Assembly: GCF_041146795.1 (NCBI RefSeq)
Contig: NC_135187.1
Location: 6,807,556 to 6,871,555, forward strand
Length of the DNA: 64,000 bases
Source of the DNA: Maylandia zebra
Taxonomy: Eukaryota > Chordata > Actinopteri > Cichliformes > Cichlidae
Direction of reading: 5' to 3'
Positions 1 through 64,000 of the stretch are shown one piece after another. The position numbers and the translations under genes are program-made. Numbering within the stretch: the first letter of the stretch is position 1; each line of letters begins with the position of its first letter. The notes under the pieces are model-generated. The model saw nothing but the letters and a program-made list of their open reading frames with translations, was not told the origin of the DNA and searched no databases.

Positions 1-30
1 CCTAGCTAACTAGCTAACTGGCTAGCTACC
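1..30. repeat. Short CTAGCTAA-type simple repeat
   Basis: The window opens with degenerate tandem copies of a CTAGCTAA-like unit. It may be the end of a longer array cut by the window border. No function is proposed. Confidence 0.5.
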
Positions 31-164
31 TATGCACAGAAACTTACCTACCCAGCTGCTACACCAGTGAAGCAGTCTGGGAAGGTCAGCTGCTTCTGTA
101 TGTGAGAAAGATGAGAGAGATCCAGTTCAGAAGAAAGAAGACCTACATGGCCCATGTCTATCGT

Positions 165-450
165 GGGACAGGATGTGATGTGGTTGGGTAGTGCAAGTAC
201 CTGGACATCCACATCAACTCAGGCTGAGCTGACCAACACAGAGGCTGTACACAAGAAGTAGATGAGTAGGCTCTATTTCCTAAGGAAACAGGAGTTCTTC
301 AATATATGCAGTAAATGGAAGATTATCTATCAGCCAGTTGTCGTGAGTGTGGTGAAATTAGCTGTGGTTTTTTGGCACTAACGTACTCAATTAACTGATC
401 CGGAAGGCTGGCTCTGTGATTGTTGTGATCTGTGATTATTTCAGTATTGC
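165..450 (+). mobile_element. Decayed LINE fragment, end of reverse-transcriptase ORF
   Basis: Read on the plus strand with frame changes and stops, this segment gives pieces such as KYLDIHINS, ALFPKETGV and LIRKAGSV. They follow the order of the C-terminal part of the reverse transcriptase of L2/CR1-type fish LINEs (usually KYLGVHID, then LYFLRRL, then LNKLIRKAGSV). Several in-frame stops show it is dead. The family is assigned from remembered patterns, so the clade is tentative while the LINE nature is fairly secure. Confidence 0.6.
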
Positions 451-1865
451 TTGAGCCTCTGCAACAAAATAATTTCCTAAATATGAGATAAAGTATTTCT
501 CATTTATTCTCATTAATGAGCATTCACATAAAGGGAAACTTAAAATTAGAGTGTGGATACAAAACAAATAAGAATTAATAGTTTCAATAATTATCACTGA
601 CACATTGTAAATTTAAAGAAAAGCAATAAATGATTAGGAGGAAGTGATTTTCTGGCTTAAATCATAAAATGTTAATTTCATTTCGGAAGGAAATGCTAGA
701 AAATCCTCGCGGCCAAATTTCAGCTCGTGACCTTTACTTATTGTCCCTCTTATTTCCCTTTCTTCCTGACATTTTGCTACTTTCACTATCAAACAGATGC
801 AAAAACACCTAAAAAATGAGTAAAAAAAGTGTGTCAGTATGGATGAGACCGACTTTTTACATCAGTATGCTGATCCTAGGGAGGGCTCCGGCAGAAGCAG
901 ATCCTCAAGAGATTTAGCAGTTCAGCTCGGTACATCCCGAGAGTCTTTCACTACAGGCTCAGATTTTTAAAACTACTTTCCTAAGAGGCAGAAACATGGC
1001 TTTCCACTGCAGAGGGACAGGAGCAAATTAGTAAGACAAAGAAACCCAAGGCTAAATGTGTTAAAAAGAATTAATAATTTAAAGGGCAAGTCCTTCCTCT
1101 GATATGCTCAATCTGTGATGCTCGGCTCAACCCACAGGTTATTTTGTAATGAAATGTTATTATTTTATTGAGATCGCTAGATAGAGAGACAGAGGCAGAG
1201 AAAAAGTGGTTTAACATAATAGAACAATCCTAGTTTGTGTCCAGTGTACCCTGCTCTGGTTGGTTAACGGTGTCTGTTTCGGGCCTGTTAAAGTGCAGCC
1301 TGATAGCTGTGGGGACACACGAGTCTCTGTGGCAATTATCTGTCAGTCTGCAGCAGAATGAGTTCCTGCAGAATGTTTGCAGTAAAGTGGTTTAGAGCCG
1401 CAAACTCAGGAATAACTCATCTTGGGGAGAGACAATATGCATTTAGTATGCACAGAGCTACCCACAATGCATCTCCAAATTGTACTCTTTAGGAGGATTG
1501 AGATAGAGAACTTTTGTTTCTGCACAATCTTCTTGTAGCGGCATCAGTTTGGAGCGCATTAAATGTTTTCTATCAGCCAAGGCAGACAGATATTTAGCAT
1601 AAAAAGCGATTTGAATCAGGATTTGCTTCTGCAGCAAGTCAGTTTTTATAGAAATCTGATTAATTTTGCTAGTTTTGTTACTTTTCACCATAAAAAGAGA
1701 TGTGAATTCTTCTAAAACTAATCATGTGAGGTGTATGTCATCATCAGATGAAGGAATCTAATCCTGTGCATTGAGAATATTTCTTAAATTTGTTTTTTGG
1801 CTTTTCGGAATTGTTTTCCTAACTCTTAGCAATTACTAGACAACAAATAAGTTTATCCAATTTGT
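451..1865. other. Intergenic, no gene seen
   Basis: AT-rich sequence with no ORF that has coding character, no RNA gene and no repeat I can name. The 77-codon minus-strand ORF at 1458-1691 has low-complexity composition and no splice or domain signal. Confidence 0.5.
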
Positions 1866-2150
1866 GAATGCACGGGAGGCTGGTGCCTATCCCAGCTGTC
1901 ATGGGACGAGAGGCAGGGTACACCCGGGACAGGCCACCAGTCTGTTACACAGTTAACACAGAGAGCAAACAGGAAAGAAAGAGATATTCAATTAGAAATT
2001 TTAGATTTACTAATTAACTTAACCCATGCATGAAGGAAGTACCCAGAGAGAGTCCATAGAGACACAGGGAACGTGCAAACACACAGAAAAGCTTAAACCT
2101 TGGACTTTCTTACTGTGAGGAAACAATGCTAACCACTACAGCACTGTACT
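1866..2150 (-). repeat. SINE-like / LINE 3'-end fish repeat, diverged copy
   Basis: The segment runs from GCCTATCCCAGCTGTCATGG through GGGTACACCC to ACTGTGAGG and GCTAACCACTACAGCAC. This is the order seen in the very common fish repeat that has a tRNA-like head (CAGTGGTTAGCA) and a (GGAT)n tail. Its sense direction is the minus strand here. It is diverged, with an internal deletion and AT-rich filler around 1980-2030. Related copies lie at 12400-12706 and 43351-43479. Confidence 0.7.
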
Positions 2151-2655
2151 CTTTTAATTTCATTACAGGGGGTTGCTACTTTTTTAGAGCAGCAATAATG
2201 CTGAGAGAAATGAAATTCATGAACTTGGAATCTTGGATCTTATTGTTTTCACCTAAAATTGGTTACTATTTGATTTGTTTGTTTTTTTTAGAGCTCATTG
2301 GTTTTTATTTCTTCAGCCTTAAGTTTAATGGTGGACCGTTTTGAAGAAGAGGAGGATGCAGATGTAGCTTCTTACCAGGTTCTTGGTTGCCCTGGTTCCT
2401 TAACAGCTGACACAGAGCTTGTTAATCCAGGTAAACTCCAAGGTGGTATGATATCAGTTCCAGATCTTTTGCAAATACTCCGAGGTCAGCAGCACAGGAA
2501 CCCCCAACTGATGTTTGGAAGACCTGTAGTGTTACCATTGTGCCTTTTTGTCCCGGGAGGCTTCAATACCGTGATTGCAACTTTGTGTCCAAACCTTGAA
2601 CTTATCACAAGGCTGAGAAAGAAAAAGGATATGTTAATGGTGTAAGCAGACGGTG
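2151..2655. other. Intergenic, unclassified 115-codon ORF
   Basis: A plus-strand ORF at 2298-2645 encodes 115 residues with an acidic patch near its start and a lysine/arginine-rich end. I recognise no domain. There is no good start context, splice acceptor or neighbouring exon, and a LINE fragment follows directly. It could be a chance ORF or part of the adjacent transposon debris. I do not call a gene. Confidence 0.4.
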
Positions 2656-2659
2656 GGAT

Positions 2660-3010
2660 TTCATCTTGCTTTTCTCTCTCCTGTCGCTAGTGAACAAGAC
2701 CCTGATATACTTGAACTCCACTCAGGACAGTAACTGGTCCTTGACTTGAAGTGGGCACTCCCCCCTATTGGCTGAGAACTATGGTCTCAGACTTGGAGGT
2801 ACTAATTCTCTTTCTTGACACTTAAGAAGGTCAACACCACATCATCTGCAAAAAGCAAGGATGAAATCCTGAGGCCAGCGAAGTGGAGACCCTCAACCAA
2901 CGTGGCTAAGCTGAGACATTCTGTCCAAAAACTATGAACGGATGACGGTGACAGCAGAGTCCAACACCCACCAAGTCTGAGAGACAGAAAAGAGATAACA
3001 ACAGCCATCT
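2660..3010 (-). mobile_element. LINE reverse-transcriptase fragment with FADD motif
   Basis: The minus-strand ORF at 2802-3008 contains GLRISSLLFADDVVL, with F-A-D-D at residues 53-56. This is the catalytic box of non-LTR reverse transcriptases. The plus-strand text around it (accctgatatacttgaactc, catcatctgcaaaaagcaag, gagtccaacacccacc) matches a widespread fish LINE that I recall in this order. Only about 350 bp remain and the frame is broken on both sides, so it is a dead fragment. The clade is not certain. Confidence 0.75.
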
Positions 3011-5687
3011 GTTTGCGTATCCTTGTGTGTAACAGTTACATTAGATATAGTGATATCCTTGTAAAAATAGATTCATTTGACAGATCAGGCAACTTTGTGA
3101 TGATTACTTTTTGCTGCTATTTAAAACTCTTCTGTGCGCCAATTCATGTAAGATAGGTCCAACAAACCAACTTTATTATATGAATTTTAACAACACAATT
3201 TTTGTAGAAAGGAAATAAAGCCTGAACATGAGAACAAGCTGGTCAGGTTTAACCAGACGTTTACACTCAGGGGTCTGTAACCTGATGGGGCGTGGCTGGT
3301 ATACAGATTTGCCACAAAGATTTTTAGCTGTTGTCTCCAGCTGTATATCCTTTATTATGCAGCCCGCATACAGTTGGTGAACCGACTCCATCTGCAGAAA
3401 TTTTGACAAAGAAAACAAAAAAAACCCAGACAAAGCACACTGTCATTCTCAAGTAATATATGCATACCGCAGATTTCATCGTTATACTTGCACAATCTGT
3501 TCGTGTCTAGGTGTGCACTTAAAATAGGCTCCACTCAGTCTCAACCACCTGAGCGTTCTCACTAAGTTTCAGTGCACCTCGGCCATACTTTGTATTGTTT
3601 GCACAGTAAATATAAACCTTCCTATAATACCTATCCATATTTGATAAGTATGATCATCAATATTTCCTCCAGGTGAGTGGTATTTTCCACAGGAGCAATA
3701 ACCACACAAGTATTCGAAGGCAGACGCTAACATTTTTGCTAGACAAAGATGATCAGTTCAGATTAGCTGCCTGTTTATCTTGGACGAGATCTCAGCATCC
3801 TCCTCACATTTGAGCCATTTTGCTGACACTTTCAGCACTGGAGGCAGTCGCAACAAATGCTGAAATCAATCTTGCAAACCCGGTGAGTCGATAAAGATCC
3901 ACAGTCTTTCAAAATAAAGTCAGATGATAACATCTTTGTTGAGGGCCGTCACATTCCTGGGAGAAAAAAAAATTGGTTCTGTAGATATATAACAATAAAT
4001 GGCACTCAAATCTACTTTATCCACTGTGATGGAACAATATACCTGAAACATCCCTATGCCCCCAGGGATCACGTAAGACAGATAAAAGCCACGCAAACAG
4101 AGCACGAGGCAGGGATAAAAGGCAGGTGCAGCTATTTTTAAATAAACAAACCAGACAGGAGCGTGATCAAGTCCTTTCCAGTTAGTGGACACTCTGCAGT
4201 CTGCTGTCCCTTATCCTCCAGCATCACATTAAAGCAGAAGAGAAGCACGGAGGAGAGAAGCACCGGCAGCGCAATTTTATGCCAACGAACAATCAAGTGA
4301 GCTGGCACTTGGAGATCACTCATGCAGATGAAATAGGGACCTTTCAACAATACTTGGTTGTTTTCCTCAAATTTGGTCTGTTTTCAACGATTCACGTGGG
4401 AAGTTTAAGTTCCCTCTAATGGGGCACTTGCGGCAAACAAAGGCTGTGCTGTTCCCCGAAAGCTTTTGTGCGTGTGAAGTAAGGCATCAATTACTGTCAA
4501 AGCAATTCAATGGTAGGTGAGCAGCAGTGTCTGATTGATATGACTATTATGATAGTATTGTACGGTTGGGCTAACTTTTTATGCAGTGATAGCTCAATAA
4601 TATTCTCGTGGAAGAAGTCAAGCAGAGAGAAGAAGAAAGAAAGGAAGACAGAAGACGGGGAGAAAAACAGAGCGGGCTGATGGGTTAATTGAATGGATTC
4701 AAATTCCCATTTACTCAGAGGAAGTTTGTAGGGGACACTCTGCCATTGGAGAGTAAAGAGCGAGAGGGATAAAAAGAGAGGAGAGTCGATGAAATTGAGA
4801 AAATGAGACGGAAAAGACAGAGAGGCTCAATTTAAACGAACAGAACAAGGAAGAGCGAAAAATATGAAGATGGAGACAGAAATGTGGGGACATAAAAATT
4901 GTTATGCGTGTGCGAGACATAAAGCCTCCTTTCAGACACGCTTCAGTCTGTAAATCGGCTTTTAAGAGTACAGTAAGTGAGATCATTTTGAGTAAAAACT
5001 GAAGTCAAGCACTTTTCATGTGTGATCAGGTATTTCCTTAAGGGTTTTTCTCCCTTTGCTAAATAGGTTTTTTTCATATCATCATCTGTCTTTTCTATAT
5101 TAAGCGTAACGAAAACGAGGCGTTTACGAAGCGTGGCAGTTTATATAAACTCTCTTATGTGTTCCCTTTGGGAGGGAAAAACAAACGATGCATCATCAAA
5201 TCATGTATCCATGTATAAATAATTACATTTTCAAGAACAAAACAAAATGAATATATAGTGGTTTGAAATGATATTACTGGATCAGATGTGCCTCGTGTAA
5301 GTAAAAAACCCAAACACGAAACACAAGAGGCTCCTTCTAGACTAACACAGGCACAGACAAGATTTTTCTTCTTTTCTTTTTGTTTTGACTGACATGTTTG
5401 CTTACTAAATCTGCCCATCTTCATGTTTTATTGTCTGAATCTTACATATCTTTGTTTGACTCTGTGCGTTTTCTTTTCTTCTTGTGAATCATAGCCACTC
5501 AAACTTAATTCTCTTTCACATTTTGAGCAGTTCCAGAAAAATCGATGTTTAAAACGTAACATTGCACTAATTTAAAAAGGTTTTGTGGAAGAAGTATTTA
5601 GATCCTAAAAAATACACAGCAGTGTAAAAATAGAAATCAGTAATAATGCTTCATTTAAACATCCTGCTTATCATCTTCAGATTCATA
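3011..5687. other. Intergenic, no gene seen; purine-rich stretch
   Basis: No coding region, RNA gene or recognisable transposon is seen. About 4611-4870 is strongly purine-biased on the plus strand (GAGA/GAAA runs), which produces leucine- and serine-rich chance ORFs on the minus strand. Confidence 0.5.
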
Positions 5688-6630
5688 TAGAATAGAATAG
5701 AATTCAACTTTATTGTCATTGCACATGCACAGGTACAGGGCAACGAAATGCAGTTTGCATCCATCCAGAAGTGCTTTAGTGATATAGATATATTACAATA
5801 TATATTAGCAATAATATAGATATGTGAGTATATTACAGAAATGGGTCTATTATGGTATGTTATAATGTACACGGTATGAAGTATGTTGTGAATATTCTAT
5901 AACTATAAGTATGTACAGGCTGTAGTGAGTACAAGCTATGTACAGGATATGAACAGGATATAAATATGAAAAACTATACAGAATATGAAATAAATAACTT
6001 TACAGAATCTGAGATATACAGCTATACAGAAATGGGAACTATGCAAGTTGTAAACAGTTGTAGGATTAAAGATTATCGAATGTACAGAATGATTATTTAC
6101 ACAGAGCTATACAGTAGTGCAGTTAAGATAAGTGAGGGTGTAGATAGTTTCTACAGAGGCTATATAAAGTGCTAGTGGTTGTGAGTGGTGGTTCAGTCCA
6201 TGTTATTATTGTGTTTGAGGGTACAGTTGTCCATTGTGGGTGTGTGTATGTTCAGTCCATGAGTTTAACGTGGGTCAGATGTCAGGAGGCAGAGTTCAGG
6301 AGTCTGACAGCTGTGGGGAAGAAGCTGTTCCGGTACCTGGTGGTCTTAGTCCGGAGGCTCCTGTGGCGCCTCCCAGAGGGCAGGAGGGTGAAGAGTCCAT
6401 GTGATGGGTGACTGGGGTCTTTGATGATTTTCCCAGCCCTTTTCAGACACCGCTTCCTGTAGATGTCTTTTATGGCAGGAAGTGGTGCTCCGGCGATGCG
6501 CTGGGCAGTTTTCACGACCCTCTGCAACGCCTTCCGGTCCGAGGCAGAGCAGTTCCCGTACCAGACTGTTATACAGTTGGTCAGGATGCTCTCGATGGTG
6601 CAGCGATAGAAGTTCACCAGGATACGTACT
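5688..6630 (-). mobile_element. 5'-truncated L2/CR1-type LINE, 3' half
   Basis: The minus-strand ORF at 6282-6617 encodes 111 residues including YRCTIESILTNCITVWYGNC, RKALQRVVKTAQRI and LFTLLPSGRRHRSLRTKT. These are characteristic of the C-terminus of L2/CR1-type fish LINE ORF2. Downstream on the minus strand comes an AT-rich 3' UTR with repeated TACAGAATATGA-like words. The element ends at about 5690 in an ATTCTATTCTA tail, as this LINE group does. The reading frame is open over the retained C-terminal part, so this copy is younger than the others here, but most of ORF2 is missing. It cannot move on its own. Confidence 0.85.
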
Positions 6631-7059
6631 GTTTGATCATAATTATTGATTCAGTAATTAGTACATCACTCTCATCAGTGCTGTAGGTGTAGATAATTAT
6701 AATGACTGTGTTTTCTCTTAGTTAGATTGATCTATAATAACAAAGTATAATTATCCCCCTGGAAGTAGGAGATGGGTACACAACAATCATAAAGGGATGA
6801 ACATAGCAACAATACTCAGGTAGGCTGTAGCATTTAAACGATGCTCAGTTGTGCTAAGGGACTGAAGTCTGTGCCAACAACATCTCCCCACACCATTACA
6901 CCACCAACAGCCTGAGCCGCTGATGCAGTGAAGGATAGATTGATGCTTTATGCTTTATGGCTTCATGGTTTATGCCAAATTCTGACGTTACCGTCCCCGC
7001 ATCACAGAAATTGAGACAAGATACTTTTTTTGGCCCGTGTGAACTGTAGCCTCAGCTTC
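6631..7059. other. Intergenic, nothing recognised
   Basis: Short AT-rich stretch between two repeats. No gene, RNA or named repeat is seen. Confidence 0.5.
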
Positions 7060-7400
7060 CTACTCTCAGATGGGAGGAGTTGCAGCTGGTGTTGTCTTCT
7101 GCTTTTGTACCATATCATCTTAAAAGCTTGATTTGTTGTGCTTTCATAGATGCTTTTCTGCATACCTTGGTTGTAATGAATGGTTATTTGAGATGCTATG
7201 GCCTCCAGCTTGAAGCTGTTCCATTCTCCTCTGCCCTCTGGCATGAACAAGGCATTTTTGCCCAGAGAACTACTACTTACTGTATGTTTTCTCTTTTTTG
7301 GACCATTCTCTTTAAACATTAGAGATGGTTTGCGTGGAATATCCCAGTAGATTACAGGTTTGTGAAATAGACCAACTTATCTGGGCAAATATACACCCCT
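7060..7400. repeat. Old interspersed repeat remnant, family unassigned
   Basis: The words cattctcctctgccctctgg, catgaacaaggcattt, ttttttggaccattctcttt and gagatggtttgcgtg follow in the order of a repeat I recall from many fish genomes. The overlapping ORFs on both strands (7002-7319 minus, 7080-7322 plus) are not maintained coding frames. I cannot say whether the parent is a DNA transposon or a LINE. Confidence 0.5.
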
Positions 7401-9022
7401 GGTCTGGTTCATATTTAAGGGTAGCAGTGCCACCCTGTACCACTCGTGTACATACGACCCTGCTCACCTTTTACGGCTCTGTGCCCTCAGGGTGGCCTAA
7501 CACTTGCCTGTGTCTTCTGCACTCATATACACATAAATGATGTATGACACATTAGCTCTGCCACGTTTTTAAAAGGGTTTGTGTCAGACTATATAAAAGG
7601 TGGAAGTAGCCACAGTGACATTAGCCATCGATGAGTGAAATAAAACCGTCAGCTACAGATTCTGCAGGATCTGACTGAGGACCTGAGACACAGGATGCTC
7701 ACACTGTAGCAACACGTCAATCACATGGTAGTTCCACCTTAAAACACACCATAATTTTACATCCTTTGACCGTTCTGGGGAACGCAGTTTACAAAGTTAG
7801 CTTAATATCGTATTCAGTAAAACTTGAGACTACTAATTAAGACCATAACTGTTTACAGTGGTCACATGATAAGGGAAAAGGTGCCTTTGCAAAGGCTTGT
7901 ATACAACTAAACTTCTTTGTGTACTCAGATGGGGGCCCCCTATTGGCATTTAGAAAGAATGCATGAGTACCGACTTCACTTTTGAAATTACTGTTGTTTA
8001 CAGACTTTACAAACTTATGTTTACTGTCTACTATAAAATACTGCAAGACTCACAGTATGTCATTTATGTATAATGAAATGCGACTGTGACAACAGCCTTA
8101 AAAATATTCCGACTGCTTTGCCGTAGAGTGATTTTAGTTGATCAAATTAATGGAAAAACACACAACACAAAGTTTTCTTTTTCCTCTTCTCTTTGGTGGT
8201 TCAAGGAACAACCAGAATCATATTAGGAATATTTCAGTGGATTTCAGCTTCAATCAAGCTATATTGTATGAAACTAAAGTAAATTGAATTGAAGCAACTT
8301 GAACGGAGCCGAGACAGACATCAGCTCAGACTTGATTTAGAAGCCAAGAGCAAAGAAAGAGAACAAGAACATTTGATAGAGAGGGAAAAAAATGCAAACG
8401 GCGCACATGTATACGTTCAGTGTCCTGTATAAAATAGTCCAGCTGTACAGTGGCTCACAGGAACACGGGAACGCCCAGGGTCACGCTGGCTTTGTCTTCC
8501 TACTTTACATGATGGTTAACCGAGGTGGGGGGTTTGGAAGGACATTAAAGTTTTATGATAGCTTCTGGTAAGGGAGAATCACAGTGTGCTAATACATCAC
8601 CGAATGACTTTGTGGGGCTGAATATGGCTGTGCGTGTCAGATTAAGTGGCTCTGTAATTGGACGAGACAGTTTAATGGCTTCGTTTCAGCCATTCTGGGG
8701 TCAGCCGGTGAGAGGGGTTAGTTTGAGTTCGCCACAGGTTTGGAGATTAAAACACCGGCAGAGCTGAAATGACATGACCCACTGTGACATGGCAGGTGAA
8801 CAGGGTTGATGCACAAATTCAATTTCAGACCCATAAACTACAAAGATTGCGCTGTTATTGTTTTTGTCCTTTTTTGAAGGCTTTCTATCTCCTTCTCGCC
8901 CACCTGACTGTGATGAAAGATTTCTGCTGCTCACCCACACAACTGTAAAAGCTTGTACGCACACACCTACACAAATTAAAAACACACCAAAAGAAATAAA
9001 TAAAATAAAATAAACAGTTTCC

Positions 9023-9060
<38 letters not shown>

Positions 9061-10394
9061 GCAGCTTTTAGAGCTAAACTGAATATTCCTCACATGCACT
9101 TTAACCCTTTAATCCTTAAACACCTTTTTTTTCTTGCATACTCATCCATGTAGCTTGACTTCCTCACATCTTTTCTGATGCACACACATGCACTGAGCCA
9201 TCACTCACTCAGCAGCGCTTCACAGCAGGTATATGGCAATCTTCTTCAGGCTTCAGACCGCAGGTGGTAAACCAAACAATCAGCAGTTCTCACCATGATA
9301 TCAGAGCAAACTGTCCTCATGCAGCTCAATTGACTTTCCCGTGACAGTGTAGGAAAGACAGTTTTCTACTTTTTCTTTCAGTGACAACTTGAAAACAGAA
9401 TAATAACAATAGCACCAGTGGTCAGTTTTATCTGGAGTTTGAAAACAGTGATCTATTCATCTTTGTGACTGGGAGACAGAAACTTTGTTTTGACCCAAAA
9501 ACTTCTGGCTTCTCCAAAAAAATCGTTATCAATGACACCAGTGACCTGCAGTCTGCAACCCTTTTCTTCCATTTATATATGCTGCTTACGCTATCACATG
9601 TTCCATGTATGTGCTGCATGTCACATGGTGGATGTGTTGTGATCACATTACATGTTTCATACTTTGCAGCTTTATTCCTGTGAATTTCTCATCTCATGCT
9701 CCTTGTCCTCCAGCTGTTTTCGTCAATGTCATATATCCCATTTAAACACTTTGGAAAGCTGTGCCCTTTCCTTCTCTGACACTATTATTTAAGTTTCTTC
9801 AAGCATACTTTTCCTTATTTTTTTTTTTTAGCTTAGTGGTGCAGGCTCATATTTTATAACATTGCTACCGTTTTCTCCAGTTCACCTTATGATAAACTTG
9901 CTACCTGATAGTATGAAGATTTCAGGCAGTGAGCGCAAGCCAGTGGGTTTGAAATGAGTTTGACTCACTATGACACCCATAGCGGTAAGAACGTGTCATG
10001 AATCTGACGGTGATTTTGTGTGCAAGTTCATTTTTTGTGCAGGGTAAGAGCATTTTCATGCCAATATACTGAATGTGGTCCATCATCTTCTGTGCCATAT
10101 GAAGTATCATAAATTCTAATAAGCCAATTTCCATAAACTTCAAGAAAAGGAAAACCTGATAGCACATAAAGAGCGCTCAGTCTGTTGCATTACTCTTTCT
10201 TATACCAAAGTAGGAGTTTCACTTATCTGTATTCATCCAAAGAGCTTTATACATGAAAGAAATATGAAGCTGCAATTGACTTTTTCCTGTGTTACAGCTG
10301 TAACCCTGCTACCAGTTTTCTTTTTCACTAGTTATATTGGTTTGAGTTTAGCTGACACAAAAAAGGCCAACATGTGCAACTCCGATGCCGATAA
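7401..10394. other. Intergenic, no gene seen; one CA microsatellite
   Basis: Nothing coding is supported. A perfect CA repeat lies at 9026-9058, and T-rich runs occur near 9124 and 9823. The ORFs here are short, AT-driven and without splice context. Confidence 0.5.
9026..9058. repeat. (CA)n microsatellite
   Basis: 33 bp of uninterrupted CA dinucleotide. It explains the valine/cysteine run in the minus-strand ORF over it. Confidence 0.95.
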
Positions 10395-11151
10395 TGTCAC
10401 GGTTTGCACTGGCAGCCTGTGCAGAAGGAGGAGGAGGACCCAAATGCAGACGCTTGGAACGAAACTATAATTTAACAATAATATATATCATTTAACAAAA
10501 GGCGAGCTGTTTGTGGCTCGGAAAAGGTACAAAACAAAAGGCAGATGCACAACGACGCAAACTTAACTAGAGCTAAACTAAATGCTAAACACAAGCGACA
10601 ACGAAAACCTTGAGCTTAGAAAATCCTGGAAACAGACAACCTGACACTGCAGAAAGGAAGACAGAGGACTTAAATACACAGAACGGCAATGAGGGAAGTG
10701 GAAACACATGAGGAACACAGCTGACACAAAGGAACATAATGACAGCACAGAGGAAGTGAAACTAAACACTGAACATGGAACACCAGACCTCTTCAAAGTA
10801 AAACAGGAAACATAATGGGATGCAGACATGACAACACATGATTGACGACGTAGTTCATGCAGACACGGAACACATGACAGACCAGGACACGCGGACTTAA
10901 CATAACAAACTGACGAGGAGCACGCACACTAAAAATACACACGGAGGAAAAAGGGAACTGGAGACATCACAAACACATGAAGGGCGAGGGAGACTTAAAC
11001 ACAGGGGGCAATGGCACAAAAGGGATCCAAAAAACAATGAACTAACACTGCAGCATGGCAAAATAGAATGAGCTGAACTTAAACATAAACCATAAACCAT
11101 CAAAATATAAGACAAATTAAAAACTGGGTCACACGACCCAGGATGGTGACA
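10395..11151 (-). mobile_element. LTR-like / TIR-bounded element, about 757 bp
   Basis: The segment begins TGTCACGG and ends GGTGACA, so it has short inverted TG...CA ends. Just inside the right end is a perfect 7-bp hairpin, CTGGGTC (11124-11130), ACAC, GACCCAG (11135-11141). On the minus strand it is T- and pyrimidine-rich, and close to its 3' end reads CTGCATTTGGGTCCTCC. I recall this arrangement from a common fish solo-LTR or non-autonomous element. The flanks (gataa / gtaat) do not form a clean target duplication, so it is old or the border is off by a base. No ORF of meaning is present. Confidence 0.55.
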
Positions 11152-11194
11152 GTAATGGTGTGGTGAAAATAAAGCAAAGCACTAACATCTAAAT

Positions 11195-11530
11195 CAGGGG
11201 TCTCAAACTCCAGTCCTCAAGGGCCAGTGTCCTGCAACTTTTCCATGTGTCCCTGTTGCAACACACCTGAACAAAATTAGTAGGTCATTAGCAAGACTAT
11301 AGAACGTGACTGAGTTTTGATTCATGTTATAGCAGCTCATGAGTGAATGAACATGGTGCAATAAAAGTCCTTTTAGAAGTACATTACTTTACTTAAACTC
11401 ACTTAGGGGTTGCCACTTCAGCATGCAGTCTTGGTAATGACCTACTAATTATATCCAGGTGTGTTGCATCAGGGAGACATGGAAAAGTTGCAGGGCACCG
11501 GCCCTCGAGGACTGGAGTTCGAGACCTCTG
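11195..11530. mobile_element. hAT-type MITE with perfect 8-bp target duplication
   Basis: The element starts CAGGGGTCTCAAACTCCAG and ends CTGGAGTTCGAGACCTCTG. The terminal inverted repeats extend about 55 bp inward (TGCAACTTTTCCATGT versus ACATGGAAAAGTTGCA). It is flanked on both sides by ATCTAAAT (11187-11194 and 11531-11538), a perfect 8-bp duplication as made by hAT transposases. It is 336 bp long without coding capacity, so it is non-autonomous. A relative lies at 24085-24310. Confidence 0.9.
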
Positions 11531-11538
11531 ATCTAAAT

Positions 11539-12399
11539 AGATGCACCCCAGGCAGTGTAAACACATTTACAATTAGCTTTGTTTTTCTTGTAAAGTCACT
11601 CATGACTAACTGTAATCACACAATTGTTGGTCACCACTCAGATTTAGATTGTTTAAATTGCACTTGATTGGAGTTGTAGCTTGTCAAAACCCTGCACCTT
11701 GTTTATGTTAACCAAATGTTTATTTACAGCTACAAACTCCCGTGGAGCAGCCGAACAATTCAAAATTGTTTTCTCATGCAAATATGACAGAGCCTCAGAA
11801 ATACAGGCGCTCTATGCGTGCTTTTAAATGCCGCCTATAAAATGACAGTTTTTGAATTTCTAATTAATCAGAGCGCTGCCCCGCATGGATATTAAAAACT
11901 GGCATGAAGCTTTGTAACAGTTCATGTGTCACATGTACACTTTAAATAGGGAGCTTTTCTGAGGTACAGATTTACATAAAATAATTAATGTTCCTCTTTA
12001 TGCTTTTATGTAGGTCTGTGCTAGAGCTGGAACAAGCACCTGAGGAGGATGAATGCACACAGAACCTGATGAATTTTTACTCCGGTCTTCTTAAGGTTGG
12101 CCGCACTGAAGGCTTTGTTTTGGACAATAACATCTTCTTGGCATAGACTATAATAGAATTATGAGAAACATTAAATTCTTTGTCCCCATGCAAATAAATC
12201 CAATCAAACAAGTTCAAGTGTTAAACGCAAGCAGCTTTGAAGTGTAAAAACACAAAATCCTAAGAGTGAACAGGGAACAAACCACCACATTAACCCTGAG
12301 CAGGGACGCTGCAGCCTGAATTAGACAGACCCAAGAAAAATAATGGTGCATTTCTCTCGAGAGAACAGGTAAAAAAAAGAGATTCGATTTGAATTCCCT
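11539..12399. other. Intergenic, no gene seen
   Basis: No coding feature. Around 11770-11930 the sequence is less repetitive and carries an ATGCAAAT octamer and a CTAATTAATCA homeodomain-like word. It could be a conserved non-coding element, but that cannot be judged without alignment. Confidence 0.4.
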
Positions 12400-12706
12400 G
12401 AAAAGCGGTGGCATGGTGGAGCGCACTGTTGCCTTACAGGAAGAAAGTCCTGGGAGATTTCAGGGTTCCCTTTGATTGGGTCCTCTCCCCTCAGGGGGTT
12501 GTCAGATGGCTTTCTGGATTCCTCTCATAGTCCAGAGACATGGATGTTAGATTAGCTTCCAATTCTAAATTAACCGTATGTGAGTATAAATGATTGTCTC
12601 TGTGTATTAACCCTTTGAAAGAAAGCTGATCTATCCAGGATGTATCCTGCTTCCCGATCCATGGCAGCTGGGATGGGTTCCCCTGGATGGATGGATGGAT
12701 GGATGG
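12400..12706 (+). repeat. SINE-like fish repeat with (GGAT)n tail
   Basis: The sense strand is plus: GGTGGCATGGTGGAGCGCAC near the head, then GTCCAGAGACATGGATGTTAG, then GGCAGCTGGGATGGGTTCCC, then a GGAT tail at 12685-12706. It is the same family as 1866-2150 and 43351-43479. About 29 bp inside it (12489-12517) do not fit the family pattern and recur at 13482-13510. Confidence 0.75.
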
Positions 12707-14789
12707 TCCATTTCTTTCAGCTTCCAACAGTCCTGATTGGAAACTGCATGTTTTCCTTTTTGCTTCCAACTGCAACAGAGGTTTCTCAAAAACAGGTAGT
12801 TTTTTATTACACCTTTCCTTCACAAATTCATTGATCGATCAAGATTCTTTCTTGTGAAAAAATGATAGGTGATTCTCCATTTAAAGGTCGCACTTCTTTA
12901 AAGAACAAGCACAGCAGGTTAAACCTCTTTAGTGCCTCACCAGTGCTCACTTTTCTTGGTACACGTGATATTTTAGATCCAGACAGGCGTCCTCAGCGAT
13001 GGGTCACTGTTCCCATGGCTTCACATTCATAAAGCTCTCTCTTCACAGCATGTCCTGGCTTCTTTTACAGAAAAGACCACTAATGAGTTCACTATAATAA
13101 ATAGGTCTAAAAAGCTCTCCGATCCTACACCTTTTCTTCTAAATTTCCTCTCAGTGAAAGGTTTTACTGTTTGCCTTGTTATCATTCAGACAAAGGATCT
13201 TTTCTTTTTCTGCTTTTCTTTAGAGATTTAAGCGACGTGTCTACAGCAGAGCAGGTCATTGCATTTAAAAACTGGAGCCATGGTAGCAAAAGCAGGAAAA
13301 ATGTGCTTTTAGACTTTGTTTTTTCACAAATGAGAAACATGTAAGTAATCTCATGAAAAGTGATGCACAAAGACCATAGGTGAAGGTATTAGAAAAATAC
13401 TTCTGTTTTCTCAGGCTACCTTTATTGCTCTCTTTGTGAACAAGAAAAATCCATAGCTAAATAAAAAAGGTTCTTGTCTGTCCTCAGGGTGTTGTCAGAT
13501 GGCTTTCTGGGCAAATGTAGGTACAAGCAGCAGTGAATTAGGCAGGCTGTTGGCGAGCAGATAGACCGAAAAGAGAAAAAAAACATTACAACACTAAAAA
13601 TCTCCCGGACTGCAGTGCGGTGTTCCAGATTGATTATTCTCTACATAAGAGTTTTTAGTATCTGAGAAGAAATTTCTCCTTTATCTCCTTTCAGCATTTA
13701 AAACAAAAGCAGATGTCTGTTTTAGCTCCGTATTCTCACTGGTGGATTGTGTAGCCTCAGGAGTGCTGCAAGCCTCTAAACACAAAACCAGTTAATTGGC
13801 CATGTGCTCTAATACTGTTACAAAGGCTATTTTTACCTCTCAGTGGCTTTGTATATAGCAGTGTGGAAGAGTTTGCTTGTGTTTCCAAGTATACATGAAA
13901 GTGTGCTGACAATCAAGAGCTCATTTTCTCTTCATCTCCTCTTCTTTTTTTTTGTCAGTTCGTGCGTGTGTGTGCGTGTGTGCGTGTGTGTGCGTGCGCG
14001 CAGTGTCAATAGAAGACAAATATGTTCCGCTGTTACTCCCACGTCAGTTCCAAGGATGATAACAAATCATTATGTGATAATGAAATCCGATCACATGAAT
14101 TACTGAACTTGCTTTCCTTCATTATAGTCTGTGGGATGAGACGCCAAATCTTTAATCCAAGTTGAAGCAGCCTGCAAATAACTACAAGAAACAAAATGCT
14201 TTTTAAATAGAGAGACGTGACAGGAGGATGAATACATGCATCTGTTCGTCAAAGTTTTGTTATTAAAGATTAAATAATAGGAAATAATGTAAATAATCTA
14301 ATCATATGATGATTAAAATGATTCAAATAATGATGTTAGTTGTGGTGACACTGAAGCCTCAGCGTTAGCATTTTGGTTACCACCATGTTGTTTTTGGGAA
14401 GTTACAGTAATCAACAAATCTGGTTCTAAGTTATCTGCTAGCAGACTTCTTAAGCTTGGTTAGCAGCATGAATCCATAATCTGTACTGATGCAACGAGCA
14501 CCAAGTGGGCTGCATCACACAGTATTCTGGATTATTGGTCAGATAATTCCCTTAAAAACGCTTCAGAAGTCACTGACACAGTCAAGAGGTCCAATTTGGT
14601 GAATTAATGGACATTTGGCTTTACAGACAGCTGCTGGTTACACCTCCCTGTGTCAACACTCTTGTCATTCAGAGACATCCATCTAGACTTCGAGCAAGCA
14701 AAATCCAACTTGGCGAGTTATAAATATTTAGCCCATATTCAGTTGTTAAATAAGTGGGAAGTAGTCCATAGAAACCCAATTCAAGCTTA
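12707..14789. other. Intergenic, no gene seen; GT-rich stretch
   Basis: No gene recognised. A GT/GC-rich simple stretch lies at about 13963-14002. The minus ORF at 13182-13370 and the plus ORF at 13843-14106 are composition artefacts. Confidence 0.5.
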
Positions 14790-14940
14790 TAAACAAGGTT
14801 AGGAAAACCTGCAGGCAGCTGAGTCTGAAGAAGTCACTTGGATGAGTGAGAAAAGGTTTCTTCCTCTGAAATTTCTACATCCAGATGAATATAACTTCCT
14901 GGGATTTTCTTATCTGGGTGATTGAGCATGCATCAAGACA
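14790..14940 (+). mobile_element. Retroelement 3' tail with stem-loop (copy 1)
   Basis: The segment holds GCAGGCAGCTGAGTCTGAAG, then a hairpin TCACT (14834-14838), loop TGGATG, AGTGA (14845-14849), then a decayed GAAACGT-like box and CATCCAGATGAA. The same order occurs on the minus strand at 39035-39135, and a related hairpin lies at 32914-32929. It is a common fish retroelement tail; I cannot tell a LINE from a Penelope-like parent. Confidence 0.55.
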
Positions 14941-15139
14941 CCTTCAAGTAGCCATTTAGGGAGTCACAGTTGAACTTGTTGTGATGCTAAAATTGTTTAA
15001 ATATTTGCTCATTACAGTCATTGTGCATAGAATAGAACCACAGTTAGCTGCTATTCCACCTGCATGTATCCAATACCTTATATTACTGACACGCAGGTAG
15101 GGGCGTGAGGTGTTGGTGGTGGTATAGGCAGCGGTGACA

Positions 15140-15546
15140 GCAGATTAGATTGTGATGGAGGAGGTGAGGATAGATACAGTGATGGAGGAGTAGAAATGTA
15201 CCATCATTAACTTCAGCAGGTTGAATTTCTTCAGCTGCTGCAGGAAGCACATCCTCTGCTGTGCTTTTTTTGATGAGGGAGTTGATGTTGTTGTTTGGGA
15301 GACGACGCTTCCCAGGAAACGCGAAGACTTCATAGATTCAACTCGGCAGTCATGCAGGTACCTGGGATCTTGTGGGGAGGGTTTCATCTTGAAGTCTACA
15401 GTTATCTCCACTGGAGTGAGCTTCAGGCATAAGTCCATACACAAGGTCACCAGACTGTCAGTTTGCCTCCTGTAGGCAGACTCATTCCTATCTAAGAGGA
15501 ACCCGATGAACTGGCACCATCTGACAACTTCAGGAGTTAGTTGCAC
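15140..15546 (-). mobile_element. Decayed L2/CR1-type LINE fragment
   Basis: The minus-strand frame includes SAYRRQTDSLV, then VDFKMKP, then SSRFLGSVVSQ, then SSKKAQQRMCFLQQLKKFNL, then FYSSITVSILTSSITI. This is the order of the RT thumb and C-terminal region of L2/CR1-type fish LINEs (SIKFLGVHIS, KKAQQRLYFLRRLKK, FYRSTIESILTSCITVW in typical copies). It is a truncated relative of the element at 5688-6630 but more diverged. No 3' tail is visible. Confidence 0.75.
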
Positions 15547-18500
15547 CGATGACTGCAGGTGTCAATGTTAGTGTGCAGAGACGAAAGTATGAGATTTGAG
15601 GACTGAGCCTTTCACAGACAATCATATTTCCTTTTATTTGAGTGAAATTCAAGCGTTCATCTTGTGAAGTTAGTACAACTTCTGTTACTATAAAGTCATA
15701 CTCTAATACTATGTAGCTTCTCCTTATTAACTGATTTGTTAGAGTCAGATGAGATTTCATTATTGTGTGGAACATGGTGGTATAGCACTTTTTGATAGGT
15801 CATTTCACTTCTGTAGGTGCGATCCAGAAAAGATTCATGTTAAGTTGGATTCACAGTAGCTATAAATCGACTTGCTGTTAGCTCTGATCATAAGGTGTGT
15901 GATAAAGTCACAAGGAAAAAGTATGCTTCTTGAGGTGAGATGGAGAGTGAGAACTGTGAAACATGGGAAAAGTGCTTGTTAATTGGCGGCACTTATGCTG
16001 CTGCCAGCATTTCTGCTCCCTGTCAAATGCATTTTGTCTGTGGTCTAATTATCCTTTTAATATGTTTGAAACCTGGTCATTTGAGTAACTCTGTGATGTA
16101 GCTGCATTACAGGCACAGTCCAGAAACAGCAGTTAATTACATTGTTATTGAATGCATGCACAGAACCTCTTGAAACTGAAGACAAGGCGAGACTTGGAAA
16201 CGGATACTTGTTTGAATGGCTTTTTTGTTAGCTCCCCAGCTCCTACTCGTTCCATTGATTGGGAAAGCTTTCTGCATTCACTGGTGCATTTTGTACATTT
16301 TGGAGATAACCATTGTATTGCCCTTGATATGATACAGTTTTTCTCCTGAATATTATGCTTGAAGAAGTCATCTTACATCCACCGACAGGACTAGAGACAT
16401 TATGTGTTGACAGCCTGAGTTGTTTATGAATGCAGGAAGAACGACTGTAACACAATCTTCTACAAAGAGTGTTGCATTATCAGCTGTTTTATAGCCTTAA
16501 TGCTGGCTGTCAGGCTCTAGCCTCAGCTGTGGCTGCTCATACACAAGTCTGTGCTGCAGCAGTTACAAAGATTACTAGAGGAGCTAGTTCATCCGGCTCC
16601 TGCATCAGCTGCTCCCGAGGCTGATCGAGACAGGCGGTAGCTGTGATTATAACTATATCCATGGGTCGACGTGCTGCAGCTGATGATATGGCTGTAGCAT
16701 TGGTTTTGTTTTGGTTGTTATGATTATGGCTATGATACATTAGCTTAGATGTGCCAAATGGCTAACTGCATGCACGTAGTATGTGTATGTGTGCAGTAGA
16801 TTAACTTGGCTGTGTGGACTGAATGTTGTATTGAGTTACTTGTAAATTTATTGCTGTACTCTCCTGACTTCTGCAGTGTGCTGGTAACACATTTGATTAA
16901 AAGCACCGCAGATTCAAATCCTGGGTGGCTTAGTGTTGCCGCCTTGCTAATGTTCGATACTGCACAGACATACTAATAGCACCCGGGATTCAACCACAAA
17001 TGCAGCCAATGTCCAAGCAATCACCATATTACAACCTCAGCCATTAGAGCCAGGCAGAACAGCAGCAGTGCAGCGTGTGCTTCCACATTATCCATCCTGA
17101 CTGTAGTATCTGATTTAACCGAACAAGTCCAACACACCAATTATTCATATGAATGAGGGAGAATAAAGCTTAATGTGAGGTAATGCAAAATGCATGTACA
17201 GAAAAGAGAAATTGTGTACTGGGAAAGAAAAGTTAATTTAAGGGGATGTAAAGTAGTACGAAGGAAAATATGCAGGATTTTCTAAAGGGTAGAGTCCCGC
17301 GTTTTGCTTCCAGGGAGAGATTTTTCATGACAGCCAAATACAGGTTAGTAGCATTTGCCAAAGGTCTTTATTCCAAAAATGAACCAGGAAGTCACTCTGA
17401 TCTATAAGCGCAAAAAGTACAAATAAAAAAGTCACTTTTTTCCAGAAGTTTCTGTTCTATTTTGATGCTTTTTTGCTGTGAACCCGGGGCCCCGTTGGAA
17501 TTCATTGTACCCACTATGAATACAAGATGACCATAGCCACCTCCTCCAGCGAAGGAGAAAGCTAGAACCTTTTAAAGGCACCTTTCAAATCCACAGGGAA
17601 CCACTGTTTGTCTCAAAAGAGGGAGTATTACTTCAACATATTTTTCTTCCCAATAACGCTTTCATCTCAAAAGACTGCTGAAAACCATGAGTGGATGTAT
17701 TGATGCTTAAACTTGTGAAATTTTTTCTCCATTCTGGCTCACTGTGATCTCCTTGGGCCTCTAAAGTATAAATTTCTTGTCTTTTTAACTTAGGTCATTG
17801 CTTTTCACATCACAGGTTCCCCGGGGACACCTTAATACAAGCATGAGCTCAGTCTCCACGTGTATTTAATGTTGGCTTTTAATGGGAAGAAGTGGTGATT
17901 ATTAAATTATATTATACCAAAACAAGCACGTGTTTGCCAAGTTTCAAGTCATTATAAATGCTGAAACAGAAAAAACATGGCACTTAATGCTTTGCGCATA
18001 ATTTGTATTCCCATCAAAAAAGATACACATCTGCTCACTTTACCTAGAGCACAGGCTCTGAATCATCAAGTATTCATGCTAAACGTTCTCATCTGTTTTT
18101 GTCGGCAGAGTCCTCAGTTGCTGCAGACAGCAGATAAATCCTATTTATTTAGGCTCTGTTTTATAATATTATATTGTTTCCCAACACTTCTTTTGCTGAA
18201 TGCTAATAAAGAGTACAAAAAGATGAAAAACAGACTAGACTAGTAACATTAAAGTGACAGGAAGAGGAATCGATATGATATAGCACGTATTTTAAATGAC
18301 TGTAGTCCTTTCAGTGTTTCAAAATATGGTTTCATTTTATTCTTAAGACACTGAACACACTCTTTTTTAGACCATTTGCATTTATAAATGGTCTAAATGG
18401 TCCATTTGCATGTAAAATGGTAAGATCACTGCCTGATTTTAAAATATTTGCTACAAAATCCTAATTGCCAAAGCATCTATTGAAGGGCAATAAATAAAAG

Positions 18501-20769
18501 TGGAATATATATTGTTTATAAAAAGTAAAGAAGCACATAGATTCACAATCTCTTTCTAAGACATGATGTTTTTGAATAGCATTTCTGGTGTATTGATGTG
18601 CAGGCATGAATGCACCAAATGATGTCCCTGAAAATTCTGTGTTTTTATGTAAGTAACCTTTCATATTATTGAAATATAAGGTTAATATAAGTTTTCATAT
18701 CAACAAAATGTGACTTTTAACCCATTTAGCACAGAAGATGCACCATCACATATTGCACCAGTCTTCTGCTTTTATAGTGTCTGCATAACTACTGTACTAT
18801 AACAACCTGCTGCACACTGCTCTGTGTCTGCTCATGATATCTGGATCCGATTTTTATTCACACTCGCATTTTATTTGGTCTTATTATGACAGGCTGTAAA
18901 CCTATTGCTGAGTGTGTTTAAGAAAAAAAACCCCCATAAACTTGGATAAAAATTCTTTTTTAATTAGACCGGCCTCTGCTTGAGACGCTGCAGTATCAAA
19001 TGAAAGATAATTAAAATATAAGACCTGTTTGTGTTTCACAGTTGTTGACAGGGAAAGTGTAATCAGTGCTTTTGTTTTCTCGCACTTTCTCCACACTTGT
19101 CTTTATCACGTCTCGACTTGAATATGAAGAGTGCTGCTGCACTACTTTCTTCAGGGAATATTAATTATGGATACTGGCTTATATACTACTGTACATGATT
19201 GTGTGCCTGTGGTCTGCTATCGTTCTCAACTGCTGCAGTGTAGAACTTATTTATATGAATATGAGGAAACACCGAGGGCAGAGAGAAGAATACACGAGTC
19301 GGGTACTAAAAGGACATCTCTGGATATCTGCAGCCAGCATCACAACAAGATAACAAGATGAATAGCAGCACGATGGAGCATATGTGCATAAATTACAACT
19401 AATAGAGAAGATCAATTAAATAATGATTAAAGATAAAGTGCATAAATATTTCAGGCTGGTAACATGACATCATTAATTTCAGTTGTCATGCAAGTTTAAT
19501 AAACATTCAGATGTAATTAAATGGACAAGACTGGCAGACTGATGAGCATTCCTGTTTTCACAGGGAGTCACGTTTGTTTTTAAAGTGAAAGGATCATAAA
19601 CGTCGTATATTCTTCCTGATATGAGCAAAAACACATTTATTCTGCTTGTCTGCTTTCAAGAACCAGCTCTGAGACAATTAGATGATTTGCTTCCTTTTGA
19701 TCAACTACACACTTAGCGGGTGCATGACATTTGCTACTTCTATACTGCGGTTTCAGAGTTTCCTGCTTTTATTTCTCATGAATTAAACGGGGCTGGGTTT
19801 TGGACAAAAAATAGAAATTTATTACTCTGGGAAATTGTTATGGCCCTTTTTTCACCCCCTTTTTCAAATACCAGTAAATGAAAAAAAAAATAGATACATG
19901 AATTGGTTATGAAAATTAGCTGCAATTATATCTAAATATCAGTTGTGAACCCTCTGCAGCTTTTTTAAAAAGACCAGCATCATCAACACCTCTGCACGTG
20001 TGAGTTGCAGACAGTTGTCTCCTCTGTGGTCTCATCTGCTAATGGTAATTACACCAAGTGTTTGTAATTACCCTGACAGTGATCTATTGATGTTTAAAAT
20101 GCTCTTTTACCATGCTACTCACCAGGGAAAGTTTTTTGAGGTGCACATGTTTTCTATCAGCCACGGTCTGGTACACACTCACACAGCCACTTCACATTCA
20201 TTCACACCTGGCCACTGCAACCAGCGCTGCACAGCTGGCCGCGGGGACAGCGAGGCAGTTAAGATGCACCTCTGTGGTAACTGCTGAAAGGGAAGGTAAC
20301 CTTGATGTGTCTCCTCACGTTATTCTTCCAGTGCATTACCTGCAAAGCGTGCGACAACGCCATAACAGAATCAGCAGACACCTGTTTACAAGTCCCAGCA
20401 CCAGCGGAGATGAATGAAATCAATACCCCGGCTCCTGTGCAATTTCTCCGTCGCATCGCCAGCCACAAGTTTATATTATCGTGGATCTTTACAGTGCAGA
20501 ACTGATTATGAGGCACAGTGCAGATCTGCTTACTTGAAAGATTGGTAATTATGGGCGGCAGAGTGCGGTATTGGTGGAGTGCAGATACTGTAAGCCGTTA
20601 ACCATCCTTTGAAACTGTTACAGTAAGCATAGAGGAAGCACCATGCCTCAGAATCAATGCTCATCATAAAAGCTGGTAATGGCGGGGAGGTGCTTAGTAG
20701 AAACATCTTCAGATCAACTTAATCGAGGCTTGAATCAAATCCACAGCATAAAGGAAAAGAACGGCAAGA
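15547..20769. other. Intergenic, no gene seen; local palindrome
   Basis: About 5 kb without a supported gene. A perfect 8-bp inverted repeat, GACCATTT (18370-18377) and AAATGGTC (18386-18393), lies beside two octamer-like ATTTGCAT words (18374 and 18404). The rest is AT-rich unique-looking DNA with short chance ORFs. Confidence 0.5.
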
Positions 20770-20850
20770 GTAATACATTTTACTTGGCTTCTATAGTGCT
20801 CTTTACAGCACTCAAGCACTTTACATACTCTGTAAGATCTTATATAACGG
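20770..20850. repeat. Possible old interspersed repeat
   Basis: The words ctatagtgctctttacagca and ctcaagcactttacat resemble a common fish repeat (atagcgcttt, then caaagcgctttaca). It is short and diverged, so this is a weak call. Confidence 0.3.
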
Positions 20851-23800
20851 AAAAACCGGCTTACTCTCATGTCTCCATTAAAATGTTGCAGGGCTGAGCA
20901 AAAATTAGAAACCATCAGCAAAACAAAGCATGAATAATTTGGCCTTTTAACAGCATTTCCTTATAAATATATTTATCTGATGTGATTGGTCATGTTTTTC
21001 ATCCCCTTCAATGTTAAAATTTGAGAGGAACTGCATCATGATTTGAACTTTAACCCACGTTTAAAGCCCCATAGAGTTTTCGGTCTTCCTTCTGAAGTGA
21101 AGATGTAATCTTGAGTAACTGGACTGCTTTGTGTACAGTAGACCACTACTGCACAAGCAACCACTTGTTTCTTCACCCCTTTTGAAGTCGTCATTTCTCC
21201 AGTGAAAAAGTGGCTTTCCTGTTGCTTGCTGTTCATTTTGGGATGTTGTCTTCCTTATCCGTGGATTCCTGGAACTGTACCTTGCAAGATGAAGCCTGAG
21301 GAATTGGAGACATGGCTGTACTATCTCAACTTCCACTTTGTGAGAACTCTGAGATTAGCGTGACATCAGGATTGTTTACATCCCGTCTTTTGCCATCTTT
21401 TCAAAAACAAACATTACTGAATGATTTTAAGCTTTGTTGCTTTTCTGCACAGATGATTTTATGCAAAAACCTATGTGTGGAGGTGTAATATATAACAATA
21501 ATTTCTGTCTAGTCATTGTTTAGTCTTGCTTTATCTTGTCCTGTTATCACTACAATCTGCCACTTGGGAGTGTGGGTGGGAATGAGTCTCTATTCCCTCT
21601 AAATTATGTTTTTAATGAAGCAAATCCTCAGTGACTCCTCTAGTCTAGGCACTGACAGAGACTTTTAGAGATAGAAATGTCAGCTTGGTAATGTTATCGG
21701 TCATTGATAATGAACTAAATAAACACCCCGTCCCCTCCCCGGTGACGTTAAAGTCTGTCTGCTCGCGAAAACTTTTATGAAGAAACAAAGAGCTACAAAT
21801 CATTAAGGCTTGTATGGCGGCTCTTGGAACTCGATGATGATGTTGATGAGAGGGAGAGTCTGTTTATGGTTGTGCCAAAGTAACGCACTAGCTGGGAGAC
21901 AGAGAAGCACAAAAAGCAGACTAATGAGACAACAAATGGCAGCTGAACTCCATGAGCACTCTTGTTATACTGTATATTCCTCTTAGGTCATGTCAGGAGG
22001 CAGCCGAGTGCTCAGAGATGAAGGAGCAGAAACTGAGGTGCCACAGTAACACCGCCTAAAGAGTCTCTTTGTATTATAAGTCGGCTGTAACTTTTAAAAG
22101 CAAAAAGGAAGACACCGCCTGAACTGAACTCTTGCTTCCCTTTGAGTTCCTCGGTTAAATTTTCTGTAGCAGTGATCATATTTCTTTGCATTGCGAGTGA
22201 GGTCCTGTTATTTCGGCACTGTGTCTATGAATTATGTAAATTGTTACGATAGCTCTGCATCAGTGCTGCTGAGACAGATTTTTGTGCGTGTTTGGATACA
22301 GCACTTACAATTCTGCACACTTCTTTTGAGAACCGACACCTGTGCCAACATGTTTTGATAATTGGAAACAATTAAGCTGTCTTGCAGAGGTGAGTTTTGA
22401 AATGGTCTTCCTGACGTGCGGTATTCATAGACGTTAATAACTCCTGTTCTTGGATTGACTGGGACACACCTGAATGGCAATTTGCTGTGGATAAAAAGCT
22501 CTGCGTGCATATGCTGACAGGTGGCATCAATGTAAAAGACTGATGAAATACACATTTCTCCTACTAAACTACTAGCTACATTCAAAAATATGTTATTATG
22601 AATATGTCATGCTGCCTCTCATGTTCACTTTACCCACCTTCAGCTTGTTCGTGTCCACTGTTGCTTCTCTCTCCTGCATTATTTTTCTCTTAATCCCTCT
22701 CAGGACAGCATTAGTATTACTGCATGAGCTCAGCTGATTTGGTCTTTTTACCTTCAGACCCTGAAATTCTGATTTATTCCGGAACACATATATTAGGGAC
22801 TTTCTCTGGCAAATGTGCCAGAAAATTCTGTCCATCGTACCCTGACTTCACAGAGAATGAGATTCTGCCCTTAACATCATCCGGTGTTTCAGACGTCTGA
22901 CATTTCCCTTACAAGACTCATACAGCTAGTGCTGTAGAATGGCTGTATCAGTCTTTAGGGTAGATAAAACTCAGAATATCTCAGCTCGGAAATTATGTTG
23001 CTGCTGCACCAAAAGCTGGAGTATATAGGCATGTTTGTCTTTCTGTTTTTGTGAGGACATTCATTGACACTGATGCATTCACAAGCCAAGTTTAACCATC
23101 ACAACTAACTGTCAGACCCTTATCATAACTTTAATATAAGCCTGCTTCTAACTTTTTAGCGTTCATAACCCTCAAACAGGACCTGAGTGGGTGTGAAAAA
23201 ATTAGAGCCAGCCGAGAAGTTTTACCTTTTACAATATTTGGTGACTCAGATGGTCTAAAACTCCATGAAGATGGCTGTACATACACTATTTTCATTTATC
23301 TATTTAACTGATATCATTTCTTTGTTTATGGTTCTCAAGAAAGCTTCGCAGCCAAGGCACAATCACACATCTGTAAACTGTGGCTATAAAAAAAAAGGCT
23401 ACACACTCCCACAGATGAGCATTGCATGTGTTAATATAATCAAATTAATTGTATTGTGAGATATATACGTAGAAAATGAAAGGCCTAAATTAAGTCATTT
23501 TTTCCTCATGTAGTGTTTCTAAGTGTAGGTTAGTTAGAATCTGTATAGGCTCAAAGTCATTAATTTCTTGCAGCAGCTCATTAACCAACGTATTTTTAGG
23601 CTCAAAAGCAGAAGCGAGACATCAATAATCAGTTTTAAAAGGTTTAATGAACTATCACAGAAATTCAATAGGGCGAAGGCTTGGAGCAGGTAAGTGATTG
23701 CAGGTGAGAGGGTTTTAGGCCAGAAGAAGTTAGTGCTTGGCCAATGTGACGACAGGGAATTATCTGTAGATCAAGCTGTGGCTGCTGGATCGGAGCTGGA

Positions 23801-23994
23801 GTTTCAATTAGTGATTCGAATGCTCTTTTGTTTCTGTTTTGGTAGCAGGTGGTGGGGTGGGGGCTGGATGCTTGGAGAATACAGAAGTGGTGTAGGGTGG
23901 GCAGACATGCCAGGAAAATAAAAACGGTTCTGTTAAAGCCTTTTGTGTTGACCAGCTCAGGTGTGCTCAGTGTCCAGGGAGGAGTTGGAGGAGC
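20851..23994. other. Intergenic, no gene seen
   Basis: No coding exon, tRNA or named transposon was recognised. ORFs up to 113 codons on the minus strand (22244-22585) have no domain, no splice context and no codon bias. Confidence 0.5.
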
Positions 23995-24470
23995 TTTTTT
24001 TGCAGGATTCAGTTTAATTTACGTTAATTTACACAGCGCTAAAATTACAACAACAGTTGCCTTGAGGTGCTTTATACTGTAAGGCAGGCGTGTCCAACTC
24101 CAGTCCTTGAGAGCTACTGTCCTGCAGCTTTTAAATGCATTCCTACTCCAACACAGCTGAATCAGATGATTGGATTACCTCTCCAGCATGCCATCAAGTT
24201 TGGCAAAGGCCTGGTAACAAGCCATTCATTTGATTCAGGTGTGTCGGAACAAGAATGCATCTAGAAGCTGCAGGACAGTAGCCCTCAAGGACTGGAGTTG
24301 GACACCCCTGCTAAAGGCCCTAAAACCCAAACAGCTCTCTGTGAGCCTTCACAACTGTGGGAAGGAAAAACTCCCTTTTAATAGGAAGAAACCTGGAGCA
24401 TAAACAGGCTCAGGGTGAGGCAGCCATCTGTTACAGCTGATGAGGGGAAAGAGAAAAGAGAAAGCAGGGG
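23995..24470. repeat. Fish interspersed repeat split by a MITE
   Basis: The left part has ACAACAGTTGCCTTGAGGTG and CTTTATACTGTAAGG. The right part, after the MITE, has GTGGGAAGGAAAAACTCCCT, AATAGGAAGAAACCTGG and AGGCTCAGGGTGAGGCAGCC. I recall these words together in one abundant percomorph repeat, so the MITE at 24085-24310 inserted into it later. The parent class is not known to me. Confidence 0.6.
24085..24310. mobile_element. hAT-type MITE, 226 bp
   Basis: The ends are CAGGCGTGTCCAACTCCAG and CTGGAGTTGGACACCCCTG. The inverted repeats continue inward (CTGTCCTGCAGCTT versus AAGCTGCAGGACAG). It is the same family as 11195-11530. The flanks CTGTAAGG and CTAAAGGC are only partly alike, so the 8-bp duplication has decayed or the border differs. 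Confidence 0.8.
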
Positions 24471-26378
24471 GAAAAGATAACAGTCTTTCTCCCAGCTCAT
24501 GGTATTACTGGCTTGTGCTGCTACTCTCTGCTAGTCACCACGACGGTGGTAATTAAGCCTGTTGTGTCTTATACTTCTTTTATTTTTCATCCTGTAACCC
24601 TTCTTTGTTCTCCAGTTGTCTACCAGAAACCTGTGTGTTTCCTCTGTGTTTGCAATTCTAAGTTTAATGGTCACTTCGCATTTTCTAACGCAGACCCTCC
24701 AGCTGGATGCTGCACCAATAAAATAAGAACAGACTTACCTGAAAGCTGCCTGCTCGCTGTTTGCCGAATCTCCCTCTGCTCCCTGGGATCCTTGCCTTTC
24801 TGCCAGTTCGTCCTCCAATTGTCCTGCTTAAGATGCCAACAAATAAGAGTATTACATTGTGATGCAGAATTCTCGGCCAGTATCAGCATAATAAAGGGAT
24901 GGCTCAGGACCATATGATCCAGCCTTAAATATAACATTTATCACAAAGTGCCTTCAAAAAGTCTTGGCTCTAATTTTAAAAGTAGAGAAGATCTCTGCAT
25001 CTTGAATTCAAACTGGGAGCTGGCTCCAAATGAGAGAGGCCTGATGGCTGAAGGCTCTGCCTCCCATTTTATCTTTATAAACACAAAGAACCACAATGAA
25101 ACCAGCAGAATGAATGCTGCGGAGGCTTCAGCTTACAATGTGCAAGGGATTTCACACTAAATAAGGGATAACAATCAGGTAGGAAGTGAAAGGATGAGCT
25201 GGTCCATGTATACTGCAAATAAGTTAGATGATGGTGAACATGTATGACAGCTGACGCACAGTTATCCAACAAACTCTGCCTGTGGGTGGGGGTGAAAGAT
25301 GAGCTGGCCCAAAACCAGGCCTGTCCTGACAATGGCAAACTCTCAGAACCTCTGATGTCACTGATTCCAGTCTTGGGCCGAGCACCAGCACTGAGTCTGT
25401 GGAAAAGATATAAGAGCATAGTCAGATATTAACTCTGAGTTGGTTCACTCAGTGAAATTTCAATTTAGGCTCATTTTCAGTCAGCTTAGATTCTGCTCTT
25501 GGTTGGATGGATTTCTGGTGTGTCTAAATTATTGTCTGGCTGTGCAGCAATTCGTGCAGATTCGAGATCAGATTATGAATGATAAGGTTGCTTTGATTTT
25601 ATTTGATATAGCTCAATGCAGCTTTGACTCTATTTTGCTTTAAACAGGCAGATTGTGTCTTTTTTTTTTTAAATTCACCCCAAATTCTGTTAACTTACAC
25701 TAATCAGCAACACTGCATTCATATTATTTAACCTCCTGAGAAATGGAAAAAAGAATCTTCCCATTGAACTAAAAGAGGCCGCCGAACACATGAGATATCA
25801 ATGGAAAGCCCAGGATGTCCTCTATTTAGTACATCAGGACTTAGGGCAGCTCAAATAAGTCAAAAGATAAAGACCAAAAACAAATGTCCAATACAGAGGA
25901 TATAAATGAATAGGCCTGTTTGCGCTTTGTGTAAGCTAGTGTAAAGAGTGACTGTGAGCAAAGATCAGACAGAAACTAATAATAATTAGAATCTGAATTT
26001 TTTTTCATGTGGGATTCAGCAGTTCACTCTAGCATTCATAAATTTGTTGCTGTTTGCATTAAGTAGACTTGTTAAAATAATAAAACAGCAGTACACGTAA
26101 GAGCTCTTTTAAAATCAGTCAAAACCAGAAACCAACACGTAGCACTCTGAGAGCACAGACCCGCCGAGGCAGCTCACGCTCTGTGTAGGACTTACTTTCA
26201 GTGTGAATAGTGCTGTATTTTCTGTATGTTTGTTTTAATTGTACTATAAGAAAATTGTAGTGCAATAGAAATAGGTGCAAATTGCAGGCTTTTGTTATTT
26301 GCCCTCTTGAAACCCATTTGAATACACTGTCAAGGTTTTCCTGGCCGACTCACTCATTTTCTCTTTTTCTGTTGTAGA
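24471..26378. other. Intergenic, no gene seen
   Basis: The overlapping ORFs of 134 and 88 codons around 24513-24937 lack coding bias and exon borders. No other feature is supported. Confidence 0.5.
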
Positions 26379-27190
26379 ATAGAATTGAATAGCCCTTTAT
26401 TTTCATTGCACATGTATGCACATAATGGGTGCTCCATGCCAACTGTGGCAGAATAAAACATAAATAGTAAGACAGCAGGAATAAATAAGAAAAAGGAAAA
26501 ATATATTCATTCAAGATGAATATATACAAAACAGGAGGGAGGCACACATTTGAGAACAGGTTGCAAAGTGCTTCAATGTATAAAAGACTTGGTCTGAAAG
26601 AGTCTGTGTGTGAGTGGCCTGAGCGATGAAGGTTACTAAGACCATGGCTCAGATTGGTGAGGTGGGGGGTAGTGTTTGTTAACAGTGCGAATGGCCCAGG
26701 GGAAGAAGGTGTTTGTGAGTCTGGAGGTGTGGGACCTGACTGACCTGAGGCACTCACCAGAGGGCAGCGGGTCAAACAGGCAGCCAGGGTGCAAGGGATC
26801 ACCTGTGACCGCCCTGGTTTTCCTGAGACAGGAGGATTTGGTGATGGCTTCCAGGGGTGGTAGAGGGCAGCCAGTGATTTATTTTTTTATAAAGGTGGTG
26901 TTAATTACCCTCTGTGCAACCTTTCAGTTCTCGGTTGTGGTCCCTGCGTAGCAAACACCCAGGCAGTAGGAGAGCACACTCTCCACTGAGGACCGATAGA
27001 AAGCCAGCAGCAGCTTCTGGTCCAGGTTCTTCCTCCTCAGGACTTCTTTATGGTGTTGTGGATCCAGGTGAGATCCATGGAAATGTAGGTGCCCAGAAAC
27101 CTGAAGGTGGAGACAGATTCCACCTGTTCTCCATTTAAAATGAAAGGGGAGTGGCCCACTCTGTGCCTCCTCAAGTCCATGACGAGTTCT
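26379..27190 (-). mobile_element. L2/CR1-type LINE 3' half, frameshifted
   Basis: On the minus strand, read across several frames: LKELVMDLRRHRVGHSPF, then VESVSTFRFLGTYISMDLTW, then LAFYRSSVESVLSYCLGV, then CLFDPLPSGECLRSVRSHTS. This is the collinear C-terminal part of a LINE reverse-transcriptase ORF. The minus-strand 3' end at about 26379 reads into CTATTCAATTCTATTCTA, like the tail at 5690. Frame changes and stops show it is dead. It looks like a sister subfamily of the 5688-6630 copy. Confidence 0.8.
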
Positions 27191-29859
27191 TTAGTTAAAT
27201 CAACAATTTAGCAGAAGCTGAGAGTAGTCAAATCATGAAAATCATCTGATACGGTTAAAACAAACACCAACAGGACAAATTCTCTACTTCTGTTACCCCC
27301 GTCATACCTGACAATGACGTTGGTTGGATGGATTGGTGTACAGTCAACAATGTGTGTTGTATATATGTGCGTGTGAGGTAACCATGCCTTGTGCTCCAGG
27401 GATGGGTCTTTCTGCTGCTTCCCCACCTTTCAGCTCCATGCACCTGGGATGATTAACTCACCTGTGAGTAATTTTGTGATCAGCTGTCTGATTGTTAGAC
27501 TGGAAACAGTTGGTGGAATTGTTGCTTCTGAAATCTGCATGTTTGACTCTGTGACCTCGACTTACTTTCAGTTTGTCTCTGCGCAGGAAACCTGGAGCTC
27601 GTGAGAAAGTATTCCTGTGGAGAGATGAAAATATGGATCTGTCTGAGTTAATAACAACATATTTCATGTACCTATATGTTGTTAATTAAAAAAAAGACTT
27701 GTAAGAATCCTAGTTTCTAAGTTACAAGAGTAATAGTAAAATAGTATTTCTATTCTTGTATGAAACACAGCTCTAGATACCACAATTATGACCTTCATAT
27801 CAATCTACTGACCAAATGTGACACATTTGAAATCTTTACACAATACGTTATGTGTTAACCATACACAACACACTTGTAAAAATCATAGTTTGGAGGTAGA
27901 AGCATTTTTTTCCGTTTTAAACCAATAAATTATTTACCTGACCTTGGAGACTTTGGTAGATGTAAACCAAGTTTCAATGGACCGTCAACATGACCCCACT
28001 CTACACTCCTACACAGTTTTATTGGAATTCATTTAAAACACGCAAACACTACCAAAGACCTACCACAACCTTCTTGGAAGAAGTAAAAAAAAAAACATTA
28101 AATGAAATTCAAAGCATTGCACTGAAATAACTTTCACTGGACATCTGAAGTGGTGTGTCAAGTTCAGAGCTGTTAAACTCTTGTTTACAGAGTTTGAAAA
28201 TAACTTTTTAAAAGATTCTTGTTTGTTTAAAACTCTGCTCTGTTTACTTTAGCCTGCCTTCTTAGATGCTTCTCCTGTGGAGCAGTTGATTGTCTGATGA
28301 TCTGCTTTTTATCATTTTTTTGTTTCTGTGTTTTGAAGCCTCGGGTGGAAATGCTCAGTTGGCTCCTTGCTCTTGCCTTGGATGGAGTTCCCCCATTTGA
28401 GCAGTCCTTCCCACTCCCACCTTTTATCTGGAAATAATATGTGTGGACTGTGTCAGGCTGGAGGTTCCAACTGTTCTTTCCCATATTGTTGTTGCAGCTA
28501 TGTTAACAGTTCTGAACCTCCTCACACACCTTACCTGGAAACCTGTTCACTTGTTGCCTCCAGAAACTCCCAGAACTACTCACCAGCCCCATGTAGTCTG
28601 TCAAAGAAAGTACTTAGCCGCTCACCTGCCTGCCCGCTCTTCAAGCGCTTTCTTCCGCCACCTGTCTGATACTCGCCAGCTACCTTCACACTCCCTCTGA
28701 GCCTCCCCTCACTTCCAATGCAACCAAGACCTCTGGTTCACTCTCATTATTCTCATCATCCTCTTGGGTTCCAGGTAATCGCTTGTCTTCTGTCTAACAG
28801 AGCTTCCGTGTACCAGTCCAAAGTGTCTCTGAATTTGTCCACCAACTGTCTGAACCCATTAACAATTCATTCTTTCACCGCAAACAGTACAAACCTTTCT
28901 GCCGTTGTCCGAGTCTGCTCTTTGGGCCCGCTTTTTGCCATAATACAACATTGTTGCTGTGTGGACTGCCTCTATAGTGATGAGCATGTAAAGTCATTAT
29001 GTTGCGTGAACCTGGTCTTTATTTCCTCTTTGTGCGCAGCAATGCACAACATTCAGAAAGCACTATGGCGGGGGAAACAAGCGTGTCAGTACACCCTACT
29101 GGTCCCCTTGTGTTTTCAGTTAACTACCAGTGCAGCACATGCGGTTATGCGAGTGAACAAATACTAGTCTGCTGTTGAACTGATGCTTCAAAGCCCCGGC
29201 CAATTTTTAGTTGTGTTATGTTATGTTCAAGGAGTATCCTGGCAAATTGCAAACCCCGTTAACTCTATCACACATTCTGTGTAAAGATAATTATGGAAAG
29301 AGGATTAGAGGGTTTGTTACTCAGAAGACCATTTACAGAGTTGCAGGTGTTCATTGCAAAATGTAGCTCTGAGGAACATTTGTGTTTGCATGCAAATAAT
29401 TGTAACGACTTCTGTATTTTTTACCTTTTCCCATGAGCACCTTTATGGCTCCAAATATAGCAAAGTGGTGTGTGACCATGTGACGGTACTCAGAATATAT
29501 TAAATTTGCTTTCTGAGCATTTGGCTTAAACCACTGAACATATTTCTAAGTGTGCTTACTTTCTTTCCATCTCTTTTATATCCCTCTTTTAACCTTTCTT
29601 TATTTACTCCCTTGATCCCTTCTCCAATTCCACCTAAACTCCAAGGCTCCCCTCATTGCTCCTTTCTCTGTCAAAGTTAATTGTTTTCTGTGTGTTTTTT
29701 TTCTTTTTTCTTTGGTTTTCCCTTCATGTTGTTTGATTGAATTGAGAGGACTTCTCATCGTCACTGCTGCAGGGCTAAACAGAGAAAGGGGTGCCAGGGA
29801 TAAAGATGGCAAGCCAGAGGGTGACTCAGTCTTCCTTATTCCAAGACACTCACTCATTC
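27191..29859. other. Intergenic, no gene seen; pyrimidine-rich part
   Basis: Region 28350-28940 is pyrimidine-rich with overlapping ORFs of 85-149 codons in two frames. Its composition (CCT/CTC words, ACCGC near 28880) resembles worn LTR sequence of fish elements, but I cannot place it. No exon is supported. Confidence 0.4.
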
Positions 29860-32289
<2,430 letters not shown>

Positions 32290-32745
32290 CGTTTACTGTC
32301 AGTTCAAAGCGAGGATCCAAATGCAAGACAACACAGAGGCAAGGAGGGAGGTTGCAAAAAAACAGGTTCTTTAATGAACTTGCTAGTGGGTGTAAACAAC
32401 AAAGGGCGCTGCTGAGGAAGAGCGGGCTGAGTCCAAAATATAGTCCAAAGACTAAGTGCAGCCAGAAAGCAGGAACACAACAGAGGAAACTAAAGCTCAA
32501 GGAAAAACTCAGGGGAAGAGGAGGAAGCAACTGGAGAGTAAACAAAGACAAGACGAGACACATGTGAGAAGAGTTAAAAAAAATAGCAGAGATGGAGAGA
32601 CAAAGAAAGCAAAACAACAAGGAAACAAGGAAGATCAGTTGTCAAAACAAAGGAGGAAGTCACTACCACTGGGACATGAGAATCACTCAGACATAGACTC
32701 GTAGACAGAGAGACGAGCAGACAGGGAAACATAGGGGCAGAGCTC
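32290..32745 (-). mobile_element. Truncated LTR-like element copy
   Basis: It starts near ACTGTCAGTT and GAGGATCCAAATGCAAGAC, like the left end of the 10395-11151 element (GAGGACCCAAATGCAGAC). It continues as A/G-rich sequence with runs of AAACA and GGAA. The hairpin-bearing far end is not found, so it is truncated or strongly diverged. Confidence 0.45.
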
Positions 32746-32859
32746 TTACTTACACATGATCTAACAGGTTAACGACTTTACCTTCATTGTCTGCAATAAC
32801 ATTAAAATCAGGTGAGAAACCAATATCACTGACCTTTTGTCCCTCTTTGGGGGGACACT

Positions 32860-33020
32860 CCCACTGGGTATAAATCTGGGACTCGCCGCCATTTGACCTT
32901 AGAACTGAAGAAGCTTCTCGGATGAGAGGTGAAACGTCTTCAAGCAACTTAAAGTAGTCCAGACGCTTTTCTTTGCAAGCTCCTTTGACTACGATGACCT
33001 GGATGACTGAGAACCTTCAC
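32860..33020 (+). mobile_element. Retroelement 3' tail with stem-loop (copy 2)
   Basis: ACTGAAGAAGCTTCTCGGAT, then GAGAGGTGAAACGTCTTCAA, then GTAGTCCAGACGCTTTTC, then GACGA/CGATGACCTGGATGAC-like words. The hairpin arms are CTTCT (32914-32918) and AGAGG (32925-32929) with loop CGGATG, followed by GAAACGTC. I recall this tail as abundant in fish genomes. The parent family is unassigned. Confidence 0.6.
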
Positions 33021-34097
33021 AGACACAATATCACTGACATGTTTTTGATTCTTCTCAATGAAGCATATCATACGAAATGACCAGCAGTAAAACTTATCAG
33101 AGGTCTGCAGAGCAGCGAGCTAATCTTACAGAGCAGCTGAGGGGGGATAACATTAATGTTTTTATCCTGCCGTGCCATCCTAAGGCCCATTTCTCATTTA
33201 TCACTTTGTACATCCTCGATTCTTATCCTCGCCTCTTTGCCTTGCCTCTTAGTTCCTACCGTTAGAGATGCACAACAAGTTATCATTTTATTCAAGGAGG
33301 ACAATCTCGAAATTCCAGAGAGCTGCCACTTTAAAGTGGTGTCAGTTAAATATGACATTTGGCACAGCTGGATCATAAAGAGTTATTACTGCTGTATTTT
33401 ATGATCTCAGAGGTAACAAGGTTCTCTTTTTTAATCACACACACACAAAAGGGTGAAGAGTAGAAGGTTTGATCACCTTAAACACCTGAAACAACATGTG
33501 AATACTAAGAGTGCTTCTCCCACAGTGATTTGTATATTCCCCTTTAACTGAAGCTAAAAAACTCCTCAATCCTTCTCTCTCTTCTCTCCTCCTGCTTTTG
33601 TCCTCCAGATGAATTTTAGACACTGGTAAATCCTTCAGTGTGACGTACTGAGATTGATTTCAGCGTCACAGAAAGAGAAAGAGATGAGGAAGCTTAGATT
33701 AGAGACACGAGGCAAGCCTTTCATCCTGGGTAGATGCTGACTGAGGGATAGATTTGGGGGGTGTAGTTCAGACTGACTGGATTGTTCCCTTTCTGGCCTG
33801 CATCCTGCAAACCTCTGGGAAAACTGTTCTTTGATCCTGGTAAAACTTTATTCAACTTTTTACTGTTGAAACACTGTTTTGTTCTATGTGTGGCGCACGT
33901 TAATTTTAACCTGAAGTTTGAATAACTTGGACAACTGTTTTTTTAAATAATAATAAATGATTTAATTGCAGGACAAAGGTGGTGCATCATGCATGAAATT
34001 TTAATTTGTATTAGGAACAAGCCCATTTGAGATTTTCTAATGCTTTTAATTTTTTTGTTTTAATCTGACAGCTGTGATAAACATGCACTATGGCTAG

Positions 34098-34187
<90 letters not shown>

Positions 34188-34678
34188 GTATGTAAGCAAT
34201 TCCATCACTAGTCATGTTTCCTGTATTTTCTATTGTTGTTTCCCACTGCTCTGGTTTTTAAATTTGAGCACTGTGAGATGAGCAGAATATTAAACAAATA
34301 TTTTTTATGGTTGACTGATGAGCAGGCTTAAAAAACATGAAAGCCAAATGAAATCTTTTCCCACACGCCTTCAAAACCAGAATATCGGGGAGGTTTTAAG
34401 CTCCCTTGTGAACTCTCTCGCAAGGAAGATGTTTCTTTCCTGCCACAACACAGAGTAGGTAACAACTCAGCCTTCACACGTTATCGTAGCTTTAATTGTG
34501 TCGCTGTATTTAAACAGCTGCTGAATCAACATCTGTTTGCCATCAGATTGTATGCTTGGGGAGATGCAACTGCAGTGGAGTCACAAAGTGCAACTTGGAA
34601 AACAGTCTAGAAAGTAAAATGAAGGAAAAGTAAGTGACCGAGCGAGTGTGTGGGTGGGTGGGTTATAGGTTTTTTTTT
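33021..34678. other. Intergenic, no gene seen; contains a CA microsatellite
   Basis: Apart from the CA repeat at 34102-34182 nothing is recognised. The short ORFs have no exon signals. Confidence 0.5.
34102..34182. repeat. (CA)n microsatellite, 81 bp
   Basis: Perfect ACACAC run followed by CATATATGTATG. It explains the Thr-His and Cys-Val ORFs over it. Confidence 0.97.
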
Positions 34679-34693
34679 AAAATGACTTCCAGT
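34679..34693. repeat. Target-site duplication, left copy
   Basis: AAAATGACTTCCAGT, identical to 36002-36016. It marks the 5' border of the poly(A) insertion. Confidence 0.85.
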
Positions 34694-35968
34694 CACTTCC
34701 CCACCGCAGGGAAAAGGGTAACACCACCTGGGTCTGGGTGCAATTCCCCCCTCCAGGGGCAAGGGTACCTAGACCCGGTTTGTAGAGTACGCTTGGGGAG
34801 TGTGATTGTGTGTACAGCGTCTCTTTATGTCTGTCTCCACGTTGGTTGAGTGTGGAGTGAGTGCATATGAGAGCATGAGGGTGGGAATGGATGTTTGTGT
34901 CTGTGTGTGCCTGTATGTCTGTGTCTATATGTCAGGTTGGGTATCAGACGCCACCTCTCTGGGGACACCTCAGGCCCTCCAAGGTTTGGAGGCCTATCTC
35001 CACCCACCACCACTTCCCCTGCCGGTGGCGGACTCCCTCAGGTGTCGGTGTGTTGGTGGTTCTTTGTGTCTGGGGGTGGGCGTCCGGGTACACACCGGCT
35101 CACTCCTTGGCAGCCGCTTGTCGGGGCCTGGGGCCTGGGGCTCGCTCGGGCCCCTTTGGAGGTGGGGTGCCCCCGGCCTCTCGGCCTAGGGCTCGGTCAC
35201 TCAGGCGCAGCTGGGGGCCGGCGGAGCTCACGGGCGCGTCACTGCAACTCCCCCTGACTTCTGCTCCGCGGCTGCTGGGCGAGCCCTCATCTGGGACTCT
35301 CCTCAGCTCTTACTGGAACAGTGGCGCGGCTGCCCCTCTGTTGGTCTTCCATGGTCTCTTGTGTTCTGGGGGCCTCTGGATGTCTGGAGTTTTGATCTCC
35401 TCCATACCCGCTTCACACCCTGGAGGACGGGGCTGTGGCCCCCCCACACTCCCTAGCAGATCATTACATGGAGAAACCTTTGGAATGCAAGCATGCTGAT
35501 CCACACAGGTATGCACACATGGGTATTCACAGACGCGGACTAAAGCTTTCTTGGCTGCTGCCTCAAAGCACACTGTGCGCTGTCTATCTTGCGTGCTGCA
35601 CAATATCGTTTATTACTTAGTAAATACTGATATCTATGACTAGCTAGTTTATTGTGATGGTGCTTTGTTTTCTCTATTATTATGTTGCTCTTTGTTGTTT
35701 GCTGTCTCCTCTGTTTGTTTTTGTTTGTTTGTTTGTTTGTTTTTTTCTCCATACAGGTGACCCAGGAGTTGTTTTTTTTTCTCTCTCTCCCCCCCCCCCC
35801 TTCTCACCGTCTCTTCTCCCCTTTGGTTTTCTTTCTTTCTCTCCCCCTCTCTCTCTCATTCATTCCCCCTGTCCTATTTATTAAAAAAAAAAAAAAAAAA
35901 TGACAAAGGATGAACTGAAGCTCTGCCATCACGTAATGTCGCATACTGCTGTTTCTGATGTCATTTAG

Positions 35969-36001
<33 letters not shown>
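34694..36001 (+). mobile_element. Retrotransposed insertion: poly(A) tail and 15-bp TSD
   Basis: The segment is bounded by the same 15 bases, AAAATGACTTCCAGT, at 34679-34693 and 36002-36016, and ends in a 37-nt A run (35969-36005, overlapping the right repeat). This is the signature of target-primed reverse transcription by LINE machinery. The body is GC- and CpG-rich (34950-35460), unlike its flanks, then has a (GTTT)n tract (about 35715-35745), a pyrimidine tract, an A18 run (35883-35900), 68 further bases and the final poly(A). A 202-codon frame at 34891-35499 starts without an ATG of note and looks compositional. No reverse-transcriptase motif is seen, so it is non-autonomous, the 5' UTR of a LINE, or a retrocopied transcript. 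The intact TSD and long tail indicate a young insertion. Confidence 0.85.
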
Positions 36002-36007
<6 letters not shown>

Positions 36008-36016
36008 ACTTCCAGT
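36002..36016. repeat. Target-site duplication, right copy
   Basis: AAAATGACTTCCAGT, directly after the 37-nt A run. The first four A bases overlap the tail, so at least 11 informative bases match. Confidence 0.85.
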
Positions 36017-37130
36017 AGGTGCCAGTAATCCACTGTCAGCTGCTGAAAGTGTTCCAGGTCACATATGAGATACCAAGTCGCAAAGTAAATAATGCATTGG
36101 GCATAACACTGCCACACCCTTTAAAAGGTTGGCCTGAGGCATTACTGAAAAACATAATATTAAAAAAGCTTTAGTATTCCCGAGTCTAGCCTGAGACTCA
36201 CTTAAACCAGTAGGGCCTTAAGGTTTTCAAACTCAAGATGCCAGATCTTTGAAGGATTTTTCTGTTAGTGCTAGCGTTAGCGCTGTGATGGTGACAACCT
36301 TTTTTCTTAGTTTGCAAAAACGTCTATAGTCACCTCTCAGAGTGAGGAGCCACTGCAGTTTAAGCTGAGAAGAAAGAGCAGGGAGCGGTTTAAATTCATG
36401 GTAGGTCGTGCCTTACCTCCAAAGGACAACCCGGAGCTTAGAGAGTGACTGAAGCTGCAGCCTAAAGAAGAGACAACAGGGTTGAAACTGGGGGCCCTCT
36501 GTGCTCATGCCAAAACACATTGTGCAAATATGTGTGACTTTAATCAAAACCAAAGGCTGGGCTGTGAGACGGCAGATGTTGGTCTGGTAATATTGGTTGT
36601 GTTGGTTTGGCATAGAGCTGTTTAACTGGGTGTTCTTTAAAGCAAAACAGGAAAAGGGGATGGAATTTGCAGAAGTGCAGAAATAAGAGGTTACAGAAAC
36701 AATTACGAGAGGGCAGAAATGGATGATTCATAACCTTTTTCATTGGTGATCGCATATTGAGTCCAGAAAACAAGACTTTAACTGAGAAATTATGTGTTCA
36801 CCGCAGTTTAATCATCGGTTCGTCACAGAGGACAGTAACCTTTTCTGGGAATGGAAAAATCACGCGTTGCTTTTCAGCTCAATTGAACTGTGTGTTGTGT
36901 CAGTGAGGTTTTGCTATTTTTACAGCAGCTTGTTATACGTTACCAAATTATTTCAACTCTGATAACACTGTCCGATTTTTATTCTAATTACTTCATCCAG
37001 TTCTACACCAGTGAACTACAACACAGAAACCACTGAAAGGTGAAGTGAGCAACAGAGATGTAACAATAGCAACTGTCAAGGATGGGATGTATGAGACAGC
37101 GAGTGAACAACAAGTTCTTGAAGTTGGACA
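36017..37130. other. Intergenic, no gene seen
   Basis: Unique-looking DNA between the retrotransposed insertion and the tRNA array. No exon or named repeat is recognised. Confidence 0.5.
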
Positions 37131-37189
37131 GTGAGAGATGGCACTGTGGGAGGAAGAAGGCGGTACAGTGCTGTCCACGGTGTTTTGCT

Positions 37190-37350
37190 GGGAAACCGTA
37201 GACTCTGGCACTTATGTGAATGTTATTTTGGCGCATATCACCAACCTAAACACTGCTGCAGACAGTTTACATCCCGTCATGGCAGCAGTATGTTCTTTTT
37301 TCAACAGACTAATGCTCCCTGCCACAATCCAGAGTTAAGACAATTTCAGG
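37190..37350 (+). pseudogene. Tc1/mariner-like transposase remnant
   Basis: Across two frames the plus strand reads TYVNVILAHITNLNTAADSL and then FFQQTNAPCHN. The second part matches the QQDN-P-H box of Tc1-like transposases, which carries the second catalytic aspartate. Here that Asp is replaced by Thr, and a frameshift separates the two parts. A similar nucleotide stretch recurs at about 38266-38370. It is dead and contributes nothing to the tRNA genes, but it marks the repeat unit. Confidence 0.6.
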
Positions 37351-37640
37351 GTGTTGGCGCCAAAGCATCAGTACACTAGAAAAACAATGAAGGCACACAA
37401 TGCAACCAATAAGACCTAAAGAACCTACACAAAACACTTTCAGATGACTCGTGGAGTTGACTCTTTGACAGGTCAGGGTTGTTTGACATCAACTCCAAGT
37501 CTGTGTAATGCTTTTTATGCACGTAAAGCGGGTTCCAGTGATTCATCTGGGACACTTTTAGAGTTCAGTATCTCACTAAAAGACATATCATCTCCTGCAG
37601 AACCCAGAATGAAGTCACATGAAATAAGCAAACCACTTTC

Positions 37641-37711
37641 TGCACTGCCTGGGAATTGAACCCAGGTCACAAGAATGGGAATCTTGTATGATGCCACTAC
37701 ACCAGCAGTGC
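37641..37711 (-). tRNA. tRNA-Gly (CCC), copy A, apparently intact
   Basis: Read on the minus strand, 71 nt including discriminator A. The acceptor stem GCACTGC pairs fully with GCAGTGC. The D arm region is TGGTGTAGTGGCATCA (A box TGGTGTAGTGG). The anticodon stem CAAGA/TCTTG encloses loop TTCCCAT, giving anticodon CCC (decodes GGG). The T arm is CTGGG, TTCAATT, CCCAG, with a B box GGTTCAATTCC close to consensus. Compared with the canonical animal tRNA-Gly(CCC) I recall, the differences are mostly transitions, and the acceptor changes are paired and preserve base pairing. No run of four T lies directly downstream; the nearest is roughly 60 bases on, which is unusual for Pol III termination and lowers confidence that it is transcribed. 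Confidence 0.85.
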
Positions 37712-38147
37712 TGCATGACTGGCTGTTGTGATGAATCATTAACCATTTAGCATACGTGACATTTTATTTTTCCAGGTCCACAGCAGGTGCATATAATTTC
37801 GTGAAAGTGGTAACCACTACTAAAAGGGAGCTCAAACACCACTAAAGTCAACATATATAGTAAAGTCTTGGATGGCATGTGCTTGAACTATCTAAATAAG
37901 GGGTGCTATAGGAGACGTCATCAAATCCAGAACCAAAGAAATCTAAAAGAGACTTGTACTTAGACACTGAACAGTGACTTTCTGAGGACGTTGGGCATTT
38001 GGCATGCATCAGATATGGTCTATGGATCAGTGGCTCACTCCCATGAATCACTTTTTTATTATACACATACAGAGCAGCTGATCTGTTTGAAGGATAGTGG
38101 TGGACTCTTAAACACCACATGAGGAAATCAGGAACTAAAGGCATCAC

Positions 38148-38220
38148 TTACTGCCTGCCTTGGAATTGAGCACAGGTCATTCGAATGGGACTTTTGTGTC
38201 TATATTGGACCATAGACCAG
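38148..38220 (-). pseudogene. tRNA-Gly-like copy B, degenerate
   Basis: The plus strand reads CTGCCTGCCTTGGAATTGAG and CACAGGTCATTCGAATGGGA, aligning with the 3' half of copy A. After the anticodon loop the D arm and 5' acceptor are scrambled. It is not a functional tRNA. Confidence 0.65.
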
Positions 38221-38265
38221 GTAACAAGATAGTCTGGTAAAGACAGTATGTTGCAGTATTATGCA

Positions 38266-38370
38266 GCATAAAGCTCTCTGCAATTTTTTGCTTGGAAACC
38301 TTGGCTCCAAACATTCATGTGAATGTTACTTTGACATGTGGCACCCAGCTAAATGCTTCTGCAGCGCACC
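38266..38370 (+). repeat. Second Tc1-like scrap within the array
   Basis: TTGCTTGGAAACCTTGGCTC and ATGTGAATGTTACTTTGACA correspond to TTGCTGGGAAACCGTAGACT and ATGTGAATGTTATTTTGGCG at about 37184-37230. The offset of about 1.1 kb matches the offset between tRNA copies A and C, so the scrap was duplicated with the array. Confidence 0.55.
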
Positions 38371-38723
38371 CCAAGCAAATGCATTTCTAGCCTTCTTTTA
38401 GAAAGGGACTACACCTTTTAGAGGAGACCAACATTTCCCAGGTGATTGTAGCCTCCAAATTCTCTGTTCTCAGTCTGGCCAAGTGATTGTAGTATGTGCT
38501 GGAAAAAAAAGTCTGACTGATGGAGGCCATTTTGCAACCTAAAGGTCTTAAGACATCTGCTGCCAAGGCCGTGTTGCCTTGTACCACCTTTGTGAGGATG
38601 TGAGGCATAAAGTCTAGAGAATAGTGTCTCAGCCACATTAATAACCTTTGACTTTACAGATGCATAGCAGCTGTGTATGCTGAACTCTTAAATGCATTTG
38701 AAGAAGCGTAAAATGTAACTTAA

Positions 38724-38794
38724 AGCACTGCCAGGGAATTAAACCCAGGTCACAGGAATGGGAGTCTTGTATGATATCATTACACTAGCAATGC
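38724..38794 (-). pseudogene. tRNA-Gly (CCC) copy C, nearly full length, damaged
   Basis: On the minus strand it has acceptor GCATTGC/GCAGTGC (one G-T pair), anticodon loop CTCCCAT (CCC), an anticodon stem CAAGA/TCCTG with one A-C mismatch, and a T stem CTGGG/CCCTG with one mismatch. The discriminator is T rather than A. The B box reads GGTTTAATTCC. Stem mismatches in two arms argue for a pseudogene, though transcription is possible. Confidence 0.7.
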
Positions 38795-38852
38795 AGACTG
38801 ACGCACAAGTATATGCAGTAGTAGTAGACAAAGGTCTAAAGATTTCTGAAGT

Positions 38853-38910
38853 TTTGGGAATAAAACCCAGGTCACAATAATGGGATTTTTGGATGCATTC
38901 ACTAACAGTC
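38853..38910 (-). pseudogene. tRNA-Gly-like copy D, fragment
   Basis: The plus strand GGGAATAAAACCCAGGTCAC and AATGGGATTTTTGGATGCA keeps the T arm and anticodon region only. It lies just 128 bp from copy C, a spacing not seen elsewhere in the array, so a deletion or a small local duplication happened here. Confidence 0.6.
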
Positions 38911-38935
38911 TTAAGCTTGAAAGAAGGAAATTGGA

Positions 38936-38985
38936 CTTCTTTGAGTTTTTTAAGACGTTTCACCTCTTATCCAAGATACTCCTTT
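38936..38985 (-). mobile_element. Retroelement tail with stem-loop (copy 4), in array
   Basis: The minus strand has ATCTTGGATAAGAGGT followed by GAAACGTCTTAAAAAACTC. The hairpin is weaker (TCTT/AAGA), but the loop and the GAAACGTC box are kept, as in 32914-32938. Confidence 0.5.
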
Positions 38986-39034
38986 AGTTTTTTGTTTTTT
39001 TTAAACTATAAGAACTCCCATAATCCCAGAAGGT

Positions 39035-39135
39035 TGATTCTGATCATCTGGATGTTGCATTTTCAGGGACAAACGTTTCAACACTCATCCAAGTGTCTCA
39101 TTCAGTCTCAGCTGCCTGCATGTATCCCAGGTTAT
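39035..39135 (-). mobile_element. Retroelement tail with stem-loop (copy 3), in array
   Basis: The minus strand reads GCAGGCAGCTGAGACTGAAT, then the hairpin ACACT, TGGATG, AGTGT (plus coordinates 39081-39096), then TTGAAACGTTTGTCC and CATCCAGATGATCAG. It is collinear with 14790-14940. It inserted between tRNA copies D and E. Confidence 0.6.
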
Positions 39136-39483
39136 AAATAGTATGCTTGCATAATGAGTTAAAATGGCAACACTGACTAATAATGGGTCGTGAGGTCAAT
39201 TTCATGATCATTAATATGCAAACTGTCATGACCATTGATCAATGGCCATGAGTACCATTCACAGAGAGTTGCAGAATGGCTACCGTCAAAGAGGTGTAAG
39301 ATGGTCTCTTTAAAGTTGAAGACTGATCAATGGTGAACTTTCTTTAACTTTAGAGACAGCTAATTTAGCAACCCAAATGTCCTGTTGCTATGTGATGCAT
39401 TTGGCATGGCCCACTGAGCAGTCTTAGAACTCATAGTTTACTTTATGATGTAAGTCTGAAGTAGAGGACACATAAGATTTATG

Positions 39484-39554
39484 TGCACTGCCTGGGAATT
39501 GAACCCAGGTCACAAGAATGGGAGTCTTGCATGATACCACTACACTAGCAGTGC
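39484..39554 (-). tRNA. tRNA-Gly (CCC), copy E, apparently intact
   Basis: Minus strand, 71 nt with discriminator A. The acceptor GCACTGC/GCAGTGC is fully paired, the A box is TAGTGTAGTGG, the anticodon loop is CTCCCAT (anticodon CCC), and the anticodon stem CAAGA/TCTTG is perfect. The T arm CTGGG, TTCAATT, CCCAG has B box GGTTCAATTCC. It differs from copy A at only a few places (TAG for TGG at the start of the A box, GTA for GCA in the D loop, TGC for TAC before the anticodon stem, and C for T at the start of the anticodon loop). The D-loop GTA and TGC forms are those of the canonical gene, so E is in part closer to the ancestor. No T4 terminator follows immediately. Confidence 0.85.
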
Positions 39555-39780
39555 TGTTGCAAGCTGGCCACATATGTAGTTGCATTTTTCTGTTACCTAA
39601 AGGTCTTAAAGCATCTTTTGCTCAGGCCTTGGTAACTAGTGCCACAGCAGAGTCTTGTCTTTTTCCTTTTATAAATCTACTTACAGTTTTTATTTCTGTG
39701 ACATTATCTCGCTAGATGATCAGTTAGGATAGAATTATTAAAGACACGAGCTGCAGAGAAGGGCTAGAGGTGAGATATAG

Positions 39781-39825
39781 CACACTGCCTGAGAATCTTA
39801 TATGATACCACTACACTAACAGTGC
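39781..39825 (-). pseudogene. tRNA-Gly-like copy F, internal deletion
   Basis: The plus strand runs CACACTGCCTGAGAATCTTA then TATGATACCACTACACTAAC then AGTGC. Both acceptor halves and the D arm remain, but most of the T arm and part of the anticodon arm are deleted. It cannot fold as a tRNA. Confidence 0.7.
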
Positions 39826-40161
39826 ACCAATCAGCTAAAGGTCTCAGCATACAATGGTCACTGCACACGGCTGGTAACATCATCATATACCCACATCCAC
39901 TTGTATTTGCTATTACGGCTCAAGTAGCCACTGCAGTATTCTCCTGAACAATTGAAGCAGCCAGTCAGACAAAAACTCTACATCAGCACCGATGCAGGAG
40001 GAGGAGAGCGAAAACGTGAAGCAAAGTAACCTGGTCATGTACTGTACTTGGACATCAACACGAGACTTTCTGAGGATGTGACGCACTTGACATGATTTAG
40101 TCTTAGAAATCATAGTTTACTTCAGGATGTTAGTCTAAATTAGAGGTGGCATAACAGTCTT

Positions 40162-40232
40162 TGCACTGCCTGGAAATTAAACACAGGTCACAAGAACGGA
40201 AAGCTTGTATGATATCACTACACTAACAGTGC
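40162..40232 (-). pseudogene. tRNA-Gly-like copy G, full length, anticodon changed
   Basis: Minus strand, 71 nt with discriminator A. The acceptor is GCACTGT/GCAGTGC (one T-G pair). The anticodon loop TTTCCGT gives TCC instead of CCC, with one mismatch in the anticodon stem (CAAGC/TCTTG). The T stem CTGTG/TCCAG (loop TTTAATT) is damaged and the B box reads TGTTTAATTTC. It is probably a pseudogene. The CCC to TCC change stays within glycine. Confidence 0.65.
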
Positions 40233-40643
40233 GGTCCTGGGTTAGCCACATATCTTGCCTTTCGGGTTATGTGCTGTAGAAACAAGTCAGCGAGGTGGAG
40301 GGCAATTCTGTCAAATGAAGGTCCTAAATGATCTTTTCCCAAGGCCTTGGCAACTAGTGCCAAAGAAGAGTGTTACTGGTCTATTTCCTTTTATAAATCT
40401 GCAGTATTCTCCTGAACAGCTGGAGCAGCCAGTCAGACAAAAGCTCTACATCAGCACTAATGCAGGAGGAGGAGAGTGAAAATGTGAATCAAAGAAACCT
40501 GGTCACTCTATCAGACATGGATGGTACTTAGACAATAACATGAGATTTTCTGAGGATGTGATGCATTTTGCATGACATTGCATGCATTCAGTCTTAGAAA
40601 TCATAGTTTACTTTATACTGTTTGTCTAAAGTAGTAGGACACA

Positions 40644-40675
40644 TAAACTGCATGATACCACTACACCAGCAGTGC
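40644..40675 (-). pseudogene. tRNA-Gly-like copy H, 5' half only
   Basis: The plus strand AACTGCATGATACCACTACA then CCAGCAGTGC retains the 5' acceptor and D arm. The anticodon and T arms are absent. It is the last recognisable copy of the array. Confidence 0.65.
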
Positions 40676-40860
40676 TGTTAGAGGCTGGCTGAACATGCAG
40701 TTCCATTTTGGGTTATGTGCCGTAGCAACAAGTCAGCGAGGTGGAGGGCAATTCTGTCACCTAAAGGTCTTAAAGGATCTTTTGCTAAGGCTTTGGTAAC
40801 TAATACCACAAAAGAGTCTAAATCTACTTGCACATGCAGCATTTTTTAATGACATTATCT

Positions 40861-41579
40861 TACCAGAATATACATGATTTGGGATGGAACCTGCTACTTT
40901 GGCCAATTCTTTTCTTCCCATTGTTCCATGTAAACACTCATCATGTTTGAACTATGCCTGGTTTAACTTTTCTACACACATGTGAGTTTATTTATCTAAA
41001 TATAAAAAGTTTTAGTTTACTACAATGTATCCATAAGAAACCCTCCCTTATGTGTCTTTCAACGCGGACTTTGGTTTTGGTGTAGCTTCAGTTGTTTACC
41101 TCAAACCCTAATTTGGCCGTTGAAAATTGTTCTCCTAAGTCTTGACAATCAGAAAAAAATACTGGATCACTTCACAAACCATTAACATTTTTCCACAGAA
41201 GTCTCTTTGTTTTTCTTCCAAATTTCAGGGCTTTCATCATCATTAAATCATTGTTGACTAAATGTTTAAACTACAAATGTGAAGTGAAGTGTTTTTGACT
41301 GTTAGGCTCTTACTTTTTACACATGAGATTAAATGAGATATAATGGCTCAGGATGACAGGGAGACATATTATACCTAATTTTGCACCTCGGTGGTGGCAA
41401 GACTGCAAACACAGAGAGGGATTTATTACAATATGGGTGCAGAGCTGAAAAGCAAGGGCTAACCTTCATAACCAATAATACCAATTGGGATTATGTGCAT
41501 ACAGTGGTATGATAACAATATAAGATATAATAACTTTGTCTAATGCCTTTAATTGATTTTTTTCTGTCTACTTCTTGTA
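40861..41579. other. Intergenic, no gene seen
   Basis: AT-rich DNA beyond the tRNA array. Nothing is recognised. Confidence 0.5.
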
Positions 41580-41692
41580 CTTTTAAAAGGTTCACAAACC
41601 TCATAACTTTTGCACTGTCCACTTCCTGCTGTGACAAAACAAATTTCCCACGTGTGGGACTAATAAAGGTTATCTTATCTTATCTTATCTTA
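41580..41692 (+). mobile_element. LINE 3' end with (TCTTA)n tail
   Basis: CTTTTGCACTGTCCACTTCC, then TTTCCCACGTGTGGGACTAA, then TAAAGG and four TTATC/TCTTA units (41671-41692). This is the order of a common fish LINE 3' terminus, which ends GGGACTAATAAAGG plus a short tandem tail. No reverse-transcriptase sequence is attached, so it is a heavily 5'-truncated copy. Confidence 0.7.
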
Positions 41693-43350
41693 ACTTTCAG
41701 GCAACAATGTTACCCTACAAACTTTTGCTTTTTGTTTAACCCCATCTTTGACCTTAAGAGTTGAGCAGACTTTAGGGACAGAAACTTGTGCTTATAAAGC
41801 TGTACATTAGGGAAGTTTAGTTTTTCTTTGAAAACAAAACAAAATTGTAGAACCCACAATGTCCCAGGAGCCATATTTCTACTGTCTCTTTTTTAACTTG
41901 GAATTGATTTGGATGTTTATGAACAGGCTTTTGTTTCTTAAAGTTTTATGACTCTTTACAAAAAGAGATATCTAGTGCTCATTTTTTGATTCTTAAGCAT
42001 TTAAATTAGATTATGAAAATGTAAAATTGCTGACGTTTTGTCTGGTAACACTTTTACTTTTTTAGTGAACATACTATACATAGTTTAGGAGCAGGGTTGG
42101 ACCTTTTAAAAAAAAAAATACACAGCAGTTTAGAAACTGTGAAGGTAAATAGAGTAAGCAGTACATAACTTTGATTTTTAAGAAAAAAAATAAACATTGT
42201 CCAAACACCAGAATAGTATATGATGTCAAAGTTTACAGGTCAGCCAGCACGAACCCATTTCTCAGAAGGGTGACATTTTACAACAGAGCCTAGAGGAAGG
42301 TAATCACTTGTTTCTGGTGTTTTGCTCACTCATTCGGTCTCTGAAGGACTCCCTCCTCTCCCTCCACCCTCAGACATCCACATCACCACCATCACACATG
42401 CGAGCTGCACACATTCACCCTAATCTAAGTAGCTTGACCCTAACCCAAGGCAGAAGTAAAACATAATTTCAGAATGAATTTCCTTTTAACCCCTGTACCA
42501 CCGGGTGAGATGCTGTGCCACCATAAGCCTGGCCCTCCACTTCACCCTAGGCTGAGTTGTACTGATGCAGCAACAGTTTCCATTCTGTTTAGTCTGAACA
42601 CATCAGCTATAACTTGTGACTGAGAACTTTACAAAGTATCTTTTAAGTTTGGTTTGGAAATAGCATTAAACCCAGTTGATAAGATTTTATAAAAGCCCAC
42701 AGACTTATAAATGCTGCTACTTGTTTGTCTCAGGACCCTTCAGTATTGCATATTCTCTCACTGGTGCCTGGTGTTGAATTTCACTGTGCAGCACATATTC
42801 CCCAAGTGACTAAAAAGTTTGTGCTCAACCAACCGCCGCGGAGGTGCAGCTTTTAATAAACAAAATCCTACAGGGATTGTAGCACTTGGCTATTTCTCAA
42901 GAAACTTTTTTTTAAAGTTTTAAAAGTGAGACACCTCTCTCTGACTTTTGCACAAAACACCCACAAAGCTTTTCTCTTTGCACAAAGCCTAACTCAGTTT
43001 CTTTCCACATAGTGGAGTTTCCACATCGGGATCTTCTTTTTCTCCAATTTTCTCTCTATTTCCTGATCATTCAGAAGGTTGTCACCTCTGCAAGAAGGTA
43101 TTCAGCTATTATTGTATGAGTGGTTGTATACAAGCTTGTGGATAATGTAAACTATCACTCAAACTCTGTCAGTAAACAATTGTAATATATCATGTAACTG
43201 CATAACAAATTTAAGTTTAATTTACAAGATGTAATCAAACTTTAACGTGAAAATTAATTTTCTGTCCAAAAAAAGCATAAAAAGCTATGTAGTCAGTTTT
43301 TAAATATATATCTTTTTGGCATCATTGCTGAAAAGAACTAAAAGCTAATA
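41693..43350. other. Intergenic, no gene seen
   Basis: AT-rich and repeat-poor; no exon or RNA gene. The right end includes the left copy of the TSD of the next element (43340-43350). Confidence 0.5.
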
Positions 43351-43479
43351 TCCATCCATCCATCCATTCGCTTCCGCTTATCCTTTTCAGGGTCGCGGGG
43401 GGCGCTGGAGCCTATCCCAGCTGTCATAGGGCGAGAGGCGGGGTACACCCTGGAGAGGTCGCCAGTCTGTCGCAGGGCC
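43351..43479 (-). mobile_element. Short SINE-like insertion with 11-bp TSD
   Basis: (TCCA)n at 43351-43368, then GCTTCCGCTTATCCTTTTCA, GGTCGCGGGGGGCGCTGGAG, and GGGGTACACCCTGGAGAGGT. The same 11 bases, AAAAGCTAATA, lie at 43340-43350 and 43480-43490. The sense strand is minus, with the (GGAT)n tail at the left. It is a 129-bp, 5'-truncated but little-diverged copy of the family seen at 1866 and 12400, and therefore the youngest of the three. Confidence 0.9.
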
Positions 43480-43490
43480 AAAAGCTAATA

Positions 43491-46400
43491 TATTTTTTTA
43501 ATTGATTTTCCCAGGTGATAACATCATACATTCAGCTTTTTTAGAGGGACTCATAGCCAGCTAAAAGATATAATCTTTCTCGCATATTCTGAGTCTGCCT
43601 CAGGGTCTCCTCCCAGTTCACCATGTTTGAAACACCTACAAAATGACAGCAGGCATCCTGGTCAGATTCCCAAACTGCCTCAACTGTTTCCTTTTCAGAG
43701 TAGAGGAACAGCAGCTCTCTGAGCCACTCCCAAATAACTAAATTCCTCACCCCATCTCTAACACTGAGCACAGACACTTTTGGGTGGAAGCCTGTTTACC
43801 TTCGCTTGCATCTATGATCTTGTTCTCACTTTGCACAGCTTGCAACCATAAGGTGGAATGTAGTTTGGCAAACGTGGCACAGGGTCAGCATTACTGCAAA
43901 CCATGTGCCCATACTTCTGTCCAAAGTTAAGCCCGATTAATAGTTCTGCTATGTTTGCTTTGGCCTAACACACAACCAAAACACTAGATACACAGTAAGA
44001 AAGCAGAATATTGGCTATTTCATTTCCTTGTCACCGTCCAAATACAATTAAAGGCTTCACAGAAGCTCTGTAATATATTACAAGCTTCATTAGTACTAAG
44101 TTGACTGATCACAAGTAACTGCATCACCCCGGCATATACAGCTCGAGGGAGATGTATGTCAGGCTATGGTGTAGATTTAAAACAGTGCTATGAATAAAGG
44201 TTTACATACAAAGCCATTCAACTGATTTGAACACCCCCCCCCCCCACGACTTCAACCACCCCCACTCCCAATTAATTTCTATTTTAATTTGCATTCTGAC
44301 TTGTGATCGTGAGATAACTGATTCAGTTCTTGTAGCTTATCCTTGTGCAAATCACGCTTATGAAGAGGAAGCTTGAGCACATGGTTAATGGAATATTCAA
44401 CTATTTATGCATCTGAGAAAAACAGAAAATCTGTAGATAAATTCAGAAAACTAGCAAATATTCACAAAAGCACAGGGATGACTATTTAAATATATATTAT
44501 ATATTTCTTGGTTGCTATGTGTAATTTCCCTTAAATATTGCTATGATAAAATTTCACTTAACTCATCACTTGTCATGCTTTTGGGCATGGATGTCGCCCT
44601 GCTTCTGTTGAGAAAAGACTTCCAGTTTACTAATGCTACTTGAGAAGCTGTCCTTCTGACTAAGTGCACTTGAATGCATGGCACGTCATATTTACCACTT
44701 CAGGAGCCTTGATGAGGGGCTTACCAGCATGACTGGAAGGCAGCATTAAATCAGGAAAGAGCTCTCTCTCTCTTCAGCTCCCTGAAAAAGAAAAGCCACA
44801 GAACTACCACAAAACCTTGGCACAGAAAAATCTCTTACATAGAGTTTTGCATTTGATCTACATCATCTGCCATATGCAAATGCACCATGCTCTCCTATCT
44901 GGACATATAAGAACAGGTTTCCTCAAAATGAAAACAAAGTATCCCACCTTGTGCCTTAGTTAAAACAACCCCTAATGTTTGCAGGATGACTGAAGGCACA
45001 GTTGTAAGCCTGCATAGCTCCATGTCCTGCTGCCAAGCTATCAGAGTTGGCACTGCGTTCTTTCCTTGCTTCCAAAAAAATACAGAAATGTCCATCAAAT
45101 TTCTCCATGTTTCTCTGGTGGATGTCAGCAAGTCTGTGTGCATTTCTGAACTCCAACTTGGCTACAAACATTGGGAACATAGAGTACAAGCTGTTTGTAG
45201 AGCTGTGATGTATATGTTTGGCCTGTGTTTTGGAACTGTAAAAAGATGGCTCATTTGGAAAACAGCTGAGATGCAATTAGAGGGCCAAACTGACGCTGTG
45301 TTTTGGTTTTTTGCAGAAGGGCTCTGTGTAAATTAACTTGCATTTCAAATGGGCTGCAGGGATATGAATAGTGGGCATGGGTGGACTTGAAGCTATCACT
45401 GAAAAGATTTTTTTAAAAAGTGGGGTGGGTGGAGGTTTCACCAACAACCCAACTTATTAACATATTAACAGACCAATTTCAGTGCGTATAGACACAATCT
45501 ACTTAAATTTGGATTTTGTATAATAACAATGCAATTTTAAAAAGCTCTGCAGTGTTTTGAGCAAAATGCTAAACACTAATTGAGCATAGCGTTAGTTTTT
45601 GCATGCCATCGAGTCAGACACAGGCAGCAATCCTGACAGATCGTCTGCTGATGATGACACTGACATTAGTTGATGGTTCAGCTGCATCTTAATGGTATAC
45701 AAATGGGGCATGTTATTTGGCAGCTTGCATACTGCCTGCATATAGCTGCTGCTGAAAAATCCCCTCTGCCCCATCTTCTTCATTTCTTACGTTCATGCCT
45801 GTTTGTTGTTTCTGCTCCTTTTGGCACCTTCCATCTTCCATATATGTGTAGAGAAGGAAAGGGGTCCCAGTACAGTGACATGCTGCCAAATATAAATTCT
45901 CTGAAATGAAACAACTTTTGAATAAGAAAATACTCACATATCGTTAAGGGCAGACATACTGAGGCTGATAGGAGTCCCAGCTGTTCTGCAAGTGTTCGAC
46001 ACACATTTTGTCCTTGTGTTGTCATTAACATTAAATATTTAGAGATTCTACTTTAATCTGGAGGTTGGGACATTACACACTCACACACACCCACACACAC
46101 CTATACAAACACAGACATTATTAGGTGTCATGTGTTTCATATCTGTTTCTACCATTTTCTTCCATCACCCCTTGTTCTTTTGTGGTCTCCTTCTCTTTTT
46201 GTTTCCAGTTTATTTTTTCTGTCTGTGCTATGACCTCCCTGGGCTTTGCCTTATTTCTCTGTTTTGTGCCTCCTCGTCTCCTCTCCCTTTTGTCCCCCAG
46301 CCTGTTACCCGGAAATTCATCTCAGTGTACCTTTAAGGATGTCTTATTTCTTTAAAAAGCCATCTGGAGGAGAGAGAAAGCTTACTCGAGGAACCATAAG

Positions 46401-49400
46401 TCAAGAAGTACTTGCACTGGTACCTCAGTTCCCACGCAGCTAGAATATAGAAACCATGGATACGACTCTACAATACTTGTTCCCTAAAATATTTACGAGT
46501 TGTTAGTTATTAAAGATGATGAACTGTGGAAGGAAACAAGCTATCCTTCTCTTTCTCTACTACTGCAAAGCTCATGTGCCTAGCCATCAGTGGCCCATCT
46601 GTCTGCCTGCCAGCTCTTCTACCCTGGCTCTGATTTCTTCATCCATCTCAGCCTGTTCACTTCATCTCCATCGACTCACTTCATCCTCAACCATACATTT
46701 GAGAATTTAGCAATAAAATCCTTCGTTTAAATCTTTTCCAGCTTCCAGTTAGGGTTAGAAATTCTGCGGTACCATTGAGCACTGAGGTCTTCTGGTTATC
46801 TCCCCTGGGCCTCTGGTTAGCTCGTGCATCTACTTTGTTGTAACATAAACCCTAACCTTCTGCATTTTCATGTCTTTGCTCTCGCCCTTCAAACAGCTCC
46901 ATCACTGCAGTGTTATTGGATGAATTTTCATTTAGGGATAATCTGTTTGTCCTAGAAGTCCCCTCTCAGAGTGTATTGGTTTCCACTGACCCTCCTCATG
47001 TAACAAACCCCTCCCTCAACAAACCTGGGTTACCTCAGTGGGGACTCCATGCAGTGACTGACAGGCACCTCTAACCCTCTGTTCCACTGTGTTTAGAGAC
47101 TGAAGGATTATCTACCCAGCGGCAGCTCCCCTTCCTTGCCTCTTCAGAGTACCATGCTCATATCCATCTGTCCCCTCCCCCATCACCTTCTCTTCCACTA
47201 CGAAAACATACCAATCTATAACCACACAAATAAAGACCACCAGCTGTGTGTGAGCACAGGCACGCATGGATGCGCGAGTGCCTGTGTGTGCAAGTCCTTG
47301 TTGGCTTATAGCTTCAAGAATGAGGTGAAGATACAAGAGCAATGGGACTGTGCATATAAAATTCATGGGCTGGTTGTGGTGAAAATAATAAGGGAGAAAA
47401 CTGCTCCCAGTTCCTTTAATGCAACTAAATAGATTGTGTGTGTGCGCGCGCATGTGCATTTGTGTGTTAGCTCTTAAGTGTTCTGTGTTGATATGTGAAT
47501 ATGTAAAGTTGACTTTGTGAGAGTTAACGCAAGTTCACTTAGATCAAACAGTGGATCAGAGGCATGCTAAAGTAAATAACACAGTAGGTGTCCGGGCTGG
47601 CCAGCTGTCACTGAAGTAGGTTTTGATTTATATTGGTCCCTAGAATGACAGAGGGAGGGGTGGAAAGGCAAAAGAGAGAGATCAAAGAATGGATAGATGG
47701 AGCATTGGAGGGATGGATGTGGCAGAGGTGATGGCAGGAAGAGAGACGAGATGATTGATCTTTATTAATCTTTATACGAGGCAAAAGCATGAATATAGAG
47801 CGGTGGATGAAGAGATGATTGGTTTGTGTGTGACGGGAAGGAAGCAGCTTAGTAAACCAAAACGTCTGCAGCCAGAGGACGGCCGACAGATCTGTTTCTT
47901 TTAAGTGTTTCTTAAAGAACAGACACTTAAACATTCCCAGATCTGCAGTGCATCTGCAGCCTGACATGAGTTGAGTGTCTCAGTACAATATCATGAGGGG
48001 GTTCAAACGCTCTGTTCAAAGCTTATCAGCACAATCTATGATGGAGAAGAGAGGGACTGTGTTGCCTCTAGTGATATTCCCAGTCAGACGCCCATTTTTG
48101 TAATCTTTAAACCATTGGCTCCCGACTGTTTTGACTTCTGAGCACATATTTAAAAGTACAGAATGCACTTTTGACCTCACTGTTTGAATTGGGAGTAGTT
48201 CAAAAAAGTGAAATTGTCTTCGATGATTGTTTCATTTTAATACATTTTTAAGCCTCCAGAGGCTAAACTGCAAACTATTTCAGAAAAGAAATAGAAAAAC
48301 ATGAGACAAGACAAGAAAGTTCAGGAGAAAATATTGTTGTGAGTTGCAGAAATGTTTTTTTCCTTCTCTTTTCTGCTAATCATTTTGTGGCCTCTGATTT
48401 GATTCACAGTCCCTTGAGAGTAGCAATCTTGAACCCCATGCAGTGAACCTCTGGTTTAACACAAGCTCCTGGGAGACTGAATGGATCTAGTAAAGCATGT
48501 TTTTAGTTTTCTCTGCTCTTGAAAATACTGTTTTTACTAACTTTGCCAGTGCACTCTTTGTTTATGTAACAGTAATTACGGTATGTTTGAGTAACAAGTA
48601 AAGGACGAATCTTTGCATCAACGTGCCTGAGATAACTCCACGTACCGCACTTGGCATATGAGTTGACATAAAGTTGTTCTGATTTTGTTTACGACATCGT
48701 TATAGCAGGGGGAATTAATTTACTCTGCTTTCTCCACAGGGCCACACAGGCCTGGAGCCAGGGCTTACTCATTATTTATGTCACACAAATTCCCCCCAAA
48801 TTGCATTTATGTGGCCTTTTTGCATTTTGTTGCCAAAAGAGATTATCTGTCAGCCACGTGATGGTTTTGAATATAAAAAATGTGGGTTTTTTTTCTCAAG
48901 GTTGAGCATTCACACTAATAATATTAGCACACAGCTGTAGTAAATCTTAAGTACTGGTTTTAAAAGCTGAACTACAATGTCCCAACTGGAAAGGAGACAT
49001 AACCACTACTGAAAATAATAATAAGTGTTTATGTATTTGCAGATTCTGATCTGACTTTAAATCCAGATGCCTGTTGTTATGTAAGTCTTCCTCGTGCCAC
49101 TAAAACAGATCTGCAAAAACTCAGACGTTGTGGGTTTGGTGCTCAGCCTCTGGGTGATCACTTGAGATTGCATGGATATTGTCTCCAAACAATCACTATC
49201 TGACTTGGACTATAATCACTCACAGACAGATTGGTGAAGGTTTGCCAATCATTGCCATCTAATGACTGATTTCTAACATGTTGCAATCGATCTGAGTCAG
49301 CCTGCACCAGTTAGTGCAACTGGTCTGTGATGCATCTCTTTGCAATAGAGAGCTTGATTCAACTGGTTGCCAACTGGTTGTAGTTTGGTTTTATATAAAA

Positions 49401-51404
49401 CAAGTTAATTTATCAGCATTCTGCAGCAATGATATCCAGAGGAATTTCTGAATTGTTACATGTTTGGAGCTGGACTCTGTATGCTAGTAGTGCATGTAAA
49501 TTTCTATTTATTGTACATTTCTATGTATGTAAACAATATTCATAGAGTGATCACAGTTAATTGCTGCATTATTAAAAACAGATTCTATTTAATTGTCAAG
49601 CTGACCCCATTCAATTGCAATTAAAAACACAATTTATGCTTAATGCAGTTTTATTTCCACCTCCATACACCAAAGATGCTCTGAAGCTGAAAACTAGCTT
49701 GGAGTGGGCACAGACCTGGTTTCTGTCTTGGAAGCAACACTTTTAAAGGCATCTAGATTGTAAGTTTATGGCACATGTTTGGAATAGTTTTGGCCTTGCC
49801 ATGGTCTCCAACCACTGCATTCCCTAGTATGACTGTGGCTTGGTGTGGGTATGCTGTGATTCCAGATATCTGGGTACTGGCAGCTACTTTGGGTGCACTG
49901 GGCTTTTTTATGGTGCATCTCATGGATGCTGAGTCATACTGGCGTTTAGAGAGTTTGGGGGATGAGGCAATACTTTGGGCTTTTTCTCATGTTTCATGAG
50001 CTGCAGGAGGATTGAGCTGTAGGGGATTACTGTGGCCAAGGGGGTGGGCTTTGTTTTCAAAAACATTAAAGTTGATTTTGGGTTTCAGAGAAACACCCAC
50101 CAGCAGTACTGTACTGTAAAATATTGCCATCCATCCATCCATCATTGCTCTGTCTGGATCACAGTTTTCCTTCAAAAAAAGATAATGGACTATTCCACAC
50201 CCTACATGTGACTTTCACTTTAAGTTCACTGACTTTTTTAGTCTGTACCTGCCTACAATAATGTCATTCTATATTAAGGACTTGGGTCCAGTTGTAGTGT
50301 AACATATTTTTAGTACTTTGAAAGTTCAAGCAGAATAATATAAAGACAATCTTTCCATGCCCTTTTGTAAAAGGTAGTTGGCTCAAAATGATGAATTCTT
50401 CAACCACATTGATAGTTCGTGCAAACACTCTCAGGAGCTGAATTTGGACTAACAACAACCACTTTGTTATTTAATTATGAAGACTTGCAGTGATTGCGTG
50501 CTATATTCCATCTGTTCTTTTGCTGAGATAAACCTTGGATCACGTAATTATGTGTTTAGATAAAGATGAAAAGACAGACAGAAAACATCATGAACTTTGT
50601 GTATGTCAGTGTAGAAGCATTACTTTTAGCAGTCAACAGATGGCAGGATATAGCTGGATCATTTGTATGCTGCAGCAGGACCATACACACACACAGACAC
50701 ACACACACACACAGCAGGGGCCAGCAGAATACATTGCGAGTCTTCAGAGGACAGAAGGTTTCCCTGCTCTGCTGTGATTAATGGGCTGATTGAGGCTGGA
50801 GCCAAAATGGAGGGTGGGCCAGTTTGCAGCCCGCTATTGAGGTGATAATGGAGAGGTGGGCGGCTGGGTACGCCACCCAGCAAAATGGTGGGAGCTTAGT
50901 GGGGATGGTTTTAGAGGTATGCAGGGAGGTGAGCTTCTCAGAGGGCAGTTGTGCATGCTATTTTTCAGTAAAATGTTTTGAATAGTGAAGGTACAGGGAG
51001 ACCTATATTCATTTTCCACTATAAAAGAGGTGGTTATTTGGTTTTCTTGAAGCAAAAATCATGGTGCTCAAGCAGAGAGTGCATTACACTGTAACACTGC
51101 AGCTGGAAAAGACAGGTGGGTGCTGTGACTGGGTGATGAAGAGTTGTTTTCACTGTGACAGTGATTGCTGGTTTTGGAATAAGTGGGATTGTTGTGATAC
51201 TGCAGATGGTGTGGGAGCACGACGGCATCATTGTTACTGTAAGCTGCAAAACAAGATCTTTCATCATATTGATATCAGTATGGGGAGGCAAAGCATAACT
51301 TACTCAATGTTTTATTTAAGCCTTTAAATACGTTTTCACCACAGGCAAGACTCTCAGTGTTTAGAGTATAAAAAAAAATGTCTTATTTTATTTGTTTGGT
51401 GTTG
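43491..51404. other. Intergenic, no gene seen; small simple repeats
   Basis: About 8 kb without a supported gene. Simple tracts: C12 at 44234-44245, CA-rich at 46078-46110, (CATC)n at about 50131-50142 and AC-rich at 50684-50713. ORFs up to 119 codons (for example 47608-47967 minus, 44986-45336 plus) show no domain or exon structure. A 48720-48860 stretch with CACGTG and TTTGCATTTT words looks more constrained, but this is only an impression. Confidence 0.45.
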
Positions 51405-51500
51405 CACTAGAAGGCAGCTGCAGCTCAGATGGAGCTGGATGACCGTTATTTGTGAGGCTGGAGGTTTGACTCCTGGGTGACCTTCCAAAAAATGCTTTCC
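51405..51500 (+). repeat. tRNA-derived SINE fragment
   Basis: GCAGCTGCAGCTCAGATGGA resembles an A-box region and GGAGGTTTGACTCCTGGGT a B-box region. The following CTTCCAAAAAATGC is the start of a worn tail. The spacing is right for the head of a common fish SINE, but divergence is high. Confidence 0.5.
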
Positions 51501-54500
51501 AAATGTGACTTGCTGAGCAAAAACCATTTACCAAATAAATATTTTAAAAGCGATAAGTACATCCTCGTTAAATCTGTTTCCCTTTTATTTTCTGTCAGAC
51601 TGTGAGACTCATTCTATGAAAGACTGTCTGCTGTAAGTCCAGATTCTAATTATGTGGGTGAACAGGTAATTAGTTATGATAAAACACATACAGCCTGATT
51701 ACATGAACATAGTTTTTGGTCACCACACCTACAACTACAACATAAGCACTGCTCAGTGACCCTAAAACAGGAGCATGCAACACCTTCAGCCACTTTCACC
51801 GGTCACCTGCAGGGAGACTCTGGGTAACTGACTGCCAGTGTTAACAGATCTGGTCCCTGTTTTTAAACTAGTTAACTATTTAACTACTATTTCATAATTG
51901 TGAACTCTGATTTACCTCTTGTAAATCAAAACCCTGATTATTTAGAGGTAGCTGCTTTCATTTACGTCATATGAAAAACACTGATTTGGTGGGTACGTAC
52001 AAATGTTACCTGATATTTGAACAGCATTTTAAAAGTACACTTAAGGGATCAGACAAACACAAAGACATCAAAGGCAAATCTGATTACTAACCTACCCCAC
52101 TTGTGCGTTTTACAGAAAACCAGTTCTCACATTACCTGCAAAACTTTCAGCATGTCCTGTCTGGGTGCCACATGAATCACTTCCAACGTGCTAGGGTTGC
52201 AAATCCAAGAGGTAGACTTTTATTTACAAGTTTATTTACAACTTTTAAATAATTTAGTCGAACTGTCTGTTTGTGAAACGACTGAATTGATGTTACCATT
52301 ATTCCATCTAGCCATCCAATGTGTGAATAAACAGTCACCTGTATTATTCACTGGCATAAACTAAAGATTTTATATTGGATAGTGTTTTATTTTAAATCAC
52401 TATAAAACACAAACAGCATTAGAAATATTTCCCACTGCAGTATTTTGGAGTTATGACTCAATCACACAGTTAATTGAGCTTCGCCTCTACAGTGTGTTGC
52501 TGTGAACAGAGTAACTTTCTCAGTCAATCTGCTGGTACAACTTATTTCAGCAGAAACTTTAAAAAGCACTGCAGTGGATTTCAAAGATGGTCCTTATCGT
52601 CTTAAACAGACAGGCAAACGTCCTCTGTGTGTGGAGGAGAACCATTTCTGTCTTTAAAAAAACCCGCAGCATCACTGTTTCTGTGGAAGGGACAACAAAG
52701 TAAATGACGGCATCCATCTAGAGAGACTTAACCCCCACCACTGCAATCCCTTACAACTTTTTCGCGTGTGTTGCAAACCTGAATTTATGTGTGCAATTTC
52801 TTTTGTAGTTCTTTTGGACAAAGAAACAAAATACATCATATAAAGTGGAAATCTGAATGTTTATGCAGACGATGGAGGTTTGAGTTGTCTCCAAAGCTTT
52901 TCTAGAAGTCAAATTGTTGCTGTGCAGTACTTTGGGACTTACTTACACTACGACAACCAAAAAAGAAGCTAAATGAATATGTTTAACATCAGATTTCATT
53001 AAAAATACACCTGAGAAAATAAAACAGCAAAAATCTGGATTCTATAAATTGAAATCTGGATTTGAAAGTTTAGTTTTCTCCATTTGATGGTTTTCATTTG
53101 CATTAATAGTAGCTCATAATCTCTTTGATGTTTCCTTGAGATGTTTCTTTTAATATTTTTGTCTTCTTTTGAGCCATAATGATGGGATATCACACTTATA
53201 TACATTTCACATTCTCTTTAATCTTCTGGAATATTGGATTTGTGCTGCATTAGTATTATTATTTTAACATATCAATATCTGTTTACATTTTTTTTTTTGG
53301 GGGGGGGGGGGGGGGGTCACCTTGTGTAGTTGTAGAAGGATGACTATTCCAACTACAGAAGGGTTTGTCTCTCTTTGGAATGCCTTCAACAAGGCTTCCC
53401 CTGTGAGCTGAGCACCTGCTTCCACTCAGTTCTTAGAAAACTTTGGCTAGAAAACCATTACAATAAGCATTATGTGAAGTCCACGGAGACATCACATCTG
53501 ATGTGAACAACATGACCTTTATTGATTCATAGCAGGCACACTAAACCCCCCTCGGTGATGTCTACTGTTTACTATATTCCTCACTCACATAGTCAGATGA
53601 TTTATCACTAAATCGAAGGGCAGAAGTCAATAATGACTTTGATCCATGATAACCAGCTTCAGTTACCATTTGCTGACAAAGCTTCTCGGTGATTTTAATA
53701 AATTACTTTGATGATTTCTTGGCTGCTGGTCAGACAGAGTAACCAATGTGAAGACACTGCTTTCATTGCAAACATTTTCATCATTTCATTTGTTTCTACA
53801 TGATGAACAAACTGTGATTAATCTGTAGTAGAAAATGTGGCAATAGAGGTGGTCTGTTAAAATTAGTATAACAAAAGCTATTATCATAGATCATGTAATT
53901 ATTAATATAATCCAAAAAGCAACAATTAAATGTTATAGATGGTCTCTTCCATAAAGGGAAATTTGCTATCAAAGATTTACCTTGAGTGCACGAGAGCTCA
54001 AACTTCTGATGGTTGAGTGCATGAAGTATGTTACAGAGAGTTGGGGAAACGCAGACCTAAAACTCTCACAGTTTGTAGGACATTTGTTCAGAAAATAACA
54101 AGAACTGTGGATGAAATAAATGTACAGTAATGTAACCTCCACACGATTAAGGGTTGCAGAAAATATTACCCAGAAGCCTGGGGACTTCAATTTAAGGACT
54201 CTGCTTGTAGAGTATGAAAGGCTACTTGTTTTTGCTTGCCCTAAATAAAAAGGTGCGATTGGATTATAAGTAGTTCCCCAACACTAGTTTATATAGTCAT
54301 ATGTGGGAAATCCGGAAATAACCAGTAACCGTGTGAATAAGCGGCAGCTCCGGGGAAAGTACGGAATCTTCGCTGAAAAGTGAAACAGAAACAAATAAAA
54401 AAAAATATTATAAGCATGAAATTAAAATACTTAACTGCTTAAAAGATTCTATGTCGTTACTCTGTATCACGACGATGCTCCATCTCCAACAGTGAAAATC

Positions 54501-54589
54501 TGCTCCAACACACGCACGCACACGTGCGCGCGCACATATACACAAACAAGCGGCAGGTGTCAGCAGAACACACCCGGAGCTCACAGTAC
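51501..54589. other. Intergenic upstream of the 55-kb gene, no exon seen
   Basis: AT-rich, with T11G18 at 53288-53316 and a CA/CG-alternating tract near 54509-54546. No coding feature. Part of it may hold distal regulatory sequence for the downstream gene. Confidence 0.45.
53299..53316. repeat. Poly(G) run of 18
   Basis: Eighteen consecutive G on the plus strand after eleven T. Length in assemblies is unreliable in such runs. Confidence 0.9.
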
Positions 54590-55142
54590 AGGTATGCAGA
54601 TGCGTCCCTTCTGTATTTCTAACCTTTAAAACTGCACCGCGCTCGGATTGTGCGTCTGTGGCTGTGAGGGTTCAGTATTGCGGCTGAAGTCCTCTTGGTG
54701 ACGCTCTGCTGACATCACTTTGATATTCCCCCACTCAGCTCTCCGCATCAGACACACGGAGCTCCAGCACTCTCACACACACTCCGTCCACACTTTGTTT
54801 CCATTTCGCTCCGCTCGCCTTGTACAAGACGCACCGGCACAAAAACACAGCCACCGGCTGCCTGCGCACTGCGGCCGGTCCACGTGGGGAGGGCTCTGAC
54901 TCTTCCTGTCATTAACAGAATTAAAGCAAAGGACAGAGAAACTAATCACGGTCCAGACTGAGGAGAGGCGCGCTCAGAGCGGCAGGAGGAGAGAGAAGCT
55001 GTAACTTGGCTGCTTTCAGCGCAGGCGGTCTGAACTGAGCTCGAAGTTTCTTGGCTGATCGGAGAAGGAATAATTTGGAGCCCGGCTGAAACACACGGCG
55101 CTGTTGTGGATATTACGTCCACCTTATCTCCTGTGTATAAGA
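54590..55142 (+). promoter_or_regulatory. CpG-rich promoter and 5' UTR region
   Basis: CpG density rises sharply against the AT-rich surroundings and stays high to about 55600. An NRF1-like word CCTGCGCACTGCGG (54861-54874) and a CACGTG E-box (54881-54886) are present. No clear TATA box sits at a fixed distance, as expected for a CpG-island promoter with dispersed starts. The 5' UTR has no ATG shortly before the proposed start, and an in-frame TAA at 55071-55073 closes the upstream frame. The exact transcription start is not visible. Confidence 0.6.
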
Positions 55143-55230
55143 ATGGCGAGAGATTACGCAGCGCGCTGCCCGGTGTATCCGATGAGAAACGCTTGGCTGG
55201 TGGCAGTAGCGGTCCTGCTTGCAGCCCAAG
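55143..55230 (+). CDS. First coding exon: signal peptide of unidentified protein
   Basis: The ATG at 55143 has A at -3 and G at +4 (strong Kozak), with an in-frame stop upstream at 55071. The exon encodes 29 residues plus one base. It begins MARDYAARCPVYPMRNAW, a short N-terminus with basic residues, followed by LVAVAVLLAAQ, a hydrophobic core of about 10 residues typical of a signal peptide. It ends CCCAAG followed by GTAAGTGTG, a near-perfect splice donor, in phase 1. A phase-1 signal-peptide exon before a long intron is common in immunoglobulin-superfamily and other cell-surface genes, but that is only an inference. No second exon lies within the remaining 8.77 kb. The protein is probably secreted or membrane-anchored, and I cannot name the gene. 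The frame open beyond the donor is intron read-through. Confidence 0.75.
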
Positions 55231-58189
55231 GTAAGTGTGAACGAGCCCAGCTGTGTTTCTTACAATGGAAGTCCCGTCAGTTCTTCGCCTCCTGTAGCCT
55301 CTTGTTCTCTGAATGTAGCAACCCCCGGCACTTTTCCAGCAGGGCAGCCCGCGTTCCCGGAGTGCTGGATGTTTGACGGTGTCACGTCTCCGCGTCCTCT
55401 CTGGCTGCTGCTCAGAGCGCCGAGACCTATTGTAAAAGTTTATTGTCCGAGCTCTACATCAGATCTGTGTGTGCATGTGTGTGTGTTGAGTTTCGGTAAG
55501 CCACGACGCGAGGTGTGGCTCTCCTGGTTTGCGGTGTTTGTCCTAATTCCTCGCCGCTTTCGTCGGCAGGTGACTGTTCAGGAAACCTAATCCTCCCTGA
55601 GCCGCTACAAACCCTTACAGCACGGCTGACCTGAAATCTGTGTTTACCTGTCGGGAAGCGTGGCCGTGAAATGGGGCGCTATCACAACTGCCGGTCCGTT
55701 TACTAACCATTAGAGTAATGGCAAAAATTGGTCCTCGTCGTGTGGAGCAACAGGGTGTTGATGGGGAAACGCGTTCTCTGCGGGGGATGAGAATGGCTCG
55801 GCCCCTGCTCTTGAGGTGGCCCTTCAGGAATAAATACCTTGTCAAGAGGGCTGCATGAATATCGACTACACGAACTGTATGAAAAATACACGAACTCCAG
55901 AATCATGGCAGAAGAAGCAGCCTTGCGAACACGCAGTGCATACAAATTTAAGAAGATAAAATGACGTAAATGTTAATATTATGATAAAAGGCACCCTGTA
56001 GTCAATTAAGAGACCAATACCAGAACATTTAGAGTAAAATATCTGAAAAAATTAATTCAGTGCTTTTCTTTTTTCAAATTAGACATCTTAAACACAAATA
56101 AAACACATGTAAAACACTCAGAGTTGAATAAAGTGAGATAGGGGTCATAAAAACTTTAACTCCACTTTCTATATATCTACCTCTGTGCAGTGATGCATGT
56201 AACTGTGGCCAATATTGACTGATGGTATCAGCAAGTATCAGCCGAATGGTGCTGTGAACTTACTGTTAAGTGATGTAAGCACAATGCAAGACACTGTGTG
56301 AGTGTTTTATAAAACCTATAAGAAATAAGTTAGAGCAATATCCTGTGTTTGGGTATAGGAGGATTTACAATGATTGTACGCGAAGTCCCGGATGCAGCAC
56401 AGTGAGCCACAAAGAGCAGCTTGTTTGATGGATTTCATCTTTAAACTAAAAAGCACCTTTGACACTCAGCGAATAAACATGTGCCAAAAATAACGTCCCT
56501 GTGAAGTTGTTGAGTGGCGCAGAGACATAATGGGATTATTAAGGAAACGGTGACAACGTTTTCCATAAAATAAAAGCAGGTATAAATAAACCTGCTCATG
56601 AATAACAGAAACACTTTGCTGTCACTATAAAACGCACCTTTGATGGATAGAAATAACAGTAATCGCGTACGGGAAAGGTCACTAAAAGACAAGGTTATCG
56701 CTGCATTTATGAGGTTTTTTCATGATTCTGTTTCCCTGTACTGGAATGTCTTTACTCTGATTTTGTTGTATTTGTGATTTTAAGTTGAGATGTTAAAACA
56801 ACACAGATTAGGTGTTGTAGTTTATTGCTGTTTAGATGGCATATTGACGTACCTGACTTGTTATCAGCACTGTTGCACTTGAATGGCTTTTCTAACTAGT
56901 CAAAGTCAGTCTGCACACTGGAACTCTCAGTTATGTCCTTTTACCATGTTACAGATTAAACATTAGTGAAACAAACAATGCTATGTGTCACATGAATATG
57001 CACGGTTTCTCAAAAGTACCTTAGATTCAACTAAATATTTACTTTAATGTGCACACTCGTGTACTTTCTTGGGACTTTCCAAAGTCTTTACCGACTTCAG
57101 CGGCTGTTTATGGGAATTTTCACAGTTGTAAACCAGTGTTTCAGATTATTCAGACAAGAAGAACCACAAGAATTTACAAATATGCTGTAATCCCCAACAG
57201 AAACTACTTTGAAAGTTTTTTCCCCCCACTGGAACCAGCTCCAATATTTATAACAGCAGGTAGTCGGGCTATAGTGATCGGCGTTAGCCTGCTCTGTCAG
57301 CATGAATCTGTCAGCCTGTTGTTTGCACCTGGGTATAACTAATATCAGCTGTCAGAGCTCTCCAAAATTTTCACTGAGGAAAAAGAAGATGGGTCATTAT
57401 GGAGCTGGAAGATATGTCATCTTGTGCCTTGACGTACCTTGACGCATCTTGGAGACATGCCTGTGAGATCAAAGCAAACGGGAGGGCAAGTTATTTCGAG
57501 CCGGGGAGCCACAGAATCCTTCTTTGCATTTCGCTGTAGCATCTGTTGCATAACCGGTGATGGCGTGAACTGTTATTGGCGCCGAGTTTACAAGGCAGGA
57601 GGAAGATTTAATCTCGATTAGAACTAGCTGTGTAATGACATCCTTTCTCTTCCTGCGTTTTTGGAGCAATGTAAGAACGAGAAAACCCCAGTGAAGGAGA
57701 GCGTTCTGCTTTAGACCCCATGCTGTAAGCTCTCTAACACAGGTTGGAGAGAGGATGACAGATATTCAGCTGAGACTCTGCTACATTGGGTCTGTATTGT
57801 TAAAAAGCTGTCAGATTGTCATGACAGTATCCCCACAGGTTATGAATTCATTTTAACATGCAAAAACACAACTGTCTCGTCTGAGGAAGAACATCTACAC
57901 TCACGCTGCAGCTGCTTAGAAAGCGAGCTGCTGACAGAGGCTTGATTTTTCCAAGATTGCCCTGGCATATGAGGAAACAATTCAAAAGCGAGTTGTGTGC
58001 ATAGATGATCGTTGTATGTTTACATGGCAAATGCAATTGCGTAATTATGTGGAAAATTAACAAGCACTTTGCAAAAGGGGTCAACGGCAGCCGTGAAACC
58101 TTGACTGTAATATTGAAAGAGGAATGTTAACCTTCATAAAAAAGGCAAAATAGAGTTAAGAGGATATCATTGTGCAGCAATGATAATTA

Positions 58190-58410
58190 AGTCTCTTCAG
58201 GTAACCACCCCCTCCCCTTCGTGTCTCAATAGGCCCGATCCTGTGCTGAAATGTCAATGATGATGAGTCCCCTCGACGGCTCTGCAGAGACGGAGGGCTG
58301 ATTAGCTTATCACTTGGAGAGCAGGCGGACGATGATTATCGCCCTCAGAGCAGCACAGCCTGATTATCGAGAGCTCTTATTAATGACTCATCTTTAGCTT
58401 TGCATTGCGC
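58190..58410. promoter_or_regulatory. Candidate conserved non-coding element in intron 1
   Basis: Complex, non-repetitive DNA with TGATTAGCTTATCA, GATGATTATCGCC, CTGATTATCGAG and TTAATGACTCATC (AP-1-like TGACTCA inside). The repeated GATTAT/GATTAG words suggest homeodomain or GATA-type sites. This is an impression from sequence texture, and no alignment is available. Confidence 0.25.
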
Positions 58411-61400
58411 TATGTTGTTGTTTGCATATTTGTGTAGCCAGTGCTACACAAGCTCCAGTATCCATCTGTGATGGCTTTACTCCATGTGGGAATCACTGCA
58501 GAGGATCTCAGGGATGAAAAAGTCTTAAACGTTCATGTTGACCTACCTTCTTGCCTTAAAGGGCAAAACCCAAAACATACATCTGCATTTCTTTTTACAT
58601 CGTCACGCCTTCATTTAAAAAAAACAAAAAAACAACATTTTAGATGTAGCTCTGTAATTTTTAAACATCCTGATATGCACTAGAGACACTATATAGAGCA
58701 TCTCATCTGGCCTGGGAATGGCTCTGGATCCCCCAGGAGGAGCTAAAAATTGAAGCTGTAGACAGCGACAGCTGGACAACCTCGCTTTGCATGCAACCGC
58801 TGCAGTCCGACTCTGGATAAACGGCAAAGGGTAGAGGGACGCGCAGCCAGTTTTAGTGCTGTAATTAAAATTCAGAAACAACATAAAATTGAAAAAAGCA
58901 AGAGTTCAAGACGTTCATCTGTGAGCTGCACATTACAGCCGATTGTGCGCTCTTGGCCTTTGGGATAGGCGCACAGTTATTTTAATTTTTCTCCATGCAG
59001 GATATTTTCATTTATTAATAACTGGAATAAGCCTAGAGGCTTTAAAAAAATCCAAATTTTTTCGAAAGCAAAGGGCAGTTTGTATAAAATATTCCAGCAA
59101 TTTTCTCAGTTTAAAAAACATATTTTGCTTCTTTGCATAAATCCTGGTTGAATACTATGTAGCAACCTGACCCTGGAGCCTCTGTTAGCTTTAAAAAGTG
59201 GTCTGTAGCGCAAAGGTCCCAGGCCCACTGTGGTCGATGATGTCAGACAGACAAAATGTCAAGAAGTGTATCTGGGGAGAACTGATGCTCTGTGTGTTTG
59301 TGGAGAGGTTTGAGGCAGTGGTTGTCATTGTTGCCATGAGAGTTGATCATAGGTATCGTTGCTGGGTTAAAATGTCAACGACCGTGCAAAGCAGCTGGAT
59401 GCTCTGCAAGTTCCTACTCGGAAGGGCTTAATGATGTGTTTTTAGCATGTGATATTTCCCCCTTAACTGTTAAAAACCTTCATATTCATAACACTAATGA
59501 CCTTGCTGAACAGAATAGTTAAGGACGCACCAGTCGGGAAAGTCTAGGCTGATGCCGATGTTTAAAAATGACAATTTAGCAGATGTGCAATGCGAATGGT
59601 TTTTAAATGTCGTTGTTATTTATTTCCCCATTTGTCACGGGAAAAAGAGAAATCAAAAAGCAACTGCACTGTTTTCAGTCTTCCAACTCTTCGTCACACA
59701 ATCACGCATTGAGTGATTGATGTGACACAATGGTTTAGCATCAGCCGCTGCCATATTTAAATGTCTTATTTGCTGAAGAGCCAATGGCTGCTAAAGAAGC
59801 CATTATTATCCAGGGCATGACTACAGACTCGGTAATCAAAACTACTGAAACGTAAGAAAAATCAGTTGCAAAGTCATACAGTAAACTTATTTTCACACAT
59901 GCGTTGGGGTCCAAAACATTTCAAACATAATTTAACCATCTGACATCTTTAGCCTGTCAGCTTCTTTTTACTAAGCCTGTGTGATATTTGATCGAGAACT
60001 GAGTCGGTATTTTCCTGGAGATTTTACAGAAAGCTGGTGGACTTTGCATCCTGCCTCTTGCATGTTTTACCTAGCCAGCACTCTTGCCAGGACTAGACTA
60101 TTTACAGCTGTTGAGAGTGTGTCCTGTTGTCTGCTAAATGTGAGAAAGAGAAACGCTGTCCTGAGTTTGTCTGTGAAAACAGCTTAAGTCAAGTTTAATC
60201 TGACACCCGCCACAATACAGGCTGCTCTCACATTGGGACCTGCAGTTAAAAGGCTCAAGACTCAAATGTCAAAGGCTCTTCCTGCTGAGGGTGAAAATCA
60301 TCAGGAGCAGATCGCTGATGCCCGTTGAGAGCTTGTGAAAGATTCGCACACTACACACGCTGTTTAGTAATATGGACTGCTGTTTGTGTTTGCACGACTT
60401 TGTTTTTGTCTGTGTCAGAATCGATACATGCGGCGATGATTATCACCCAGCATAAAATGAAGTCTTATTGCTTATAAAAAAACTTTTCCTTTTAATTGCA
60501 GCTTTTCACTTCTTAATTGGTTCGAGTTGCATCACACTGTGATTTGTTTGTTTGCATTTCTGGTAAAGTTGGACTCTTAATTTTTGGCTCTAGGTTTTGT
60601 TATTGATCAAAGATTAAAATCTTAATGACTTCCCACGACTCTTTGTGGGCCAGTGAATGATGAACTATTGAGTTTGTATTGCGGGATCTTGCATAATACG
60701 TTTGGCTTGTGTTTGTGCCATCAAAGAAGTAGTTTCAAAAATCTCTAGTGCAGCTCTTACAGCCAGGGGTAGACTTTGGCTTGGTAGGTCACTCTCAGAA
60801 ATTTTAAACTTGTTGCCATGGATACAGCTTTTGTGTCCGAGACAATATCACAAGCCTGTATTGTGTGTGTGTCTTTGCATGTCCTAAAAAAGAAGGTGTG
60901 CAGTTATAATTAGTGGGAATATTTCGGAGTTTGGGTTGATGTAAGAAGCTCAATCCGCCCAGCTTACTACAGGAAGCAGGTTTTACTTCATCACCGTGGG
61001 TGCCAAAGAGCCAGCAAGCATGTGTCTGCACTTGGTCAGCAATTTTCCTTTTTCTTTTTTCTTGTTCTTTTTTTTCCACCTCTGAGGAAACGGGTTACTA
61101 AGCAAATTCCAGATCACATTTCTAGACATAAAGCGTATCATGGCTAACACCTTGGCATTCCTTTGTGATTCTACAGCAAACAGGTGTCAGTGGGAAGAGG
61201 GATTACAGAGCGTAGCAACAGGAAGAGGGCCATGAATCACAATGGAGCTGATCCAAGGATGGTCGGAGCACGGTTTATTCTTACAGGGTCCAGTCAGGTT
61301 TCACAGCATCACGAATGCCTTTGCAGATGACGTAAAAATGCACACACAAAGTCTCTTGCATACATACTCACACGATCAGTGTGGCCTCCTTTGCTAGTTT

Positions 61401-61879
61401 GACTTTTACCTGCATGCAGAGTAAAAAAATGGCCTTTCATACCCTGCTCAGTTTTCATTTTCCCATTCTTTTATTCAGGCATTCTTCCTCCCTGTCTTAT
61501 TCTCGCTCCCTCTCTTTCACACTCATTCTTTTGCTCACTACCCTATTTTCAGTCGGCCTGGCTGGCTGCTGCTCCGTGGCGGCTCCCAAGCGGGGGCCCT
61601 TTTGTTGGAACAGCTTTGGTGGAATTAAAAAGGGTGCCAGGACAACCCCCCACCCCAACTCTACTCTTCCTCTCTCAATCCACTCTTCTGCTTTCAGTTC
61701 TTCTAGGCCTCATTGTTTAGAAAGGGAGGGAGGGAGCTAGAGGGGAAATTCAAAAGTGTGAAAGTGTTTAGACAAGCGTCCCTGTTCTGTGTCCTAGTCT
61801 GTCCTCGGCATTCCCGTTACACAGACCACACCGACCTGCGTCCTTCCTTTCCTCCTGTTTATTCACCTCTCCAGATATA

Positions 61880-62070
61880 GCCTGCTGGTGACAAAATGGA
61901 AATTGCTTTTTACCATTTGTGTGCGAGTGCAGCGACCGGTCAGGCTGCGGCGTGACTTTGTGACATTTGCAGTTGTACCCATGTGGGCGATTAATAATTA
62001 CAGTAACATTGTTTGCTTCACTTACATCATTATGGAGCTCCTGCAATGACTTTTTCCAATTGAGAAATTT
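61880..62070. promoter_or_regulatory. Candidate conserved non-coding element in intron 1
   Basis: High-complexity stretch with GATTAATAATTACAG (homeodomain-like), AACATTGTTTG (Sox-like) and CCATTTGTGTG words, free of repeats. It is a low-confidence regulatory candidate. Confidence 0.2.
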
Positions 62071-64000
62071 AAGGCAGCGGTCTTGCTTTCCAAAATTGGA
62101 CCATGTTGGCAGTCACTAAATCACTACTGGCACATTGCTAATCGTTGGTGAAAAGAGCCATTCTGGACAATGTGCAAGATGATTAAAGTGTCCATGTCTT
62201 TAATGAACAAAACATCAGAATACATTTTAAAACAGGAGTAACTGAATCATCTGACATTTACGATCCTCATAAAATAAAAAATTACCTTCTTAAACCAGAT
62301 TGCAGTAACTGGAAAAAAGGGTCTATTTCTCTTCCATTACCTTTTACCACTCTGTCAACAGGTCACATGATACCATTTATTTAAGCAATGAAATGCATGG
62401 TTTTAGATATACTTCTTTTTATTTGACCACTAAATAAATCCTTTTTACCATATTATTAGAGATCCATAAGGTTTTATGAGACATGGTCAAGGACACGCTG
62501 TAGCCTCAAAGGATTCTGGGGGTACTGGACTGAAATGGGATCTGGGGAGGCCGGAGACCGTCTCAGTGCTTTGGGCTCTTGGTGGTGCTTCCTACACAGT
62601 TTTTGTGGTTTGGTGGGATACATAGTTATATAGTGATGTGGCCTGCTATTGGAGTGCTTTTGCTATAGTTTCATTTGCCTGCATCCAAGTAGCATCCAGA
62701 TCAATGCCAGGACCATTTGTTTCCCTGCTGAACACTGGATTATAACAAGATGATCAATGTTATCCCCATCACCTCTCCGTGGTTCTAATACTGTGGTATA
62801 TTGGTGTAAAAATACAGTATATTTTCTTATTAAGTGAAAGAGAGGAATCTTATATCATAGCAGAAAGACTTCTTTCTCAGCGCAAGTGAGAAAATGAAAT
62901 GGCTTCAGCCTTAATGCAGTCTTTGGCCTTGATCACAGATTGCTTTTTATCTCAAATAACAGAGTGAAATTTATTTGCTAAAAAAAGACATTGAACATAA
63001 CATCACCTACTATCAATCTTTTCGTGTCTGCCAGTTTCAGAATTGGTCATGTCCATTCTTCTAGTTGATTGAATCGAAATTGAAACCTACTTCACTGTTG
63101 TGGATTTTTATTCCTGCAAACCAGTATGATATATATATAAAAAAAGAAGTTCATTTCCTGTTATAGTTCAAGTGCAAGCTCTAGAAAGGGCAGGGCATTT
63201 CGGTGTTGTTCCTGGATCCTCTTCTTTTTTTTCTCTTATTTGTAATAGCAAATATTCATTTTCAGTTCTTCATTCAGTGTGGCATAATGTTGGCCTTCTG
63301 TTTGACCTCCTAAAACTGTTGAACTCACTGTTGAACTTCAAGAGTTTTACAACTCCTGGAATTTCCTGACATTTGGTGAAAAAAAGCATGGAAAGGAAAA
63401 TCTGTGTCTTAGGGGAATGAAGAACGCTAACATCTCACTAAAGTAATCGATTTGATTTGGAAGATTATAAAAAGCGGTTTTATCTTGGCTTTTCAGCCTG
63501 GAGACTGTTCTAGCAACAAGTTCTAGAGGTCAGTGGCTAACCAGCCAGTAGAGAGTGAGCAAATGAGCAAAAGAGAGAGAGATAAAGAGATAGAAAGGGT
63601 GGGTCGGTGATGGTGGTGGGAGATCTGTTTGTACTGATGAAATGTTAAAATGAAACTGGGCTGAAGACAAGGATTTGTGCACCTCTAACACTCTGGCTCG
63701 TCTCTCACCTCTGTTAACATCTTCAATATCACTGCCTGAACCAAATGCATCCCCGATGCACGCACATGCATGTGCACGTCTGTCGATGGGAGCCATCCTG
63801 ATCAGCTGCGTCTGCTCTGACAGTGTTGTTTCTTATTTGCATAATACAAGCTAACATCTCTTCCCCTTTCCATGTTCACAAGTGACTACTGTTTAAACAG
63901 CCCATTTGTATTCAAGTCACATGCACATTAAAAGAGAATACCAGTGTCATTTAGAGTTACAGCCCATTTACTACCTTCTCTTTCTAGTGTATGTTTCCCC

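Follow-up and report, generated by a model that had tools for sequence, protein, structure and literature searches.

How did eight tRNA-Gly-related sequences come to lie side by side on one strand of the Maylandia zebra genome, and does any of them still serve as a gene? The initial annotation of the 64,000-nucleotide stretch of DNA analyzed here (the window) described eight minus-strand copies with duplicated flanks, and their presence was confirmed using ARAGORN, Rfam, BLAST and a covariance model (R1). The ARAGORN scan of the window returned exactly two tRNA genes, both Gly(CCC) and both on the minus strand: copy A (37641–37711; Rfam 59.8 bits) and copy E (39484–39554; 63.9 bits, the highest among the copies scored), neither of which contains a CpG. 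As annotated, both retain their stems, the CCC anticodon and the A and B boxes (ARAGORN, Rfam and pair table), and the remaining six copies are damaged, C and G by mismatches and B, D, F and H by being incomplete (pair table and model R1). Neighboring copies are spaced by 55–577 nt.

Copies C (38724–38794; Rfam 45.7 bits) and G (40162–40232; 31.6 bits), on the minus strand like all array features described below, are full length but broken: C carries mismatches in the T stem and anticodon stem, a T discriminator and box changes, and the anticodon loop of G now reads TCC. The four others are fragments. Model R1, for which six family members served as input (four of them from the array and so matching by construction), placed seven copies (E, A, C, G, D, F and H) on the minus strand with E-values from 2.9e-26 to 0.0012; its two other matches (E-values 0.26 and 0.6) are A and E read in the opposite orientation. 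Copy D (38850–38906) comprises the anticodon and T arms (R1 32.4 bits, E-value 9.7e-7; BLAST core 38855–38895), and copy H (40649–40675) only the 5′ part (93% over 29 columns in BLAST to A, 40649–40677; R1 21.3 bits, spanning 40614–40675). Copy F (39781–39825; R1 30.3 bits) has a 26-base internal deletion that would fit a loss between two ATTCCCA repeats within the tRNA, and it differs at six positions from the predicted 45 nt deletion product. Copy B (38145–38197), which was not detected with R1, was identified by BLAST against A (81.5% over 54 columns, E-value 3.5e-7) and consists of the anticodon loop, the T arm and a degraded acceptor.

All acceptor, anticodon and T-stem pairs of A and E are Watson–Crick, and their D stems are like that of the human gene. 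A complete cloverleaf with a CCC anticodon and discriminator A is found in these two copies and in neither C nor G, nor in the incomplete B, D, F and H. The internal A box reads TGGTGTAGTGG in A and TAGTGTAGTGG in E, and both copies carry GGTTCAATTCC; the boxes were judged by their likeness to those of the human gene rather than by a promoter score. In C and G the stems are mismatched, the T loop reads TTTAATT and the C of the B box, C56 in standard tRNA numbering, is changed.

The flanks of the copies form a repeated unit with the order U, tRNA, D1, D2, D3, with approximately 443–491 bases between units G and H. In unit H, the upstream module U lies at 40752–40819 (other copies at 40306–40373, 39588–39655 and 38530–38597; repeat family D3, 66–88% identity to the reference). 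Downstream follow module D1 at 40590–40645 (also at 40099–40154 and 39420–39475; repeat family D9, 73–84%), module D2 at 40516–40575 (also at 40036–40095 and 37948–38007, with a 20-base piece at 38589–38608; repeat families D8 and D10) and module D3 at 40399–40505 (second copy at 39931–40037; repeat family D6, 91%), part of which is also present on other chromosomes. Units G and H are 70% identical over 467 aligned columns (BLAST, E-value 5e-68), and their best local flank alignments reach z = 59 upstream and z = 116 downstream, with z = 18–43 for E–G and E–H (100 single-base shuffles each). The head-to-tail arrangement with flanks is strong for E, G and H; B and C have weaker matches, to U and D2. 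The downstream extension that A has in common with G is only 13 bases, and for D no common flank was found, so that A, B, C and D belong to the duplication series with less certainty than E, G and H. A weak match beyond A (37183–37261; 71% over 79 columns to 38286–38364, E-value 6e-4) may mark the flank of another unit that has since been erased.

Since the repeated unit consists of U, the tRNA and D1–D3 in a single order, units E, G and H at least arose by segment duplication rather than by retroposition of a tRNA or SINE; the mechanism would be unequal exchange or slippage during replication. We read the locus, with a probability of about 0.85, as an old tandem array in which tRNA-Gly(CCC) genes of the Gly-CCC-2 isodecoder type follow one another head to tail. 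The ordered common flanks and the broken copies support the proposal that the copies multiplied locally in tandem and that most of them then decayed, a birth-and-death history that we infer from one genome.

The acceptor stem, in contrast, carries less of this argument than had been assumed. The claim that all copies share the acceptor GCACTGC/GCAGTGC proved overstated, as its complete form is found in two of the eight copies (A and E); the others read GCATTGC/GCAGTGC in C, GCACTGT/GCAGTGC in G and GCACTGT/GCAGTGT in F, with the 5′ arm alone in H and little or nothing in B and D. The GCACTGC start recurs in two degraded copies outside the array, elsewhere on C21 (C21:32956168) and on C7 (C7:20070055), so the acceptor is no proof of a single local founder and was rejected as a lineage marker; GCACTGC may instead be the usual Gly(CCC) form of the lineage. 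Descent from one founder is thus favored by the shared flanks (best in E, G and H) but not by the acceptor, and the form that had been called unusual is better termed CpG-free, as described below.

Genome-wide searches bear on two other origins. A 161-base query around A gave at least nine matches in the 962 Mb genome, four of them inside the array, and none of the five listed off-array matches extends more than one base past the tRNA body. The 441-base unit gave 16 matches, six in the array and ten off-array, the latter at the D3 end only (query 339–441), so that when the flanks were considered as independent dispersed-repeat insertions only this end proved dispersed. Local members of a tRNA-derived SINE family would account for tRNA heads, degraded copies and a D3 module partly dispersed over other chromosomes. 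However, only nine matches to tRNA plus flank are among those listed (at least nine in all), six inspected loci of the ten off-array D3 matches contain no tRNA by ARAGORN or, at gathering score, by Rfam, and E, G and H have a common upstream flank that retroposition would not copy. The initial annotation had named a dispersed SINE with hundreds of copies as a reading that would overturn its own; the genome counts contradict that reading, and we reject the SINE explanation as very improbable. Independent captures, that is, several insertions of Gly(CCC) genes into one neighborhood, would explain the behavior of the far flanks, which fail to align at A and D and align only weakly at B and C (D being outside the z-score test), and GCACTGC copies are indeed present elsewhere in the genome; but the single strand throughout, the ordered common flanks of E, G and H and the weaker U and D2 matches of B and C make this origin unlikely, if less so than a SINE.

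The CpG content of the copies was compared with human tRNA-Gly-CCC-2-1, using the sequence given in PMC12217144. A and E match it in length, anticodon and stem and box layout, with 61 of 71 bases identical in each; each differs at all eight human CpGs, which have become TpG or CpA with three changed stem pairs compensated, and at two private sites, which carry C at position 19 and A at 25 in copy A, and A at 9 and C at 31 in copy E. None of the eight CpGs is left in A, C, E or G; at seven of the sites all four copies have one and the same base, and at the eighth A, E and G agree. Every one persists in L003 or L005, two further loci of the family, and CpG is thus the likely ancestral state. The acceptor stem is paired in all six sequences (A, C, E, G, L003 and L005), with three pairs changed on both sides, a count reached in 12 of 500 shuffles. 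When neutral CpG loss was simulated with CpG rate ratios of 5–40, all 17 acceptor, anticodon and T-stem pairs were Watson–Crick in 0.35–5.3% of 2000 runs. Before amplification the founder would have been functional and under selection to keep its stems paired as all eight CpGs disappeared. The pattern suggests how CpG mutation and structure-preserving selection can jointly rewrite a tRNA stem, paired stem CpGs passing to matching TpG and CpA. A narrow search of the open-access literature found no paper on compensated CpG loss in tRNA genes, nor was the 18-letter 5′ end of the variant, in DNA or RNA spelling, found in open-access papers.

A and E have also diverged little, differing at 4 of 71 bases, compared with 9–29% difference in eight flank alignments between the array halves; by Fisher's test against 4/71, p < 0.05 in five of the eight and p > 0.1 in three, the strongest contrast being U(B)–U(H) (28/96, p = 1e-4). 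Changes since the inferred founder are uneven (nine each in C and G, three in A and one in E; p = 0.026), a post hoc contrast among four sequences in which C and G have some changes in common. The likeness of A and E could also come from gene conversion.

Are A and E, then, live genes? We put at about even odds the prediction that Pol III still transcribes both, using the A and B boxes inside the genes, and that the products decode GGG, with C, G and the four fragments being relics. Somewhat below even stands the alternative that all eight copies are silent, A and E looking intact by chance or through gene conversion and the decoding of GGG falling to L005, L003 or a Gly(UCC) tRNA. Neither A nor E has a T-run Pol III terminator nearby (first T4 at +60 after A and +320 after E), and their local CpG observed/expected ratios (0.24 and 0.16; window 0.37) would fit a silent locus, whereas L005 has TTTT immediately 3′ of the tRNA and a ratio of 0.54. 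However, A and E outscore both L005 (Rfam 54.2 bits), with its T-stem wobble, and L003 (48.9 bits), with its T-stem mismatch, and the A–E identity exceeds that in most flank comparisons. Among 30 top-scoring control tRNA loci, none known to be active, T4 occurs within 40 nt in 21 (9 of 18 when 13 loci of an identical tRNA-Thr are counted once), the CpG ratio falls as low as 0.13, and in 20 of 20 inspected copies of a young Gly(GCC) array the first T4 is at +345. As control loci also lack a near T4 or have low CpG, neither feature is a clear guide here to whether a locus is live or dead, and the absent terminator was set aside as proof of death.

The other vertebrate Gly anticodon arm gave 64 genome matches, 0 of which read CCC, so the main Gly(CCC) genes may be A and E together with two or three further loci. 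A stronger version, which we regard as doubtful, holds that in this lineage the functional Gly(CCC) gene became CpG-free yet fully paired (three stem pairs rewritten via mirrored CpG sites), and that the array is the main surviving source in the 962 Mb genome; the isoacceptor family would then be close to extinction, with two intact genes and six relics, as against some sixty Gly(GCC) copies. If Gly(CCC) truly depends on the array, losing A and E would test the animal's need for the isoacceptor.

Comparable clusters are known. According to a teleost survey (PMC2888827), which counts neighbors less than 1000 nt apart, 65% of tRNA loci in zebrafish and 87% in stickleback are clustered, and those of pufferfishes and medaka are mostly isolated. 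The clusters it describes resemble the present array in having one family on one strand with pseudogenes between, but the array is small and mostly decayed; with the four full-length copies alone, the distance from A to C (1,012 nt) slightly exceeds the survey's limit. The Arabidopsis SYY tRNA-Ser/Tyr cluster (PMC12308677) likewise has tandemly duplicated tRNA units and tRNA-like pseudogenes; it is silent in most tissues, but root-tip expression and a deletion phenotype have been demonstrated for it.

The same genome also contains a tRNA-Thr(TGT) array with 12 copies (on C13) and a Gly(GCC) array with 62 matches (on C22), in which Met and Glu tRNAs accompany it in two units examined. Both consist of head-to-tail units with a tRNA in each, like the Gly(CCC) array, but their units, of 2.7–3.0 kb and mostly 2,124 bases, respectively, are far more alike than those of Gly(CCC), indicating that these arrays are younger and, in turn, that tandem amplification is habitual in this genome. 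The Gly(CCC) cluster seems to be a case of ordinary tRNA multiplication and decay, its notable twist being the apparent loss of every CpG in the founder with the cloverleaf kept paired, and young arrays and an old, decayed one can be compared side by side in one genome. Viral and prokaryote pattern scans gave 0 matches, and Pfam searches with 10 chosen ORFs (of 76 with at least 90 aa) gave two listings, the one above cut-off being a repeat-type ORF.

ARAGORN called two tRNA genes in the window, both Gly(CCC) and both on the minus strand: copies A (37641-37711) and E (39484-39554). Rfam added copies C (38724-38794) and G (40162-40232), above the gathering score, and BLAST added B (38145-38197). 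A covariance model trained on the four full-length copies (A, C, E and G) plus two paralogs, which recovers these copies by construction, also recovered D (38850-38906), F (39781-39825) and the 5' part H (40649-40675); its remaining two matches (E-values 0.26 and 0.6) fall on A and E again, read on the other strand. Combined, these approaches recover the eight copies claimed in the initial annotation. The intactness it ascribed to A and E (stems, CCC anticodon and box motifs all kept) was likewise confirmed: in both, 17 of 17 acceptor, anticodon and T-stem pairs are Watson-Crick, the D stem resembles that of human Gly-CCC-2-1, the discriminator is A, and the CCC anticodon and box motifs are present. 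In C and G, both the anticodon stem and the T stem are mismatched, and the T loop has T in place of C; F is consistent with one deletion between two ATTCCCA repeats inside the tRNA, with six more differences over its 45 bases. The anticodon loop of G reads TCC, again a Gly anticodon, within an otherwise broken tRNA.

The flanks repeat as modules in the order U (upstream), tRNA, then D1, D2 and D3 (downstream). Their likeness is strongest between G and H, good between E and G or H, and weak for B and C; A and G share only 13 bases past the tRNA in BLAST, and for copy D no flank in common with the other copies was detected. The genome searched, probably that of a fish judging by its size and repeats, comprises 962,127,851 bases in 63 contigs, with the window at C21:6807556-6871555. 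With all genome counts being lower bounds, a 161-base query around A gave at least nine matches, four inside the array, and a 441-base unit query at least 16, six inside the array and the other ten limited to the D3 end. This end is a short dispersed repeat (D3 copies at window 39931-40037 and 40399-40505), its 10 off-array matches being spread over nine contigs and 74-84% like the query; the six loci inspected (L014, L016-L020) can be aligned with one another across as many as 150 columns. Apart from the D3 end, the array tRNA and its unit are not dispersed in the genome.

A Gly-CCC-1-type query gave 40 scored matches among 64 candidates, and the 20 inspected were Gly(GCC). A 31-base pattern of the Gly-CCC-1-type anticodon arm, allowing up to two mismatches, matched 64 times genome-wide (62 on C22 and two on C7), with GCC in 64/64 and a CCC anticodon in none. 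A query with L005, a locus on C1, gave five matches. The loci that ARAGORN called as Gly(CCC) are A, E, L003, L005 and L007 (C21:32956168); L003 and L005 passed the Rfam threshold, which L007 and a further locus, L008, failed. L007 also carries one additional base close to its acceptor. On the pattern, ARAGORN and Rfam results, the principal Gly(CCC) genes of this genome may be A, E, L003, L005 and possibly L007, other types or genes with more than two mismatches to the pattern being possible.

Two younger tRNA arrays are found in the same genome. A tRNA-Thr(TGT) array (C13:2224152-2256022, L027-L038) has 12 copies on one strand at intervals of 2.7 or 3.0 kb; four of 11 units, compared ungapped with the reference unit L028 across their central 2 kb, are 99.8-99.9% identical to it and the others 80-94%. 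A Gly(GCC) array (C22:28743706-28781782 and 29825304-29933917, L056-L075 and L077-L083) accounts for 62 pattern matches at a spacing of mostly 2,124 bases, and the two units examined with ARAGORN, L056 and L075, share 99.7% identity and contain tRNA-Met and tRNA-Glu as well. From these arrays, together with PMC4981973, the array in the window is taken to belong to a known kind of system; it is its CpG history that is instructive.

Human Gly-CCC-2-1 has eight CpGs (PMC12217144). Ten sites separate A, and likewise E, from that sequence: a transition at every one of the eight CpGs and two private differences in each copy. All eight CpGs are missing from A, C, E and G, the replacement base being identical in the four copies at seven; CpG 61 reads T in C and A in A, E and G, and CpG 54 has a second change in C and G. 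In the reconstructed founder, position 9 is ambiguous and adds one more departure from the human sequence. L003 (C1:29755151) and L005 (C1:20841759) retain five CpGs each, and because every one of the eight persists in one or both loci, the ancestral state was probably CpG. Three stem pairs are altered on both sides. In a neutral decay simulation that started from the human sequence and ended with loss of its eight CpGs (2000 runs per setting), all 17 pairs were Watson-Crick in 0.35, 0.7, 2.15 and 5.3% of runs at CpG ratios of 5, 10, 20 and 40, a result that is contingent on the assumed ancestor and rates and that favours a founder under structural selection.

A and E differ at 4/71 sites. When flanks of the A-D half were aligned with those of the E-H half, the eight alignments showed 9-29% difference, significantly above 4/71 in five and not in the other three. 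Changes from the inferred founder are uneven (A 3, E 1, C 9, G 9; p 0.026), this contrast of A and E with C and G being post hoc and some changes being common to C and G. Conversion is a possible source of the A-E likeness.

The first run of four T (T4, the Pol III terminator) lies at +60 in A, +320 in E, +11 in C and +148 in G. Among 30 control loci, fetched from 62 listed tRNA matches (63 of 60,875 candidates scored) and representing sequence matches rather than established active genes, T4 falls within 20 nt in seven and within 40 nt in 21; 13 are one identical Thr tRNA, and collapsing them to one gives 7/18 and 9/18. In the Gly(GCC) array, T4 lies at +345 in 20/20 copies inspected. The T4 distance is therefore not decisive for the status of A and E. 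The low CpG around both copies speaks against activity. Immediately after E, and including its last two bases, a hairpin (CACATAA-ATC-TTATGTG, window 39469-39485) occupies the expected terminator place, which may be chance.

Elsewhere in the window, an ORF at 15148-15561 matches Pfam ALKBH8_N (3.5e-7), a domain frequently carried in the tail region of reverse transcriptases from fish LINEs.
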